Positions 1-64,000 of a stretch of 64,000 nt of DNA are shown piece after piece; the first letter of the stretch is position 1, and the number at the start of each line of letters is the position of its first letter. The DNA lies in the NCBI RefSeq assembly GCF_015709455.1, contig NZ_JADNQW010000005.1, forward strand, positions 3,616,001 through 3,680,000, given 5' to 3'. The position numbers and the translations under genes were made by a program. Origin of the DNA: Methylosinus sp. H3A (GTDB taxonomy: Bacteria > Pseudomonadota > Alphaproteobacteria > Rhizobiales > Beijerinckiaceae). The notes beneath the pieces are model-generated. The model had not been told where the DNA came from, did no database searches, and was given only the letters and a program-made list of their open reading frames with translations.

Positions 1-311
1 CGGGCAAGGAGCAATTCGAAGCGGTGTCCGCGGCGGCGGCCGCCCTCACCAAGGGCTGGCAGACCATTGCGGCGGAGACGACCGACTATTCGAAGAAGTC
101 CTTCGAAAAGAGCCGCCTCCTCGCTGAAAAGCTGATCGGTGTCAAGAAGATCGACGAAGCCATCCAATTGCAGTCGGATTACGCCAAGGGCGCGTACGAG
201 GATTTCATCGCCGAGGCGACCAAGCTCGGCGAGCTCTATTCCAGCCTCGCCAAAGAGGCGTTCAAGCCGGTCGAAGCGGCGGCGACGAAAGTCTATTCCG
301 CGGGCGAGTGA
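1..311 (+). CDS. phasin family protein, 3' part
   Basis: The 5' end lies outside the window; the frame is open from base 3, so only about the last 102 residues are present. The sequence is alanine-, lysine- and glutamate-rich and reads as one amphipathic helical domain (AIQLQSDYAKGAYEDFIAEA, then KEAFKPVEAAATKVYSAGE), which is the pattern of the phasin_2 family that coats polyhydroxyalkanoate granules. A GTG at 24 could be taken for a start, but the fold clearly extends upstream. It is followed by a strong terminator at 348-379, so it closes its transcript. Family assignment is confident; which phasin paralogue it is cannot be said. Confidence 0.85.
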   Translation, partial: GKEQFEAVSAAAAALTKGWQTIAAETTDYSKKSFEKSRLLAEKLIGVKKIDEAIQLQSDYAKGAYEDFIAEATKLGELYSSLAKEAFKPVEAAATKVYSAGE

Positions 312-347
312 GCCGCCGGCTCGACGCGTCCTCGACCCTCGTCTCGG

Positions 348-379
348 AAAAGCCGGGCGGAATTTTCCGCCCGGCTTTT
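348..379 (+). terminator. rho-independent terminator of the phasin gene
   Basis: A perfect 13-bp stem (AAAAGCCGGGCGG at 348-360 with CCGCCCGGCTTTT at 367-379) and a 6-nt loop, ending in a T run followed by CGTTTGTT. It lies 37 nt after the phasin stop. This is the clearest intrinsic terminator in the window, and the A/T flanks make it usable in both directions. Confidence 0.85.
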
Positions 380-524
380 CGTTTGTTCGACCTCTGTGGC
401 GCCGCGGCAAAATCGCGAAGCCTGTGCGTAAAATCCGCGGGCGGCGACGAGCGCGTTGCGAATCCGGCCGCTGCGGCGCGATATGGCCGCCGGAGACCGG
501 GGGCGCGTGCGAGGAGGCGGCCAA

Positions 525-3500
525 ATGAGCGTGATCGACGAGGTCGGCTTCGTTCATCTGCATGTCCACACCGCCTTCTCGCTGCGCGAAGGCGCGCTGA
601 CGCTCACGCGGCTCATCGATCTGGCCCAGAAGGACCAGATGCCGGCGCTCGCCGTCACCGATACGGATAATCTCTTCGGCGCGCTGGAGTTTTCGGAAAA
701 GGCCGCCAAGGCCGGCGTCCAGCCGATCCCGGGCGTTCAGCTCACCATCGATTTCGGCGATGGGACGCAGAGCGCCGTGGGAGCTACGGATGGCCGCGGC
801 CATATCGTGCTCATCGCGCAGTCGGAACGCGGCTACGCCAATCTGATGCGACTCGCCTCGCGCGCCTATCTCGAGCCCGCGCTCGGCGAGGCCTCCCATG
901 TGTCGCTCGACAGTCTCGCGGCCAATTGCGAAGGGCTGATCGCGCTCACCGGCGGGGCCGAGGGCGGACTCGACGCTCAATTCGCGAAAGGCCGGCCGGA
1001 GCAGGCGCGCGCGCGGCTCGAGGCGCTGCTGCCCCTGTTCGACGGCCGCCTCTATGTCGAGATCCAGCGCCATGGCCTCGATCAGGAGCGGCGCGTCGAG
1101 CCGCAATTGCTCGATCTCGCCTATCGGCGCGGCCTGCCTCTCGTCGCGACCAACGAGCCGTTTTTCGCGACGGCGGCGGATTTCGAGGCGCATGACGCGC
1201 TGCTCTGCATCGCCGAGGGCACGGTGACGAGCGTCGCCGAGCGCCGGCGGCTCTCGCCGCAGCATTATTTCAAGACGCGCAAGGAGATGCGCGAGCTCTT
1301 CGCCGACCTCCGCGAGGCGACGGATTCGACGGTCGAGATCGCGCGCCGTTCGGCCTTCCGCCCGCTGACGCGCAAGCCCATCATGCCGCGCTTCATGCTG
1401 GACGGGGAAGGGGGCGGGGAATCCCTCGAGGACATAGAGGCGCGCGAATTGCGCCGGCAGGCGAAGGAAGGCCTCGAGGCGCGCCTCCTCGCGCAGCCGC
1501 CGGCTCCGGGGCAGACGCGCGAGACCTATGACGCGCGCCTCGAATTCGAGCTCGACACGATCGAGAAGATGCGCTTTCCGGGCTACTTCCTGATCGTCTC
1601 GGACTTCATCAAATATGCCAAATCGCAAGGGATTCCGGTCGGGCCGGGGCGCGGCTCGGGCGCGGGATCGCTGGTCGCCTATGCGCTGACCATCACCGAT
1701 CTCGATCCTCTGCGCTTCGGCCTCTTCTTCGAGCGCTTCCTCAATCCCGAACGCATGTCCATGCCGGATTTCGACATCGACTTCTGCCAGACGCGACGCG
1801 GCGAGGTCATCGATTATGTCCGCGAGCGCTATGGCGCCGAGAAAGTGGCGCAGATCATCACCTTCGGCTCATTTCTGGCCCGAGGCGTGCTGCGCAGCGT
1901 CGGCCGCGTGCTGGAAATGCCGCTCGGGCAGGTGGACAAGCTCGCCAAGCTGGTCCCGCAGAACCCCGCCAAGCCGGTGACTTTGGCCGAGGCCGTCGCC
2001 GGCGAGCAGAAATTGCGCGAGGCCATCGACGAGGATGGAAAGGTCGCCCGCCTGTTCAAGATCGCGGCGGCGCTCGAAGGGCTCTATTCCAACGCCTCGA
2101 CTCACGCTGCGGGCGTCGTTATCGGCGACAGGCCGCTCGACGCGCTGGTGCCGCTCTATCGCGATCCCAAATCCGATATGCCGGCCACCCAGTTCAATAT
2201 GAAATGGGTGGAGCCGGCCGGCCTCATCAAATTCGACTTCCTCGGCCTCAAGACGCTGACCGTGTTGGCGACCGCCGTCGATCTGGTGCGCCGGCGCGCG
2301 CCGGATTTCGATCTCGCCGCCATTCCGCTCGACGACGCCGAAACGTACGCGATGCTCGGGCGCGGCGAGACGGTGGGCGTGTTCCAGCTGGAAAGCGCTG
2401 GCATGCGCAAGGCGCTGGTCGAAATGCACGCCGACCATTTCGAGGACATCATCGCCCTGGTGGCGCTGTACCGGCCCGGCCCTATGGCCAATATCCCGAC
2501 CTATTGCGCCGTGAAGCTCGGCGATGAGGAGCCCGATTACATTCACCCCAAGATCGAGCACATCTTAAAGGAGACATTCGGCGTCATCATCTACCAAGAG
2601 CAGGTAATGCAGATCGCGCAGGTGCTCTCCGGCTATTCGCTGGGCGAGGCCGATCTGCTCCGCCGCGCCATGGGCAAGAAGATCAAGGCGGAGATGGACG
2701 CCCAGCGCGAGCGCTTCGTCACCGGCGCGGTGGAGCGCGGCCTCACGGCGCAAAAGGCCAGCGATATCTTCGACCTGCTGGCGAAATTCGCCGACTACGG
2801 CTTCAACAAGAGCCATGCGGCGGCCTATGCGCTGATCGCCTATCAGACGGCCTGGTTCAAGGCGCATTATCCGGTGGAGTTTTTGGCCGCGTCCATGACG
2901 CTGGACAAGGGCAACACCGACAAGCTGGCCGAATTCCGCAATGAGGCGCGGCGGCTCGGCATTGCGGTGGAGCCGCCTTCCATCCGCCGTTCGGGCGTCG
3001 ATTTCGACGTCGCGCCCGGCTCCGATGGCAATCTCGCCATTCGCTACGCGCTCTCCGCCGTGAAGGGCGTCGGCGAGGGGCAGGCGGAGTCCATTGTGCG
3101 GACGCGCGGCGCCGCGCCTTTCCGCAATCTCTCGGAGTTCGCGCGACGGATCAATCCGCGCGAGGTCAATAAGAAGGTATTGGAGAATCTCGCCTGCTGC
3201 GGCGCCTTCGACGAGCTGGACGCCGACCGCGCCCGCGTCGTCGGCGCGATCGAGACGATCCTCGCCTGCGCCAATCGCTGCGCCGAGGATCGGCAGGCCG
3301 GACAGAATGCGCTGTTCGGCGGCGCCGAGGCGGAGGAGGAGATCGTCCTGCCCAAGAGCCAGCCTTGGACCGCCTCGGAAAAGCTGAAGCGCGAATTCGA
3401 CGCCGCCGGCTTTTTCCTCTCCGGCCACCCGCTCGACTCCTATGCGGGCGTGCTCGGCCGGCTGCGCCTCACACGTTGGGCCGAGTTCACCGTCGCGGTG

Positions 3501-3992
3501 AAGCGCGGCGCGACCGCCGCGCGGCTCGCCGCCGTCGTGCTCGACCGCGCCGAGCGGCGGACCAAATCCGGGTCCAAAATGGGCGTGGTCCAGCTCTCGG
3601 ACGACAGCGGCCAATATGAGGCGATCCTGTTCCAGGAGGGGCTCAACCAATATCGCGACCTGCTCGAGAAGGGCGCGACAGTGCTGGTGACGCTCTCCGC
3701 CGCGCTGGAAGGCGAGGATGTGCGGGCACGCATCACCGAGGTTCAGCCGCTCGCCGCCGCGGCCGCGCGGGCGCAAAAGGGGCTGCGCATCTTTCTGCAG
3801 GACGCCGCGCCGCTCGACGCGCTGAAGTCGCGGCTGGCGACGCGGGGCGAGGGCGAGGTGTCGATCGTCGTGGCGCTGGAGCGCATGGCCAGCGAGGTGG
3901 AGATCAAACTGCCGGGCGGCTATTCCGTCTCGGCCGATGTCGCCGGGGCGCTGAAGACGATCCCCGGCGTCCTCGCCGTGGAGCATGTTTGA
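525..3992 (+). CDS. dnaE: DNA polymerase III subunit alpha
   Basis: Replicative polymerase catalytic subunit, 1155 residues, the usual DnaE1 length. The N-terminal PHP domain opens with HLHVH (residues 11-15). The Pol III palm carries PGRGSGAGSL and then MPDFDIDF with catalytic Asp417 and Asp419, and the third Asp571 sits in KFDFLGL. Helix-hairpin-helix and OB-fold segments follow (KMGVVQLSDDSGQYEAILF). The ATG at 525 was preferred to in-frame starts from 456 because it follows GAGGAGG and begins directly with the conserved N-terminus. It is transcribed alone after the phasin terminator; the next gene on this strand is 214 nt away. Confidence 0.97.
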   Translation: MSVIDEVGFVHLHVHTAFSLREGALTLTRLIDLAQKDQMPALAVTDTDNLFGALEFSEKAAKAGVQPIPGVQLTIDFGDGTQSAVGATDGRGHIVLIAQSERGYANLMRLASRAYLEPALGEASHVSLDSLAANCEGLIALTGGAEGGLDAQFAKGRPEQARARLEALLPLFDGRLYVEIQRHGLDQERRVEPQLLDLAYRRGLPLVATNEPFFATAADFEAHDALLCIAEGTVTSVAERRRLSPQHYFKTRKEMRELFADLREATDSTVEIARRSAFRPLTRKPIMPRFMLDGEGGGESLEDIEARELRRQAKEGLEARLLAQPPAPGQTRETYDARLEFELDTIEKMRFPGYFLIVSDFIKYAKSQGIPVGPGRGSGAGSLVAYALTITDLDPLRFGLFFERFLNPERMSMPDFDIDFCQTRRGEVIDYVRERYGAEKVAQIITFGSFLARGVLRSVGRVLEMPLGQVDKLAKLVPQNPAKPVTLAEAVAGEQKLREAIDEDGKVARLFKIAAALEGLYSNASTHAAGVVIGDRPLDALVPLYRDPKSDMPATQFNMKWVEPAGLIKFDFLGLKTLTVLATAVDLVRRRAPDFDLAAIPLDDAETYAMLGRGETVGVFQLESAGMRKALVEMHADHFEDIIALVALYRPGPMANIPTYCAVKLGDEEPDYIHPKIEHILKETFGVIIYQEQVMQIAQVLSGYSLGEADLLRRAMGKKIKAEMDAQRERFVTGAVERGLTAQKASDIFDLLAKFADYGFNKSHAAAYALIAYQTAWFKAHYPVEFLAASMTLDKGNTDKLAEFRNEARRLGIAVEPPSIRRSGVDFDVAPGSDGNLAIRYALSAVKGVGEGQAESIVRTRGAAPFRNLSEFARRINPREVNKKVLENLACCGAFDELDADRARVVGAIETILACANRCAEDRQAGQNALFGGAEAEEEIVLPKSQPWTASEKLKREFDAAGFFLSGHPLDSYAGVLGRLRLTRWAEFTVAVKRGATAARLAAVVLDRAERRTKSGSKMGVVQLSDDSGQYEAILFQEGLNQYRDLLEKGATVLVTLSAALEGEDVRARITEVQPLAAAAARAQKGLRIFLQDAAPLDALKSRLATRGEGEVSIVVALERMASEVEIKLPGGYSVSADVAGALKTIPGVLAVEHV

Positions 3993-4020
3993 CGTCCCGC
4001 TCGGGAGGCCAGAGCTTTGC

Positions 4021-4066
4021 TCATTACATTAGGTAATGATGCCGAGTTATTGAAAATACGTAATAA
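4021..4066. promoter_or_regulatory. two adjacent AT-rich inverted repeats
   Basis: In the 214-nt gap after dnaE the sequence turns AT-rich. TCATTACATTAGGTAATGA (4021-4039) is a perfect 7-bp inverted repeat with a 5-nt spacer. TTATT at 4047-4051 pairs with AATAA at 4062-4066. No T tract follows, so they are not obvious terminators. They may be operator half-sites for the gene at 4207. No specific regulator is recognised. Confidence 0.4.
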
Positions 4067-4206
4067 GTCTCTTCACCTGAGATGATGCTTCAACATGCCT
4101 TTTCGCGTCCTGCGACGCTGCGCCTCTTCTGGCGCGCGGGCGACGCGCCTATCTTAGAAGCCAATCGCCGCGACGGGCGGCGCTCGCTCCGATCGAGGAG
4201 GCGGGA

Positions 4207-4548
4207 ATGGAAGAGGCCATCGGTTTTCTCGGAAGGCCAGACGCGGGTTTCCTGCCGCTCATCGTCATTGGCGCTCTGGTCGGCTGGCTGGTCGGAGCGC
4301 TCCTGTGGGGGACAAACTCGCTCTTTGCCGATATGGCGATCGGCGTCGCCGGGGCATGGCTCGGGGCGAAATTCGCCGATCTCGGCGGGCTCGCCGCCGA
4401 GGGCTCGATCGGCCATTTCCTCGCCGGCCTCCTCGGGTCCATAATCATCGTCTCCCTCTGGGCCCGAGTCGACGGCGAGAACCGTCGTCACGGCTTCGGA
4501 CCGCAGCCTCGCGCGCCCGTCCCGCCGGGCGAAAGACCGAGGCGTTAG
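4207..4548 (+). CDS. small membrane protein, GlsB/YeaQ/YmgE-like
   Basis: 113 residues with three hydrophobic, glycine-rich segments (about 17-35 [20 protein letters not shown], 40-58, 68-85) and a polar C-terminal tail ending in PPGERPRR. Size, Gly-rich helices and the GxxxG spacing match the transglycosylase-associated GlsB/YeaQ/YmgE family of inner-membrane stress proteins, whose biochemical role is unknown. GAGGAGGCGGGA lies just upstream of the ATG. lipA starts 8 nt after its stop, so the two may be co-transcribed. The family call is by pattern only. Confidence 0.65.
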
Positions 4549-4556
4549 GCATTGCC

Positions 4557-5534
4557 ATGACCGTTCTGCTCGATCTCCTCCATGACGACCCGCGCAAGCG
4601 CGACGCGGCCGCCGCCGCGCGCCATCCGGAAAAAGCGCATCGGCCGGACACGCCCGTCGTGCGCAAGCCGGATTGGATCCGCGTCAAGGCGCCGGGCTCG
4701 GCGGCCTGGCGCGAGACCGGGGAGATATTGCGCGGCGGCGGACTCTCGACCGTTTGTCAGGAGGCCTCCTGTCCCAATATCGGCGAGTGCTGGGAGCAAA
4801 AGCACGCGACCTTCCTCGTCATGGGGTCGGTTTGCACGCGCGCCTGCGCCTTCTGCAATGTGGCGACCGGCCTGCCGGCGGCGCTCGACCCGACCGAGCC
4901 GGAGAGGGTCGCGGAGGCGACGGCCAAGCTCGGCCTCTCCCATGTCGTCGTCACCTCGGTCGACCGCGATGATCTCGACGATGGCGGCGCCGCGCATATC
5001 GCCGAGACGATCCGCGCCATACGCGCCGCCTGTCCGACGACGACGATCGAGGTGCTGACGCCGGATTTCCTGCGCAAGGACGGCGCGCTGGAAAAAGTCG
5101 TCGCCGCGCGGCCGGATGTGTTCAACCATAATCTCGAGACCGTGCCGTCGCTCTATGTGACGGTGCGGCCGGGCGCCCGCTATTTCCACTCGCTGCGCCT
5201 GCTGCAGCGGGTCAAGGAGCTCAATTCCACGATCTTCACCAAATCCGGCCTGATGGTCGGGCTCGGCGAGGGGCGGAACGAGATTCTCCAGGTGATGGAC
5301 GATCTGCGTGTGGCCGATGTGGATTTCCTCACCATCGGTCAATATCTGCAACCGACCCGCAAGCACCATGAGGTCGCGCGTTTCGTGACGCCGCAGGAGT
5401 TCGAGGCCTTCACGACGATCGCCTACGCCAAGGGCTTTTCGATGGTGTCATCCTCGCCGCTCACCCGCTCCTCGCACCATGCCGGCGCAGATTTCGAGAG
5501 GCTGCGGGCAAAACGGCTCGGCGCGTCTCGATGA
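4557..5534 (+). CDS. lipA: lipoyl synthase
   Basis: Radical-SAM enzyme that inserts two sulfurs into protein-bound octanoyl groups to form the lipoyl cofactor. 325 residues. The auxiliary cluster motif CX4CX5C is Cys67, Cys72 and Cys78. The radical-SAM motif CX3CX2C is Cys93, Cys97 and Cys100 ([15 protein letters not shown]). The conserved C-terminal SSSPLTRSS, which supplies the serine ligand, is also present. The ATG at 4557 was chosen because the protein then begins like its family; no strong ribosome site is visible. Its last 74 nt overlap the convergent DUF488 gene. The adjacent START-domain gene is a common neighbour in alphaproteobacteria. Confidence 0.97.
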
Positions 5535-5865
5535 TCTCCTTCAGCGCGGCGGCGTTGTTCATCGCCGGCGCGCGGGAGGCGAAAACGAGCGTCACCACCT
5601 TGCCGCGGCCGAGCGCGCGCAGGCGCTTCAGCTCCTCCGGGCAGGCCTCGCGCAGCTCGCGCGCATAGCGGGCCTTGAACTCCCGCCAGCGCTGCGGCGA
5701 ATGCGCGTACCAGCGCCGCAGCCCGTCGCTCGGCGCGACGCGGCGATCCCATTCGTCCAGCTCGGCTTTCGCTTTGGCGAGGCCGCGGGGCCACAGGCGA
5801 TCGACGAGGATGCGCTTGCCGTCCTCGGCGCTCGCCGGCTCATAAGCGCGCTTGATCTTGAACAT
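5461..5865 (-). CDS. DUF488 domain protein
   Basis: 134 residues. The start ATG at 5865 follows GAGG and gives [20 protein letters not shown], the typical DUF488 N-terminus, followed by VDRLWPRG, and later [20 protein letters not shown], which corresponds to the usual C-terminal end of the domain. The molecular function of DUF488 is not established. The final 22 or so residues ([20 protein letters not shown]) lie beyond the normal domain end and are encoded antisense to the 3' end of lipA, so they look like a read-through tail. Convergent with lipA and divergent from the START gene. Confidence 0.85.
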
Positions 5866-5981
5866 GTTTTTCCTCAGGGTCGAAGGCCCCCGGGGAGCGC
5901 AGATAGGGCGGGAAGGGCTCGCGTCGCGCGGGCGAAAAGGCGGTTTTCCGGTCTTCCGCAATAGTGGTAATAGCTTCGCCC

Positions 5982-6452
5982 ATGAAGAGCTTCCGCAACC
6001 GCCGCCGCGTGAACTTCCGCGCCGACGACATGTTCGCCCTGGTCAAGGACGTCGAATCCTATCCGAAATTCGTGCCCCTCTGCGAGGCGCTGCGTGTGCG
6101 TCGCCGCAGCACGACGGAGGACGGCGTGGAGGTGATCCTCGCCGAGATGCAGGTGGGCTTCAAAGCGGTCTGCGAGCGCTTCGCCAGCCGCGTCACCTGC
6201 GATCCGAACAAGCGCGAGATCCTCGTCGAATATGTCGACGGCCCGTTCAAAAAGCTCGAGAACCGCTGGACCTTCACCGACGAGCCCGCGGGGCCGGACG
6301 GCGCGCCGCGCTCGGTCGTCGATTTCTACATCAATTACGAATTCCGCAGCCGGACGCTCGGGCTCGTCATGGGGGCGATGTTCGACTCCGCCTTCCACAA
6401 ATATTCGGACGCTTTCGTGAAGCGCGCCGGCGAGGTCTACGGCCGCCGCTGA
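5982..6452 (+). CDS. COQ10/RatA-like START domain protein
   Basis: 156 residues, a single polyketide-cyclase/START domain: MKSFRNRRRVNFRADDMFAL, VKDVESYPKFVPLC, and VDFYINYEFRSRTLGLVMGA. Mitochondrial COQ10 homologues bind ubiquinone and support respiration; the E. coli RatA name refers to the same fold and need not imply a toxin here. The ATG at 5982 is preferred over a GTG at 5964 because it matches family N-termini. The 3' end overlaps cinA by 16 nt, tail to tail. Confidence 0.9.
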   Translation: MKSFRNRRRVNFRADDMFALVKDVESYPKFVPLCEALRVRRRSTTEDGVEVILAEMQVGFKAVCERFASRVTCDPNKREILVEYVDGPFKKLENRWTFTDEPAGPDGAPRSVVDFYINYEFRSRTLGLVMGAMFDSAFHKYSDAFVKRAGEVYGRR

Positions 6453-6937
6453 GCGGCCGCGATCATCAGCTCCAGCGCCTGGACGACCGAGGCCTCGCGG
6501 ATCGCCTCGCGCGTGCCAGGACCAAAGCGACGCTCGACATGCTCGACGCCGAAGCCCTTGCGCAGACAGGCGAAATGGACGAGCCCGACGGGCTTTTCCT
6601 CACTGCCGCCGCCGGGGCCGGCTATCCCTGTGATCGAGACGGCGATATCGGCGAAGGAGCGTTCGGCGGCGCCATTGGCCATGGCCCGCGCCGTCTCGGC
6701 GCTGACTGCGCCATAGCGCTCTAGGATATCATGCGGCACGCCGAGCATCTCTTCCTTGGCGGCGTTGGAATAGGTGACGAAGCCGCGGTCGAAGGCGTCC
6801 GAGGAGCCGGCGACCTCTGTGATCGCCCCGGCGACGAGCCCGCCGGTGCAGGATTCCGCAGTCGTGAGGCGAAGGCTTTGTGCGCGGCAGAGGTCGAGCA
6901 GCCTCGTGGCGAGGACGACAATATCGGGAGCGGACAT
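6437..6937 (-). CDS. pncC: CinA family nicotinamide-nucleotide amidohydrolase
   Basis: 166 residues, a stand-alone CinA C-terminal domain that deamidates nicotinamide mononucleotide in NAD salvage. Family signatures are LTTAESCTGGLVAGAITEVA near residue 25, GFVTYSNAAKEEMLGV, AVSITGIAGPGGGSEEKPVG and the C-terminal helix EASVVQALELM. The N-terminal molybdopterin-like domain of full CinA is absent, as in most short proteobacterial versions. In this genome context it sits next to the START gene; ispDF follows on the same strand after the chemoreceptor. Confidence 0.92.
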   Translation of the reverse strand: MSAPDIVVLATRLLDLCRAQSLRLTTAESCTGGLVAGAITEVAGSSDAFDRGFVTYSNAAKEEMLGVPHDILERYGAVSAETARAMANGAAERSFADIAVSITGIAGPGGGSEEKPVGLVHFACLRKGFGVEHVERRFGPGTREAIREASVVQALELMIAAAQRRP

Positions 6938-7008
6938 GGCGTCTGTCGATCTCGGAGCGGGTCGAATGGAAGCATAGTGCGGCTCCCCGCTCCGTCAAAG
7001 CGCCGCAG

Positions 7009-8814
7009 TCATGCGGCGCGCGCGGGATGCGCTTCGACGATCTGCAATCGCTGAACCTGCTCGATCAGCTCTTGCGTGCGATCCGCCAGCGCGGCGCTGA
7101 CGCTGGAGGATTGGGCGGCCATTGCGGCGTTCTCGCGCGTCGCCTGGTCGATACGCCCGATCGTCGCGCAAATGTCGCCGAGACTGGTCGATTGCTCCTT
7201 GGCCGCCGCGGTGATCTCTGCGACCAGCACATTGGTCGCCGCCGTCAGCTGGACGAGCCCGGTCAGCGTGCCGCTCGTCTCCTTGACCAGAGCGACGCCG
7301 CGTTCGACCTGCGTCTGCGAATTGGAAACCAGCCGACGGATCGCCTTGGCCGCCTCCAGCGCGCGCTGGGCGAGCGCGCGCACTTCCGAGGCGACGACCG
7401 CAAAGCCGCGACCCGCCTCGCCGCTGCGCGCCGCCTCGACGCCGGCGTTCAAAGCCAGAAGATTGGTCTGAAAGGCGATTTCGTCGATGAGATCGACGAT
7501 TTGACCGATCTGGCCGGAGGAGGCTTCGATGGCGTTCATCGCCGCGATCGTTTCCTGCAGCACGCGGCCGCCCTTCTGCGCGCCGTCGCTCGCGCGCGTC
7601 ACGAGATCGCGCGCCTCGGCGGTGGTTTCGGCGGTGCGCCTGATCGCATCGGACGAGTGGCCGAGGTCGGCGGCGGCCTTTTCGAGGTCCAGCGCCTGCT
7701 TTTCGCTGCGCTCGGCCAGATGATCCGCCACGCGGGCCCCTTCCGTCGTCCTGTCGAGAACGGCCTGGGAGTTCTTGGCGACCGCAGCCATAGCGCGCCG
7801 CAGCTTTTCGACGGCGAGATTGAAGTCGGCACGCAGCGGCTCGTATTGCGGCGCGAAGGGCTTTGCGAGCCGGGAGGTGAAGTCGCCGCCCGAGAGCCTC
7901 TCGAGCCCATGCGCCAGCGCGGCGACGACCTGCGCCTGCTCATCGGCCGCGCGGCGGCGCTCGGCGTCGCTCGCTTCGCGCAGCTCTGCCGCCAGACGAC
8001 GTTGCGCCTCGGCCTCTCGCTCCAACCGGCGCTTTTCCTGCGCCGCCGCCTCGAAAGCGCGTAGCGCCCGCGCCATGTCGCCGATCTCGTCGCGCTGCTC
8101 GACGAAGGGGATATTCTCGTCGAACTCCTCTTTCGAGGCGCGCTTCAACGCCAGCGCGATCGTCGAGAGCGGTCTGCGGATCTGCGTCGCGACGATCCAG
8201 AGCGCGACGATTATGGCGAACGCCGTCGCCGTGGTCGGGACAGCCAGCGTCAACGCCTCGTCTCTGCGTCGGCGGACGTCCTCCGCGCGACGTTCGGTCG
8301 AGAGCCGCTCGAGCGTCTCGCGCACGAAGGCGTCCATCTCCGCGATCATGCGCTCGCGATTGGCGATCGTCGCCTCGTCATTCGCCTGAACCAACGCAGC
8401 CTTGGGGGAGATCGTCAGGCCGAACTCGATCGTATCGTTCTGATAGGCGATGAATTCGCGTATCGCGAGCGAGAGCCTCGTCTTCTGCTGCTCCGACATG
8501 CGATCGCCGGCGCGAGGCAAGAGCGCATCGGTCGATTCGCGCAGCCGGTCGAGCGCCTGTCGCAAGATCACCAGCTTTCGCTGGACATCGTTCTTGTCGT
8601 CCGACGAAAACACCGAATTGGCGAGGATCGCCACATGCTGCACGGATTGGGCGAGGCCGCGCACCTCGAGGACGAAATCATAGGCCGCCTCGATCTCATC
8701 CGTCTGCCGCGCGTGGAGACGCGATTGCCAGAAGGCGAAAACGGAGAGGCAGAGGGCGACAGCCCCGAGCAGCGCGACGACGCCGCCGAGTTTATGTGCG
8801 ATGCTCGATTTCAT
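7009..8814 (-). CDS. methyl-accepting chemotaxis protein
   Basis: About 601 residues from the ATG at 8814; a further in-frame ATG at 8853 adds 13 basic/polar residues and cannot be excluded, since neither has a clear ribosome site. TM1 is near residues 10-28 (VVALLGAVALCLSVFAFW), followed by a helical sensor region of about 150 residues, TM2 (TATAFAIIVALWIVATQI), HAMP segments, a coiled coil and the MCP signalling hairpin tip EIAFQTNLLALNAGVEAARS. There is no CheR/CheB pentapeptide tail (ends HPARAA). No other che gene is nearby, so it is an orphan receptor of unknown ligand. Confidence 0.92.
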   Translation of the reverse strand: MKSSIAHKLGGVVALLGAVALCLSVFAFWQSRLHARQTDEIEAAYDFVLEVRGLAQSVQHVAILANSVFSSDDKNDVQRKLVILRQALDRLRESTDALLPRAGDRMSEQQKTRLSLAIREFIAYQNDTIEFGLTISPKAALVQANDEATIANRERMIAEMDAFVRETLERLSTERRAEDVRRRRDEALTLAVPTTATAFAIIVALWIVATQIRRPLSTIALALKRASKEEFDENIPFVEQRDEIGDMARALRAFEAAAQEKRRLEREAEAQRRLAAELREASDAERRRAADEQAQVVAALAHGLERLSGGDFTSRLAKPFAPQYEPLRADFNLAVEKLRRAMAAVAKNSQAVLDRTTEGARVADHLAERSEKQALDLEKAAADLGHSSDAIRRTAETTAEARDLVTRASDGAQKGGRVLQETIAAMNAIEASSGQIGQIVDLIDEIAFQTNLLALNAGVEAARSGEAGRGFAVVASEVRALAQRALEAAKAIRRLVSNSQTQVERGVALVKETSGTLTGLVQLTAATNVLVAEITAAAKEQSTSLGDICATIGRIDQATRENAAMAAQSSSVSAALADRTQELIEQVQRLQIVEAHPARAA

Positions 8815-8982
8815 TTGATTGAAAGCCGTGTGGAGGAAGCGACGCGCGAACATGCACAGGGTCGCGTTTCGAAACGGCTAACGTCGCGGTCGATAAGGCA
8901 TTATTTTTTATGACGGATTTGTGAATGGCCGATGGCCGCGGGCGGATGAGGCCGCCTGCGGACCCGCTTTTTTGAATTGTGC

Positions 8983-10188
8983 TCAGGGCGTGAGCGCCGG
9001 CAGCCGCACCGTCGCCAGCGCCAGCGCCGCCATGCCTTCCTGCCGACCTGTGAAGCCCAGACGTTCGGAGGTCGTCGCCTTCACCGCCACCCGGCCGATA
9101 TCGATCTCCATGATTTTCGCGAGGCTCTCGCGAATGGCGTCGCGATGCGGGCCGACCTTGGGCGCCTCGCAGACGATGGTGGCGTCGACATGGGCGATGA
9201 TCCCGCCGCGCTCGCGCACGCGCTTGGCCGCGAAGGCCAGAAATATGGAGGAGGGCGCGCCCTTCCATTGCTGGTCTGAGGGCGGGAAATGCTTTCCGAT
9301 GTCGCCGTCCGCGAGCGCGCCGAGCAGAGCGTCGGTGATCGCATGAGCGAGCACATCGGCGTCGGAATGGCCGGCGAGGCCATGAGTATGCGGCACCGGG
9401 ACGCCGCCGAGCCAGACCTCGCTCCCCTCGCCGAAGGCGTGGACATCGTAGCCCTGGCCGGTGCGAATATCCGAGAGCTCGCCGAGCAGCCTGTCTTGCG
9501 CGCGCAAAAAATCCTCCGGCGTGGTGAGCTTGAAATTGGCGGCGTCGCCCGCGAACACATGGACCTTGTGGCCGGCGGCCTCGGCGACCATGCCGTCGTC
9601 GGTGAGTTCGCCGCCGCTCCCGGCGACGAGCCGATGCGCCTCGAGGATCAGCGGAAAGGCGAAAGACTGCGGCGTCTGTACGAAGCGCAGGCTGGCGCGG
9701 TCGGGCGTCGCCGTCACCACGCCTTCCGCGTCGATCTGCTTCACCGTGTCGGCGAGCGGCAGGCCGGGCACAGCCGCGCCATGGGCGCGCGCCGCCTCGA
9801 TCGCCCGGCCGATGAGCGCCGCATCGGCGAAGGGCCGCGCCGCGTCCTGGATCAGCACGATATCCGGGGAGGCGGAGAGGGCCGCCAGCGCCTCGAGGCC
9901 GTTGCGCACGCTTTGCTGCCGCGTCGCGCCGCCGATCGCGGGTGCGAGCAGCCGATCCCGCGCGCCCTCCGAAAGCTCGGCGACGCTCGCGCGGTAGAGC
10001 TCGGCGTCGTCGGCGTGGATGGCGACGACGAGCGTAGCCGAAGGCGCAGCTTGGTGCATGGCTTCGAGCGTGCGCGCCAGCACAGACTTGCCGAGGAGCG
10101 CACGATATTGTTTTGGAAGGCCGTCGCCCGCGCGCACGCCGCGGCCGCCGGCGACGGTGAGGATCGCAATGGTCGAGGAAGAGCTCAT
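8983..10188 (-). CDS. ispDF: bifunctional IspD/IspF, MEP isoprenoid pathway
   Basis: 401 residues. Residues about 1-230 are IspD ([20 protein letters not shown], the nucleotide-binding loop of the 4-diphosphocytidyl-methylerythritol synthase). From about 240 to the end is IspF ([30 protein letters not shown] with the zinc-binding His and Asp residues, and [17 protein letters not shown]), the 2,4-cyclodiphosphate synthase. Fusion of the two is characteristic of alpha- and epsilonproteobacteria. Divergent from dusB with a 119-nt shared promoter region, an arrangement common in Hyphomicrobiales. Confidence 0.97.
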
Positions 10189-10269
10189 AGAAGGTTCCTC
10201 TCCCGCTTTTTCGCTGTCGCGTCAATTTCACCTTGGCGTCAATTTTCGCGAATCTCGGGGATGTACTCA

Positions 10270-10298
10270 TTGCGTACGTATGGCTGTCTGCATATAGT
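10270..10298 (+). promoter_or_regulatory. sigma70-like promoter for dusB
   Basis: TTGCGT at 10270-10275, a 17-bp spacer, then TATAGT at 10293-10298. Transcription would start near 10305, only a few bases before the ATG at 10308. Upstream, the 10-mer GCGTCAATTT occurs twice, at 10219-10228 and 10236-10245, in direct orientation; no factor is assigned to it. Confidence 0.5.
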
Positions 10299-10307
10299 AT
10301 AGGCACG

Positions 10308-11357
10308 ATGACAACTGATGAAATTATAGGCGAGACCATAGGAGCCACGCCTTTGCGCATCGGTTCGCTTCATCTCGAGGGGCGGGCGCTGCTCGCCCCC
10401 ATGGCCGGCGTGACCGATCTCGCCATGCGGCGGATCGCATTGCGTTTCGGCGCGTCCGCGGCAGTCGGCGAAATGGTCGGGGCGAGCGCACTGGCGCGTG
10501 GCGACGCCGAGGCCCGCCATCGGCTCGACGGCTCCGGCCTCGACACCCATATCGTCCAGATCGCGGCGCGCGATCCGGTCGGCGTCGCCGAGACGGCGCG
10601 CCGGGCCGAAGCCGCTGGAGCCACTTTGATCGACATAAATATGGGCTGTCCCTGCAAGCGCGTGACCGGCGGCCTCGCCGGCGCCGCGCTGATGCGCGAG
10701 CCCGCGCTCGCCGCCGAGCTGGTGCGCGCCGCCGTGGCGGCGGTCTCGGTTCCGGTCAGCGTCAAAATGCGGCTCGGTTGGGATGATTCTAGCCGTAACG
10801 CCGCCGAGCTCGCCCGTCTCGTCGCGGCCGAGGGCGCGGCCATGGTGACGGTGCATGGCCGCACGCGCGCGCAATTCTACGAGGGCAGGGCGGATTGGCG
10901 GGCGATCGCCGAGGTCAAGGCCGCCGTCGAAATTCCCGTCGTCGCCAATGGCGACTGCGCCTCGCCGCGGGACGCCGCTGCGATGCTCGCGGCTTCGGGC
11001 GCCGATGCGGTGATGGTGGGCCGGGCGGCGCTGGGGCAGCCCTGGCTCGTCGGCGACATCGCGCATTTTCTGGCGACCGGCCGTCGCCGCGCCGCGCCCT
11101 CCGCGACAGCGCGGCTCGAGGCGGCGCTGGACCATTTGGACGGCCTGCTCGCGGCCATGGGCGCGAACGCCGGCCTGCGCCACGCGCGCAAGCATCTATC
11201 CGCCTACGCCGAGCGGGCGGAAGGAGGCGCCGAAGAGCGCGCGCGTCTGCGCGGGGCGCTCGTCGCCTCCGCCTCGGCCGAAGAAGTCCGTGGACTTCTT
11301 CGCCGGCTGTTCTCGCTCGAGCCGGCGCAAAGGGAGCCGGCTCCGGCACATTGCTGA
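10308..11357 (+). CDS. dusB: tRNA dihydrouridine synthase DusB
   Basis: 349 residues from ATG 10308. FMN-dependent TIM barrel that reduces uridines in the tRNA D-loop: LLAPMAGVTDLAMRRIAL, DINMGCPCKRVTGGLAGAAL with the catalytic Cys, VKMRLGWDD, VHGRTRAQFYEG, and VMVGRAALGQPWLVGDI. The family normally begins close to the LRIG segment. An in-frame TTG at 10353, 8 nt after AGGAG (10340-10344), may therefore be the real start, given that the promoter places the ATG at the very 5' end of the mRNA. First gene of the ntr block; DusB precedes the ntr genes in many proteobacteria. Confidence 0.95.
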   Translation: MTTDEIIGETIGATPLRIGSLHLEGRALLAPMAGVTDLAMRRIALRFGASAAVGEMVGASALARGDAEARHRLDGSGLDTHIVQIAARDPVGVAETARRAEAAGATLIDINMGCPCKRVTGGLAGAALMREPALAAELVRAAVAAVSVPVSVKMRLGWDDSSRNAAELARLVAAEGAAMVTVHGRTRAQFYEGRADWRAIAEVKAAVEIPVVANGDCASPRDAAAMLAASGADAVMVGRAALGQPWLVGDIAHFLATGRRRAAPSATARLEAALDHLDGLLAAMGANAGLRHARKHLSAYAERAEGGAEERARLRGALVASASAEEVRGLLRRLFSLEPAQREPAPAHC

Positions 11358-11420
11358 CGCGAAAGTCCCATAGAGGATCGGCGCGCGATCCGCGCCCGAA
11401 AATGAGTCCGAGGTGTCGAG

Positions 11421-12659
11421 ATGACGGCCGAATCCAACCCGCAGCGGCGCAAGAGCGCGCTCACGACGCCCGTCGGCGCGAGGCTGCGCGTTATCGCCGA
11501 CGACAATCGCGCCTGCATTCTCGAGGCGCTGCCGAATGTGATCCTGGCGATCCGCCCGGACGGCGTGATCGTCGACGCCAACGCCGCAGCCGAGTCCTTT
11601 TTCGAGATCGGCAAGCCGATCCTCATCGGGCAGGAGCTCGGCCGTCTGGTGCCCTTCGGCTCGCCGCTGCTCGCGCTCATCGAGCAGGTGCGCGAGCGCG
11701 GCTCGGCGATCAACGAATATCGCATCGACCTCGGCCGCCCCGGAATGGAGGGCGAAAGGCGCGTCGATGTGCATTGCGCGCCGCTGCCCGAGAGCGAGGG
11801 TGGCGTGCTGGTCGTGCTGCAAGAGCGCACAATTGCCGATAAAATAGACAGGCAGCTGACCCATAGGGGGGCGGCGCGCACGGTTTCTGGGCTCGCGGCG
11901 ATGCTCGCGCATGAAATCAAGAACCCGCTGTCGGGCATTCGCGGCGCTGCGCAACTGCTGGAAAGCTCGGTGGGAGACGCAGATCGGGCGCTGACGCGGC
12001 TGATCTGCGAGGAGACCGACCGCATCGTCCGCCTCGTCGACCGCATGGAGGTGTTCTCCGACTCGCGGCCGCTCGAGCGCGAAAAGGTCAATATTCATGT
12101 CGTTCTCGACCATGTGAAGCGCGTCGCCCGCAGCGGCTTCGCCCGCCACATTCGCTTCATCGAGAATTACGACCCCTCGCTGCCGCCCGTCGCCGCCAAT
12201 CGCGACCAGCTGGTGCAGGTGTTCCTCAATCTGGTGAAGAACGCCGCCGAGGCGATCGGCGACGCCATAGACGGCGAGATCGAGCTCTCCACCGCCTTCC
12301 GGCCCGGGGTCAGCCTGCGCACGCTGGGCGAGAAGCGCCCGGTCGGCCTGCCGCTCGAATTCTGTGTGCGCGACAATGGCCGCGGCGTGCCCGAGGACAT
12401 AGCCGCGCATTTGTTCGATCCCTTCGTCACCACGAAGACTTCCGGAACTGGCCTCGGACTTGCACTGGTGGCCAAGATCGTCAATGACCACGGCGGCATC
12501 GTCGAATGCGAATCTCATCCGAGGCGAACCACTTTCCGTATCCTGATGCCGATGTATCGCAACAAAGACGAGGAGAAACGAGCAGACGAACGACGAGCCA
12601 GAAAACAAATTCCCGTCGCCGAGGGACCGGAGCCGGCGCCAAGAGAGCGCCGCTCGTGA
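11421..12659 (+). CDS. ntrB: nitrogen regulation sensor kinase NtrB
   Basis: 412 residues, cytosolic. A PAS domain (about 30-130, [20 protein letters not shown]) precedes the HisKA domain [20 protein letters not shown] with phospho-acceptor His164. The ATPase domain follows with the N box [26 protein letters not shown] and [12 protein letters not shown]. The last 30 or so residues form a charged tail ([14 protein letters not shown]) not needed for catalysis. NtrB phosphorylates or dephosphorylates NtrC depending on PII proteins. 25 nt upstream of ntrC and surely co-transcribed. Confidence 0.96.
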
Positions 12660-12684
12660 GAACGATCTGCTGGAGAAAAATCCG

Positions 12685-14163
<1,479 letters not shown>

Positions 14164-14171
14164 CGCGGACT

Positions 14172-14195
14172 CCTTCTCCCGCTCGCGGGAGAAGG
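14172..14195. repeat. perfect 10-bp hairpin between ntrC and ntrY
   Basis: CCTTCTCCCG (14172-14181), loop CTCG, CGGGAGAAGG (14186-14195). No T tract follows. The CTCCCGCTCGCGGGAG core resembles short intergenic palindromes that are repeated in many high-GC proteobacterial genomes. It may be a REP-like unit or an mRNA stability/attenuation hairpin within the ntr transcript. Confidence 0.5.
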
Positions 14196-14241
14196 GAGCG
14201 CGCGAGATTGCCACTCCGCGCATCGCGACCTATACAGGCGC

Positions 14242-16491
14242 ATGTCCATGGCGGGAGAGATTCAGGCGCCTGCGCCGCCGGCCGCGCCCAGGAAAAGATC
14301 TTGGCGCCTGTGGTTCGGGCCGATCGCGGTCGTCGCGGCAGTGGCCTGCGCGCTCGCGACTTTCTTCGTCATGGCCGAGCTCGCGCCCGTCGCGCCGACC
14401 AGCGACGTCGTCTATCCTCTGTTCTTCGCCGACGCGGTCGCGCTGGTCCTGCTCGCCACTCTGGTGCTGGTCAAGGCGGGCTCGCTCATCGGTTCCTGGC
14501 GGCGCGGCGCGGCGGCGGCCGGGCTCCATATTCGCATCGTCGGCTTCTTCTCCGTGCTGGCGCTGACGCCGGCCATCATTCTCGCCATCGTCGGCTCGGT
14601 GACGCTCGAGCGCGCGCTGAACCCGCAATTCCTCGCCATGGTGAAGACCTCGGTGCATAGCACGGCGGAGGCGGCGCGCGTGTTCCGCGAGACGCAATGC
14701 CGCTCGCTGCTGCAGGAGGCGCAGCTCTCCGCCTCGGACCTCGATCGCGCGCGCGCCATGTTCAACGCCGATCGCGGGCTGTTCCACGAATTTTTTGTCT
14801 CGCGAGCGCGCTTCCTCGGTTTTTCCGTGGCGGCGATCGTCAAGACCGACGGACAGATATTGGAGCGCGTCGATGTGACGGCCGACGGCTCGGCGATCGT
14901 CATCGCGCCGCCGGCTTCCGATTTCGAGGATGCGCGCATAGGCGAGCCGCTCTGCCTCGTCATCGACGACGGGCGCACTTTCGTCGCGCTGCGGCCGCTG
15001 TCGACCTTTCCGGACACATTCCTCTATGTGACGCGTCCGGTCGATCCTTTCGGCGTGCAATTTCCGGAGCAGGCGGCGAGCCTCATCGCCACCTATGACG
15101 CTTTCGAGGCCTATCGCGGCGCGGTGAAGAAGGCCTTCACCGTCATGTATGCGCTGCTCGCCACCATAATGCTGCTCTCGGCGGTCTGGGTCGGTCTCGA
15201 CTTCGTCGACCGGCTCGTCGCGCCGATCCGCGCGCTCATCGCCGCGACCGATCAAGTGTCCGCCGGCAATCTCGATGTGCGCGTCGATGTCGAGCGCTCG
15301 CACGGCGATCTCGCCCGGCTCGGCGCCGTCTTCAACAATATGACCAGCGAGATCGAGCAGCAGCAGAGCCGTCTGCTCACGGCCAATCGCCAGAACGAGG
15401 AGCGGCGTCTGTTCACCGAGGCGGTGCTCTCCGGCGTGCCGGCGGCCGTCATCGGCGTCGACGCGGAGGGGCGGATCAATGTGCTCAACCGTTCGGCGGA
15501 GGAGCTTCTCGTCGGCGGAGCGGGACGTGACGGCGCCACGGCGGCGATCGGCGCGCGGGCGGCCGAAGCTCTCCCCGAGATCGCGCCCATTCTGGCCGAT
15601 GCGGTGGAAGCCTTTCCGCGCGCTATTCAGACGCAGATCAACATCAGGCGCGGCGCCAAGGAGCTGACGCTCGCCGTTCGAGTCACTTCGGCGAGCATGC
15701 AGCAGGGGGGCTCGGATTTCGTCGTGACGCTCGACGACATCACCGATCTCGTCACCGCGCAGCGGACCTCCGCCTGGGCCGATGTCGCTCGGCGCATCGC
15801 TCATGAGATCAAAAATCCGCTGACGCCGATCCAGCTCTCCGCCGAGCGCCTGAAGCGCAAATATGGCAAGCACATCACCTTCGAGCGCGACATCTTCGAC
15901 CAATGCACCGACACGATCGTGCGGCAGGTCGACGACATCAAGCGCATGGTCGACGAATTCGCCTCCTTCGCCCGCATGCCCAAGGCGCGGCCCGAGCGCG
16001 ACGATCTGTGCGACTGCATGCGCCAGGCCTTTTTTCTGACGCGAGTCGCCCATAACGACGTGGAAATGACACTGACACTGCCGGACGCGCCGGTCTTCGC
16101 GGTCTTCGACCGGCGGCTCTTGTCGCAGGCGCTCACCAATATCGTGAAAAACGCCGCCGAGGGCATCGCCGCCCGCGAGGACGCCGCGGCGCATGACGCC
16201 AAGCGGATCGATATCAGCCTCGGCGTGCGCGACGCAATGGCGGAGATCGATGTGATCGACAATGGCAAGGGATTCCCGGCCTTCAACCGACAGCGCCTGC
16301 TCGAGCCTTATATGACGACGCGCGCCGAGGGCACCGGGCTCGGCCTGCCTATTGTCGCCAAGATCATCGAGGACCATGGCGGACGACTCGAACTGCTCGA
16401 CGCCCCCTCCGGAACCGGCGCCTGTGTGCGCCTGTTCATTCCGCTCGGCGAGGCCGCCGCGGCGGAGGAGGCGCAGGCGCGGACTTCGTGA
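14242..16491 (+). CDS. ntrY: membrane sensor kinase NtrY
   Basis: 749 residues. Transmembrane segments lie near 22-45, 55-75 and 98-118, with a fourth (about 298-320, VMYALLATIMLLSAVWVGLD) after a roughly 170-residue extracytoplasmic loop. Then come HAMP (RALIAATDQVSAGNLDVRVD), PAS (VLSGVPAAVIGVDAEGRINV), HisKA with His521 in [20 protein letters not shown], and HATPase (NIVKNAAEGI, DNGKGFP, GTGLGLPIVAKI). Partner of NtrX in nitrogen, nitrate and redox signalling of alphaproteobacteria. ntrX starts directly after its stop. Confidence 0.96.
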   Translation: MSMAGEIQAPAPPAAPRKRSWRLWFGPIAVVAAVACALATFFVMAELAPVAPTSDVVYPLFFADAVALVLLATLVLVKAGSLIGSWRRGAAAAGLHIRIVGFFSVLALTPAIILAIVGSVTLERALNPQFLAMVKTSVHSTAEAARVFRETQCRSLLQEAQLSASDLDRARAMFNADRGLFHEFFVSRARFLGFSVAAIVKTDGQILERVDVTADGSAIVIAPPASDFEDARIGEPLCLVIDDGRTFVALRPLSTFPDTFLYVTRPVDPFGVQFPEQAASLIATYDAFEAYRGAVKKAFTVMYALLATIMLLSAVWVGLDFVDRLVAPIRALIAATDQVSAGNLDVRVDVERSHGDLARLGAVFNNMTSEIEQQQSRLLTANRQNEERRLFTEAVLSGVPAAVIGVDAEGRINVLNRSAEELLVGGAGRDGATAAIGARAAEALPEIAPILADAVEAFPRAIQTQINIRRGAKELTLAVRVTSASMQQGGSDFVVTLDDITDLVTAQRTSAWADVARRIAHEIKNPLTPIQLSAERLKRKYGKHITFERDIFDQCTDTIVRQVDDIKRMVDEFASFARMPKARPERDDLCDCMRQAFFLTRVAHNDVEMTLTLPDAPVFAVFDRRLLSQALTNIVKNAAEGIAAREDAAAHDAKRIDISLGVRDAMAEIDVIDNGKGFPAFNRQRLLEPYMTTRAEGTGLGLPIVAKIIEDHGGRLELLDAPSGTGACVRLFIPLGEAAAAEEAQARTS

Positions 16492-16503
16492 ATGGTGAGG
16501 CAG

Positions 16504-17868
16504 ATGGTCAGCGACATTCTCATCGTCGACGACGAGGAAGACATCAGAGAGCTCGTCGCCGGCATTCTCGGCGACGAAGGCCATGGCGTTCGCACCGCCA
16601 AGGACGCCGATGGCGCGCTGGCGGCGATCGAGCAGCGCCGCCCGCATCTCGTCTTCCTCGACATATGGCTGCAGGGCTCGCGCCTCGACGGCATGCAGGT
16701 TCTGGAGATCATCCAGAAGCAGCACAAAGATCTGCCTGTGGTGATGATCTCGGGCCACGGCAATATAGAAACAGCGGTGAGCGCCATAAAGCTCGGCGCC
16801 TATGACTTCATCGAGAAGCCATTCAAGGCGGATCGTCTCCTGCTCGTCGCCGAGCGCGCGCTCGAGGCCTCGCATCTGCGCCGCGAGATCAGCGCGCTGC
16901 GCCAGCGCGCCGGCGCCTCGGACCGCATCGTCGGCAGCTCCTTCCCGGCGCATCAGCTGCAGCAGATCATCGCCCGCGTCGCGCCGGTCAATTCGCGCGT
17001 GCTCATCACCGGCCAGCCCGGCTCGGGCAAGGAGCTCGCCGCGCGTTGTCTCCATGCGGCTTCGCAGCGCGCCCTCGGCCCCTTCGTCGTCATCAATGCG
17101 GCGACGATCACGCCGGAAAATATGGAGATCGAGCTCTTCGGCAGCGAGGGCGGCGACGGGCCCCGTAAGATCGGCGCGCTCGAGGAGGCCCATGGCGGCA
17201 CGCTCTTTCTCGACGAGATCGCCGACATGCCCAAGGACACGCAGTCGAAAATCCTGCGCGTCCTCGTCGAGCAGACGTTTCAGCGCGTCGGCGGGACGGC
17301 GCGCGTCGAGGTCGATGTGCGTATCATCTCCTCGTCGGCGCGCGACCTCGCCTCGGCGATAGAGGAGGGGGCGCTGCGCGAGGATCTCTTCCATCGCCTC
17401 TCCGTGGTGCCGATCCGCATCCCCTCGCTCGCCGAGCGTCGCGAAGATATCCCCGAGCTCATCGAATATTTCATGGAGCAGGTGTCGGCGACCTCCGGCA
17501 TGCCGCGCCGCAAGATCAGCGAGGACGCGCTCGCCGTCATGCAATTGCACGACTGGCCCGGCAATATCCGCCAGCTCCGCAACAATGTGGAGCGGCTGAT
17601 GATTTTGACCGCCGGCGACGCGACCGCCGAGGTTTCCGCCGATATGCTGCCCTCGGAGATCGGCCAGCTCGTCCCCTCGACGCCGGCCGGCGTGCGTGGC
17701 GAGAAACTGATGAGCCTGCCGCTGCGCGAGGCGCGGGAAGTGTTCGAGAGAGAATATCTGATCGCCCAGCTCAATCGCTTCAGCAACAATATTTCCCGAA
17801 CGGCCGAATTTATCGGAATGGAGCGGTCGGCGCTCCATCGCAAGTTGAAGTCGCTCGCCATCGAATGA
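16504..17868 (+). CDS. ntrX: response regulator NtrX
   Basis: 454 residues from the ATG at 16504, which follows GTGAGG; an ATG at 16492 directly abutting the ntrY stop has no ribosome site. Receiver with Asp53 (LVFLDIWLQGSRLDGMQVLE), AAA+ domain with GQPGSGKELAAR and [17 protein letters not shown], and Fis-type HTH at the end (RTAEFIGMERSALHRKLKSL). The sigma54-contact GAFTGA loop is missing (FGSEGGDGPRKIGALEE), as is usual for alphaproteobacterial NtrX, so it is unlikely to act as a classical sigma54 activator. Confidence 0.96.
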   Translation: MVSDILIVDDEEDIRELVAGILGDEGHGVRTAKDADGALAAIEQRRPHLVFLDIWLQGSRLDGMQVLEIIQKQHKDLPVVMISGHGNIETAVSAIKLGAYDFIEKPFKADRLLLVAERALEASHLRREISALRQRAGASDRIVGSSFPAHQLQQIIARVAPVNSRVLITGQPGSGKELAARCLHAASQRALGPFVVINAATITPENMEIELFGSEGGDGPRKIGALEEAHGGTLFLDEIADMPKDTQSKILRVLVEQTFQRVGGTARVEVDVRIISSSARDLASAIEEGALREDLFHRLSVVPIRIPSLAERREDIPELIEYFMEQVSATSGMPRRKISEDALAVMQLHDWPGNIRQLRNNVERLMILTAGDATAEVSADMLPSEIGQLVPSTPAGVRGEKLMSLPLREAREVFEREYLIAQLNRFSNNISRTAEFIGMERSALHRKLKSLAIE

Positions 17869-18131
17869 GGCGACAAATCTCGCCGATACAAGACCTTGTG
17901 AAAATTTCCTATTGGCTCTGCGGCTGTTTGGCTCTAGTTGATGCGTTTCGTCTCGTCGTAAACACGTCGAAACAGCGAGTTACAGGACCGTAAGTGGAGG
18001 CCTTTCGCCGCATGAAGGAGTTGCGTCTTGCGCATTGCGCCGGCGCAGTCTCTAATATGCGGTTGGATGGCTATGGACCGATAAGAGCGACGCAAGTCGC
18101 CCCGATAACGAAAAACAGAACAGGATAGCCG

Positions 18132-18401
18132 ATGTCCTCCGAACGCGCGCAGAATCTGCAAGATACGTTTTTGAATTACGTGAGGAAGAACAAAGTCCCG
18201 CTCACGATTTTTCTGGTCAACGGCGTCAAATTGCAGGGCATCGTGACTTGGTTCGACAATTTCTGCCTCTTGCTGCGCCGCGATGGGCATTCCCAGCTCG
18301 TTTATAAACATGCGATCTCGACGATCATGCCCGGTCATCCGATCCATATGTTCGAGCCGGGTGAGGAAGGCGCGGAGAGCGCGCCAGAACGCCATCGCTG
18401 A
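18132..18401 (+). CDS. hfq: RNA chaperone Hfq
   Basis: 89 residues with the Sm1 motif ([20 protein letters not shown]) and Sm2 motif ([12 protein letters not shown]), proximal-face residues QDTFLN near the N-terminus and a short acidic tail. Binds small RNAs and mRNAs as a hexamer. Hfq after ntrX and before hflX is the standard alphaproteobacterial order. The 263-nt leader contains a TAATAT element near 18052 that could be a -10 box. A hairpin follows the stop codon. Confidence 0.97.
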
Positions 18402-18410
18402 GCGGGATTT

Positions 18411-18435
18411 CGGAAGATCGGCGCCCGATTTTCCG
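18411..18435 (+). terminator. hairpin after hfq, possible terminator or attenuator
   Basis: CGGAAGATCGG (18411-18421), loop CGC, CCGATTTTCCG (18425-18435): 11 pairs including one G-U. It begins 9 nt after the hfq stop, but only TTG follows rather than a T run. It could separate hfq from hflX or simply trim read-through. Confidence 0.45.
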
Positions 18436-18470
18436 TTGAAAGTCCCGCGAAAACAATAGACGCTGACAAG

Positions 18471-19907
<1,437 letters not shown>

Positions 19908-19963
19908 TTTCATAGGCGCGCCTCGAGCCGCGAGGCGTTCGCACTCCGAGGGGCCTCCGCATC

Positions 19964-20290
19964 ATGGATCGAATCTATCTGGTGATCGCCATTCTCTGCG
20001 AGGTCGTCGGAACCTCCGCGCTCAAGGCGAGCGAGGCTTTTTCGAAGCCTTTGCCTTCGATCATCGTCGTCATCGGCTATGGCGTGTCCTTTTTCCTGCT
20101 GTCGCTCGCTCTGCGCAGCATTCCGGTCGCCGTCGCCTATGCGATATGGTCGGGCGTCGGCCAAGCGTTGATCGCCCTCGTCGCCTGGTTGGTGTTTCGC
20201 CAGACGCTCAATGCCGGAGAAATGGCCGGAATGGGTCTCATCATCGCCGGCGTCATTTTGCTGAGCCTCTTTTCCCAGACCGCCCATTGA
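19964..20290 (+). CDS. small multidrug resistance (SMR) transporter
   Basis: 108 residues with four transmembrane helices. The essential proton/drug-binding glutamate is Glu13 (AILCEVVGTSALKAS), matching EmrE Glu14, and the YAIWSGVGQALIALVAWLVF signature of helix 3 is present. A drug/proton antiporter of the inner membrane; guanidinium-type export is an alternative for this family. Followed 10 nt later by a GST gene, likely in the same transcript. Confidence 0.92.
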   Translation: MDRIYLVIAILCEVVGTSALKASEAFSKPLPSIIVVIGYGVSFFLLSLALRSIPVAVAYAIWSGVGQALIALVAWLVFRQTLNAGEMAGMGLIIAGVILLSLFSQTAH

Positions 20291-20300
20291 GGACGCTTCG

Positions 20301-20954
20301 ATGACTCTCTCCCTGCTCGTCGGCAATAAGGCCTATTCCTCCTGGTCGCTGCGGCCCTGGCTGCTGCTGAAGCAATTCGAGATTCCCTTCGAGGAGACGG
20401 TGGTTCCGCTCTATGGCCCGGAGTCGAAAGAGAGGCTCCTCGCCTTTTCGCCGGCCGGGAAGGTTCCGGCGCTACGCAGCGACGACGTAATCGTCTGGGA
20501 TTCGCTCGCCATCATCGAATTCATCGCCGAGCGCTTTCCCGATCTCGCGATCTGGCCGCGCGATCCGGCGGCGCGGGCTCTGGCGCGCTCGCTCGCGGCG
20601 GAAATGCATTCCGGCTTCACCTCGATGCGAAGTGAATTCCCCACCAATTTCCGCCGCGCGCCGCGCCCGATCGCGCCGCCGAGCCGGGAGGCCGCCGCCG
20701 ATATCGCGCGTATCGACGCCGCCTGGCGCGACGCGAGAGCGCGCTTCGGATCGGAGGGGCCGTTTCTCTTCGGCGCCTTCTCCGCCGCGGACGCCATGTT
20801 TGCGCCGGTCGTCTGTCGATTTACGACCTATGTCCTCGAGGTCTCGTCGCAAGCGCAGGATTATATGCACGCGATTCTCGCTCTGCCGAGCTATCAGGCA
20901 TGGCTGAGCGAGGGACGCGGCGAGCCCTGGGTTCTGGAAAAATTCGAAAAGTGA
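20301..20954 (+). CDS. glutathione S-transferase family protein
   Basis: 217 residues. The N-terminal thioredoxin-like half has LVGNKAYSSWSLRPWLLLKQ, with the catalytic-position Ser in YSSWS, then KVPALRSDDVIVWDSLAIIE with the glutathione-binding cis-Pro and Asp-Ser. The helical C-terminal half carries FLFGAFSAADAMFAPVVCRF. The substrate is unknown. It ends 12 nt before mazG, tail to tail. Confidence 0.92.
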   Translation: MTLSLLVGNKAYSSWSLRPWLLLKQFEIPFEETVVPLYGPESKERLLAFSPAGKVPALRSDDVIVWDSLAIIEFIAERFPDLAIWPRDPAARALARSLAAEMHSGFTSMRSEFPTNFRRAPRPIAPPSREAAADIARIDAAWRDARARFGSEGPFLFGAFSAADAMFAPVVCRFTTYVLEVSSQAQDYMHAILALPSYQAWLSEGRGEPWVLEKFEK

Positions 20955-20966
20955 GCGGGCCGCTGC

Positions 20967-21785
20967 TCACGCACGCTCGGCGGCTTTCGCCGCGAGCCAC
21001 AATGCTTCCATCTCGTCTAGCGTCGAATCCTGCGGGCGCGTTCCCTTTTCCGTGAGCGCGCGCTCGATGAAGCGAAAGCGCCGCTCGAATTTGGCGTTGG
21101 CGCCGCGCAGCGCCTGCTCGGGATCGGCCCCGACATGGCGGGCGAGATTGGCGACGGCGAAGAGAAGATCGCCGATCTCCTCCGCGACCGCGGGCGAGGG
21201 AGGCGCGTCTCCTTCCCCGAGCTCCGCTTCCACCTCCAGCGTCTCCTCGCGAATTTTCTCGAGCACGAGCCGCGCGTCGTTCCAGTCGAAGCCGACCTTG
21301 CCGGCCTTCTCCTGCAATTTGATCGCGCGCGTCAGAGCGGGCAGGGCGGGTGGAACGCCGTCCAACAGGCCCGGCGCCTCCTCTATGCCGCGGCGCTCGG
21401 CGCGGAGCTGCTTTTCGCGCGCCTTGATCTGCGCCCATTGCACCGAGACGTCGGCCGCCGAGGCCGCGGTTTTGTCGCCGAATACATGTGGGTGGCGGCG
21501 GATGAGCTTGTCGGAGATCGCCGCGACGACATCGACGAAGGCGAAAGCTCCGACCTCCTCCGCCAGCCTCGCGTGGAAGACGACCTGCAGCAGCAGGTCG
21601 CCGAGCTCCTCGCGGAGATCGCCGAGATCGCCGCGCTCGATCGCATCGACGACTTCATAGGCTTCTTCGAGCGTATAGGGGGCGATGCTCGCGAAGGTCT
21701 GCTCGAGATCCCATGGACAGCCGGTTTGCGGCGTGCGCAGGGCCGCCATTATGCCGAGGAGGCGCGCGATTTCATCCTGTGTCAT
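20967..21785 (-). CDS. mazG: nucleoside triphosphate pyrophosphohydrolase MazG
   Basis: 272 residues with two MazG helical domains. The first has CPWDLEQTFASIAPYTLEEA then EELGDLLLQVVFHARLAEE. The second has FDWNDARLVLEKIREETLEV then EEIGDLLFAVANLARHVG. The paired EExxE/ExxD acidic residues bind Mg. Removes aberrant NTPs and modulates ppGpp pools in E. coli. Downstream of the cold-shock gene on the same strand after a 304-nt gap with a strong palindrome. Confidence 0.95.
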   Translation of the reverse strand: MTQDEIARLLGIMAALRTPQTGCPWDLEQTFASIAPYTLEEAYEVVDAIERGDLGDLREELGDLLLQVVFHARLAEEVGAFAFVDVVAAISDKLIRRHPHVFGDKTAASAADVSVQWAQIKAREKQLRAERRGIEEAPGLLDGVPPALPALTRAIKLQEKAGKVGFDWNDARLVLEKIREETLEVEAELGEGDAPPSPAVAEEIGDLLFAVANLARHVGADPEQALRGANAKFERRFRFIERALTEKGTRPQDSTLDEMEALWLAAKAAERA

Positions 21786-22089
21786 CGATGCGCCTCTGGC
21801 CGGCCGAACGGGCGTCTGAAAGCGCGAGCGGCGCGTTGTTTTGACGCAGTCGGTCGCGCAAAAAAGGTGAGGAATTCGAGGCGCTTTGCTCTAGCATCGA
21901 GGCCGGATATCGACTGCGCCCTTGGTGTGCAGCCCTCTGCAGTCGATCCGAGGGTCCGGGGCCGTAGTACGCCTTGCAAACGACAGCGCCTCGGACCCGA
22001 CTTGCGCATCCGAGGTAAATAATCGTCATTGCTGGCAGGCGCGCGCCGCCGCAAGCCGAATTCGGCTTGCGGCTCGCATTTTCAGCGCG
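21786..22089. other. 304-nt gap between csp and mazG, no gene seen
   Basis: No convincing coding frame. The stretch is rich in potential base pairing: GGGTCCG near 21952 with CGGACCC near 21994, CTGCAGTCGATCCGAGG with a second CATCCGAGG copy near 22009, and a 26-bp palindrome at 22048-22073. It could hold a small RNA or the mazG leader plus the csp terminator. No known RNA family was recognised. Confidence 0.5.
22048..22073. repeat. perfect 26-bp palindrome (13-bp arms, no loop)
   Basis: Left arm GCCGCAAGCCGAA (22048-22060) is exactly complementary to TTCGGCTTGCGGC (22061-22073). It lies 16 nt beyond the csp stop. TCGCATTTT follows on the plus strand, so the U-rich side does not face the csp transcript. 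Probably forms the 3' hairpin of the csp mRNA. Confidence 0.6.
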
Positions 22090-22761
22090 TCAGTCGAGCG
22101 TGATCGACAGAGCTTCGCGACCCTTTGCCGTGTCGACGACCTGCATCGTCACAGGCTGGCCTTCGGCGAGATGATTGACGCCGGAGGGGCCGAGGATCGA
22201 GATATGGACGAAGACGTCCTTGCCGCCGTCGTTCGACTGCACGAAGCCGAAGCCCTTGGTCTCGTCGAACCATTTGACCTTGCCGGTGACCGGCACTGCC
22301 GTCGACGGATCGGGAGCCTGACGACGCGGAGGCCGGTCGAAGCCGCCGCCGCTGCTGCTGGGGCTGCGCGGGCGCTCGGCGGTCGCGGTCGAAAGATCGA
22401 CCTCGAGCACACGCGAGACCTGCTGGCCCTTGACCGAGCTCGCGACCTGCACCTTCAGCTTGGCGCCGGGCGGCAAGGCTTCGAAGCCGGCCGCCTGAAC
22501 CGCGCCGATATGCAGGAACGCGTCGCCCGTGCCATTGCCGAGCTCGACGAAGCCGAAGCCCTTCTCGGGCTTGAACCATTTCACGACCGCGTCGATCGCG
22601 GGCTCGTTGGAAGAAGGGGGCGGCGAATCACCGAATCCGCCACCTCCGCCGAATGGCGACCTCGGCGGCCGGCTGGGCCGCGGGCTGTCATAGCCGTACG
22701 GCGGGTCGTCGTCGAACCCGCGTTTTCTGGGTCCCCGGAAGTCTCGACCTTTGCTGCTCAT
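22090..22761 (-). CDS. two-domain cold-shock protein
   Basis: 223 residues from ATG 22761. An N-terminal, low-complexity Arg/Gly/Pro/Ser segment of about 55 residues (RGPRKRGFDDDPPYGYDSPR) precedes two cold-shock domains. Domain 1 is VVKWFKPEKGFGFVELGNGT with DAFLHIGAV. After a proline/serine linker comes domain 2, GKVKWFDETKGFGFVQSNDG with DVFVHISIL. RNP1 (KGFGFV) is intact in both; RNP2 is canonical in the second and modified (DAFLHI) in the first. Double-domain Csp proteins are typical of alphaproteobacteria. Likely a nucleic-acid chaperone. Confidence 0.93.
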   Translation of the reverse strand: MSSKGRDFRGPRKRGFDDDPPYGYDSPRPSRPPRSPFGGGGGFGDSPPPSSNEPAIDAVVKWFKPEKGFGFVELGNGTGDAFLHIGAVQAAGFEALPPGAKLKVQVASSVKGQQVSRVLEVDLSTATAERPRSPSSSGGGFDRPPRRQAPDPSTAVPVTGKVKWFDETKGFGFVQSNDGGKDVFVHISILGPSGVNHLAEGQPVTMQVVDTAKGREALSITLD

Positions 22762-23347
22762 GTCTTGGTACTCGTCTCCGCCATCCGCCAAAAGACCGCT
22801 ATAGCCACATGCACGGCCTCTCGCCGGGCGCAAAAGCGCCGACGACGCGCGTCCACCGGCGTCTCGCGGAGAGAGCCGGTTCCGGTGCGTTCGTAAGTGT
22901 GCCAGTTGAATGCCATATAGTCCCGCGCAATCGCCTTTTTACCAGTAAACGGCCCATTCTGGCTAGATGAATTCGCCGACGAGGCGAAAAAACCCGAGGC
23001 CGCTGTTCGCCACCCGACGAATCGGGTGGGAGGAACGCGCGATCGAAGGCCTGAAAAGTGGCGCGAGCGCGGCAAAGAGCGCCGTCATCCACGACGGCGG
23101 CGGTCGTGTTACGCGTCGTCTCGACGGAGAGGGGCGGCCGCCGTTGGGGGCAATCGACAAGAATTAGAACGCGTTGTAAATTCCAAGATTCGCATAATCG
23201 ATATTATGGAACTTAAAATCGCATGCCTCAATGACGGATCGTCCGGCTCGGCGGAGGCGTTCCGCCGGCGCAGCCTAGCATGCGTCGATGCTGCGCGCCG
23301 CTGGCCGGCGCAGTCATGGATAATGGGCTTTGCTTCGAGCGCTGGCT
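22762..23347. other. 586-nt gap upstream of csp, no gene supported
   Basis: The first part should contain the csp promoter and 5' leader (minus strand). No open frame has family resemblance or a ribosome site. Around 23155-23225 the base composition becomes AT-rich and contains the palindrome at 23189-23211. A 7-bp hairpin (CGGCGGA, loop GGCGT, TCCGCCG, 23249-23267) lies beyond it. The AT-rich patch may be the remnant of an accessory insertion. Confidence 0.45.
23189..23211. promoter_or_regulatory. operator-like palindrome in an AT-rich patch
   Basis: TTC-G-CATAAT, CGAT, ATTATG-GAA: a near-perfect inverted repeat (9 of 9 arm bases match if one extra G is skipped on the left). The shape is that of a dimeric repressor site, but no nearby gene begins within 400 nt downstream on either strand. 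The regulator is unknown. Confidence 0.4.
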
Positions 23348-24145
23348 TCAGGCCAGCTCGATCCGCATTCCGTCGAAGGCCGGCGTCACATTGTCCGGCA
23401 GAGTCTCTTTGAGCGTCTCATAGTCGAGATCGACATGCAGGTCGGTGAGGATCGCGTGGCGAGGCTTGAAATGGGTGACCCATTCCAGCGCCTCGCCGAC
23501 GGAAAGATGCGTGCCGTGGCGTTTGTGGCGCAAGGCGTCGATGATCCAGACGTCGAGCCCCTCGAGATGGCGGAAGCTTTCTCGGGGCACGGAATTGAGG
23601 TCCGGCGTATAGGCCAGGCCTCCGATTCGGAACCCCAGAGCGTCCATGTCGCCATGGTCGAGCCGGAACGGCGTCGCTTCGATCGTTCCGCCTGGGCCGT
23701 CGACCGACACTTCGCGGCCGAGATGGATGCGATGCTCGTCGAGCAGCGGCGGATAATAGCTGCCGGGCGGCGTCTTGAAGATATAGTCGAAGCGATCGGT
23801 CAGCATTTTCGCCGTCGGCTCGTCCAGATAGGCCGGAATGCGCCGGCCGCTCTCCAGGACGAGCCCGCGCACATCGTCGACGCCATGGGTGTGGTCGGCG
23901 TGCGGATGGGTGAAGAGAATCGCATCGAGATGGTCGACCTTCGCGTCGATCAATTGCTCGCGCAGATCGGGCGAGGTGTCGATCAGCACATTGGTCCGCG
24001 CGGCGCCATCCGTCCGCATCGCCAGTATCGAGCAGCGGCGCCGACGATTCTTCGGATTGGTCGGATCGCAGGCGCCCCAGCCCTGGCCGACTCGCGGCAC
24101 GCCGCCCGAGGAGCCGCAGCCCAATATAGTGACCGTCAGGCTCAT
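23348..24145 (-). CDS. MBL-fold metallohydrolase, PhnP-like
   Basis: 265 residues. Opens with VTILGCGSSGGVPRVGQGWG, carries the metal motif THPHADHTHGVDD and later metal ligands (LDHGDMDALGF, LTDLHVDLDYETL). The GCGSSGGVP N-terminus is the hallmark of the PhnP/phosphoribosyl cyclic-phosphate phosphodiesterase branch. Its role outside the phn operon is not established, and no phn genes are here. Its ATG overlaps the tatD stop by 4 nt, so the two are translationally coupled. Confidence 0.9.
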   Translation of the reverse strand: MSLTVTILGCGSSGGVPRVGQGWGACDPTNPKNRRRRCSILAMRTDGAARTNVLIDTSPDLREQLIDAKVDHLDAILFTHPHADHTHGVDDVRGLVLESGRRIPAYLDEPTAKMLTDRFDYIFKTPPGSYYPPLLDEHRIHLGREVSVDGPGGTIEATPFRLDHGDMDALGFRIGGLAYTPDLNSVPRESFRHLEGLDVWIIDALRHKRHGTHLSVGEALEWVTHFKPRHAILTDLHVDLDYETLKETLPDNVTPAFDGMRIELA

Positions 24146-24951
24146 TCCGCGGCCCGCCGTTCCCGATCGTCTTCGATCGGCGTCATTTTGGAGAACAGCG
24201 CCAGCGCATTGGCCGTCGTTTGCGCCGACATTTCCTCGAAGGAGACGCCCTTGGCCTCGGCCAGCGTGCGCGCTGTGTCGGCGACATAGGCCGGCTCATT
24301 GCGCTTGCCGCGATGCGGGACGGGCGCGAGGAAGGGCGCGTCGGTCTCGACCAGAAGCCGCTCGAGCGGCACGTCGCGCGCGATCTCGCGCAATTCGCCG
24401 GAGTTCTTGAACGTCACCACGCCCGAAAAGGAGATGTAGAGCCCGAGCTCGACGGCCGTCTCGGCCAGCGCGCGCGAGCTGGTGAAGCAGTGGAGCAGGG
24501 CCTTGAAAGCCCCCTTCCCCATTTCCTCGCGTAGAATGGCGGCGCAATCGGCGTCGGCGTCGCGCGAATGAATGACGAGCGGCAGACCGCTCTCGCGCGC
24601 GGCCGCGATATGGGTGCGGAACACGCGATGCGCCAGCTCGCGCGGGGCCTTGTCATAGTGATAGTCGAGCCCCGCCTCGCCTATGCCGACGCATTTCTCA
24701 TGGCGCGCCAGCTCCACGAGCTCGGCGGCGCTCGCCTCGCGCTCCTCATGCGCGTGATTGGGATGGGTGCCGACCGTGCAGAACACATCCTCGTACCGCT
24801 CCGCAATCGCGGCGATCGCCGAGAATTTCTCGACATGGGTCGAGATGGTGACGAAGCGCGCGACCCCTTGGCGACGGGCGCGCGCGACGACCTCCTCCTG
24901 TTCCGGAGCGAAATCGGGAAAGTCGAGATGGCAATGTGTGTCGATGAGCAT
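24142..24951 (-). CDS. TatD family metal-dependent hydrolase
   Basis: 269 residues, amidohydrolase-type TIM barrel: MLIDTHCHLDFPDFA (metal His-x-His), CVGIGEAGLDYHYDKAPREL (Glu ligand), LPLVIHSRDADADCAAIL, LLHCFTSSRALAETAVELGL and LLVETDAPFLAPVPHRG (terminal Asp ligand). TatD proteins act as 3'-5' DNA/RNA exonucleases. Position between metG and the MBL gene is the classic arrangement in alphaproteobacteria, although here a small secreted-protein gene sits between metG and tatD. Confidence 0.95.
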   Translation of the reverse strand: MLIDTHCHLDFPDFAPEQEEVVARARRQGVARFVTISTHVEKFSAIAAIAERYEDVFCTVGTHPNHAHEEREASAAELVELARHEKCVGIGEAGLDYHYDKAPRELAHRVFRTHIAAARESGLPLVIHSRDADADCAAILREEMGKGAFKALLHCFTSSRALAETAVELGLYISFSGVVTFKNSGELREIARDVPLERLLVETDAPFLAPVPHRGKRNEPAYVADTARTLAEAKGVSFEEMSAQTTANALALFSKMTPIEDDRERRAAE

Positions 24952-24966
24952 TCTCTATTCGCCTCG

Positions 24967-25497
24967 TCAGCGGCAGTCCGTCACCAGTCCCTCGGCCCGT
25001 CCGGGGCGGAGCGAATGCGAGACGCGCGTCACCAGCGCGTCGAATTTCTTCTTCTCGGAAGCCGGATATTCGATAGACACATTGTTCCAGACCGCTCCGC
25101 GGCAGGACAGCAGTGATTTTCGATAGAATATGCGGTCGCCTTTCGTCCCGGAGACCGCGACCCAGTCCTTGCTCCGCCGTTTGTAGGTGATGGTCTCGCC
25201 CTCGCCCGGCGCGAGCCGATCGGCGATCTCCTGCTCCTTCTGGAAGGTCCGAAATCCGCCATAGACGATGATTACCGACCTTTTGTCCGGCGAGGTGAAG
25301 ACGCGTCCGTCGTCATTTTCCGGCGCCGCGCCCATGCTCCAGTCCTTTGGCACATCGGCCGTCGTCCCGAAACGCGGGTTGTGATAGCTGCGCCAGCCTT
25401 CGGCGTGCAAGTCGCTCGAACAGAGGATGGCGCCCGAACAAAGGATGGCGGCGGCGGCCGCCGCCGCTCGAAGCCGGCTCCCTTGCAGCTTGCTCAC
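24967..25497 (-). CDS. secreted protein of unknown function
   Basis: 176 residues from GTG 25497, chosen because GGAGAGG lies immediately upstream and the protein then starts with a signal peptide (basic KLQGSRLR, alanine core, cleavage near SSDLHA/EG). The mature part of about 145 residues has aromatic/Gly turns (RSYHNPRFGTTADVPKDWSM, SVIIVYGGFRTF) and two Cys that could form a disulfide (SCRGAVW near 128, TDCR at the C-terminus). It resembles periplasmic proteins of unknown role that start with a NPRFGT-like segment. Starts 13 nt after the metG stop. Confidence 0.8.
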   Translation of the reverse strand: MSKLQGSRLRAAAAAAAILCSGAILCSSDLHAEGWRSYHNPRFGTTADVPKDWSMGAAPENDDGRVFTSPDKRSVIIVYGGFRTFQKEQEIADRLAPGEGETITYKRRSKDWVAVSGTKGDRIFYRKSLLSCRGAVWNNVSIEYPASEKKKFDALVTRVSHSLRPGRAEGLVTDCR

Positions 25498-25510
25498 GAT
25501 CCTCTCCGCA

Positions 25511-27085
25511 TCAGTTCTTGCCGATGGCCGCCTCCCCCTCCTCCACATAACGCGGGAAGACGGGGGCGGGCGCCGGCAGCGGCGCGCCGGGGATGAGCGC
25601 CTGCGCCTCGCCCGCCTGGACGAAATCGCGCGCCTCGGCTGGAACGCCGAGCAAACCAAGCAAGCTCGAGGCCGCGGCGGGAATGAAAGGCTGCAGCGCG
25701 ATCGCCAGCCGCCGCAGCGCCTCCGCCGTCACATAGAGGATCGTCTCCATGCGCTTCGGGTCGGTCTTCTTCTTGGCCCAGGGCTCCTCGCCGGCGAAAT
25801 AGCGATTGGCGTCCCCCACGACGCGGAACAGCTCCGCCAGCGCCTGATGCGGCGAATAGGCGTCCATCGCCTCGCGCGCCTTGCCGAGCGCCGCCGAGGC
25901 GTCGGCGAGCAGCGCGCGGTCGGCGTCGGTCAATTCGCCCGGCGTCGGAACGACGCCGCCGCAATTCTTGGCGATCATCGACAGCGAGCGCTGCGCCAGA
26001 TTGCCGAGGTCATTGGCGAGATCGGCGTTGATGCGATTGACGATCGCCTCATGCGAATAATTGCCGTCCTGGCCGAAGGGAATCTCGCGCAGGAAGAAAT
26101 AGCGCAGCTGATCGACGCCATAGCGCTGCGCGAGATCGATCGGATCGACGACATTGCCGACCGACTTCGACATCTTCTCCCCGCGGCTGAACAAATGGCC
26201 ATGCACGACGATCTGCTTGGGCAAGGGGACGCCGGCCGACATCAGAAAGGCCGGCCAATAGACCGCATGGAAGCGCGTGATATCCTTGCCGATGACATGG
26301 GCGTTCGCCGGCCAGAAGCGCGCGCGCTCCTCCTCCCCGGTCAGAAAGCCGGTCGCGGTGATGTAATTGGTGAGCGCGTCCACCCACACATACATCACAT
26401 GCGGCGAATTGGTCTCCGGCTTGGACGGGACAGGTATGCCCCAATCGAAAGTGGTGCGGCTGATCGAGAGGTCGGTGAGCCCGCGCTTCACGAAGGCGAC
26501 GATCTCGTTCCTGTATTTTTCTGGCGTGATGAATTCCGGATGCGCTTCGTAGAGCGCGAGCAGCTTCTCCTGATAGGCCGAGAGCTTGAAGAACCAGCTC
26601 TCCTCCTCCACCCATTCGACCGGCGTGCCGGTCGGCGCGAGCTTCTTGCCGTCGACCTCGGTGATCTCGCCCTCGTCGTAATAGGCCTCGTCACGCACCG
26701 AGTACCAGCCGGAATATTTGGCGAGATAAATATCGCCCGCCGCCTCCATGCGCTTCCATATCTCGAGCGCGGCGTCGGCGTGGCGCGGCTGCGTCGTGCG
26801 CACGACATCGTCGGCGAGCGCGTTCAGCGTCTCGCCCATGGTCTGGAACTGGTCGGCGGTGCGGTCGGCGAGCTGCTGCGGGGTCAGCCCCTCGCGCTCG
26901 GCGGTGCGCTGCATCTTCTGGCCGTGCTCGTCCATTCCGGTCACGAACAGCACATCGAAGCCGTCGAGCCGCTTGAAGCGCGCGAAGGCGTCGGTGGCGA
27001 TGCGTTCATACGCATGACCGATATGCGGGGCGCCATTCGCGTAAGGAATGGCGGTGGTGATCATGAAGGTCGGACGTTCAGCCAT
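25511..27085 (-). CDS. metG: methionyl-tRNA synthetase
   Basis: 524 residues. Class I synthetase: [20 protein letters not shown] with the HIGH motif, KMSKS loop ([20 protein letters not shown]), and anticodon-binding helices. The connective-peptide zinc knuckle cysteines seen in E. coli MetG are absent around [20 protein letters not shown], and the C-terminal EMAPII-like dimer domain is missing, as in other rhizobial enzymes. ATG 27085 fits family N-termini better than a GTG at 27091. In related genomes holB usually lies directly upstream; here 1.37 kb of foreign-looking DNA separates them. Confidence 0.96.
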
Positions 27086-27297
27086 GGACACGGGTCTAGC
27101 GCGCTTTGCCGCCCTGTGGAAGCGGCAGGCGTGCAGCGCAGCAACTTTCTCCAGAGGCCAATGGAGCTATGATGCCGGGAGCGGCCGGCTCGTGAGCGCG
27201 ATCGGCTTGCAGCAGCCGGGACACCAGCTTTCCCTGGCTATTATACGGTGACGGGCGCGTTTCCGAAGTGACATCCAGCATACGGTAGGAGGGTAAA

Positions 27298-27762
27298 ATG
27301 AAGGCGTCATGGTTTGATGTGGTCGATATATCCCGGCTTTCTGGGCCATTCGAGCAAGAGAAGCTCGACGAGATAGATGACTGGGAGCATCTTGCCATGA
27401 GCATGATATTGACTATACATATAAGCGTTGGCTCGAATTATGGAGTTAAAGTTGATGCGCTTCCGTTGCTGTATGAAATGCTCTGTGCTTTATCGCTCGG
27501 AATAAAAAGCGGGTTCGAAGTGCAAATTGGCGAAGGTTTTTGGCTTACGGCGAGTCCGGCGGGCGAGCGGGTAATGAAGGTAAAAATCGAGTTTGTCGTA
27601 GGCGGATCGGAAAGAATACTTGGAGAAATTACAGTTAAATTAGATGAGATGCTTCTGTTTTTTCCAAAATTGATTGCAGATATCACGAGTCTAATTGAAA
27701 ATACAGGACTTGATGTTGATCATACGCTAAAAAAATTCCCGTTGTGCAATTATCGCCGGTAG
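27298..27762 (+). CDS. AT-rich orphan gene, candidate RHS-type immunity protein
   Basis: 154 residues, not a recognised family. The ATG has an excellent ribosome site (AGGAGGG at 27287-27293). Base composition is very different from the surroundings: by hand count 22 of 60 bases are G/C in 27601-27660. The protein is acidic, cytosolic, without signal or transmembrane helix, with alternating strand and helix segments (VMKVKIEFVVGGSERILGEI). An RHS-core fragment follows in the same direction 36 nt downstream. Small AT-rich genes next to RHS cores are usually immunity genes for the polymorphic toxin tip, so that role is inferred from context; no toxin gene is present. Confidence 0.65.
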   Translation: MKASWFDVVDISRLSGPFEQEKLDEIDDWEHLAMSMILTIHISVGSNYGVKVDALPLLYEMLCALSLGIKSGFEVQIGEGFWLTASPAGERVMKVKIEFVVGGSERILGEITVKLDEMLLFFPKLIADITSLIENTGLDVDHTLKKFPLCNYRR

Positions 27763-27797
27763 CATGCCGTCCCTGGCCGGACCTGTACCTTGCGCGG

Positions 27798-27932
27798 GAG
27801 GAGATCGTCTGGCTCGGCGATCTGCCGATCGCGACACTGCAGGGCGGCTCGGTGTTCTACATCGCGCCAGACCATCTCGGCGCGCCGCACGAGATCGTGA
27901 ATTCCTGGAACCAGACGGTGTGGTTCTGGGAT
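27798..27932 (+). pseudogene. RHS-core remnant
   Basis: An in-frame stretch of about 45 codons reads EEIVWLGDLPIATLQGG, then VFYIAPDHLGAPHEIVNSWN and QTVWFWD. This is the end of an RHS/YD-repeat core (WLGDxPxA ... DHLGxP ... VWxWD). Homology starts abruptly after the orphan gene and stops at the glycosylase stop codon (27934), so it is a fragment, not a functional gene. RHS core followed by toxin and immunity gene, with displaced core fragments downstream, is a known organisation; this looks like the residue of such a locus. Confidence 0.8.
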
Positions 27933-27933
27933 G

Positions 27934-28449
27934 CTAGAGGAATTCCCCGAGCGCCGCCCGCCAATGTTCCAGCTTGCGCTCCAAAGTCATCGCCGCATGC
28001 GCCGGGCTCGTGGACGGCAGGACGAGGCTGCGCGGCGCCGATGAGCCAAGCGTCGGCGCGACCTTGCGGCGGAACAGATCGCCGGCCTTGGCGCCGTTGA
28101 GGCAGATCAGCCCGATCTGGGCGTGAGCCACGAGAAAACCCGCGAAATCATTCGTCTCGACGCTGGCCACGTCGATTTTCTGGTCGAGGCTACCCGGCCG
28201 CCGCCCCTCGGCGCAGACGTCCCACAGCGCGACTCCCCGCGCCATCAGCCGGTTGAGCCGTTCCTCATAGGGAATCTCCGGCGAGGCGCCGAAGAGCCGC
28301 CCCATGATCGGCCAAAAGGCGTTGCGCGGCTGGGCGTAATATTGGACGTGGGCGAGCGAGACCTGTCCCGGCAGCGAGCCGAGGATCAGCACACGCGCGT
28401 CGGCGCGCGCGACGGGCGGGAAGCCTTTCGAGGTCGGAACGCCGTCCAA
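27934..28449 (-). CDS. hypoxanthine/uracil-DNA glycosylase family protein
   Basis: 171 residues, uracil-DNA glycosylase superfamily, closest by motif to the DNA-deoxyinosine glycosylase (family 6) group: ARVLILGSLPGQVSLAHVQY, YYAQPRNAFWPIMGRLFG, VALWDVCAEGRRPGSLD, and the C-terminal LPSTSPAHAAMTLERKLEHW. Would remove deaminated bases in base-excision repair. Begins 9 nt after the holB stop, so it may be translated from the same mRNA, but it is not part of the usual holB-metG arrangement and may have arrived with the RHS fragment or been inserted separately. Confidence 0.88.
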   Translation of the reverse strand: MDGVPTSKGFPPVARADARVLILGSLPGQVSLAHVQYYAQPRNAFWPIMGRLFGASPEIPYEERLNRLMARGVALWDVCAEGRRPGSLDQKIDVASVETNDFAGFLVAHAQIGLICLNGAKAGDLFRRKVAPTLGSSAPRSLVLPSTSPAHAAMTLERKLEHWRAALGEFL

Positions 28450-28457
28450 GGAAACCC

Positions 28458-29531
28458 CTATCGCCTCGCCGCTTCTTCGAGATCGGCGAAGATCGACAGA
28501 ATGAGCCCTCGCTTGTCGAAATTGAAGACTTCCGTATCGCGCGCCGCCTCCGTTATGCGCTCCCAGGCGCGCGCATAAGGGGCGAGGTTGGCCGCGCTCG
28601 CGCCCTCGCCCGCTTTCGACCGAATAATTCGGTCGAGAAAGCGATAGAGGCCGCTCATGAAGGTCTCATAGGCGTGCTCATTGTCACGCCCGGCGAGTCG
28701 GTCGGCGAGTGAATGCACGGCGAGCCAATCGACCTGCGGCAGGCGCGCGAACATCGCCCGCAGCGCCGCGTCGAAAGCGACACCGTCGCCATCCAGCAGC
28801 CGCAGCGCCTCGCGGACGGAGCCCTCCGCTCCCTCCGCTGCGCCGGAGAGCGTCGCTTCCGGCAGCTCGCTCCAGGGCGCGCCGAGCGCGCGGATCGCGG
28901 CGACGACGTCCGGCTCGGCGAGCGGGCCGAGCGTGAGCTTGCGGCAGCGCGAGCGGATCGTCGGCAGAACGCGTCCCGGCTGATGCGCGACGAGCAGGAA
29001 CAGCGAGCGCTCCGGCGGCTCCTCTATGAGCTTCAAAAGGGCGTTGGCGCTGGAGCGGTTGAGATCGTCGACGCAATCCACAATGGCGACGCGCCAGCCG
29101 CCTTCGCCCGAGCTCTGATGGAAGAGATGGATCAGCCGCCGCACATCCTCGATGCGGATTTCGGTGAAATGCTTCTTGGTCTTCTCGTTCCACTCGCGGC
29201 GCAGCAGAAAAAGATCGGGCAGAGCCAGCGCCGCGATGCGCCGGCTGACGGCGCTCTCCTCGCCGACGAAGAGTGACCGGGCGCTCGCCGCCTCCGGCGT
29301 GGACGGGTCGGGATGCGCCAGCAGAAAGCGCGCGAGGCGCCAGGCGAGCGTCGCCTTGCCGATTCCCTCGGGCCCGCCGATGAGAATGGCTTGGGGCAGC
29401 TTGCCGCGCCGAAAAGCGTCGACGAGCTCGCTCTCGGCGCCGGCATGGCCGAGCAGCGCATGGGTTTCGCGGGGATGCGGCGCATCGGCGAAGCGGTCGC
29501 TCTCCGGCGGGGCCTCTACGTCGCGCTTCAC
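28458..29531 (-). CDS. holB: DNA polymerase III subunit delta prime
   Basis: 357 residues from GTG 29531, which overlaps the tmk stop as GTGA; upstream in-frame codons lie inside tmk. Clamp-loader AAA+ subunit: LPQAILIGGPEGIGKATLAW (Walker A-like), VAIVDCVDDLNRSSANALLK (Walker B region with Asp but modified acidic box), IRSRCRKLTLGPLAEPDVV (SRC arginine-finger motif). The four zinc-binding cysteines of enterobacterial delta prime are not evident, as in many alphaproteobacteria. Part of dac-tmk-holB with 4-nt overlaps at each junction. Confidence 0.95.
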   Translation of the reverse strand: MKRDVEAPPESDRFADAPHPRETHALLGHAGAESELVDAFRRGKLPQAILIGGPEGIGKATLAWRLARFLLAHPDPSTPEAASARSLFVGEESAVSRRIAALALPDLFLLRREWNEKTKKHFTEIRIEDVRRLIHLFHQSSGEGGWRVAIVDCVDDLNRSSANALLKLIEEPPERSLFLLVAHQPGRVLPTIRSRCRKLTLGPLAEPDVVAAIRALGAPWSELPEATLSGAAEGAEGSVREALRLLDGDGVAFDAALRAMFARLPQVDWLAVHSLADRLAGRDNEHAYETFMSGLYRFLDRIIRSKAGEGASAANLAPYARAWERITEAARDTEVFNFDKRGLILSIFADLEEAARR

Positions 29532-30247
29532 GCAATCAGGCTCTGGAGAGGAACGACGATTTCGGGTCGAAAAAAGCGCGCTTCGACGACATGCCAAATG
29601 GCTTCGGCCACCTCCTGCTCCGGCGCCAGCGCGTCGACGACGCAGCAGCGGCCCGGCTCGCTCGCGGCTATGTCGAGATAGGCCTGGCGCAGGCCGCGGT
29701 GGAACTCCAGCCCCTCGCGTTCGAAGCGGTCGGCGGCCTCGTCCGGGGCTCGGCGCCGTTTGGCGCGCTCAAGGCCGGTCTCGGGCGGCAGATCGAGGAT
29801 GATGGTCAGGTCCGGCGAGGAGCCCATCAGCGCGACGCGCTCGAGCAGAGCGATGAGCCGCGGATCGACGCCGCCGCGCGCGCCCTGATAGGCGCGCGTC
29901 GAATCGGCGAAACGGTCGCAAATCACCCAGGCGCCGCGCGCCAGCGCCGGCTTGATCAGCCGGTCCAGATGATCGATTCGCGCCGCCGAGAATAAAATCG
30001 CCTCGCCGAGCGGGCCGAGCGAGGCCGCCTTGCCGCCGAGCAGCGCCTCGCGCAACACTTCGGCATGCGGCGAGCCGCCGGGCTCGCGCGTCGCGATCGC
30101 CTCCACGCCTTTTTGCGCGAGACGTTCCTGCAGCCGGCGCATCTGCGTCGACTTGCCGGCCCCCTCGCCGCCCTCGAGCGTGATGAACTTGCCGGCCTGG
30201 CCCTTTTCCTGCCCACGCGCCGGGCCGAGCGGCGGCTCTGCGCTCAT
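29528..30247 (-). CDS. tmk: thymidylate kinase
   Basis: 239 residues. P-loop ITLEGGEGAGKSTQMRRLQE, DR motif ARGAWVICDRFADSTRAYQG, and lid DLPPETGLERAKRRRA. Phosphorylates dTMP to dTDP. The 18 residues before the P-loop domain (PPLGPARGQEKGQAG) are an extra tail, so the true start could be slightly downstream, but the ATG at 30247 overlaps the dac stop by 4 nt, which supports it. Sits between dac and holB as in Hyphomicrobiales. Confidence 0.95.
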   Translation of the reverse strand: MSAEPPLGPARGQEKGQAGKFITLEGGEGAGKSTQMRRLQERLAQKGVEAIATREPGGSPHAEVLREALLGGKAASLGPLGEAILFSAARIDHLDRLIKPALARGAWVICDRFADSTRAYQGARGGVDPRLIALLERVALMGSSPDLTIILDLPPETGLERAKRRRAPDEAADRFEREGLEFHRGLRQAYLDIAASEPGRCCVVDALAPEQEVAEAIWHVVEARFFRPEIVVPLQSLIA

Positions 30248-31449
30248 TGCTTCTTCGACAGCTTGTTGTGAATGGCGCCGGCCGCATATTCATAGGCCGC
30301 GTCGAAAGCGCGGCTCGCGAGCGAGCCTTTCTCTATCGTCTCGGCGGCTTCCAGCGGCTGCTCGAGCACGACCGTCGCGCCGCGGCGGATCTCCAGCTTG
30401 GCGACCTTGGTTCCCGCCTCGACCGGCGCGATCAGCGGCCCCTCATAGACGATCTTGCCGGTGAGCTTTTCGGAGCCGCCGCGCTGAAGCAGCACTTTGA
30501 CGTCGCTCGGCGAGGTCAGCGGCACGGAGCCCGCGGTTCCGCCATAGACCTGCGCGGAGCCGACCGCCTCATTGGCCTTGAACAGCGATTTCTCCTCGAA
30601 ATTGCGGAAGCCCCATTGCAGAAGCTTGCGCGCCTCCTCGGCCCGGTCCTTGGCCGTGTGCAGTCCATAGACGGCGACGATGAGACGCCGGTCGTCCTGC
30701 ACGGCGGAGCCGACCATGCCAAAGCCGGAATCATCGATATTGCCGGTCTTCAACCCATCCGCGCCAATGCTCATGGTGAGCAGCGGATTGCGGTTCTGCT
30801 GGCGGATCTTGTTCCAGGTGAACTCCTTCTCGCCGAAATAGCGATAGAGGTCCGGATAGGTCTTGATGAGATGCGCGGAGAGCTGGACCATCTCGCGCGG
30901 CGTGACCTTCTGGTCCGGTCCCGCCTGGCCCCAGGGATTGCCGAAGATCGATTTGGTCATGCCGAGCTCGGAGGCGCGCTTGTTCATGCGGCCGACGAAG
31001 GCCTCCTCGGACCCCGCGACGCCCTCCGCCAGCGTGATGGCCGCGTCATTGCCGGAATCGATCACCAGGCCGCGGATCAGATCCTCCACCCGCGGCTTGC
31101 TGTTGACGGCGAGGAACATCGCCGAGCCGCCGGCCGGCGCGCCGCCGCTACGCCAGGCGTGCTCGGAGACGGTGAACTCGTCGTCGAGCTTCAGCCGTCC
31201 CTCGGCGATCTCGTGGAACACGATCTCGGCGGTCATGATCTTCACCGTCGAGGCGGGCGTCACATATTCGTCGGCGCCCTTCTCGAGCAGCACCGTATGC
31301 GTTCCCGCGTCCACGAGAATTGCGCGTGGCGCGCTGGTCTGGAAACCTTCGGCGAAGACCGCCGACGGCGCGATGAGGGAGACCGCCAAGGCCATGCCGA
31401 GCTGGACTTTGCCGAGGCAGAGGAGGGATTTGGGAAGGGAGACAGGCAC
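30244..31449 (-). CDS. D-alanyl-D-alanine carboxypeptidase (PBP5/6 type)
   Basis: 401 residues from GTG 31449, which places a signal peptide (LGMALAVSLIAPSAVFA, cleavage before EGFQT) close to the start; an ATG at 31503 would add a charged 18-residue stretch. Serine transpeptidase-fold motifs are STVK (nucleophile Ser), SGN in GLVIDSGNDAAITLAE, and KTGN in ADGLKTGNIDDSGF. The C-terminal beta domain and an amphipathic end (DAAYEYAAGAIHNKLSKKQ) match membrane-attached PBP5/DacC. Trims peptidoglycan pentapeptides. Downstream of rlpA, upstream of tmk. Confidence 0.95.
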   Translation of the reverse strand: MPVSLPKSLLCLGKVQLGMALAVSLIAPSAVFAEGFQTSAPRAILVDAGTHTVLLEKGADEYVTPASTVKIMTAEIVFHEIAEGRLKLDDEFTVSEHAWRSGGAPAGGSAMFLAVNSKPRVEDLIRGLVIDSGNDAAITLAEGVAGSEEAFVGRMNKRASELGMTKSIFGNPWGQAGPDQKVTPREMVQLSAHLIKTYPDLYRYFGEKEFTWNKIRQQNRNPLLTMSIGADGLKTGNIDDSGFGMVGSAVQDDRRLIVAVYGLHTAKDRAEEARKLLQWGFRNFEEKSLFKANEAVGSAQVYGGTAGSVPLTSPSDVKVLLQRGGSEKLTGKIVYEGPLIAPVEAGTKVAKLEIRRGATVVLEQPLEAAETIEKGSLASRAFDAAYEYAAGAIHNKLSKKQ

Positions 31450-31586
31450 GCGTCTTTCGCCTTCTTCGAATCGCCGTCGGAGCGCGTCGACGGCCCCACG
31501 CAATGAGTTCCGCTAAAATGTGGCGCGTTGGGCCGCAGAAAGCAACGGCCTCGCGCTGCGCTCGGTCGGTAGGACCGCCGTCGAGG

Positions 31587-32555
31587 TTAATTGAGTGCTT
31601 GTCTCAGCCGAGCGCTGCGGGCGGGCGCCGTCCCGAGGTCGAAGGGCCGCGACGGCGGCAGCGGCGCGCTCTTGGCCATGGCCAGCGCCTTGGCCGAAAT
31701 GGGCGTCGGAATGGTCGAGACCGGCTCTTTCTCGGCGGCGCGCGCCTCGGAGTGGCGCGGGCTCTCGGACTCGCGCGCTTCGGCGCGGGGCGTGATCTCC
31801 TCGTCCCTCGCCTCGGCCCGGGACGTCGTCGCGCGTTCGGCGCGCTCGGGCTGCGCCTCCTCCGCGCGCTCGAGCCGGGCGACGCGGTTCGGCGGCTCGC
31901 GAAGATTGGTCGCCACCATGATCGGCGCGCCGCCGGGCAGCGTCGCGGGCCTGCCGTCCTCGCGCAAAGTCGCGAGCAGCTTGGCGTCGTCGGAGCCAGC
32001 GAGCGCGGCGTGGCCGACATAATCGACCTTCACCCGCGCCGTGCCGACACGGTGGAAATCGAGCGCCTCGGCGACGCGTTGCGACACATCCATCACGCGC
32101 CCGCCGTGATATGGGCCGCGGTCGTTGACGCGCACGATCATCGAGCGATGATTGCGAAGATTGGTGACGCGCGCATAGCTCGGCAGCGGCATGGTCGGAT
32201 GCGCGGCGCTGATCGAGGCGAGGTCGAAGACTTCGCCATTCGCCGTTTTACGTCCGTGAAAATCCGATCCATACCAGGAGGCGAGGCCGACGGCCGAATA
32301 GGAGCGCTCGCTCGGATAATAGGTCTTTCCGGCGATCTGATAGGGCTTGCCCACCATGTAATAGCCGCCGCCCCGCGGCACCTCCTCGCCATCGGCGACG
32401 ACGCGCGGGCTCGGCGCGACGCCATAGCGCGGATCGACCTGCGAACGCGCCATCCGCTGCGCCACGGGCGGCGCGGACGAGCACCCCGCAAGCGCGCAGA
32501 GGCCCAGAAGCACGAAGGAATTGCGAAAGTCCGGCAGTTTTGATCTCGATCGCAT
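31587..32555 (-). CDS. rlpA: RlpA-like lipoprotein, double-psi beta-barrel
   Basis: 322 residues from ATG 32555. Lipobox LCALAGC with lipidated Cys25. The RlpA domain runs about 80-180: SAVGLASWYGSDFHGRKTAN, MPLPSYARVTNLRNHRSMIV, RVNDRGPYHGGRVMDVSQRV. RlpA proteins are septal lytic transglycosylases acting on denuded glycan, though activity varies by species. The C-terminal 100 residues are a low-complexity Arg/Glu/Ala tail without an SPOR domain. The next genes on the strand (dac, tmk, holB) complete the conserved envelope/replication block. Confidence 0.92.
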   Translation of the reverse strand: MRSRSKLPDFRNSFVLLGLCALAGCSSAPPVAQRMARSQVDPRYGVAPSPRVVADGEEVPRGGGYYMVGKPYQIAGKTYYPSERSYSAVGLASWYGSDFHGRKTANGEVFDLASISAAHPTMPLPSYARVTNLRNHRSMIVRVNDRGPYHGGRVMDVSQRVAEALDFHRVGTARVKVDYVGHAALAGSDDAKLLATLREDGRPATLPGGAPIMVATNLREPPNRVARLERAEEAQPERAERATTSRAEARDEEITPRAEARESESPRHSEARAAEKEPVSTIPTPISAKALAMAKSAPLPPSRPFDLGTAPARSARLRQALN

Positions 32556-32828
32556 GTCAGGGGCGCATTCGCTCGAAATGGGGGACGGTTCGCTTCGCTC
32601 CCGCGGCCTTGCGGGACCACGCTTGCGGGGCTCCGAAAACCACGAGGTCGGCGCGACCGCACGCCTCAATGTCTCGCGCCCGAATTACTCGAGAGTTAAC
32701 GCGCCTCGCGCTCCCTCTCCCGCATCCTCGAGCTTCGCCATGAGAAGGGTCGATTGCGACAAAAATGCGACGCGACGGACCCGGCTCGCCGCGCAGAGGC
32801 CGCGGAATCGCCGGGCGTAGCGCCGCGT

Positions 32829-34691
32829 TCACCATGTTTGGCGATCCGGGACGGCGAGATCGACGATGCGCGTCTCCACCCGCTCCGATCCACGAAACAC
32901 ATTCGTTCCCAGTCGCGCAGCGACATGCAGCCGCCGTCCGCGACCCTCGAGCAGCGCGTCGCCGATCGCCGTTCCCGCCACGCGAAAGGCGATGGCGTCG
33001 AGCCGCGCCCCGTCGCCCGATTGAAACCGCGCCCGCACATGGGACGCGCCGATGAGCGCCGCATCGACGATGCGATGGTCCGGAAATATGAAGAGCGGCT
33101 CCGGATTGCCGGCGCCGAACGGCCCCGCCCGCTCGAGCTCGCGGGCGAATTCGACGCTCGCGCCGCGCGCCGTCAGCGCGCCGTCGACGAGCAGCGCGTC
33201 GGCGTCGCGGGCGCGCTCGACATCCTCTTGCAGCGCGTCGTTCATAAAGGCGCGGAACGCCTCGATTCGCTCGCTCGCCAGCGTGACGCCGGCCGCCATG
33301 GCGTGCCCGCCGCCTTTCTGGAGCAGGCCCTCCTCGACGGCGAGCCGCACCGTGCGACCGAGGTCGACGCCACTCGTGCCTCTACCTGAGCCTGAACAGA
33401 TTTCACCTGTCTTTGCAATGACAAAGGCGGGAATCTTGAACTTGTCCTTGAGCCTCGAGGCGACGATTCCGACAATGCCCGGATGCCATCCCTCGGCCGC
33501 CACGACGAGGCAGGAGAGGCGATTGGAGCGCATGAGCTGCCGGTCCGCCTCGGCCTCGGCCTCCTCGAGAGTGGCCTTCTCCAGCGCCTGGCGCTCGACA
33601 TTCAGCCGGTCGAGTTCGGCGGCGATGCGGGCGGCCTCGACAGGGTCACACAGCGTCAGCAGCCGCGCGCCGAGCGCCGCATCGCCGATGCGCCCGCCGG
33701 CGTTTATGCGCGGGCCCAGCACGAAGCCGAGGTGATAGGCCCGCGGCGGGCCGTCCACGCGCGCTGCGTCGAGCAGCGCCGAAAGACCGATCCGCGCCCG
33801 GCCCCGCATGACGGCGAGGCCCTTCACCACAAAGGCGCGATTGAGGCCGTGCAGCCGCGCGACATCGGCGATCGTCGCCAGGGCGACGAGATCGAGGCCC
33901 GCGAGCAGGTCCGGCTGCGGCCGCGCGCTGGTCCAATGCCCGCGGCGGCGCAGCTCGCGCGCCAGCGCCGCGAGCGCGAGAAAGGCCACGCCGGCCGCGC
34001 AGAGATGGCCGAGGCCGGAGAGATCGTCGGCGCGATTGGGGTTGACGACGATGGCGTCCGGCAAAACCTCCGGCGCCTGATGGTGATCGATGACGATGAC
34101 GTCGAGCCCCAACGCGCGCCCGGAGGCGAGCGCGGCGTGGCTCGTCGTCCCGCAGTCGAGCGTCACCAGCAGGCTCGCGCCTCGCGCCCTCAGCTCCGCG
34201 ATCGCCTCGGCGTTGGGGCCATAGCCTTCGAGAATGCGGTCGGGAATGTGGAGAAAGGGCCGCGGGCAGCCCGCCGCCTCCAGAAATTCGACGAAAAGCG
34301 CCGAGGAGGTCGCGCCGTCGACGTCATAATCGCCGAAAATGGCGATTTGCTCGCGGGTCTCGACCGCCCGCGCCAGACGCTCGACGGCGGCGTCCATGTC
34401 CTGCAGCAGCAGCGGGTCCGGCATGAGCGCGCGCAGGGTCGGGTCGAGAAAAGCGGCGGCCGTCTCCTGCGTCACGCCCCGCCCCGCCAGCACGCGCGCG
34501 AGGGCGTCGCCATGGCCGTGAATCTGCGCGATGGCGGCGGCCTGGGCCTCGTCATGCGGCCGCAGGCGCGCGCGCCAGGCGCGGCCCGAAATGGAGCGCT
34601 CGACCCCGAGGTAGGGCGGTCGGTCGCTCCCGGCGATTTTATCCAGCATCCAGGGCCCGGCGACGAAAAGAGAATCGTTGCTGAAAAGCAT
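32829..34691 (-). CDS. recJ: single-stranded-DNA-specific exonuclease RecJ
   Basis: 620 residues from ATG 34691. ATGs at 34715 and 34649 are in frame and no ribosome site decides; homologues usually start just before the LGVERS segment, which favours the downstream ones. DHH-family motifs: FGDYDVDGATSSALFVEFLE, LVTLDCGTTSHAAL, VIDHHQAPEVLPDAIVVNPN, and the C-terminal DHHA1 motif LQKGGGHAMAAGVTLASERI. An Mn-dependent 5'-3' exonuclease in recombination and mismatch repair. Divergent from the epimerase gene; a 273-nt gap to rlpA shows nothing recognisable. Confidence 0.94.
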   Translation of the reverse strand: MLFSNDSLFVAGPWMLDKIAGSDRPPYLGVERSISGRAWRARLRPHDEAQAAAIAQIHGHGDALARVLAGRGVTQETAAAFLDPTLRALMPDPLLLQDMDAAVERLARAVETREQIAIFGDYDVDGATSSALFVEFLEAAGCPRPFLHIPDRILEGYGPNAEAIAELRARGASLLVTLDCGTTSHAALASGRALGLDVIVIDHHQAPEVLPDAIVVNPNRADDLSGLGHLCAAGVAFLALAALARELRRRGHWTSARPQPDLLAGLDLVALATIADVARLHGLNRAFVVKGLAVMRGRARIGLSALLDAARVDGPPRAYHLGFVLGPRINAGGRIGDAALGARLLTLCDPVEAARIAAELDRLNVERQALEKATLEEAEAEADRQLMRSNRLSCLVVAAEGWHPGIVGIVASRLKDKFKIPAFVIAKTGEICSGSGRGTSGVDLGRTVRLAVEEGLLQKGGGHAMAAGVTLASERIEAFRAFMNDALQEDVERARDADALLVDGALTARGASVEFARELERAGPFGAGNPEPLFIFPDHRIVDAALIGASHVRARFQSGDGARLDAIAFRVAGTAIGDALLEGRGRRLHVAARLGTNVFRGSERVETRIVDLAVPDRQTW

Positions 34692-34717
34692 CGCGGCGTG
34701 GGTCCGGCGGGTCAATG

Positions 34718-34739
34718 CGGTGGAGAAGCGTCTCCACCG
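34718..34739. repeat. perfect 9-bp hairpin upstream of recJ
   Basis: CGGTGGAGA (34718-34726), loop AGCG, TCTCCACCG (34731-34739), followed by TTCTT on the plus strand. It lies in the divergent region between recJ and the epimerase gene, so it is more likely an operator or leader hairpin than a terminator for a real upstream gene. Confidence 0.45.
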
Positions 34740-34822
34740 TTCTTACGTCCTTCACCGTCCGCAGAAGGCGCAGCGCCCGCGCGCCCCTCCCTGGCCAGGG
34801 CCCCGCTCGCTACGATCGGCCC

Positions 34823-35704
34823 ATGAGCAATGTGATTCGTCTGCAGGCCGGCCCCGGCGACACGGCCGAAGTCTCTCCTCTCGGCGCCGAGCTCCTCTCG
34901 TGGCGCGCGGAAGGCGTCGACCTGATCTGGGAGCCGCAGCCCGAGGTCTGGCCGCAGACTGCGCCGCTGCTCTTTCCCGTGGTGGGCTGGACGCGCGACG
35001 GAATTCGCGTCGACGGCGCGCATTTCCCGCTCGGCCTGCACGGCTTCGCGCGGCATAAGCGCTTCGCGATCCGGGAGCGGTCGCCGGAGACGGTCTCTCT
35101 CGTGCTCGAGGAGGACGAGGACAGCCGTGCGCTCTATCCCTTCGCCTTTCGTCTCGAGGCGCATTTCGTCCTGAGGCCGGGCGAATTGCGCGTCTCGCTG
35201 AGCGCGACCAATCGCGACGCGCGGTCCCTGCCCTATGCGGTCGGACTCCATCCGGGATTTCGCTGGCCTCTCGGCGGCTCGGCCGCGCCGCATGCGATCC
35301 ATTTCGACGCGCCTGAGCAAGGCGAGGTTCCTGTCATCGCGCCCGGTGGCCTGCTCTCCTCCCACCGACGCGCCATCCCACTGGAAAATGGGCGGCTTCC
35401 GCTTTCCGCCGAGCTCCTCGAAAAGGAAGCGCTCTGCTTTCTGGGCGCGGCGAGCCGCCGTCTCTTTTACGACAATGGCGACGGGCTCGGGCTTTCGGTC
35501 GAGCTCGATGATTTTCCCCATATCGCGCTATGGGCGCTGCCGCCCGCGCCTTTCCTCTGCATAGAGGCCTGGACCGGGCACGGAGACCCGGAGGATTTTC
35601 GCGGCGATCTCTATGAGAAGCCCTCCATGCGAATCCTCGCCCCCGGCGAGAGCGCCGCGCATGCCGCAACTTTCCGCTTGGAGCGGCGGGAGGGAAGCGA
35701 ATAG
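34823..35704 (+). CDS. aldose 1-epimerase family protein
   Basis: 293 residues. Galactose-mutarotase fold: AEVSPLGAELLSWRAEGVDL, LFPVVGWTRDGIRVDGAHFP, GLHGFARHKRFAIRE (His in the active-site pair), PYAVGLHPGFRWPL (second His) and CIEAWTGHGDPEDF (base Glu region). Probably interconverts sugar anomers, perhaps phosphorylated ones as in YeaD; the substrate is unknown. ATG 34823 is preferred over upstream in-frame starts because it opens with the conserved VIRLQAG-type strand. Followed 68 nt later by cysK. Confidence 0.9.
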   Translation: MSNVIRLQAGPGDTAEVSPLGAELLSWRAEGVDLIWEPQPEVWPQTAPLLFPVVGWTRDGIRVDGAHFPLGLHGFARHKRFAIRERSPETVSLVLEEDEDSRALYPFAFRLEAHFVLRPGELRVSLSATNRDARSLPYAVGLHPGFRWPLGGSAAPHAIHFDAPEQGEVPVIAPGGLLSSHRRAIPLENGRLPLSAELLEKEALCFLGAASRRLFYDNGDGLGLSVELDDFPHIALWALPPAPFLCIEAWTGHGDPEDFRGDLYEKPSMRILAPGESAAHAATFRLERREGSE

Positions 35705-35772
35705 GAATAATCCTTGCTTCCCACTTTCTATCGGCTAGCGCGGATTAGTCGCGCGTAAAGGACGGGTCCGAC

Positions 35773-36804
35773 ATGAAATTCGCCGCCAATGTCATCGAAG
35801 CGATCGGCAACACTCCGCTCATCGAATTGAAGGCGGCGTCGAAGGCGACCGGCTGCCGCATTCTCGGCAAGGCGGAATTCATGAATCCGGGCGGCTCGGT
35901 GAAGGACCGCGCCGCGCTCTCCATCGTGCAGGCCGCCATCGCGGAAGGCTCGCTGAAGCCGGGCGGCACCATCGTCGAGGGCACGGCAGGCAATACGGGC
36001 ATCGGCCTCGCGCTGGTCGCCAATGCGCTGGGTTTCCGCACCGTCATCGTGATCCCAGAGACGCAGAGCCAGGAGAAGAAGGACACGCTGCGCCTGCAGG
36101 GCGCGCAGCTGGTCGAGGTGCCGGCGGTTCCCTACGCCAATCCCAATAATTATGTGAAGCTCTCGGGCCGCCTCGCCGAGCGTCTCGCCAAGGAGAGCCC
36201 GCAAGGGGCGATCTGGGCCAATCAATTCGACAATGTGGCCAATCGCGACGCCCATATTCGCGGCACCGGGCCGGAAATTTTTGCCGAGACCGACGGCGAG
36301 ATCGACGGATTCGTCTGTGCGGTGGGCACGGGCGGCACGCTCGCGGGCATCGGCATCGCGCTCAAGGAGCGCAAACCCTCCGTGAAGATCGCCATCGCTG
36401 ATCCGCTCGGCGCGGCGCTCTATTCCTATTACACGACCGGCGAGCTGAAGGCCTCGGGTTCCTCCATCACAGAGGGCATCGGGCAAGGCCGCATCACCGC
36501 CAATCTCGAGGACGCGCCCATCGATCTCGCCTATCAGATACCCGATACGGAGGCGTTGCCGATCATCTTCGATCTCGCCGAGAACGAAGGCCTGCTGCTC
36601 GGCGGCTCCTCGGGCGTCAATGTCGCCGGCGCGATCCGCCTCGCCAAGGAGCTGGGGCCGGGCCATACGATCGTGACCATCCTCGCCGATCTCGGCACGC
36701 GCTACGCGTCCAAGCTCTATAATCTCGAGTTTTTGCGCGGGCAGAATCTGCCGACGCCGCGCTGGCTCGAGTCGACGGGCAAGATCGATCCGGGATTTGT
36801 ATGA
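35773..36804 (+). CDS. cysK: cysteine synthase A
   Basis: 343 residues, fold type II PLP enzyme making cysteine from O-acetylserine and sulfide. PLP lysine Lys44 in FMNPGGSVKDRAAL; TIVEGTAGNTGIGLALVANA binds the substrate carboxylate; GTGGTLAGIG is the phosphate-binding loop; C-terminal GGSSGVNVAGAIRL. Slightly longer at the C-terminus (LEFLRGQNLPTPRWL) than E. coli CysK, as in many alphaproteobacteria. ATG preceded by AAAGGACGGG. It is a single gene; the next start is 100 nt away. Confidence 0.95.
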   Translation: MKFAANVIEAIGNTPLIELKAASKATGCRILGKAEFMNPGGSVKDRAALSIVQAAIAEGSLKPGGTIVEGTAGNTGIGLALVANALGFRTVIVIPETQSQEKKDTLRLQGAQLVEVPAVPYANPNNYVKLSGRLAERLAKESPQGAIWANQFDNVANRDAHIRGTGPEIFAETDGEIDGFVCAVGTGGTLAGIGIALKERKPSVKIAIADPLGAALYSYYTTGELKASGSSITEGIGQGRITANLEDAPIDLAYQIPDTEALPIIFDLAENEGLLLGGSSGVNVAGAIRLAKELGPGHTIVTILADLGTRYASKLYNLEFLRGQNLPTPRWLESTGKIDPGFV

Positions 36805-36904
36805 GCGGCGCCTCGCACGCCCGTGACTCCCGCTACGCCTCGCGATAATCTGACGCCCGCGCCGGACGCCGACGCAGGATTTGGATCGTTGCGGGATTTT
36901 CAAA

Positions 36905-37615
36905 ATGAGTTTCGACGCGGCGGAGCCGGCGGACATCGCCGATCGACGATTGTTTCGCCGCATGACGGCGATCGGCTTTCTTCTGTTTCTCGTTGTCTGG
37001 GCCTGCCTGCCGAATATCGGACCCGTCTTCCGAACCTATCATCTCGGGAGCGAGGTCATGGAGCCGACGATCGAATATGAGGAGGCGACGGTCTGGGCGA
37101 ACCGGCTCGCCTATGGTCTCGGGCCCTTCAGTTATGATTGGTTTCCACTCCCCCTCGCCGGCCGTTGGCCAGATCTTCTTCCGATGCGCGGCGACGTCAT
37201 CGTGTTCCGCTTGGAGGATGGCCGCGACATGGTGATGCGCGTGGTCGGACTGCCGGGCGACCGCGTGAGGCTGCTTCGCAACGAGCTGTGGATCAATGAG
37301 GCGCAGGTTCCGCGGCGCGTTCTCGACCGCCCGTCGGACGTGCCGGCGGAGGCCGATTGCGACAGCCGATTGGTCGAGGAGCGATTGCCCGAGGGGCGCA
37401 GCTTCACACATTACGAAAAGATCGTCTGCTCGGACAAGTCGACGCCGCCGCTGTCGACGACACCGATCGTCGAAGTCCCGGCGCGGCGCCTCTTCGTGCT
37501 CGGCGACAATCGCGACAATGCCGCGGATTCGCGCGTCGCGACGGAGGACGGGGGCGTCGGCCTCGTGCCGGTCGAGAGCATCGTCGGCCGCATCGAATTC
37601 GTCTACGACCGCTGA
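36905..37615 (+). CDS. signal peptidase I homologue lacking catalytic Ser and Lys
   Basis: 236 residues. One N-terminal membrane helix (MTAIGFLLFLVVWACLP), then S26 family boxes in order: HLGSEVMEPTIEYEEATVWA (box B), RGDVIVFRLEDGRDMVMRVV followed by GLPGDRVRLL (boxes C/D), and LFVLGDNRDNAADSRV (box E). The nucleophile position, normally Ser directly before Met-x-Pro-Thr, is Val, and the general base Lys before Arg-Val-Val-Gly is Met. Everything else is conserved, so the protein should fold but not cleave signal peptides in the usual way. ATG at 36905 follows a TTG alternative at 36881. Overlaps mobA by 13 nt, tail to tail. Confidence 0.85.
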   Translation: MSFDAAEPADIADRRLFRRMTAIGFLLFLVVWACLPNIGPVFRTYHLGSEVMEPTIEYEEATVWANRLAYGLGPFSYDWFPLPLAGRWPDLLPMRGDVIVFRLEDGRDMVMRVVGLPGDRVRLLRNELWINEAQVPRRVLDRPSDVPAEADCDSRLVEERLPEGRSFTHYEKIVCSDKSTPPLSTTPIVEVPARRLFVLGDNRDNAADSRVATEDGGVGLVPVESIVGRIEFVYDR

Positions 37616-38229
37616 GCCTCGAGGCTCGCCGCAATGCGCTCGGCCTGCTCGACGTCCTCCGGCCGGTTGACGTTGAAGAATGGATCGTAAGGCGCGTCCG
37701 GCCACTCCACCAGCGTATTGGCGTGGCGCTCGATGAACCCCGAGACTTTGCGCAAATCCTCCTTCACCAGCGCATGGCGCAGCGGCTCGCGCAGCGCCAC
37801 CGGCCATAGAGCGACGGCGTGATGCACGCGGTCGCCCGATTTGGCGACGGCGATCTCCGCTTTCGCGTCTGCGCGCGCGCTCGCGAGGCGCTGGGCGAGA
37901 TCATGCGGGATGAAAGGCGTATCCGCCGGAACGCTCAGCACCAGCGGAATATCCGGGAAATTGGCGGCGACATGGTCGAGCCCGGCGAGCACGCCGGCGA
38001 GTGGACCGGCGAAGCCCTCCACCTTGTCCGGCACGATCGGCAGATGGAAGGCGGCGTAGCGCTGCGGATCGCCATTGGCGTTGAGCGCGAGCCGCACGCA
38101 TTGCGGCGCGAGCCGGCGCAGAAGATGCTCGAGGATCGGCGCGCCGCCGACCTCGAGCAGCGGCTTGGCGACGCCGCCCATGCGCCGCGCCTGCCCGCCG
38201 GCCAGAATGAGTCCGAAGCAGCGCGTCAT
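37603..38229 (-). CDS. mobA: molybdenum cofactor guanylyltransferase
   Basis: 208 residues from ATG 38229. Nucleotidyltransferase signature GLILAGGQARRMGGVAKPLL at the N-terminus, then LALNANGDPQRYAAFHLPIV, GPLAGVLAGLDHVAANFPDI, LSVPADTPFIPHDL and C-terminal FFNVNRPEDVEQAERI. Attaches GMP to molybdopterin for DMSO-reductase-family enzymes. No other moa/mob genes are in the window. Ends inside the 3' end of the S26 homologue. Confidence 0.95.
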   Translation of the reverse strand: MTRCFGLILAGGQARRMGGVAKPLLEVGGAPILEHLLRRLAPQCVRLALNANGDPQRYAAFHLPIVPDKVEGFAGPLAGVLAGLDHVAANFPDIPLVLSVPADTPFIPHDLAQRLASARADAKAEIAVAKSGDRVHHAVALWPVALREPLRHALVKEDLRKVSGFIERHANTLVEWPDAPYDPFFNVNRPEDVEQAERIAASLEAQRS

Positions 38230-38252
38230 CTTCCCCTCGCCCGCGGCCTGTC

Positions 38253-39119
38253 TCAAAACCTATACCATAGAGCGCCGAGAAGACCGCGCTCGGCGGAATC
38301 ATTGACGCCGCGCAGCGCCGCGCGCACGCCGAGCTGCACGGCGACCTCGTTCGTCACATCGCAAACCGCGCTCAGCTGCGCCTTTTGTGACGACATGAAA
38401 GGCGCCGAGCCGCTCCAGGGTGAGACGGCGATGAAGCTCTGCGCCAGCAGCAGCACGCCGTCGATCGGCCGCAGGCCGAAGGTCATCTCGCCGCGAAGCT
38501 CGTCGCCGCTCTGGCCCGTGGAGCGAAAGCCGAGCTGCGCCTCGCCGAAACCGGAAATGCCGAGCAGCTCGAGCGGCCAGCCGAGCTGGAGACGCACGTC
38601 TTCCTGGAGCCGATGCTTCATGTCGAGATAGGTCTGCGCGGCGGGCGTCGCGGCGCGCAGGCTCGCTTGCACGGAGAGGACCGTCGCGCCCCATTCGAGA
38701 AGGCGCAGCCGGCCGCCGAGCCAGCCGGCGCCGAGTCCTTCGTAACGCGCGCCGCCGCCCACCCCCGGCGGCAGATAGAGCGGCGCGCCGGCGAGCGCTT
38801 CGGCGGTCAGAAACTGCAATTGCTCGAGCTGACGCGAGCCATCGGACCCTCGGAAGCGCATATAGCTCGACTCGGCGACGAAGGTGAGCTCGTCGATGAG
38901 GCCGTATTCGACATAGGCCTGCGTCTCGAATTTGGCGTAGGAGGGCGCGGCGACGAGCTTGCCGCGCGAGTCATAGGCCTTGTGCGCGTCGGCGAAACTC
39001 GTCGAGACGATGACGATCCCCTCGCCTGGTTTCTGTAGAAACGCGCCGGCGCGGCACGCCGTCGAATGGAGAATCGACAGCGCCGCGGCGCAGGAGCAAA
39101 AACGCGCCCATGAACGCAT
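38253..39119 (-). CDS. outer-membrane beta-barrel protein, unknown role
   Basis: 288 residues. Signal peptide MRSWARFCSCAAALSILHST with likely cleavage after CRA. The mature part is made of alternating amphipathic strands with Gly/aromatic turns (AYVEYGLIDELTFVAESSYM, GGARYEGLGAGWLGGRLRLL, LGWPLELLGISGFGEAQLGF, ELRGEMTFGLRPIDGVLLLA) and ends in an aromatic LLGALWYRF, the outer-membrane insertion signature. It is not assigned to a named family; it resembles predicted barrel or transporter-like proteins of unknown function. 23 nt upstream of mobA on the same strand. Confidence 0.75.
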   Translation of the reverse strand: MRSWARFCSCAAALSILHSTACRAGAFLQKPGEGIVIVSTSFADAHKAYDSRGKLVAAPSYAKFETQAYVEYGLIDELTFVAESSYMRFRGSDGSRQLEQLQFLTAEALAGAPLYLPPGVGGGARYEGLGAGWLGGRLRLLEWGATVLSVQASLRAATPAAQTYLDMKHRLQEDVRLQLGWPLELLGISGFGEAQLGFRSTGQSGDELRGEMTFGLRPIDGVLLLAQSFIAVSPWSGSAPFMSSQKAQLSAVCDVTNEVAVQLGVRAALRGVNDSAERGLLGALWYRF

Positions 39120-39201
39120 GAAGGAAACGCCGCATGACGCTCGCGCGCAAGCCGCAGATCGAGCTGAAAAAAGCTAAATTGAAAACACTTTGTCCACAAG
39201 C

Positions 39202-39220
39202 GGCGCCCGGCTCGGGCGCC
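39202..39220 (-). terminator. hairpin after the GH94 gene, possible terminator
   Basis: GGCGCCCG (39202-39209), loop GCT, CGGGCGCC (39213-39220): a perfect 8-bp GC stem 23 nt beyond the stop of the minus-strand GH94 gene. There is no adjacent T run in the minus direction, so termination would need help from Rho. Confidence 0.35.
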
Positions 39221-39243
39221 GATTCATGGTGAACCGATGCGCG

Positions 39244-42200
39244 TCAGGCGGAGAAGGTCTCGCCGCGCCAACTGACGCTCTCGAGCTTCAAATCGCCTTT
39301 GGGTTCGAAGGCGTCGGGACGCAGGCGCAAATCGCCGTCGATCATCTCTACGCCGAGCAACCCATAGGCGGCCGAGAGCATGCGCGCAGCGGCGCCCGTG
39401 TACCAGCTCCAGCCGCCGCGACCCTCATAGCCCTCGCCTTCATAGACGTCGGCCGGCTGCTGATGCGGCGCGAGACCATAGACATCGGCCTGCTCCGGCG
39501 TCGTGAGGCGCGACAGCGGCGAGATGGCGAACCAGGCGCTCCAGGCGCGGGAAAAGAGCGCATCGGCTTCGGCGTGATCGCCGCGCTCTGCGGCCTCCTG
39601 TGCGAGGCGCGTCAGCGCGTCGACGAGCCAGGAGACGCCATGCGAATATTGGCCGCCGTTCTCGCGCACGCCTGGCGGATATTCGGCGCTGCGGCCCGGA
39701 TAGGGGCGCGAGCTCTCGTCGAAGAAGGGGCTGACGAGCAGAATGCGGTCGAGCCGAGCGAGCTGCGCCATCGCATTGTCCAGCGCCTCCTTGCCGCGCG
39801 AAAAATCCACGGCGCCGGAGAGGACCGGCCAGGACGCCGTCATGGCGCTCATCGGCGCGACCTCGGTTCCATCATCCGCATAAGCCCGCAGGAAACGGTT
39901 GCCACGCCAGCAAGTATCGAGCGCGGAGCGCAGCGTCGCGGCGCGCTCGCGATAGCGGGCCGCTCGTGCGACGTCGCCGCGCGCCTCGAAGAGGGGCGCG
40001 ATGTCGACGAGAATTCCGTGCAGGAAGAAGCCGACCCAGACGCTCTCGCCGCGCCCTTCGGCGCCGAGGAGATTGAGGCCGTCGTCCCAGTCGCCCGTGC
40101 CCATCAGCGGAAGGCCATGGGCGCCGAAACGCTCGAGCGAATAGTCGATCGCGCGCGCGCAATGGCCGAGCAGGCTGTCCTTGTCGCGCGATGTGAGCGG
40201 CACGCTCGCATTGCCTTCGCGATCCGCCGGCGTCGGCTCGGCCTCAAGGAAGGGCTCGATCGCATCGAGAATGGCGTCGTCGCCCGTGCCCTTCACATAG
40301 CGGACGGTGACATAGGGCAGCCACAGATGCGGGTCGGAGGCGTGGGTCCGATCGGCTATGCCGCAGCCGCCATCGGGCGCGTCATGCCACCATTTGACCG
40401 CGTCGCCCTCGATGAATTGATGCGCGGCGTGCTTCAAAATCTGCGCGCGGGCGAGCTCGGGCGACAGATGGATCAGAGGCAACACATCCTGCAGCTGGTC
40501 GCGATAACCGGTCGCGCCGGAGCGCTGCGCCGGGCCGGAGCGCCCCCAGAGCCGCGAGACGAGCAGCTGATAGGGCAGCCAGTCGTTGACGAGCCGGTCG
40601 AACTCCGGCCGGTTGGTCGTGATGCGCAGCACGCCGAGGCGCGCGTCCCAATCGCGCTTGGTCTCTTCCAGCGCGCGGGTCGCAAAAGCGGGGTCGCTGG
40701 CGAGCGCCGCCAATATTCTCGAGCTTTCCAGCGTCGGCGTCTGTCCCATCGCGACGACGACCAGCTTTTCGCCATGGGCGGGCACATCGATCGCGCCGGA
40801 AAAGCTCGCGACCTTGCGTTGATGCTCCGGCGCGCCGGCGTCGGGATGGCCGTGCTCGACCATATAGGGAAGCGCCGGATCGCGGCTCTCATGGCCGAGG
40901 AAGCGCCGCCGCGAGGTCTCGGCGAATTCCGCCTCGATCGAGGTCGAGACGAAGGCCCAGCCCTGGACGAAATTATTGTCCGGATTGCGGAAGAACAGAG
41001 CGCGATCATTTTCGCCCGCGATCGCCTCGACGCGGCCGAGACTGTCGTTCGGCGTCTCCGCCAAGACGATCTCCATCGCCGGCACGATCTGTAGCAGCCG
41101 TTCGTGGTCCTTGTTGTTGACGATGCGCAGCAGCTTGATTTCGACGGGCTGCTCCGGCGGGACGAAGACGGTCAATTCGAGATCGAGATCGTCGCGGCGC
41201 GCGCGATAGATCGCATAGCCGAGGCCATATTCGACGCTATGCTCGGCGTCGCGCCGCCGCAGCGGGACGAAGCTCGCCGAATGCGCGTCCTGACGCGCGA
41301 GATCATACACATAGATCGCTTGGCCCGCCGGCGTCATGCGGCCCTCGCCCATGCGGAAGGGCGTCAGGCTGTTGAGCCGCGAATTGCCGTGGAAGGAATA
41401 GATATCGCCGTGATTGCCGAGCACGGCGCCCTGCCCGACCGAATTGGCGATCACATGGGCGTAGAGGCGCGGCGTGTCGGGAGGAAGCGTGAGGCTGCGG
41501 CCGTCCTTCGCGAAAGAAAAGCGATGCTCGGCCGGAACGGGCGGCTGCAGCAGCGCGCGCTTATGCGCGAGCGCCGCCTCGACGCTCACGAAATTCACGC
41601 CGTCGCGGGAGAGATGCTTGGCGATCGTCCGCGTCGCTGTGGCGAGGTCGCGCGCCCAGCCGTCGACGATGACGATCTCCGCCGCGCCGCCGGCCGAAAT
41701 CTCGAGCTCGGCACGCAGGCTCGCGATCGGCTCGAAGCCGAACAGCAGGCCTTCGTCCGATATGTCGCGTGGCGGCGCGCCGTCGCGCAGACTGTCCGGC
41801 GCGCCGGCGGCGCCGAGGCCGTAGAAGCGCGCCTTCACATCCTCATAGCCGATGACGCGAAGCTTGGTTCCCTCGCAGGCGCCGATCGCATGGAAGCCGA
41901 CCTCGGGCGACAGGCGCCGGTCGACGTCGCGGCGCGCGCCGCCCTTGAGCAAACGGTTCTGCGCGATGATCGCATTCAATCCGCCGACGAACCATGTGCC
42001 GATGTGAATGGCGTTATAGGCGGCGTCACGCTGCTCGACGCCGGTCTCGTTCAGCACCCATTCGCGCAAGGTCGCGAGCGTGATCTTGCGCGGACGCTGC
42101 TCGAGATCGACGAGGCGCAGACGTGTGATCTCCACCGCCTCGTCCGGCGCGAGCGCGATCTTCGCCTCTATGGCGAAGCCACCTTGCTCCATCAGGAAAT

Positions 42201-44691
42201 AGAGGAAAGTGCAGCCCTCACTCTCGAGCGATACTTTCTCGCAGCGCGCGCAAGTCGGCGCGGCGCCGAAAGACCAGAGATCGCGGCCATCCTCGCGGAA
42301 GAACAAAAAGCGTCCGCGCGGATGGGCGTGATCGTCCGGCCGGCGGGTGAGATCGATCGGCGGGCCGCCGCGCGCGACGCCCTCGACGCGCATCGCCCCC
42401 TGGCCGTCCTCGAACCATTGGCTGGTGACGAGGCCATTGGTCAGCTCGAATGGCTTGGAGCCCGGAACGCCACCGGCGCCGGTGATTCCCTCGAGCGGCA
42501 GCTTGCCGGCCTTGGCCAGCTGCATCAGCAAGAACACGACGAGCGCGATGGAGAGCACGCCCGCATAGGCCATATAGCCGCCGATGAGATAGGAATAGGA
42601 CGGCGGTCGAAGATGCGACATGCGCTCGGCCGCGCTCCAGGCCGTATCCCATTCCGCGCCGCGCGGAATATAGAAGGGCAGCAGCAGCGGCGCCCAGGTC
42701 GCGAAGCGGCGCAGCCCTTCCGGTATCGCGCGGCTCTTCTGCGCCTTGCCGATGAAGCGTGCGGCCTTTTCATCCGCGACATCGCCGCCGACGAAGGAGA
42801 GGTTGACCAAAGTCGCGACGCGCAGACCCATATGGTCGAACCAGATGAGCACGCGGATCGCGTCATAGGCGAGCAGAGCCGTGAATATGTCGAGGCTCCA
42901 GGCGCGGAAATCCTGGTCCGGCAGCACATGATTCATCCACACTGCGATTCCGGTGCGGATGAGGCCGTCCTGATTGTACCAAGTGGGGTCCGGCGTCGCC
43001 TTCAGGAAGGAATAGATGACCGGCGCCATCCACAGGCCCCAGCGCAGCACGCGCACGGCGTTCTCGACCAGCATGTCGAGGCCTTCCCAGCTCGCGAGCT
43101 GACGTAGCGGCGCGAGGCTGCGGCGCACCAGCGCCGTGAGGAAGAACAGGTTGATCGAGAACAAGGGCGCGGCGAACACCCATTGGATGACGCCCGAGAG
43201 CGACTCGTCGAAGAACAGTCGCACGCCGCCATCGACGAGGCCGAGATCTGTCGCGCCCCATTTGGAGAATAGCGGCCGGATGACGTAATCGGCGACCGGC
43301 CGCCCGTCTGCCGCATAGCTCAGGGAAATATAGGCGAAGAATTTCTTGGTGATCGTCGCGAGCTGATCGGCGTCGAGATACCAGGCGACGGCGCCGCCGA
43401 CGAGACCGCCGAGCAATGCGCCGAGCGCATAGACGCGCCAGCTGCGCAAGTGCTGGCGGCGTTTCTGCTGCAGAGCGTAGAGATCGAAGCCCATGTCGAC
43501 GCCGGCATAGGCGAGAAGACCCGCTCCTGCGCCGAAGAGGAAACGCGCGCCGCCGTCTTCGTGCGGCAGGCCGAGGAGAAGCGCGAATCCCACCGCGGCG
43601 CCGGCGACGAGGCCGCGCGGGAGATTGGCGATCCGCCGATATTCGCCCCGTAGCCGGGCGTAGAAGGGCGGCGTCGAATCCGTGCTCTCGACGATGGCGC
43701 GGACCAGCGGGAATGTCGCCGCGCCGATGAGCGCGCCGCCGACCGGCCCGGCCGCGACGACGAGACCGAGTGCCGGCGGGAAGGTCACGATCATTCCCGC
43801 GACGAGCAGCAGCGCCATGAAGACGAAGCCATAGACGGCGCCCTTGGCGGCGCCGGTCTTCCAATCGCTGAGCACGATGACCGGCAGCGAGGGCGTCCCG
43901 CGCAGCATTCCGGCCATGGCCTGGGTGACGAGATAGGTCTCGCCCCACAGACCGGCCTGGGCGGCGGCGGCGAGCAGCGCTGCGACGACGATCGCGATCG
44001 GCGCGGGCAGAAAGGCGACATGCGGATGCGCGCCGAGGCTGGCGATCTCCGGCGTGACGGCGGCGATCAGAGCGGCGAGAAACAGCACGCCATGTGGGCG
44101 CCATTGCTGCGGCAGATAGCGGCCGAGCGCCAGCGGCGCGCCGACGATGACGGCCTCGTTCAGCAGGAACAGGACGAGCGCGCGCGCGGCGATGACGCGC
44201 GCCGTCTGCGGAACCTCGAGGCCGAGAAAGAGGAGCCCGCCCAAATCGCCGATCGTCCGCGAGCCGAGCGTGACCAGGAGACAGAACAGGAACGGCAGCA
44301 GGAACAGCGCCCCGCGCAACGCGAAACGGGAGCCCGGCAGAATGGCGACGCCGAGGAGATAGAGGCCCACCGCCGTGCTCGCCCCGATCGGCGTCAGCGT
44401 CAACAGGCTGGCGAGCGAATCCGGCGCGCGCCAGAGCACGCCGGAGGGATCGCAGAGAAAAGCGAGCGCGCCGATCGCGGCGAAATCCAGCGCGAAATCG
44501 ACGCCCTGGCGGATGCGCCCGAGCGCCGGCCGCAGCAGGAATAGGCTCGTCGCCGCGAAAAAGCCGGCGACGAGCAGATGCTCCCTGCCTCCGCCCGCCT
44601 CCAGGGCGGAGACCAGTCCGCAGATCGAACCGAACGCGATCCGCCCGAATCGCGCGCCCGCCGTGGGCAGGCCGGCGTCGAAAGGCGCCAT
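39244..44691 (-). CDS. polytopic membrane protein with GH94 glycoside phosphorylase-like domain
   Basis: 1815 residues from ATG 44691 (GGAGA 8 nt upstream). Residues about 1-760 contain roughly 14-15 hydrophobic helices (for example LLVAGFFAATSLFLL, ALFLLPFLFCLLVTLGS, LIGGYMAYAGVLSIALVVFL). From about 800 on it matches the GH36-associated and GH94 parts of cyclic beta-1,2-glucan synthases (GNHGDIYSFHGNSRLNSLTP, GATGYRDQLQDVLPLIHLSP, PLMGTGDWDDGLNLLG with the acid Asp, GVRENGGQYSHGVSWLVDAL). The GT84 glycosyltransferase of NdvB (about 2800 residues) is absent. Likely an inner-membrane enzyme acting on beta-glucans; direction of reaction unknown. Confidence 0.85.
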   Translation of the reverse strand: MAPFDAGLPTAGARFGRIAFGSICGLVSALEAGGGREHLLVAGFFAATSLFLLRPALGRIRQGVDFALDFAAIGALAFLCDPSGVLWRAPDSLASLLTLTPIGASTAVGLYLLGVAILPGSRFALRGALFLLPFLFCLLVTLGSRTIGDLGGLLFLGLEVPQTARVIAARALVLFLLNEAVIVGAPLALGRYLPQQWRPHGVLFLAALIAAVTPEIASLGAHPHVAFLPAPIAIVVAALLAAAAQAGLWGETYLVTQAMAGMLRGTPSLPVIVLSDWKTGAAKGAVYGFVFMALLLVAGMIVTFPPALGLVVAAGPVGGALIGAATFPLVRAIVESTDSTPPFYARLRGEYRRIANLPRGLVAGAAVGFALLLGLPHEDGGARFLFGAGAGLLAYAGVDMGFDLYALQQKRRQHLRSWRVYALGALLGGLVGGAVAWYLDADQLATITKKFFAYISLSYAADGRPVADYVIRPLFSKWGATDLGLVDGGVRLFFDESLSGVIQWVFAAPLFSINLFFLTALVRRSLAPLRQLASWEGLDMLVENAVRVLRWGLWMAPVIYSFLKATPDPTWYNQDGLIRTGIAVWMNHVLPDQDFRAWSLDIFTALLAYDAIRVLIWFDHMGLRVATLVNLSFVGGDVADEKAARFIGKAQKSRAIPEGLRRFATWAPLLLPFYIPRGAEWDTAWSAAERMSHLRPPSYSYLIGGYMAYAGVLSIALVVFLLMQLAKAGKLPLEGITGAGGVPGSKPFELTNGLVTSQWFEDGQGAMRVEGVARGGPPIDLTRRPDDHAHPRGRFLFFREDGRDLWSFGAAPTCARCEKVSLESEGCTFLYFLMEQGGFAIEAKIALAPDEAVEITRLRLVDLEQRPRKITLATLREWVLNETGVEQRDAAYNAIHIGTWFVGGLNAIIAQNRLLKGGARRDVDRRLSPEVGFHAIGACEGTKLRVIGYEDVKARFYGLGAAGAPDSLRDGAPPRDISDEGLLFGFEPIASLRAELEISAGGAAEIVIVDGWARDLATATRTIAKHLSRDGVNFVSVEAALAHKRALLQPPVPAEHRFSFAKDGRSLTLPPDTPRLYAHVIANSVGQGAVLGNHGDIYSFHGNSRLNSLTPFRMGEGRMTPAGQAIYVYDLARQDAHSASFVPLRRRDAEHSVEYGLGYAIYRARRDDLDLELTVFVPPEQPVEIKLLRIVNNKDHERLLQIVPAMEIVLAETPNDSLGRVEAIAGENDRALFFRNPDNNFVQGWAFVSTSIEAEFAETSRRRFLGHESRDPALPYMVEHGHPDAGAPEHQRKVASFSGAIDVPAHGEKLVVVAMGQTPTLESSRILAALASDPAFATRALEETKRDWDARLGVLRITTNRPEFDRLVNDWLPYQLLVSRLWGRSGPAQRSGATGYRDQLQDVLPLIHLSPELARAQILKHAAHQFIEGDAVKWWHDAPDGGCGIADRTHASDPHLWLPYVTVRYVKGTGDDAILDAIEPFLEAEPTPADREGNASVPLTSRDKDSLLGHCARAIDYSLERFGAHGLPLMGTGDWDDGLNLLGAEGRGESVWVGFFLHGILVDIAPLFEARGDVARAARYRERAATLRSALDTCWRGNRFLRAYADDGTEVAPMSAMTASWPVLSGAVDFSRGKEALDNAMAQLARLDRILLVSPFFDESSRPYPGRSAEYPPGVRENGGQYSHGVSWLVDALTRLAQEAAERGDHAEADALFSRAWSAWFAISPLSRLTTPEQADVYGLAPHQQPADVYEGEGYEGRGGWSWYTGAAARMLSAAYGLLGVEMIDGDLRLRPDAFEPKGDLKLESVSWRGETFSA

Positions 44692-45114
44692 ATGGGTCTC
44701 CAACTTGCGCGCGGCCAGCGGCGGGCTGCGGCCTCCTCCTGCGCGCGAATCGCGGGCGCCCGCTCTCGTCGGCCGGAGATTTGCCGGAAGGCGGCGCAAA
44801 TGTCGACTCTTCCGCAAGCTCGGCTGTCGGCCGAGCGATCCGCGTCGTCGCGGCCGGCGTGTTTCCCGAGCAGCTGAAAGGAACATCGATAGAACCGGCT
44901 GCGCTCATCTACTATTCATATCGAATTATAAGTATTATTCCTGACATCCGATTGGCGCGATCGTAACGACGGTCATGTTTTATCCGCCTTTGCGATCTAA
45001 CAAGAAAAAGCTCGTCGCCGATAATGGATCGATACATGAGACGGGAGCGCCGGCCGGACCTGTGCGGCCAGCGGCGCTTTCCAGTCGAAACTCGGTCGCG
45101 ACAGGGTATAATGG
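44692..45114. other. 423-nt divergent gap upstream of the GH94 gene, no gene seen
   Basis: Reading frames here are extensions of neighbouring frames only. The centre (44905-45010) is AT-rich, with ATATCGAATTATAAGTATTA-type sequence that should contain the promoters of the GH94 gene (minus) and the gene at 45115 (plus). A TATAAT hexamer lies at 45107-45112 on the plus strand, without a matching -35 box. Confidence 0.5.
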
Positions 45115-45900
45115 ATGAGATGCGCCATGCGGTCTTTTGTGCGAATGAGTGAGATGGACGAGTCCAAGAGGGACGGCCAGACGGCGACGACGGGCGACGC
45201 GCCCGCCACCCCGGCCCTTGTCTCCGACAGGCGGACCGCCGGAGAGCGGGGCGGCCCCGGTCAGCGCGCCCTCACTGCCGAGACCAAGGAAACGCGCGTC
45301 GCCAATCTGACCGGCGCGATGCGGCGAGCGCGTCTCGCCAACGCCGAGCGCTCGGGCGTGCTCGCCGATCTGCGCGACGCCGAGACCGCGCGGCTCGAGA
45401 TATTACGCGACCATTTGGGTCCGGTTCTCGCCCAGCTGCCGGAGGATTGCGATCTCTTCGACATCGGCGTCTCGCATGGCGATCGGCCGCGCCTCTTCAT
45501 CGACCATGTCGGATTCGTCGAGATGGGCCGCGATCGCCGCACCTTCCGCTTTCTGCAGGACACGCGCCACGGCCGCGTCACCATCGGCGAGAGCGACAAT
45601 GTCGCGACGGTGGTCGAGGCGATCACCGAATATATCGCCCATCGGCTGATCGAGCGCGAAAGAGCGCTGGCTTTCGATTTCGCCGGCCAGGGCGGCGCCC
45701 GCGCCTTCGCCGAAGAGGTGAAGAAGAAGCGGATCGCGGCCCCGACGGCGAGACTGCCCGTCCTGCCCCGGCCCGGCGGGATCGGCGAGAAAGTCTACCG
45801 GGCGGCGCTGTTCCTGGCGCAGGGCGCTGGCGCGGCGGCTTTCTTCTTTCTGCTGTGGCAGCTCGCCGTCTACGCCATCGGCCCTTATCTGACGCGCTGA
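45115..45900 (+). CDS. C-terminally membrane-anchored protein of unknown function
   Basis: 261 residues from ATG 45115; in-frame ATGs at 45127, 45145 and 45154 are all possible, and if TATAAT at 45107-45112 is the -10 box a later one is needed. Residues 1-65 are polar and low complexity. The central part (RLEILRDHLGPVLAQLPEDC ... ATVVEAITEYIAHRLIERER) is a compact mixed domain. A single hydrophobic helix (ALFLAQGAGAAAFFFLLWQL, then AVYAIGPYL) ends the protein, so it is probably tail-anchored with the domain in the cytoplasm. No family recognised. Confidence 0.75.
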   Translation: MRCAMRSFVRMSEMDESKRDGQTATTGDAPATPALVSDRRTAGERGGPGQRALTAETKETRVANLTGAMRRARLANAERSGVLADLRDAETARLEILRDHLGPVLAQLPEDCDLFDIGVSHGDRPRLFIDHVGFVEMGRDRRTFRFLQDTRHGRVTIGESDNVATVVEAITEYIAHRLIERERALAFDFAGQGGARAFAEEVKKKRIAAPTARLPVLPRPGGIGEKVYRAALFLAQGAGAAAFFFLLWQLAVYAIGPYLTR

Positions 45901-45907
45901 CGCGTCC

Positions 45908-46801
45908 TCACAGAGCGAGCCCGGTCAACTCTTCTATCGCCTCGCCATCGTCCTTGATCCCGCGTGAGCGGGCGGAGATGACGACTTTGTCGCCCTCGCG
46001 CGCAATGGAATAGAGATTATAGGCCGCGCGATGATTATGCGTGCCGGCCTTCGCCGAGGCGGAGGCCGCGCCGACGACCGGCGTCTCGCCATGCGCGCCG
46101 GGCAGGCGATGCAAGCTGATCTTATGATTGTGCCCGTGCAGCACCAGCTCCGCGCCATGGCGGGCGATGATCGCCTCCAGCTCGGCGGCGTCATCCAAGC
46201 CGCGCAGCGCCTTGGCGCCGCCGCGATGCGGCGGATGATGCAGCAGCACGACGCGAACGAGCCCTTCCGACCTGGTTTTGTCGAGCAGCGCCGCCAATTT
46301 CTCGCGCTGCTCCGAGCCGAGCCGTCCAGAGGCGACGAAAGGCGCGGTCGGCACGGCCGAATCGAGCCCGATGAGCGCGACCCCGCCACGGCGCCGCAGA
46401 TAGGGAAAGCCCTCCCCCTCTTCCGACGTCGTCCAGGGCGCGAAGGTTTCCGCCACGCGGGGGACGGCCGCCGGGACATAGGCGTCGTGATTGCCGGGGG
46501 TGAAGCTCACATCCTCGGGACGGCCGAGGCTCGAGAGCCAGCGGCGCGCCGCCGCGATCTCGGCGTCGAGGCCGATATTGACGATGTCGCCCGTCATGAC
46601 GACGTGGTCGGGCTTTTGCGCTTCTATGTCTTCGACGAGCCGGCCGAGCACGCCCATGTCATGCGCTTGCGCGCGTTTATTCAGCCAATTGGCGTAGCCG
46701 GTCAGCCTTTTGCCGGCGAGCTCGCGCAGGCTCGGCCGCGGGATCGGGCCGATATGGGCGTCGGAGAGATGGGCGAGCAGAAATCCCATGCCGATCCTCA
46801 C
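45908..46801 (-). CDS. calcineurin-like metallophosphoesterase
   Basis: 297 residues from GTG 46801 (GGAGG just upstream inside mbfA); ATG 46789 is an alternative. Complete dimetal motif set: AHLSDAHIGP, VVMTGDIVNIGLD, SFTPGNHDAYVP, RVVLLHHPPHRGG, LVLHGHNHKISLHR. Resembles class III cyclic-nucleotide or related phosphodiesterases; the substrate is not predictable. Its start overlaps the mbfA stop as GTGA, so it is translated with mbfA and possibly shares its iron control. Confidence 0.92.
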   Translation of the reverse strand: MRIGMGFLLAHLSDAHIGPIPRPSLRELAGKRLTGYANWLNKRAQAHDMGVLGRLVEDIEAQKPDHVVMTGDIVNIGLDAEIAAARRWLSSLGRPEDVSFTPGNHDAYVPAAVPRVAETFAPWTTSEEGEGFPYLRRRGGVALIGLDSAVPTAPFVASGRLGSEQREKLAALLDKTRSEGLVRVVLLHHPPHRGGAKALRGLDDAAELEAIIARHGAELVLHGHNHKISLHRLPGAHGETPVVGAASASAKAGTHNHRAAYNLYSIAREGDKVVISARSRGIKDDGEAIEELTGLAL

Positions 46802-47769
46802 GCGCCTCCGATGAGAATGCCGGCCGCCAGCACGATCGCGCCGCCGAGCACGATCTGAAATACGGCCTGCATGAACGGGGTGTCCATGTAGCGCGCGCGG
46901 ATGAAGGCGATCGCCCAGAGCTCGACGAAGACGACCGCGCCGGCGATCGTCGTCGCTATGCCGAAACTATTGGGGATCGAATCCGGCACGAGATAGGGGA
47001 GCGTATGGCCGAGGCCGCCGATCGTCGTCATCAGCCCGCAGACGCCGCCGCGCAGCATAGGCGAGCCTCGTCCGGTGAGCGAGCCGTCGTCGGAGAGCGC
47101 CTCGGCGAAGCCCATGCTGACGCCGGCGCCGATCGAGGCGGCGAGGCCGACCAGGAAGGTCTCCCAATTATTATGCGTTGCGAAGGCGGCGGCGAACAGC
47201 GGCGCCAGCGTCGAGACCGAGCCGTCCATGAGGCCGGCGAGGCCCGGCTGCACATATTGCAGGATGAAGAAGCGCCGATAGGCGATGTCCTCGGCCTTTT
47301 TCGCGCCGGGCGTCAGAATCTGCGCGCCGAGGCGCGAGGCCAAGGTCTCGTGGCCCTGCTCCGCCGCGGCGAGATCGCCGAGCAGCTTGCGCACGCCGAC
47401 GTCGGTCGCCCGCGCGGCGGCTCGCTGGTAGAAGAGCGCGCTCTCATATTCCATGACTTCCGCTTCCTTGCGGATCGTCTCCAGCGAAAGATTGCGCGTC
47501 AGCCAGATCGGCCTTCGGCGCAGGAAGCCCTTTACATCCTCGCGCCGGATCGGCGGCAGATTGGGGCCGAAGCGCTTCTGATAGAGGTTGAGCAGCGCAT
47601 GGCGATGGGCGGCCTCCTGCTCGGCCATCTCCTCGAAGACGCTGGCGGAGGACGGATAGCGCTCGGAGAGGTCTTCGGCGAAGCTCTGATAAATGCGGCC
47701 GTCCTCTTCCTCCGAGGCGATGGCGACGGCGAGAATCTCGCGTTCCGTGAGGTCGGAGAAGGATTTCAA
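46798..47769 (-). CDS. mbfA: MbfA: membrane ferritin-like iron/manganese exporter
   Basis: 323 residues from TTG 47769, selected because AAGGAG (47777-47782) is 7 nt upstream and the product LKSFSDLTEREILAVAIASE starts exactly like MbfA. N-terminal ferritin-like domain with diiron ligands (SEEEDGRIYQSFAEDL, EMAEQEAAHRHALLNLYQKR, MEYESALFYQRAAAR, AEQGHETLASRLG). The C-terminal VIT1/CCC1 transporter domain has about five helices (PGLAGLMDGSVSTLAPLFAA, VGLAASIGAGVSMGFAEALS). Known MbfA proteins export iron and protect against peroxide under Irr control. A matching box lies upstream at 47844. Confidence 0.93.
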   Translation of the reverse strand: MKSFSDLTEREILAVAIASEEEDGRIYQSFAEDLSERYPSSASVFEEMAEQEAAHRHALLNLYQKRFGPNLPPIRREDVKGFLRRRPIWLTRNLSLETIRKEAEVMEYESALFYQRAAARATDVGVRKLLGDLAAAEQGHETLASRLGAQILTPGAKKAEDIAYRRFFILQYVQPGLAGLMDGSVSTLAPLFAAAFATHNNWETFLVGLAASIGAGVSMGFAEALSDDGSLTGRGSPMLRGGVCGLMTTIGGLGHTLPYLVPDSIPNSFGIATTIAGAVVFVELWAIAFIRARYMDTPFMQAVFQIVLGGAIVLAAGILIGGA

Positions 47770-47843
47770 TCTGGCGCTCCTTGCGCATGGCGGAACGGCG
47801 GCGCTAGTTAGCTCTCGACGTTCTCGCTCGCGCCAGCGACGAA

Positions 47844-47859
47844 TTAGAGCGGTTCTAGA
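47844..47859 (-). promoter_or_regulatory. Irr-type iron control element (ICE-like box)
   Basis: TTAGAGCGGTTCTAGA is an imperfect inverted repeat (TAGAG / TTCTA around CGG) close to the rhizobial ICE consensus built from TTTAGAA and TTCTAAA half-sites. It lies about 75 nt upstream of the mbfA start. mbfA of Agrobacterium and Bradyrhizobium is repressed by Irr through such a site, so the same control is inferred here. It is also 64 nt upstream of the divergent Nudix gene. Confidence 0.6.
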
Positions 47860-47922
47860 GTGTCGTACCATGGAACGCCAGTCATTTGAATCGGCGGGGC
47901 ATCCCTCGCGGGCGCGTCGCCG

Positions 47923-48396
47923 ATGAGCGAGCCCGGCTGGCGGACCCTGCTGACGACGCGCCTCGTGGTGCTCGCCGGCATGGCCATGCGACCGATGACG
48001 CTCGGCGTGCGCGGCCTGGTGGTGGACGCCGAGCGTCGCGTGCTGCTGGTGCGCCACACCTATATCTCGGGCTTCTATCTGCCCGGCGGCGGCGTCGAGC
48101 CGGGCGAGACGCTCGAGCAGGCGCTCGCCCGCGAGCTCGCCGAGGAAGGCAATATTCATCTCGACGAGCCGGCGGAGCTGCGCGGGGTCTATCTCAACCG
48201 CCGCATCTCCAAGCGCGATCATGTGGCCTTTTTCGTCGCGCGGGCCTTCCGCCAGAGCGCGCCGCGCCCGCCCGACCATGAGATCGCCGAGGCGGGGTTC
48301 TTTTCACTCGACGCGCTTCCTTCGGACACGACCGCGGCCACGCGCGCCCGCATCGCCGAGGTCTTCGGCGGCGCGCCGATCTCGCCCTATTGGTGA
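47923..48396 (+). CDS. Nudix hydrolase
   Basis: 157 residues. Complete Nudix box GGGVEPGETLEQALARELAE followed by EGNI, after a strand-rich N-terminus (LGVRGLVVDAERRVLLVRHT, YISGFYLPGG). Hydrolyses an NDP-X-type substrate that cannot be named from sequence. Divergent from mbfA with the ICE-like box between. The last 10 nt overlap the convergent GNAT gene. Confidence 0.92.
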   Translation: MSEPGWRTLLTTRLVVLAGMAMRPMTLGVRGLVVDAERRVLLVRHTYISGFYLPGGGVEPGETLEQALARELAEEGNIHLDEPAELRGVYLNRRISKRDHVAFFVARAFRQSAPRPPDHEIAEAGFFSLDALPSDTTAATRARIAEVFGGAPISPYW

Positions 48397-48929
48397 TCGG
48401 CGAGCCGGCCGACGTCCCGCCAGCCATAGGCGACCTCCGGGACGCCGCGCCAGGAGAGCTCGCGGCCGAAACGGCGCCCGCCCATCGCCTCATAGAAGCG
48501 GCGCGCCGGGAGATTCTCGCGCAGCACGACGAGGCTCGCCCATTTGCAGCCGCTCGCGCGCATCTCCTGCGCCATCAGCCGCATGAGCCTGCGGCCGAGG
48601 CCCCGTCTCTGCGCGGAGCGGCGTAGATAGATCGCGCAAATCTCGCCGCCGCGCCCGAGCCGGCCGCCGAGAACGAACTCATGCGCGCGCCATTGGGTGA
48701 AACCGACGGCCTCGCCGCCCGGATCCAAAACCAGAGCGACACGCGCTCCGCTCGTCTGAAAAACGCCGCGCCAATGGTCGAGCCGCTCCTCGAGCGTGAG
48801 AGCCGCGAAGGTCTCGGCCGGCAGCAGCCCCTCATAGGTCTCGCGCCAGCAAGCGAGATTGAGCGCGGCGAGCGTCGGCGCATCCTCGGCTGTCGCGACG
48901 CGGATCGAAAACTCGCTCGTCAGCTTCAT
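48387..48929 (-). CDS. GNAT N-acetyltransferase (tandem copy 1)
   Basis: 180 residues. GNAT fold: FSIRVATAEDAPTLAALNLA at the N-terminus and the acetyl-CoA loop YLRRSAQRRGLGRRLMRLMA (RxxGLG/A). Ends ELSWRGVPEVAYGWRDVGRL. Its ATG abuts the stop of the preceding GNAT gene. The two share architecture and the C-terminal WRGVPEVAYGWRD block, so they are diverged tandem duplicates. Substrate unknown. Confidence 0.92.
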   Translation of the reverse strand: MKLTSEFSIRVATAEDAPTLAALNLACWRETYEGLLPAETFAALTLEERLDHWRGVFQTSGARVALVLDPGGEAVGFTQWRAHEFVLGGRLGRGGEICAIYLRRSAQRRGLGRRLMRLMAQEMRASGCKWASLVVLRENLPARRFYEAMGGRRFGRELSWRGVPEVAYGWRDVGRLADHQ

Positions 48930-49490
48930 TCACCAGGGCTTGGCCGGCGGTGGATCGATGAGCAGGCCGAGATCGCGCCAACCATAGGCGACCTCCGGCA
49001 CGCCGCGCCAGGCGCCTTCGACGCCGATCTTGCGGCCGCCGAGCTTCTCATAGAATTTCCGCGCCGTGAAATTATGCCGCAGCACCCAGAGGCTCCCCCA
49101 TTCGATCCCGCGCTCGCGCAGCGCCTGCGCCATCACGCGCATCAGACTGCGGCCGGCGCCGAGGCGCTGAGCCTCTTTCAACAGATAGATCGCCTGGAAC
49201 TCGCCCGCGTAGCCGCGCTCGCCGAGAATGGCGCTCTGCTGCGCGCCGCTGGCGGCGAAGCCTATGGCGCGCCCCTCCCGCAGCGCCAGAAACACGCTCG
49301 GCGGCGGCTGTTGCGGCCCAGCTCCGCCCAAACTCTCTCGCCATTGCGCGAGACGCGTCTCCAGCGTGTATTCGGCGAGAATTTCCGCCGGGGCGAGAGG
49401 CGTATAGGTCTCGCCCCAGCAGGCGACATGGAGGGTGGCGATCGTCTGCGCATCCGCCTGCGTCGCCGGTCTGATTTCGATCGCTGTCAT
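48930..49490 (-). CDS. GNAT N-acetyltransferase (tandem copy 2)
   Basis: 186 residues from ATG 49490. Same layout as the neighbouring copy: IEIRPATQADAQTIATLHVA, the CWGETY segment also seen as CWRETY in copy 1, acetyl-CoA loop YLLKEAQRLGAGRSLMRVMA, FTARKFYEKLGGRKIGVEGA and then WRGVPEVAYGWRDLGLL. Located 29 nt downstream of the beta-lactamase on the same strand, so the three may form one transcript. Substrate unknown. Confidence 0.92.
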   Translation of the reverse strand: MTAIEIRPATQADAQTIATLHVACWGETYTPLAPAEILAEYTLETRLAQWRESLGGAGPQQPPPSVFLALREGRAIGFAASGAQQSAILGERGYAGEFQAIYLLKEAQRLGAGRSLMRVMAQALRERGIEWGSLWVLRHNFTARKFYEKLGGRKIGVEGAWRGVPEVAYGWRDLGLLIDPPPAKPW

Positions 49491-49519
49491 GCGCGATTTT
49501 TGAGCAAGACTCGGGCCGG

Positions 49520-50377
49520 TCAGAAAGTCTCGGCGATCGATTTCGCGACGTCGCGATGCACAGCGTCGCGCTCCTCTCTCGAGCCGCGCGCATCGGCGAG
49601 ATAGACTGCGACGAAAAGCGGGGCGCGGCGCGGCGGGCGGAAAATGGCGATCGTATTGGCGGCGCCGTTTTCTCCGGTGCCGGTCTTGTCGCCGACGCCC
49701 CAATCGGGCGGAAGGCCGGCGCGCAGCCTCTTCCTGCCGGTCTCGCTCGTGACCATCCAGTCTTCGAACCGGAGCCGCGACGCTTCCGATAAGGTTTCGC
49801 CCGTGATCAGCTCGCGCAAGTCGCGCGCCATCGCCATCGGCGTCGTCGTGTCGCGCGGATCGCCGGGAATGACGCTGTTGAGCGTCGGCTCATCGCGATC
49901 GAGCCGCGTCGCCTCATCGCCGAGCGATCGCGCCATTTCGGTCACGGCCTGCGGCCCGCCGAGCGTGCGCAGAATGAGATTGGCGGCGGTGTTGTCGCTG
50001 AGCCGCATCGCGGCCGCGCAGAGATCGCCGAGGCTCATCGCGCCGTCCTCGACATGGGCCCGCGTCGCCGGCGCATAATCCAAGAGATCGGCGTGGCCAT
50101 AGGCGATTTTGCGCTCGAGCGACAGCGCGCCGGCGTCGACGCGCTTCAGCACGGCCGCGGCCGCGAGCGCCTTGAAGGTCGAGCACATGGGGAATCGTTC
50201 GTCCGCGCGGTGGGTGAAGCGCCGCCCGTCGCTCGCGAGAACCGCGACCCCGAGCCGCCCGCCGGAGCGCCGCTCGATTTCGCCGACGCGCGCGGAAAGA
50301 TCGGTCGCGCCGGCGGCGCGGGCGAAGGGAATCGCGCCGGAAACGCCGAGACCGAGGAGAAATGGGCGGCGATGCAT
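49520..50377 (-). CDS. bla: class A beta-lactamase
   Basis: 285 residues from ATG 50377. N-terminus MHRRPFLLGLGVSGAIPFAR has a twin-arginine-like signal (RRPFLLG). All class A elements are present: STFK (Ser70/Lys73), SDN (130-132) in AAMRLSDNTAANLIL, the omega-loop Glu166 in RDEPTLN, and KTG (234-236) in VGDKTGTGENGAANTIAIFR. Predicted active periplasmic penicillinase; spectrum cannot be told from sequence. Chromosomal and embedded among GNAT genes with no mobile element visible, so it is likely intrinsic. Confidence 0.95.
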   Translation of the reverse strand: MHRRPFLLGLGVSGAIPFARAAGATDLSARVGEIERRSGGRLGVAVLASDGRRFTHRADERFPMCSTFKALAAAAVLKRVDAGALSLERKIAYGHADLLDYAPATRAHVEDGAMSLGDLCAAAMRLSDNTAANLILRTLGGPQAVTEMARSLGDEATRLDRDEPTLNSVIPGDPRDTTTPMAMARDLRELITGETLSEASRLRFEDWMVTSETGRKRLRAGLPPDWGVGDKTGTGENGAANTIAIFRPPRRAPLFVAVYLADARGSREERDAVHRDVAKSIAETF

Positions 50378-50499
50378 GCGATCGAGCTCCTGACAAAATT
50401 TCAGCGATCGACGTTCGCAGAAACTCGAGGAAGCAATGCGGCGGCCGGCCGGCGGGCGCACGGTCTTTGCCGGCCGGGCGGCGCATGTTATGCGCAGCC

Positions 50500-50997
50500 A
50501 TGATCGATCTCGTCATCCGCTTCTCGCCGCAGACGCCGGCCGACGCGCCCCAAATCGAAAAGCTCGAGGAACGGGCGTTCGGTCCGGGCCGTTACGCGCG
50601 CACGGCCTATCGGCTCCGCGAGGGCGTCGAGGCGGATTTGTCGCTCTCCTTCGTCGCCCATGTCGGCACTCTGCTCGTCGGCGCCAATCGCATGACCTCC
50701 ATCCTCATCGACGAGACGCGCGCCCTGCTGCTCGGTCCGCTGACGGTCGAGCCGGCCTTCCGCTCGCAGGGACTCGGCGAGGCGCTGGTCAAGAAATCGC
50801 TGGACGCCGCGCGGGAGGCCGGTCACGGCTTGGTGCTGCTGGTCGGCGATCTCGACTATTACGCCCGCCTCGGCTTCGCTCGCGCGCCGCGCGGCAAGAT
50901 CGTCATGCCCGGCCCCGTCGATCCCGAGCGTCTGCTCTATTGCGAGCTGCGCGACGGGGCCTTCGCTGCCGCCAATGGCAGGATGCGCCGGCTGTGA
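50500..50997 (+). CDS. GNAT N-acetyltransferase, YhbS-like
   Basis: 165 residues from ATG 50500. Single GNAT domain: PADAPQIEKLEERAFGPGRY, LLLGPLTVEPAFRSQGLGEA with the acetyl-CoA QGLGEALV loop, LVLLVGDLDYYARLGFARAP typical of the YhbS branch. Substrate unknown. Divergent from the beta-lactamase with 122 nt between; zapE follows 22 nt after its stop, so the two are probably co-transcribed. Confidence 0.92.
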   Translation: MIDLVIRFSPQTPADAPQIEKLEERAFGPGRYARTAYRLREGVEADLSLSFVAHVGTLLVGANRMTSILIDETRALLLGPLTVEPAFRSQGLGEALVKKSLDAAREAGHGLVLLVGDLDYYARLGFARAPRGKIVMPGPVDPERLLYCELRDGAFAAANGRMRRL

Positions 50998-51019
50998 CCT
51001 CGACGACGAGGCGCCGCGA

Positions 51020-52159
51020 GTGACGGCGCCGCACCCCCTCCTCGCCAGTTATGAAAATCTGGTCGCGAGCGGCGCGCTCGAGCGCGATCCGGCGCAGCTC
51101 GCCGCGCTCGAGCGGCTGGAGACGCTGGCGCGCGAGCTGGCGCGTCGGCCCCGGCAGCCGCCCGCGAGCGGCCTCGCCGCGCGGCTGCGCGGTCTGCTCG
51201 GACGCGGCGCGCCCTGCGGGACGCCGCGCGGCGTTTACATTCACGGCCTCGTCGGGCGCGGCAAGACGACGCTGATGGACATGTTCTTCGCTGCCTTGCC
51301 GCTCGCGGCCAAGCGCCGGGCGCATTTTCATGCCTTCATGGCGGATGTTCACGCGCGCCTGCTCGCCGCCCGCCGCAGCGCCGCGACCGATCCGCTCGCG
51401 CGCGTCGCGCAGGAGATCGCGAGCGAGACGCGCGTGCTCTGCTTCGACGAATTCTGCGTGACCGACATCGCCGACGCGACCATTCTCTCGCGCCTTTTCA
51501 CGGCGCTGCTCGAGCGCGGCGTCATAATGGTGGCGACCTCCAACGTCGAACCGCGCCGGCTCTACGAAGGCGGCCGCAATCGCGATCTCTTCCTGCCCTT
51601 CATCGCGCTGATCGAGGAGCGGTTGGACATTCTGCGCCTCGACGCGCGCGCCGATTTCCGCCTCGAGAAGACAGCGCTCGGCGAGACCTTCTTCACCCCG
51701 GCGGACGCGCGCGCCCGCTCGGCGCTGGACGCGATGTTTCTGCAGCTGACGGGCGTCGCGACAGGCGCGCCGACGAGTCTGCGCGTCGCTCGTCGCGACA
51801 TAATGATCCCGCAGGCGGCGGGGCGCGTCGCGCGCTTTGCATTCGAGGAGCTGTGTTCTCGCCCGATCGGCGCCTCGGACTATATGGCTCTCGCCGAGGC
51901 CTATGACACGATCTTCATCGACGAAGTCCCGGCGATGAATTTCGAGCGCCGCAACGAGGCCAAGCGTTTCATCACACTCGTCGATATTCTCTATGAGAAG
52001 AAAACGCGGCTCGTCCTCTCCGCGCAGAGCGAAGCGCAGGAACTCTATCGCGCGCCGAGCGGGCACGAGGCGCAGGAATTCGCCCGCACCGTGTCGCGGC
52101 TCATCGAGATGCGCTCGCAGGATTACCTGTCGGAGCCGCAGACCAGGGCCGTGGAATAA
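51020..52159 (+). CDS. zapE: cell division protein ZapE (AFG1-like ATPase)
   Basis: 379 residues from GTG 51020, giving TAPHPLLASYENLVASGALE, the standard family start. AAA-like ATPase: Walker A GVYIHGLVGRGKTTLMDMFF, Walker B TRVLCFDEFCVTDIADATIL, sensor region IMVATSNVEPRRLYEGGRNR, and C-terminal YDTIFIDEVPAMNFERRNEA. Bacterial ZapE modulates FtsZ; mitochondrial AFG1 handles misassembled respiratory subunits. In alphaproteobacteria it usually lies near sdh/mdh genes, which are not seen here. Confidence 0.94.
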   Translation: MTAPHPLLASYENLVASGALERDPAQLAALERLETLARELARRPRQPPASGLAARLRGLLGRGAPCGTPRGVYIHGLVGRGKTTLMDMFFAALPLAAKRRAHFHAFMADVHARLLAARRSAATDPLARVAQEIASETRVLCFDEFCVTDIADATILSRLFTALLERGVIMVATSNVEPRRLYEGGRNRDLFLPFIALIEERLDILRLDARADFRLEKTALGETFFTPADARARSALDAMFLQLTGVATGAPTSLRVARRDIMIPQAAGRVARFAFEELCSRPIGASDYMALAEAYDTIFIDEVPAMNFERRNEAKRFITLVDILYEKKTRLVLSAQSEAQELYRAPSGHEAQEFARTVSRLIEMRSQDYLSEPQTRAVE

Positions 52160-52262
52160 CCGACTCCCGCGCGCCGGCGGAATCGGATAGGCCTCCCTGA
52201 TCGACGGCGTTATCCGTATTCCCGTTTCATTCGATTTTTTCAAAGCAGAGGCTGGCCTCCTT

Positions 52263-53744
52263 GTGGTCGAATCGAGACTTGCGGCTTGCGTCGTCGCGGC
52301 GACGCTCGCGGTCACTCCCGTATTCGCGGAAGACGACGACGATCGCGCGCTTCTCGGATGGCCGACGCCGCCTGCCGCCTCCAGCGCACGATCTTCGTCG
52401 CGCTCCGGCGCGGACGAGAAATCGGAGAAAAAAAAGCCGCCGCCCGCCTGGCTCGACTCGTTGACGGTGAACGGCTTCGTCAACGCCGGCTCCACTTTCA
52501 ACTTCGACAATCCCTTCAACAAGCTCAATTGGGGGCATCTTTTCACCGATCGCGCCAATCAGCCGCAATTCAACGCCGGCGTGATGACGATGCAGCGCCT
52601 GCCCGATCCGAAAGCGACGAAGGATTTCGACTTCGGCTTCAAGATTCAGGGCATGGTCGGCTCCGACGCGCGCTACACGCACTTTCTCGGCGAGCTCGAT
52701 TATGCGATGCGCGACCGCACGCAGCTCGACATTCTCCAGGCCTTCGCGACCGCGCATCTGCCCTGGATCATCGACAATGGCTTCGATGTGAGGATCGGCC
52801 AGTTCGTCACGCTCGAAGGCGCCGAATTGGTGGATAGTCTGTTCTACAGCCATTCCTATATTTTCAATTTCGGCATTCCGCTCAAACAGACAGGCGTGAT
52901 GCTGTCAGCCGATCTCTCCTCCTGGCTCTATGTCCATGCGAGCGTGATGTCCGGCGACAGCGCGAGCCTGGGCTGGCCCGGCGACAACAACAATGCGGCC
53001 TCTTTCCAAGGCGGCATGCGCATCAAAGCCTTCGACGGCAAGCTGACGATTCTCGGAACGACGCATATAGGTCCAGAAGATCCCAAGCAGCTCGATCCGC
53101 TCGGCGTCGGCTGGCCGAACATTCCCTATGAATGCGCCTGCGATCCCAATCGGGCCTTGTCCTACAGCAATGACGTCACCCTCACTTGGAAGGCGACCGA
53201 CAAGCTCACTTTGAGCATGGATATCAATTATGTTCGCGACGACGGATGGAACGCTCTTTCGATCACCGGACTATCCGACGGCGTGTTGAACAGGCTCGCC
53301 GACCTCTATGGCTTCGACGCCGCGCTCGTTCCGCGCCGCGCGCGCGGCGTCAATGGCTATGGGATCGCGCAATATGCGTCCTACAAGATCGACGATGTGT
53401 TCCAGCTCAACGGCCGTGTGGAATTCTGGCGCGACCATAATAATTATTTCGTGGGCGCCTATCCGGGCTATTTCGATTACATGAACATAGACCACGGCTT
53501 TTACGCGCCCTCGGCGATCTTCCAGCCGGAGGGTCGGGGAACGAGCTATTTGGAGCTCACCGCTGGCCTGACGATCACGCCGCAAATTCCCAAAGGATTG
53601 CCGATCACCGGCCTGACATTGCGGCCGGAGTTGCGCTTCGACGCATCCTTGACCGGCGCGGCGCCTTTCTTTGGCGCGAGCGGCGTTCGGCGCTCGACCG
53701 GCATGTTCGCGGTGGATGTGATCGTGCCGTTCGCGTTGAAGTGA
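52263..53744 (+). CDS. outer-membrane porin, OmpL-like beta-barrel (BBP2 type)
   Basis: 493 residues from GTG 52263. Signal peptide LAACVVAATLAVTPVFA with cleavage before EDDDD, then a charged Ser/Lys/Pro linker. The barrel begins at WLDSLTVNGFVNAGSTFNFD and carries the family segment GFDVRIGQFVTLEGAELVDS. Strands continue (LTLSMDINYVRDDGWNALS, DVFQLNGRVEFWRDHNNYFV) to the terminal MFAVDVIVPFALK. Similar barrels are general or sugar porins; specificity is unknown. No operon partner. Confidence 0.85.
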   Translation: MVESRLAACVVAATLAVTPVFAEDDDDRALLGWPTPPAASSARSSSRSGADEKSEKKKPPPAWLDSLTVNGFVNAGSTFNFDNPFNKLNWGHLFTDRANQPQFNAGVMTMQRLPDPKATKDFDFGFKIQGMVGSDARYTHFLGELDYAMRDRTQLDILQAFATAHLPWIIDNGFDVRIGQFVTLEGAELVDSLFYSHSYIFNFGIPLKQTGVMLSADLSSWLYVHASVMSGDSASLGWPGDNNNAASFQGGMRIKAFDGKLTILGTTHIGPEDPKQLDPLGVGWPNIPYECACDPNRALSYSNDVTLTWKATDKLTLSMDINYVRDDGWNALSITGLSDGVLNRLADLYGFDAALVPRRARGVNGYGIAQYASYKIDDVFQLNGRVEFWRDHNNYFVGAYPGYFDYMNIDHGFYAPSAIFQPEGRGTSYLELTAGLTITPQIPKGLPITGLTLRPELRFDASLTGAAPFFGASGVRRSTGMFAVDVIVPFALK

Positions 53745-53820
53745 AGATCGCTTTGCGAAGATGTCATGCGCTGCTATTTATCGACGTCGAACGGAGCGAG
53801 CCATAGCGTCGAGTTCTCAT

Positions 53821-54219
53821 ATGTCTAAAAAGCCCATATTAAAATACAAAGGGGTCGAGATATTCGACAGCCTATGGGACGGCATCCCGAGCAGATACAT
53901 ATATTCGTTGCTACCCTATCCTACCGCCAATGGAGACAATTTCGATTTTGATATTCGACGAATTCCCAGCAAATATCGATCTGGTCTTTCTATAGAGATC
54001 AAGGACCGCGTTGTTGTCCCAGACGACGACGGAATGATCACAGAAAATAATCCGTTCATCAAGGCGCTTGATGAAGAAAAACAAGCGCATTTGCACGCAA
54101 TTCGTCGCGCTATCGACAACGATTATGATTTCTTTTCCGCAACGCAGGGAAGCTATACATGGCTTCAGCGGGTGATTTGGGGAAGGCATAGACCGAGATC
54201 ACATCTGAATTGCAATTAG
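53821..54219 (+). CDS. AT-rich orphan gene, unknown function
   Basis: 132 residues from ATG 53821 (an upstream in-frame ATG at 53761 would add 20 unconvincing residues). Composition is unlike the neighbours: by hand count 22 of 60 bases in 53941-54000 are G/C. The product is soluble, mixed charge (MSKKPILKYKGVEIFDSLWD, RVVVPDDDGMITENNPFIKA, TWLQRVIWGRHRPRS), without signal or membrane helix, and is not a recognised family. It sits alone between a porin and a minus-strand operon, which suggests horizontal acquisition. Confidence 0.6.
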   Translation: MSKKPILKYKGVEIFDSLWDGIPSRYIYSLLPYPTANGDNFDFDIRRIPSKYRSGLSIEIKDRVVVPDDDGMITENNPFIKALDEEKQAHLHAIRRAIDNDYDFFSATQGSYTWLQRVIWGRHRPRSHLNCN

Positions 54220-54244
54220 ATAGACGAAAGCCGCCAATGGTCGC

Positions 54245-56326
54245 CTACCTCCGCCCCTCCCAGCCCCACGCCAGCACGATCGCCCCGAGCAGCGCCGCGA
54301 GGCCCCACAGCCCCATCGCCAGTGGCGCGACCTCGACGCCCTTCAGCGAGCTCGCGCCCGTGCGCTTCACGCCGATGTAGTCCGCGCCGCCGAAAACCGA
54401 GGCCTCGCGCATCTCCACGATGCGCGGCATGACGATCGCGCCGCTCGCGTCTTTTGCCAGACGCCGCACGGTGCCTCCGGTCGCCTCGGCGAGCGGCCGC
54501 AGCTTCTCCGTGGTCGAGACCACCTCGCGGAACTCGCGCGGATTCTCCGCGCCGACATTGACGAGCGCCGTCAGCTCGCCGCTCTGGAAGCGATAGAGCC
54601 CCGTCTCCTTGGCCGTATGATGCGCGCGCGAGAGGCCGGGCTCGGCCGGCGCAAGAGCGATCGGCGATGTCGCGCCGGAGGGCGTCGTCATCGTCACGGG
54701 CGCCGGGGCCTCCTTCAGGCTCTGGCGTTCGATCGCTATGTCATGGCCATGCGCGCTGGCGCGCAGCGCCTCCTCCTCGAGATCGGGCTCCTTCATCAGC
54801 CAATGGGCGAGGCGTCGCATCAGATCGACATGCGGGCCGCCGCCCTCATAGCCGCGCGCCCATAGCCAAATTTGATCGGTGAGCAGCGCCGCAACGCGCC
54901 CTTTGCCCTCGCGCGAGAGCACCAGCAGCGGCTTGTCATTGGCGCCAGTGAGGATCGAATTGCCCTTCACCACGTCCGTATCGACCTGGCGAAACCACTC
55001 GCCCCAGGCGGGGGGATCGCTCTTTGCGCCCTCGAGCCCGCGCGTAACGGGATGCTTCTCCCCCTCCTTGCTCACTCTCGCGCGAAAGGCGCGCTCATAG
55101 AGCGAGCCGTCCGGCCGCGCCGGGATGATGCTCTCGAGCGGCGAGTAATAGAGCCCCTGCACAGTGGCGAAATCCGGCCCCGTCGCGACGAGGAAAGCGC
55201 CGCCATTGTCGACATAGCGCAGGATATTGTCGAAATAGACGGACGGCAGGATCGTCTGGTTCGAATAGCGATCGAAGACGATGAGATCGAATTCGTTGAT
55301 CTTGCGGCCGAAGAGGTCCGCTGTCGGAAAGGCGATCAGCGACAGCTCGTTCGGCGGCGTGCCATCGAGCTTCTCCGGCGGCCGCAGAATGGTGAAATGC
55401 ACGAGATCGACATTGGCGTCGGAGCGCAAGAGATTGCGCCAGCTGCGCTCGCCCGGATGCGGCTCGCCGGAGACGAGCAGCACCTTCAGCTTGTCGCGCA
55501 CGCCCTCTATCGTGACGACGGCCTTATTGTTGACGGCGGTCAGCTCGCCCGGCAACGTCTCGACCTCGAGCTCGACGACGTTCGAGCCGCCATGCTCCAC
55601 GCGCACCGGAATATCGACGATCTCGCCGGCGCGCGCGACAATGGGCGCGAGCGCCACGCCGTCGCGGCGCGTCTCTATGACGACAGGCTCCGCGCCGCCG
55701 AGATTGCTGTCGACGACGCGCGCGCGAATGGTCTGGTCTTTCCCGACGATGCCGAAGCGCGGCGCCTCGACGAGTTCGAGCCGGCGGTCGCGCTCGCCCT
55801 CATGGCCGGTGACCAGCACATGCAGCGGCGCCTTGAAGCCGAGCGCGGCGGCGTTCGCGGGAATGTCGTGAACGATCCCATCCGTCACCATTATCGCAGC
55901 GCCAATGCGCTCGCGCGGGACGTCCTTCAGCCCCTCCTCGAGCGCCTGGAACAATTTGGTTCCATCCGCTTCGCCGCCCGGACGCGCGGCGTCGATGACG
56001 CGCGGCTCGATGTCGCCGAGCTTTTGCAGGGCGGTCTCCAGAGCCGCCTTCGCGGCGTCCGTCTGCGGCATGCGCTCGCCGAAGCTCTGACTCTCGCTGC
56101 GATCGAGCACGATCGGGACGATCGTCTTCAGCGGCTCGCGCTGCTCACGCAGCAGCGAAGGATCGGTGAGCGCCAGCAGCACGAGCGCCAGGGTGGCGAG
56201 ACGCAGAGGCGCGCCGCGGCCGCCCGCGTGCAGCGAGAGAAGCGCGACGAGCGCCGCCGCGATCGCCAGCACGGCGAGCGCCGGCCAGGGCAGAAGCGGC
56301 GTGAAAGTGAGGGAAAGCTCGCTCAT
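54245..56326 (-). CDS. vWA/GATase-like membrane protein of the moxR operon
   Basis: 693 residues. Two N-terminal helices (PWPALAVLAIAAALVALLSL, LRLATLALVLLALTDPSLL), then a von Willebrand-type region with a MIDAS-like IVLDRSESQSFGE and AAIMVTDGIVHD, beta-rich domains, a glutamine-amidotransferase-like segment (EFDLIVFDRYSNQ, ILRYVDNGGAFLVATGPDFA) and a C-terminal helix (APLAMGLWGLAALLGAIVLA) before WGWEGRR. The catalytic Cys of true amidotransferases is not evident, so the role is probably structural. Starts within the last 4 nt of the DUF4159 gene. Confidence 0.85.
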   Translation of the reverse strand: MSELSLTFTPLLPWPALAVLAIAAALVALLSLHAGGRGAPLRLATLALVLLALTDPSLLREQREPLKTIVPIVLDRSESQSFGERMPQTDAAKAALETALQKLGDIEPRVIDAARPGGEADGTKLFQALEEGLKDVPRERIGAAIMVTDGIVHDIPANAAALGFKAPLHVLVTGHEGERDRRLELVEAPRFGIVGKDQTIRARVVDSNLGGAEPVVIETRRDGVALAPIVARAGEIVDIPVRVEHGGSNVVELEVETLPGELTAVNNKAVVTIEGVRDKLKVLLVSGEPHPGERSWRNLLRSDANVDLVHFTILRPPEKLDGTPPNELSLIAFPTADLFGRKINEFDLIVFDRYSNQTILPSVYFDNILRYVDNGGAFLVATGPDFATVQGLYYSPLESIIPARPDGSLYERAFRARVSKEGEKHPVTRGLEGAKSDPPAWGEWFRQVDTDVVKGNSILTGANDKPLLVLSREGKGRVAALLTDQIWLWARGYEGGGPHVDLMRRLAHWLMKEPDLEEEALRASAHGHDIAIERQSLKEAPAPVTMTTPSGATSPIALAPAEPGLSRAHHTAKETGLYRFQSGELTALVNVGAENPREFREVVSTTEKLRPLAEATGGTVRRLAKDASGAIVMPRIVEMREASVFGGADYIGVKRTGASSLKGVEVAPLAMGLWGLAALLGAIVLAWGWEGRR

Positions 56327-59103
56327 TGGCCGAGCCGCTCCAAAAGGTCGCGAACATGGACCTGATCGGATTTGTAATTGCCGGTCAGCGTGTACATCAC
56401 GAGATTGACGCCGCCGCGTATGGCGAGCTCGCGCTGGCGCGCGCCGCCCGGCGTCAGCGTGTAGAGCGGCTGGCCGTTGCGGTCGGCCGCCCAGGCGCCG
56501 GCGAGATCATTGGAGGTGATGACGACGGAGGAGACGCTGTCGGTCGCGCGCACCGGCCGCGTCGGATCGTCCTTGCTCTCCGGCGGCAGCGCCTCGACCC
56601 AGGTCTTGCCATTGATCGTGCGGCCGTAGAAACCGTCGATGAGATAGAAGGTCTTGGTGATGACGTGGTCGCGCGGGGCGACCTCGAGCGGCGGAATGTC
56701 GAGATTGCGCGTCAGATCGCGCAGCCATTGCGTTTCCGGCGTCGGCGGCCCGCCCTCATGCGCGGTGAGCGCGTCGCGCGTGTCGAAGACGATGGTGCCG
56801 CCCTGTTTCAAATAGACGCCGATCTTGGCGATCGCCGGCGCCGATGGCAGCGGCGCGGAAGCGACGATCGGCCAATAGAGCATGGGATAAAAGGCGAGCT
56901 CGTCGCGCGCGGGATCGACGCCCACGGGCGCCCCGGGCGTGAAGGAGGTGCGCTGATTGAGCGCGCGCGACAAAGCCTCGAGGCCGAGCTTGCTGGTCTC
57001 GTCGACGCGCGCGTCGCCGGAGAGGACATAGGCGAGCCGCGTCGTCAGCGCCACCTCGCGGTCGCGCGGCGAAGCGGCCGCCGGCGCGTCCTTGGCGCGG
57101 GCGGCCTCGGGCGCTCCGCCGAGAACGGCCAGAGCGCAGAGCGCGCCGATCGCGATCGGCGCGACGCGGCGCAAGCCGCCGGACATGACCAGCAGGATCA
57201 GCCAATCGGCGAGCAGAGCGAGGAAGACGAGCGCCAGCAGCCAAGGGCGCAGATCGATCGGCGCGCCGGCGCGCAGCGCCGAGACCGAGAGCCCCCGCCC
57301 GGCGAAATCGAAGCTGCGCAATTCGTCGCCGGGACGCAGCGGCTGCACGGCGAGAGGCGTATCGGCGGCGCCATAGAAGCCGGGCGGATGGTCGCGGCTG
57401 GCGCCGCCGTCATAATCGCCGGCGATGGGACGCGCCGACGGCGGCGGGGCGCCCATGCGGCCGCGCCCGTCCAGAGTGACGAGCGGCGCGAGCGCCGGGG
57501 CGTCGCTGCGCGGCCCATCCTCGGCGCGGCGCGCGGCGGCCTCGCCGCTCTCGGCGGCGATCCGGTGCAGCATGTCGATGAACAGGCCGGAGATCGGCAG
57601 ATTGGACCAGGCGGCGTCGGCGCTCACATGGAACAGCACGATGAGCCCCTTGCCGCGCCGCTCGGCGGTGACGAGCGGCGTGCCGTCGGTGAGCGCCGCC
57701 CAGGTCTTGGCCGGCAGGCCGGGCTCCGGCTCGGCGAGCACCTGCCGCGTCACCGTCACCTCGTCGGGAACCGCGAGGCCATAAAAGGGACTCGACGGAT
57801 CGAATGGCGCGAGCTTCTTCGGCGTGTCCCAGGACATGGCGCCTCCGAGCACGCGGCCGCTGCGCCGCAGCCGCACGGGCGTGAGATCGTCGCCGCCATT
57901 GGCCAGGCGCGCGCCCGCGAAGCGCAGCAGCACGCCGCCGTCCTCGACGAAACGGATCAGCGCCTCATGCGCGTCCGCAGGCAGCACGCCGATATCGGCG
58001 AGGGCGACGATATTGGGCTGCTCGGCGATGAGGCCCGGCAGCGGATCGGCTGCGCCGGGGCGCGGCTCGCGCACCTCGGCGAAAGGCGCGAAGGCTTTTT
58101 GCAGATAATATTGCGGCTCCAGCAACGGCTGCGCGAGATCGGCGCTCGCGCCGCTCAGCACGGCGACGCGGCGCACTTTGGAGCGACCGTCGAGCAGCGC
58201 CACAGCGCCGGCCGAGGCCTCGCCGTCGATGCGCAGCAGCGCCGCCTCATTGCGCAATTCGATCGGCAGATCGAAGCGCGCTCGCGCTTTTTGCCCGGCG
58301 CCGAAATCGAAACGCGCCTGCGCCAGCGCGCGCCCCTGCTGGTCATAGGCGGAGACGGAGCCGGAGGAGATTGTCGCAAGGGAAGCGCGCGCAATGTCCA
58401 CTTCGAGACCGCCCGCGGTGTTCTGCGGCGTCGAAAGGGCGCGCGGAACATGATCGCTGGCCAGAATCCGAACCTCCGCGCCGCCGGCGGCCGCCGAGGT
58501 CAGGGAATTGGCGAAGGCCGGCGCCCCGCCCTGCTCCAGCCCGTCGGCGATCCAGATCACGCGCGCGCGGGGATGCGCGGCGACGAATTCGCCGAGCCGG
58601 GCTGCTGCGGCGGCGCGGTCCGGGACAAAGGGCTGCGGCGCGAGCGCGCGTAGGCGCTCGTCGATCTTGCCGCCGTCCTCGAGCGCAGGCGCGGCCTCGG
58701 CGTCCGACATGGGCAGAACGGCGATCCTGGCGCCGGAGCGCGCCGCATCGGCGGCGATGGCGCGCGCCGCCTCGAGGCGGGCGTCGAAATCCGGCGCCGC
58801 GGGCCAGCCGTCGTCGATGGCGATCAGCAGAGGCGCCCCAGAGAAGGAAGCCGTCGCCGTCGGAGTGACGGCGGGGCCAGCCATCGCCAGCACTGCGCAG
58901 CCCGCCAGCGCGAGGCGGAGCGCGAGCAGCCACCAGGGCGTGCGCGACGGCGTCTCCTCGCGGCGCAACAGATCGAAGAGCAGGCGGATCGGCGGAAAGA
59001 CGATTTCCCGCGGGCGCGGCGGCGTCACCCGCAACAAGAAATAGATGGCGGGTAGAGCCAGAAGCCCGAATAGCGCGAGCGGCGCGGCGAAAGTCAGTCC
59101 CAT
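56323..59103 (-). CDS. BatA/DUF4159 domain membrane protein
   Basis: 926 residues. N-terminal BatA-like module (LTFAAPLALFGLLALPAIYF, PREIVFPPIRLLFDLLRREE, WWLLALRLALAGCAVLAMAG) anchors the protein. A vWA-like region follows (LLIAIDDGWPAAPDFDARLE), then a GATase-like part (IRFVEDGGVLLRFAGARLA), another helix pair near 640-690, and C-terminal DUF4159 (ARDELAFYPMLYWPIVASAP, LKQGGTIVFDTRDALTAHEG). Second structural partner of the MoxR ATPase. Its ATG shares one base with the DUF58 stop (TGATG). Confidence 0.9.
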   Translation of the reverse strand: MGLTFAAPLALFGLLALPAIYFLLRVTPPRPREIVFPPIRLLFDLLRREETPSRTPWWLLALRLALAGCAVLAMAGPAVTPTATASFSGAPLLIAIDDGWPAAPDFDARLEAARAIAADAARSGARIAVLPMSDAEAAPALEDGGKIDERLRALAPQPFVPDRAAAAARLGEFVAAHPRARVIWIADGLEQGGAPAFANSLTSAAAGGAEVRILASDHVPRALSTPQNTAGGLEVDIARASLATISSGSVSAYDQQGRALAQARFDFGAGQKARARFDLPIELRNEAALLRIDGEASAGAVALLDGRSKVRRVAVLSGASADLAQPLLEPQYYLQKAFAPFAEVREPRPGAADPLPGLIAEQPNIVALADIGVLPADAHEALIRFVEDGGVLLRFAGARLANGGDDLTPVRLRRSGRVLGGAMSWDTPKKLAPFDPSSPFYGLAVPDEVTVTRQVLAEPEPGLPAKTWAALTDGTPLVTAERRGKGLIVLFHVSADAAWSNLPISGLFIDMLHRIAAESGEAAARRAEDGPRSDAPALAPLVTLDGRGRMGAPPPSARPIAGDYDGGASRDHPPGFYGAADTPLAVQPLRPGDELRSFDFAGRGLSVSALRAGAPIDLRPWLLALVFLALLADWLILLVMSGGLRRVAPIAIGALCALAVLGGAPEAARAKDAPAAASPRDREVALTTRLAYVLSGDARVDETSKLGLEALSRALNQRTSFTPGAPVGVDPARDELAFYPMLYWPIVASAPLPSAPAIAKIGVYLKQGGTIVFDTRDALTAHEGGPPTPETQWLRDLTRNLDIPPLEVAPRDHVITKTFYLIDGFYGRTINGKTWVEALPPESKDDPTRPVRATDSVSSVVITSNDLAGAWAADRNGQPLYTLTPGGARQRELAIRGGVNLVMYTLTGNYKSDQVHVRDLLERLGQ

Positions 59104-60029
59104 CAGACGCGCTCCAATCGTCCAGAGAGCGCGAAGCTCAAAGAGAGGGCGGCCTCCGCCGCCGGGCGGTCGGTGCGGTGAATCTGCAGCGCGAAGCCGA
59201 CGCTCGCCGCAGCCTGGGCGATCTCGTCCCTATGCCGCGACAGACGCTCCACATAGGCGTCGCGCCAGGCCTGAGCGCGGCCGGCGCGGAGTTGCGCGCG
59301 GCTGTCGGTGTCGAGGAAGATCGTCTCGCCTTCGAACGGAAATGTCTCCTCGACCGGATCTGCGATCATCAGCAGCGCGCCCGCCGCGCCATTGGCCGCG
59401 AGCGTTCCGAGGCGCTCGGCGAGCGCCTGCGGATCGCAGAGGAAATCGGAGACGAGCAGCGCCTTGGCGCCGCCGGGCAGAGCGACGGCCTCGGGCAATT
59501 CGCCACGCGCCGCAGGGCCGGCGGCGAGAAGCGCCTGCGCCAGCCGCTCGATGATGTCGCGCGTCGACATGGGATGGGTGAGGCCGAGCAGGCCGATCCT
59601 CTCGCCCCCGCGCATGAGGACGTCGGCGAGCGCGAGGCCGAGCGTCAGCGCGCGATCGAGCTTTGGCTCGAGCGCCAGCGACGAGACGAAAGCCATGGAA
59701 GGCGAGCAGTCCATCCACAGAAAATAGGAATGGGCGGCCTCCCATTCTCTTTCGCGCACGAAAAGCCGATCGTCGCGCGCCGAGCGGCGCCAGTCGATAC
59801 GATGGGCCGCCTCCCCTGCGCCGAAGGGCCGAAACTGCCAGAAATTCTCGCCCGTCCCCGCGCGCCGGCGGCCATGCGCGCCATGGACGACGGTCGCGGC
59901 GACCTCCCGCGCGCGGATGACGACGTCCGGCAGACGGCTCGCGAGCTCCGCTGCGTCTATGCGCCGCGCGCTCGCCGCGAGCCGTTCGGATGGATCGAAG
60001 GCGCTCGTGGAAACCGCCGGTCCCGCCAC
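59103..60029 (-). CDS. DUF58 domain protein (vWA fold)
   Basis: 308 residues. DUF58 signature FRPFGAGEAAHRIDWRRSAR then DDRLFVREREWEAAHSYFLW MDCSPSMAF (DxSxS-type metal site). Upstream segment HGAHGRRRAGTGENFWQFRP is typical. DUF58 proteins are the cytosolic vWA partners of MoxR ATPases. It lies 1 nt from moxR and shares a base with the next gene, so the whole set is one translational unit. Confidence 0.93.
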   Translation of the reverse strand: MAGPAVSTSAFDPSERLAASARRIDAAELASRLPDVVIRAREVAATVVHGAHGRRRAGTGENFWQFRPFGAGEAAHRIDWRRSARDDRLFVREREWEAAHSYFLWMDCSPSMAFVSSLALEPKLDRALTLGLALADVLMRGGERIGLLGLTHPMSTRDIIERLAQALLAAGPAARGELPEAVALPGGAKALLVSDFLCDPQALAERLGTLAANGAAGALLMIADPVEETFPFEGETIFLDTDSRAQLRAGRAQAWRDAYVERLSRHRDEIAQAAASVGFALQIHRTDRPAAEAALSLSFALSGRLERV

Positions 60030-60030
60030 C

Positions 60031-61023
60031 TCAGCCGATCCTCGCGACGAGCTTCTCGACGAGGCCGGCGATGGTCTTGCCCTGCGCGCGCGCGGCGAAT
60101 GTCAGCGCCATGCGGTGACGCAGCGCCGGCGCTGCGAGCGCCGCGACATCGTCGAGCGAAGGCGAGAGCCGCCCGGACAAAAGCGCGCGGGCGCGGGTCG
60201 CGAGCATCAGGGCCTGCGCCGCGCGCGGGCCCGGGCCCCAGGCGACATGGGCCGCGATCTCCGCGTCGCCCTCCCCCGGCCGCGCCGAGCGCACGAGATC
60301 GAGAATGGCGTCGACGACCTTGTCGCCGACCGGCAATTGTCGAACGAGCCGCTGCGCGGCGATGAGATCCTCGGCCGAGAGCGTCTTGCGCGCCTCCACG
60401 ATGCGATCGCCGGTCGTCTCCAGCAAGATGCGGCGTTCGCTGGCGCGGTCGGGATAGTCGACGTCGATCTGGAGAAGAAAGCGGTCGAGCTGCGCCTCGG
60501 GCAGAGGATAAGTTCCTTCCTGCTCCAGCGGATTTTGCGTCGCCAGCACGTGGAAGGGGCGCGGCAGATCGTGACGCTCGCCGGCGACGCTCACATGATA
60601 TTCCTGCATCGCCTGCAGCAGCGCCGATTGCGTGCGCGGCGAAGCGCGATTGATCTCGTCGGCCATCAGCAATTGCGCGAAGATCGGGCCTTTGACGAAG
60701 CGAAACACGCGCTTTTTGTCGGCGGTCTCCTCGAGCACTTCGGAGCCGAGAATATCTGCCGGCAGCAGATCGGGCGTGAATTGGACGCGCCGCTCGTCGA
60801 GGCCGAGCACCTTCCCCAAGGTTTCCACGAGCTTGGTCTTGGCGAGGCCGGGCACGCCGACGAGCAGGCCGTGGCCGCCGGCGAGCAGAGTGACGAGAGC
60901 CTGCTCGACCGCCTCCTCCTGGCCGAAGATGACGGTCGAGACCGCGGCGCGGGCGCGGCCGATCTGTTCGAGGACACGCTCGGCGGCGGCGACGGGAGCG
61001 CTCGCCAAATCTTGCTCGGTCAT
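60031..61023 (-). CDS. MoxR family AAA+ ATPase
   Basis: 330 residues. Walker A GHGLLVGVPGLAKTKLVETL, Walker B and following helix FAQLLMADEINRASPRTQSA, sensor 1 LPRPFHVLATQNPLEQEGTY, arginine-finger region PEAQLDRFLLQIDVDYPDRA. The C-terminal AAA lid ends LPVGDKVVDAILDLVRSARP and onward. MoxR ATPases act as chaperones for metal or envelope complexes together with vWA partners; MoxR itself was named from methanol dehydrogenase maturation, but no mxa genes are here. First gene of a four-gene operon. Confidence 0.94.
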   Translation of the reverse strand: MTEQDLASAPVAAAERVLEQIGRARAAVSTVIFGQEEAVEQALVTLLAGGHGLLVGVPGLAKTKLVETLGKVLGLDERRVQFTPDLLPADILGSEVLEETADKKRVFRFVKGPIFAQLLMADEINRASPRTQSALLQAMQEYHVSVAGERHDLPRPFHVLATQNPLEQEGTYPLPEAQLDRFLLQIDVDYPDRASERRILLETTGDRIVEARKTLSAEDLIAAQRLVRQLPVGDKVVDAILDLVRSARPGEGDAEIAAHVAWGPGPRAAQALMLATRARALLSGRLSPSLDDVAALAAPALRHRMALTFAARAQGKTIAGLVEKLVARIG

Positions 61024-61575
61024 TGACTGTCCTTCGATCGGCGACGCCGGCTGCGTCGCAGTTTCCCCCTAGGATAAGCCGGAAAGGACGCTTGTCGACG
61101 TTAAAGAATGATGAATTTCAGCGCGCTCGAGCGCAGCACGGCGAAAGCCCCGCGCGGGGGACGGCGTGGCTGTGAATAACGGGTTCGCCGGCAACTATGG
61201 CTTTTTGACGCTCGCGAACGCGGCGCCCAGCCGGTTCGACGGTGATGGCGTCATGCCGCGATTGCGATCCGCGCCGTCATTGCAGCGCGAACTCAGGGTT
61301 CGCGAAAAATCGCCGGACTTGAAGCGCTCGCCGCACTGGGAGCGGTGGGACCGCAATTCTTTCCAGAAAATTGAGGCCGCGCCGGCGCACATCTTTTCGA
61401 TTACGACTAACTATCTGTAAAATGCTTTAAATTTCAGACACGTTCGAGTCGGCCGGCATGCAGGCGCCCGGTCGTGCTATAATTTTGCGCAGGCTCGGCG
61501 CGGCGATTCCCGGAATCGTCATTCGCGCGAGCCTTTTTCGCCGGCTCCGGCCGCCGATCGATCGCGAGGCGTCCC
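61024..61575. other. 552-nt gap between moxR and DUF6111 genes, no gene supported
   Basis: Divergent regulatory region. It should hold the moxR promoter (minus) and that of the DUF6111-cca pair (plus). A 12-bp palindrome GCGCTCGAGCGC occurs near 61123. An 84-codon open frame at 61166-61420 was examined and not accepted. AT-rich sequence around 61400-61440 precedes an extended -10 element at 61475-61483. Confidence 0.5.
61475..61483 (+). promoter_or_regulatory. extended -10 promoter for DUF6111-cca
   Basis: TGCTATAAT, an extended -10 with a consensus TATAAT (61478-61483), about 93 nt upstream of the DUF6111 start. No good -35 box is present 17 bp upstream, which is tolerated for extended -10 promoters. 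Confidence 0.4.
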
Positions 61576-61836
61576 ATGTGGCGGGTCATCGTTCAACCGG
61601 CTTTGCTCTTCGTCACGCCCTTCGTCGTCTATGCGCTCTATCTGCTGACGCGTCGGCGTTGGCCCTTCGTGGCCGCGTTGTGGACGCGCGGCGTCGTCTC
61701 GTCGCTGACGATCGTCGGCCTCGCCATCGCGGTCGCCGGATTCGTCTTTCTGGCGCTGCTGTCGCCGCGCAACGAGGGAACTTATGTGCCGGCGCATATA
61801 GAGGACGGCCGGCTCGCGCCCGGCCGCTTTCAGTAA
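61576..61836 (+). CDS. DUF6111 family small membrane protein
   Basis: 86 residues with two membrane helices (VIVQPALLFVTPFVVYALYL; GVVSSLTIVGLAIAVAGFVF) and a C-terminal LSPRNEGTYVPAHIEDGRLA. The PxxxGxYVPAHxxxGxxxPG end is the recognisable signature of this alphaproteobacterial family. Function unknown. It stops 1 nt before the cca start, which is the usual neighbour, so the two are co-translated. Confidence 0.88.
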   Translation: MWRVIVQPALLFVTPFVVYALYLLTRRRWPFVAALWTRGVVSSLTIVGLAIAVAGFVFLALLSPRNEGTYVPAHIEDGRLAPGRFQ

Positions 61837-61837
61837 A

Positions 61838-63082
61838 TTGCCGCTCCGTCTGCTCGACAATCCCAAGATCATCCGCCTGCTCGAGGCTTTGAGCGCGACG
61901 GACGGCGAGACGCGCATCGTCGGCGGCGCCGTGCGCGACTCCCTGCTCGGCCGCACGCCGCATGAGATCGACCTCGCCACGACGGCGCTGCCCGAGGCGG
62001 TGACCAAGGCCGCCAACGCCGCCGGCCTCAAGAGCGTGCCGACGGGCATAGATCACGGCACGGTCACAGTGGTCGTCGAAGGCACGCCCTTCGAGGTGAC
62101 GACGCTGCGCGAGGATGTCGAGACCTTCGGCCGCCACGCCAAGGTGCGCTTCGGCGACGATTTCGAGAAGGACGCGCAGCGGCGTGATTTCACCATCAAC
62201 GCGCTGTCGCTCTCGCAAGACGGCGAGCTCCATGATTATGCGGGAGGCCTCGCCGATCTCGAGGCGCGGCGCGTGCGCTTCATCGGCGATCCGGCGACGC
62301 GCATCGCCGAGGATCATTTGCGCGTGCTGCGCTTCTTCCGTTTTCACGCGACTTTCGGCGAGGGCCCGCTGGACGCCGCGGGCCTTCATGCGGCGATCGT
62401 CGCACGCGCGAGCTTGGCCGCGCTCTCCGGCGAACGCATCCGCGCCGAGACGCTGAAGCTGCTGGCCGCGCGCCGGGCGGTGGAGGTCGCGCGCGAAATC
62501 TCGCAGGCGGGCGTGCTGGAAATCGTCGTCGGCGCGACCTTCCCGGCGCGGCTCGAGCGGATCGCCGCGATCGAGGCGACGCTTTCCCACGGCGTCGATC
62601 CGCTGCTGCGCCTCGGCGCGCTCTGCGTTCTCGCGCCCGAGGACGCCGACCGCTTGCGCGAGCGGCTGCGGCTCTCCAACGCCGAGCATCGCCGCCTCGC
62701 CCATGCGGCGCGCATTCTCGAGGGGCTGCATGGCGCGCAATCGCCGCCGCCCGAATTGGAGCTGACGCGGCTTCTCTTCGAAGAGGGCCGCGACGGCGCG
62801 CGCGACGCGCTGGCGCTCGCCCATGCGGAGAGCCGCGCCGCGGCGGACGAGGCCTTCTGGCTGCGCGCGGCGCGCTTTCTCGCCGAGGCGCCGGCGCCGG
62901 ATTTTCCGGTCAAAGCCGCGGACCTCATGGCGCGCGGGCTCTCGCCCGGCCGCGCGCTGGGCGCGATGCTTAAGGAATTGCAGGCGAAATGGATCAGGGC
63001 CGGTTTTCCGCGCGATCCGGCGACGGTGACGCGACTGGTCGAGGAGGCGACGCGCGACGCGATGCGGCCGCCGCTTCCATGA
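61838..63082 (+). CDS. cca: CCA tRNA nucleotidyltransferase
   Basis: 414 residues from TTG 61838. Class II nucleotidyltransferase: IVGGAVRDSLLGRTPHEIDL with the DxD-like metal site (EIDLATTALPEAV), FGDDFEKDAQRRDFTINALS, the BDxxR-type IAEDHLRVLRFFRFHATFGE and the helical body and tail domains. Builds or repairs the 3' CCA of tRNAs. TTG is used because the upstream DUF6111 stop (TAA) is 1 nt before it and the protein then starts normally with PLRLLDNPKIIRLLEAL. Confidence 0.95.
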   Translation: MPLRLLDNPKIIRLLEALSATDGETRIVGGAVRDSLLGRTPHEIDLATTALPEAVTKAANAAGLKSVPTGIDHGTVTVVVEGTPFEVTTLREDVETFGRHAKVRFGDDFEKDAQRRDFTINALSLSQDGELHDYAGGLADLEARRVRFIGDPATRIAEDHLRVLRFFRFHATFGEGPLDAAGLHAAIVARASLAALSGERIRAETLKLLAARRAVEVAREISQAGVLEIVVGATFPARLERIAAIEATLSHGVDPLLRLGALCVLAPEDADRLRERLRLSNAEHRRLAHAARILEGLHGAQSPPPELELTRLLFEEGRDGARDALALAHAESRAAADEAFWLRAARFLAEAPAPDFPVKAADLMARGLSPGRALGAMLKELQAKWIRAGFPRDPATVTRLVEEATRDAMRPPLP

Positions 63083-63099
63083 TTGATTGCAACGTGTGA

Positions 63100-63390
63100 T
63101 TACAACAGGCTGCGTCCGAACATCAGCACCGCTGCGAACAGGCAGAGCATAGAGAGGACGAACAAAAAATCGGCGATCAGCTCGTAATTGATCGGCGTGC
63201 GCAGCTGGAGCATGGACGCGAAGGAGAACAGGCAGGAGGCGACGAAGCCGACCGCCGAGGCCATGGCGACCTCGTCGAGCAGCGTGCTGTCGCTCGCTCC
63301 GCTGATCTTCAGGCCAGTGATCAGCACGAAGCAGATGCCGAGCAGGCTGGAAGCCGCGTTCAAAATATGCGACTGGCGATTTTGCGACAT
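63100..63390 (-). CDS. small three-helix membrane protein, unknown
   Basis: 96 residues from ATG 63390. Three hydrophobic segments (AASSLLGICFVLITGLKI, VAMASAVGFVASCLFSFASM, LIADFLFVLSMLCLFAAVLM) separated by short loops, N-terminal QNRQSHIL. No family recognised; similar small proteins are common in Hyphomicrobiales. Convergent with cca, divergent from the next gene. Confidence 0.7.
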   Translation of the reverse strand: MSQNRQSHILNAASSLLGICFVLITGLKISGASDSTLLDEVAMASAVGFVASCLFSFASMLQLRTPINYELIADFLFVLSMLCLFAAVLMFGRSLL

Positions 63391-63559
63391 ATTTCCGGAT
63401 CTTGCGCCATCGGAATGGCTCGGCGAGGAATCTGGGGCGCAGCCTCGCCCCGACCAGTGCGTCGAGACGCGCAAAAAATCCTCGGCGTGTCTTTGCGTAC
63501 GGCTTTTCTTTTCAGCGACGGGCGCGCTATCATTCGTGCATCGACCGCAGGAGTAGCGT

Positions 63560-63814
63560 ATGGGCGTCGAGACGAGACAGCCGAGGGACGTGGCGCGTCG
63601 GCTCGCCGATCGCGCCCGCACGATCAAAAGCGCGCGCAGCGACGGCTGGCGGCGCGAGAGCTTCACGCTGGAGCGCGGCGAGGCCCGCGCCAAGGCGCGC
63701 GAATGGTTCGACCTCTATCCCAAGGCGGCCTATATGACCGAGATCGAGTTCTGGCGAGAGCTCGAGGACGGCCGCATCGAATTCACCATCCGCCGCCTGC
63801 CCAGCGCCGATTGA
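63560..63814 (+). CDS. small conserved-looking cytosolic protein, unknown
   Basis: 84 residues. Good ribosome site (AGGAG at 63549-63553, 6 nt spacer). Sequence is charged and helical at first (PRDVARRLADRARTIKSARS) and then carries an aromatic core (REWFDLYPKAAYMTEIEFWR, ELEDGRIEFTIRRL). GC content and codon use match the host. No function can be assigned. A 16-bp tandem repeat begins directly after its stop codon. Confidence 0.7.
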   Translation: MGVETRQPRDVARRLADRARTIKSARSDGWRRESFTLERGEARAKAREWFDLYPKAAYMTEIEFWRELEDGRIEFTIRRLPSAD

Positions 63815-63815
63815 C

Positions 63816-63896
63816 CACCTCGGGCCGTCTTCCGCCTCGAGCAGTCTTCACCTCGGGCTGTCTTCACCTCGGGCTGTCTTCACCTCGGGCCGTCTT
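63816..63896. repeat. 16-bp direct tandem repeat, five copies
   Basis: Unit CACCTCGGGCTGTCTT. Copies: 63816-63831 (one T to C change), 63832-63848 (17 nt, diverged), 63849-63864 and 63865-63880 (identical), 63881-63896 (same variant as copy 1). Head to tail without spacers, between two genes on the same strand. A VNTR-like locus; copy number may vary between strains. Confidence 0.85.
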
Positions 63897-63944
63897 GGCG
63901 CTCGAATTGCTCTATTCGACCGTCTGACGCTCCCGGGAGGATAG

Positions 63945-64000
63945 ATGCATCACGGCGTCGATCTGCTGACGACCCTCGCCGCCGCGCTCGGCCTCGCGCT
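63945..64000 (+). CDS. start of a Kef/YbaL-type cation-proton antiporter
   Basis: Only the first 18 or 19 codons are in the window: MHHGVDLLTTLAAALGLAL, preceded by GGGAGG 4 nt upstream of the ATG. The MHH-x-x-x-LL-TTxAAxLGLAL start is characteristic of the YbaL/RosB branch of CPA2 antiporters (K+/H+). The rest is outside the window, so the assignment rests on the N-terminus. Confidence 0.6.
   Translation, partial: MHHGVDLLTTLAAALGLA

Follow-up and report, generated by a model that had tools for sequence, protein, structure and literature searches.

Dead signal peptidases are, going by excerpts of two papers, a kind already known from Gram-positive bacteria, with SipA and SpsA as the examples. 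In the passages of PMC4049620 that concern it, SipA of Streptococcus pyogenes is described as keeping its cleft, showing no detectable peptidase activity and being needed for pilus polymerisation, and SpsA of Staphylococcus aureus is presented, in the part of PMC12445088 devoted to it, as a dispensable second homologue of type I signal peptidase, devoid of two conserved catalytic residues; a further paper, PMC13104630, deals in its excerpted part with protein A signals. The protein described here is encoded in a 64,000-nucleotide stretch of the Methylosinus sp. H3A genome (the window), and has in common with SipA, as excerpted, the absence of the catalytic dyad from an S26 fold, and with SpsA that it is a second homologue without two catalytic residues, the latter likeness being one of description and not of sequence. 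The SipA gene is located with pilin and sortase genes and its Gram-positive host cannot polymerise pili without the product, whereas the host genus of the window is one that we take to be Gram-negative, and neither a pilin nor a sortase is found among the seven neighbours of the window gene scanned by Pfam (one of these without any Pfam match). Its nearest relatives, unlike those of SipA, are probably lepB2 copies of its own bacterial family. The open-licence literature searched, judged partly by title, yielded no report of a Gram-negative dead signal peptidase, and likewise no paper on a type I signal peptidase pseudoenzyme, on an inactive signal peptidase, on a Methylosinus signal peptidase I or on the catalytic lysine of alphaproteobacterial signal peptidases; the host group and the exchange pattern set out below were not met in that literature and are new relative to it.

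The open reading frame (Table 1) translates into a protein running from MSFDAAEP to VYDR before the stop, which scores 96.3 bits against PF10502 (Peptidase_S26; cut-off 22.9) and 93.1 bits against TIGR02227 (cut-off 47). Its structure model is a confident S26 fold with one N-terminal helix, and the most hydrophobic 19-residue stretch starts at residue 20. The modelled fold matches LepB–inhibitor complexes, which is simply LepB's fold, as modelled, and says nothing beyond it. Profile score and fold are those of an active S26A enzyme; the catalytic Ser and the general-base Lys are absent. An earlier note on this DNA had the nucleophilic Ser replaced by Val and the general-base Lys by Met, and alignment to the S26 family confirms both exchanges as Val51 and Met111. 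The same note held that the family boxes are kept. This is true of RGD and GDNRDN but not of GDNRDNAADSR, the first Ala of which takes the place of the Ser that stabilises the catalytic Lys (Ser278 of the E. coli signal peptidase in the relevant passage of PMC4049620). As aligned, the active site is more altered than the note said, with Ala206 as a third changed site. A single misread base cannot explain Val51 and is ruled out, because GTC lies at least two base changes from every Ser codon, and a sequencing error at Met111, one change from Lys, is ruled out by three orthologues that are also without Lys (Met, Ala and Ser). Because Ser, Lys and supporting Ser are all gone, cleavage by the known Ser–Lys mechanism would be excluded under established S26 chemistry.

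Table 1. Features of the cysK–mobA locus, in window coordinates
Feature	Position	Strand	Basis
cysK-like PALP enzyme (PF00291), conserved left flank	35773..36804	+	Pfam, synteny
Variable cassette interval, cysK stop to mobA stop	36805..37602	.	Much changed or missing in related genomes
Pseudo-signal-peptidase I, S26 protein, 236 aa	36905..37615	+	ORF, family profiles, orthologues
N-terminal helix, residues 8–41, likely membrane anchor	36926..37027	+	Structure model, hydropathy
Val51, codon GTC, in place of nucleophilic Ser	37055..37057	+	S26 alignment
Met111, codon ATG, in place of general-base Lys	37235..37237	+	S26 alignment
Ala206, codon GCC, in place of Lys-supporting Ser of active enzymes	37520..37522	+	S26 alignment; role from PMC4049620
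mobA-like nucleotidyltransferase (PF12804), conserved right flank, convergent	37603..38229	-	Pfam, synteny

The genome of the window (G000) holds five S26 matches in total, among them an intact LepB at C5:970284-970940 (-) with IPSGSM and YIKRVIG. The intact lepB that the earlier note had suggested looking for is thus present in the window's own genome, and an intact LepB with all four residues occurs in 10 of 10 genus genomes searched. Against a chance substitution stands the retention of Lys in 66 of 66 distinct non-orthologous S26 frames picked by profile from loci fetched by homology. This count covers the best 30 loci or fewer per search from 199 sampled genomes of the family and 397 of the order, sets aside the own genome's further S26 matches L003–L005 (not picked by profile) and counts apart the frames from the locus set obtained in part with the motif DNRDNAAD; lower in the match lists of the two samples a Lys-less orthologue could still occur. 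We consider it fairly probable, by analogy with what is proposed for SipA, that the window protein is a dead lepB paralogue kept as a membrane-anchored, non-cutting binder of exported peptides, with a partner that varies by strain.

Orthologues are found in 4 of the 10 genus genomes, each between cysK and mobA. The columns Ser88/Ser90/Lys145/Ser278 read S/V/M/A in the window protein itself (100% identity), S/S/M/A in G187 (72%), S/S/A/A in Methylosinus sporium DSM 17706 (G042, NZ_PUIV01000023.1; 60%) and A/D/S/S in G161 (46%), and the residues ahead of the Ser site differ among the four. Lys is therefore gone from all four (Met, Met, Ala, Ser) and the nucleophilic Ser from two (Val, Asp), for which the simplest order would be that Lys was lost first and Ser later. 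The earlier note had asked for orthologues with the same Val/Met pair and had named their absence as a sign of a recent dead gene: the loss of Lys is common to the three relatives, and Val occurs only in the window's own genome. All four fall into a single group (SH-aLRT 92), and so are an old Lys-less subfamily and not a product of sequencing error. The retention of Ser90 in two aligned orthologues speaks against the reading of a dead, non-cutting paralogue.

The same Ser90, together with Ser49, two residues ahead of Val51, is what could favour a protein that is still an enzyme and relies on a substitute nucleophile or base, be it Ser49 or a Lys or His from elsewhere, and the earlier note had proposed a relocated nucleophile in the Ser of GSEVM. 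This Ser49 occupies the ordinary Ser88 position of active LepB, a column that holds Ser in nearly all Lys-bearing rows aligned and Ala in G161, and as a relocated nucleophile it is rejected. The four orthologues have no Lys or His position in common, and only two Lys occur in the whole window protein. We regard continued catalysis by such a route as highly improbable.

A whole-genome search gave no orthologue in the other six genus genomes (G078, G174, G146, G199, G105 and G128), of which G199 is only 86% complete, and a weak 37% match in G174 lies in a longer frame that keeps Lys. From cysK stop to mobA stop there are 13 bases in G078, 10 in G174 and 87 in G146. In G105 no cysK is present within the stretch taken around mobA, and in G128 the contig ends 660 bases beyond mobA, with only chance matches there. 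The junction of G199 holds a different ORF (L097 3340-3951, +), and because of this the cysK–mobA junction may accept other genes too. A plasmid origin was rejected: tblastn against plasmids returned 167 records, all below 60% identity and thus no close orthologue, the eight listed being Azospirillum at 35–37%.

The nearest neighbours of the S26 gene are cysK, mobA (which overlaps its 3' end by 13 bases), an aldose epimerase and a product that no Pfam family matches, and none of the neighbours scanned by Pfam is an operon or partner gene that points to a substrate. The protein without Pfam match (window 38253-39119, -; 288 aa) adjoins mobA in all ten genus genomes, with 56–87% identity in the other nine. 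Neither promoter nor terminator was found in 36650-37750 (chance expectation 0.2 and 0.8), and for this reason co-transcription of the S26 gene with cysK is possible.

Concerning origin, of the loci read from beyond the genus, those most similar to the window protein hold intact lepB2 copies (L036/L076 of G139, L038/L077 of G025 and L037 of G038), with 44%, 38% and 39% identity to it, respectively. Unlike the window protein, these copies have Ser, Lys and supporting Ser all present, and in G139 and G025 lepB2 adjoins another Lys-bearing lepB and is not at cysK–mobA. In a quick tree of 58 rows with long branches, from which the three catalytic columns were omitted, the group of four lies near L036, L037 and L038 through forks supported at 81–84 and drawn open, and two long Bacteroidota rows sit inside these lepB2 forks (81–84). 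On this placement the S26 protein would be a catalytically dead paralogue that probably arose from an extra lepB copy which was active at first.

Lys-less S26 paralogues also occur outside the group of four, in Rhodobacteraceae and kin, Phenylobacterium, Sphingomonas, Bauldia and two Bacteroidota bins, and like the window protein they have another residue in place of Lys (Met, Phe, His, Gly or Tyr) and Ala for the supporting Ser. The locus set concerned was found partly with the query's own motif DNRDNAAD, so that its link between Ala and Lys loss is biased by selection: within it, 24 of 34 distinct S26 frames are without Lys (7 Phe, 6 Gly, 5 His, 4 Met, 1 Tyr and 1 Ala, the last being the M. 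sporium orthologue), and Ala stands at the supporting Ser in 24/24 Lys-less against 2/10 Lys-bearing frames. For 19 of these 24 Lys-less frames the profile alignment does not reach the Ser column, and among 20 full frames inspected an SxSM-like site is seen in some and absent from others. On the whole tree the Lys state changes five times; for Lys-less rows outside the genus, of which 17 of 23 frames are included (L011, L014, L025, L027, L029 and L030 were left out as presumably similar to retained rows), the starred branches force three changes, regains possibly among them. Lys loss in S26 paralogues, mostly of Alphaproteobacteria, looks like a repeated event in this partly motif-drawn sample.

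Several of these Lys-less paralogues have extra N-terminal parts, which in L012 and L015 are DUF805. In L015 of Marivivens (3642-5531, +) a canonical lepB is followed directly by a DUF805–S26 fusion with Gly for Lys, and then by a gene that, going by the starts of the L015 sequences, we take to be rnc-like; Lys-to-Gly copies are also seen in L011, L012, L014, L026 and L027, and each of these loci has a Lys-bearing copy as well. Phenylobacterium S26 proteins with His or Met for Lys occur in L023, L024, L025, L029, L030 and L031, with an extra hydrophobic N-terminal part in each of the five inspected in full (L023, L024, L025, L030 and L031). Small Rhodobacterales S26 proteins with Phe for Lys are encoded in L010 (5112-5669), L013 (4848-5468), L016 (1998-2636) and L020 (1913-2581), all on the + strand, and a C-x-CLKC stretch near the N terminus is common to the last three.

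Selection on the gene was assessed from dN/dS, which between orthologues is 0.32–0.48, against 0.03–0.30 in the flanks and lepB. For the own lineage since G187 the value is 0.47 (bootstrap 95% 0.27–0.91), or 0.35 with G161 as outgroup, from uncorrected and small lineage counts (25 N, 18 S) and over a span that covers time before and after Ser loss; the G187 lineage gives 0.58 (0.36–0.99), and the G161 lineage 0.91, which is near neutral on a long branch near saturation. The frame is open in all four copies, with no stop and with indels in frame only. In simulations of neutral change, with indels not counted, copies stayed stop-free in 159/400 cases at 0.1, 106/400 at 0.2, 90/400 at 0.25 and 56/400 at 0.5 substitutions per site. 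Because 159 of 400 neutral copies are stop-free at 0.1 substitutions per site, a frame that stayed open along just the own lineage says little about constraint; taking the four together, we judge it unlikely that all stayed open over long branches by chance.

These numbers bear on the possibility of a slowly dying gene, in which a redundant lepB2 lost Lys, and then Ser in some lineages, and is drifting toward loss. Such a course would fit the absence of a match from six of ten genus genomes and the short spacers of G078 and G174, the dN/dS above that of the flanks, with the G161 value and the upper bound for G187 both close to one, and the ease with which neutral copies stay stop-free at the lowest divergence simulated. 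It is less readily squared with four open frames whose indels are all in frame, survival of which by chance is unlikely on the longer branches, with an own-lineage dN/dS interval that excludes 1, or with the core boxes RGD and GDNRDN, which remain, and we hold it to be unlikely. Constraint on the S26 gene is real but relaxed and weak. The earlier note's proposal of a pseudoenzyme retained under selection is supported by the intact LepB elsewhere, the Lys-less orthologues at the same locus, the open frames, the dN/dS below 1 and the confident S26 fold; its wording that the rest of the protein is without decay is too strong for a gene that evolves much faster than its neighbours and with a divergence unlike theirs.

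This divergence is most pronounced between G187 and G161, where the S26 gene has a dS of 1.10 (1.13 by another alignment; values above 1 are near saturation), against 0.07–0.22 in ten flanking genes and 0.03 in the canonical lepB. Nucleotide identity of this pair is 96–99% over most of cysK, drops in its last 100 or so bases, stands at 44–74% in windows across the S26 gene and is again 87–98% within mobA. Own versus M. sporium, the gene has a dS of 1.01 against 0.24–0.62 in six flanks, and own versus G187 it has 0.50 against 0.28–0.42 in ten flanks, a modest excess that does not need recombination to explain it. Flank genes were chosen by synteny from regions that span 16–17 kb in G187 and in G161 but 10.7 kb in M. 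sporium. Of the window's genes, the one at 25511 lies outside these regions and has no value, and that at 45115 gave one for own–G161 only. The gene tree pairs the own copy with G187 (support 90), whereas flank dS puts G187 closest to G161. Compared in this way, the S26 gene looks like an exchangeable cassette, for which gene replacement via recombination in the flanks would be the plainest reading. The aldose epimerase (window 34823-35704, +) is nearly identical between G187 and G161 (dS 0.07) and unusually diverged in M. sporium (dS 0.62–0.71 from the other three copies), possibly another sign of exchange near the cysK–mobA locus.

Similar flanks around a gene that is strongly diverged or absent, with the break near its edges, and an allele grouping of own with G187 that conflicts with flank distances, are also what a diversifying recognition or decoy protein would leave behind, its LepB-like cleft binding an external or strain-specific ligand while antagonistic or frequency-dependent selection drives the swapping of alleles. 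Plain recombination with relatives outside the sample would, however, yield exchange as well, the known alleles number four, of which own and G187 differ just modestly more than their flanks, and the fold match to LepB–inhibitor complexes shows LepB's fold alone. We find such a protein improbable; its ligand might be a lipopeptide that inhibits LepB, or an exported partner that varies. Only a little less doubtful is that cysK–mobA is an exchange site where non-cutting signal peptidase alleles are passed around through homologous recombination between flanking sequences, their diversity being maintained by the binding of variable partners; the partner in the cleft would then, at the same low probability, be for example a strain-specific exported protein or a LepB-directed inhibitor.

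The reading that we prefer, a dead lepB paralogue that binds without cutting, would anchor the protein in the inner membrane, the S26 domain facing the periplasm. By analogy with SipA, binding of an exported protein or of LepB without cleavage is the most likely activity: the S26 domain would hold either LepB or the part of an exported protein around its cleavage site, and the window protein would thereby serve as a chaperone, holdase or modulator. Were the partner to differ between strains, exchange of divergent versions would be favoured. It counts against a binder that the gene is dispensable for the genus as a whole, since it is not found in 6 of 10 genomes, that constraint on it is weak, and that its scanned neighbours point to no substrate.

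The locus would be a Gram-negative case of a dead signal peptidase in which the evolutionary steps are visible, and one where a gene seems to change versions between flanking genes that remain similar. With Lys lost from all four orthologues and Ser from two, it offers a natural series for the change from protease to binding protein, and if non-cutting alleles do circulate at an exchange site here, Lys loss would be a path that Alphaproteobacteria have taken more than once in turning a protease into a binder.
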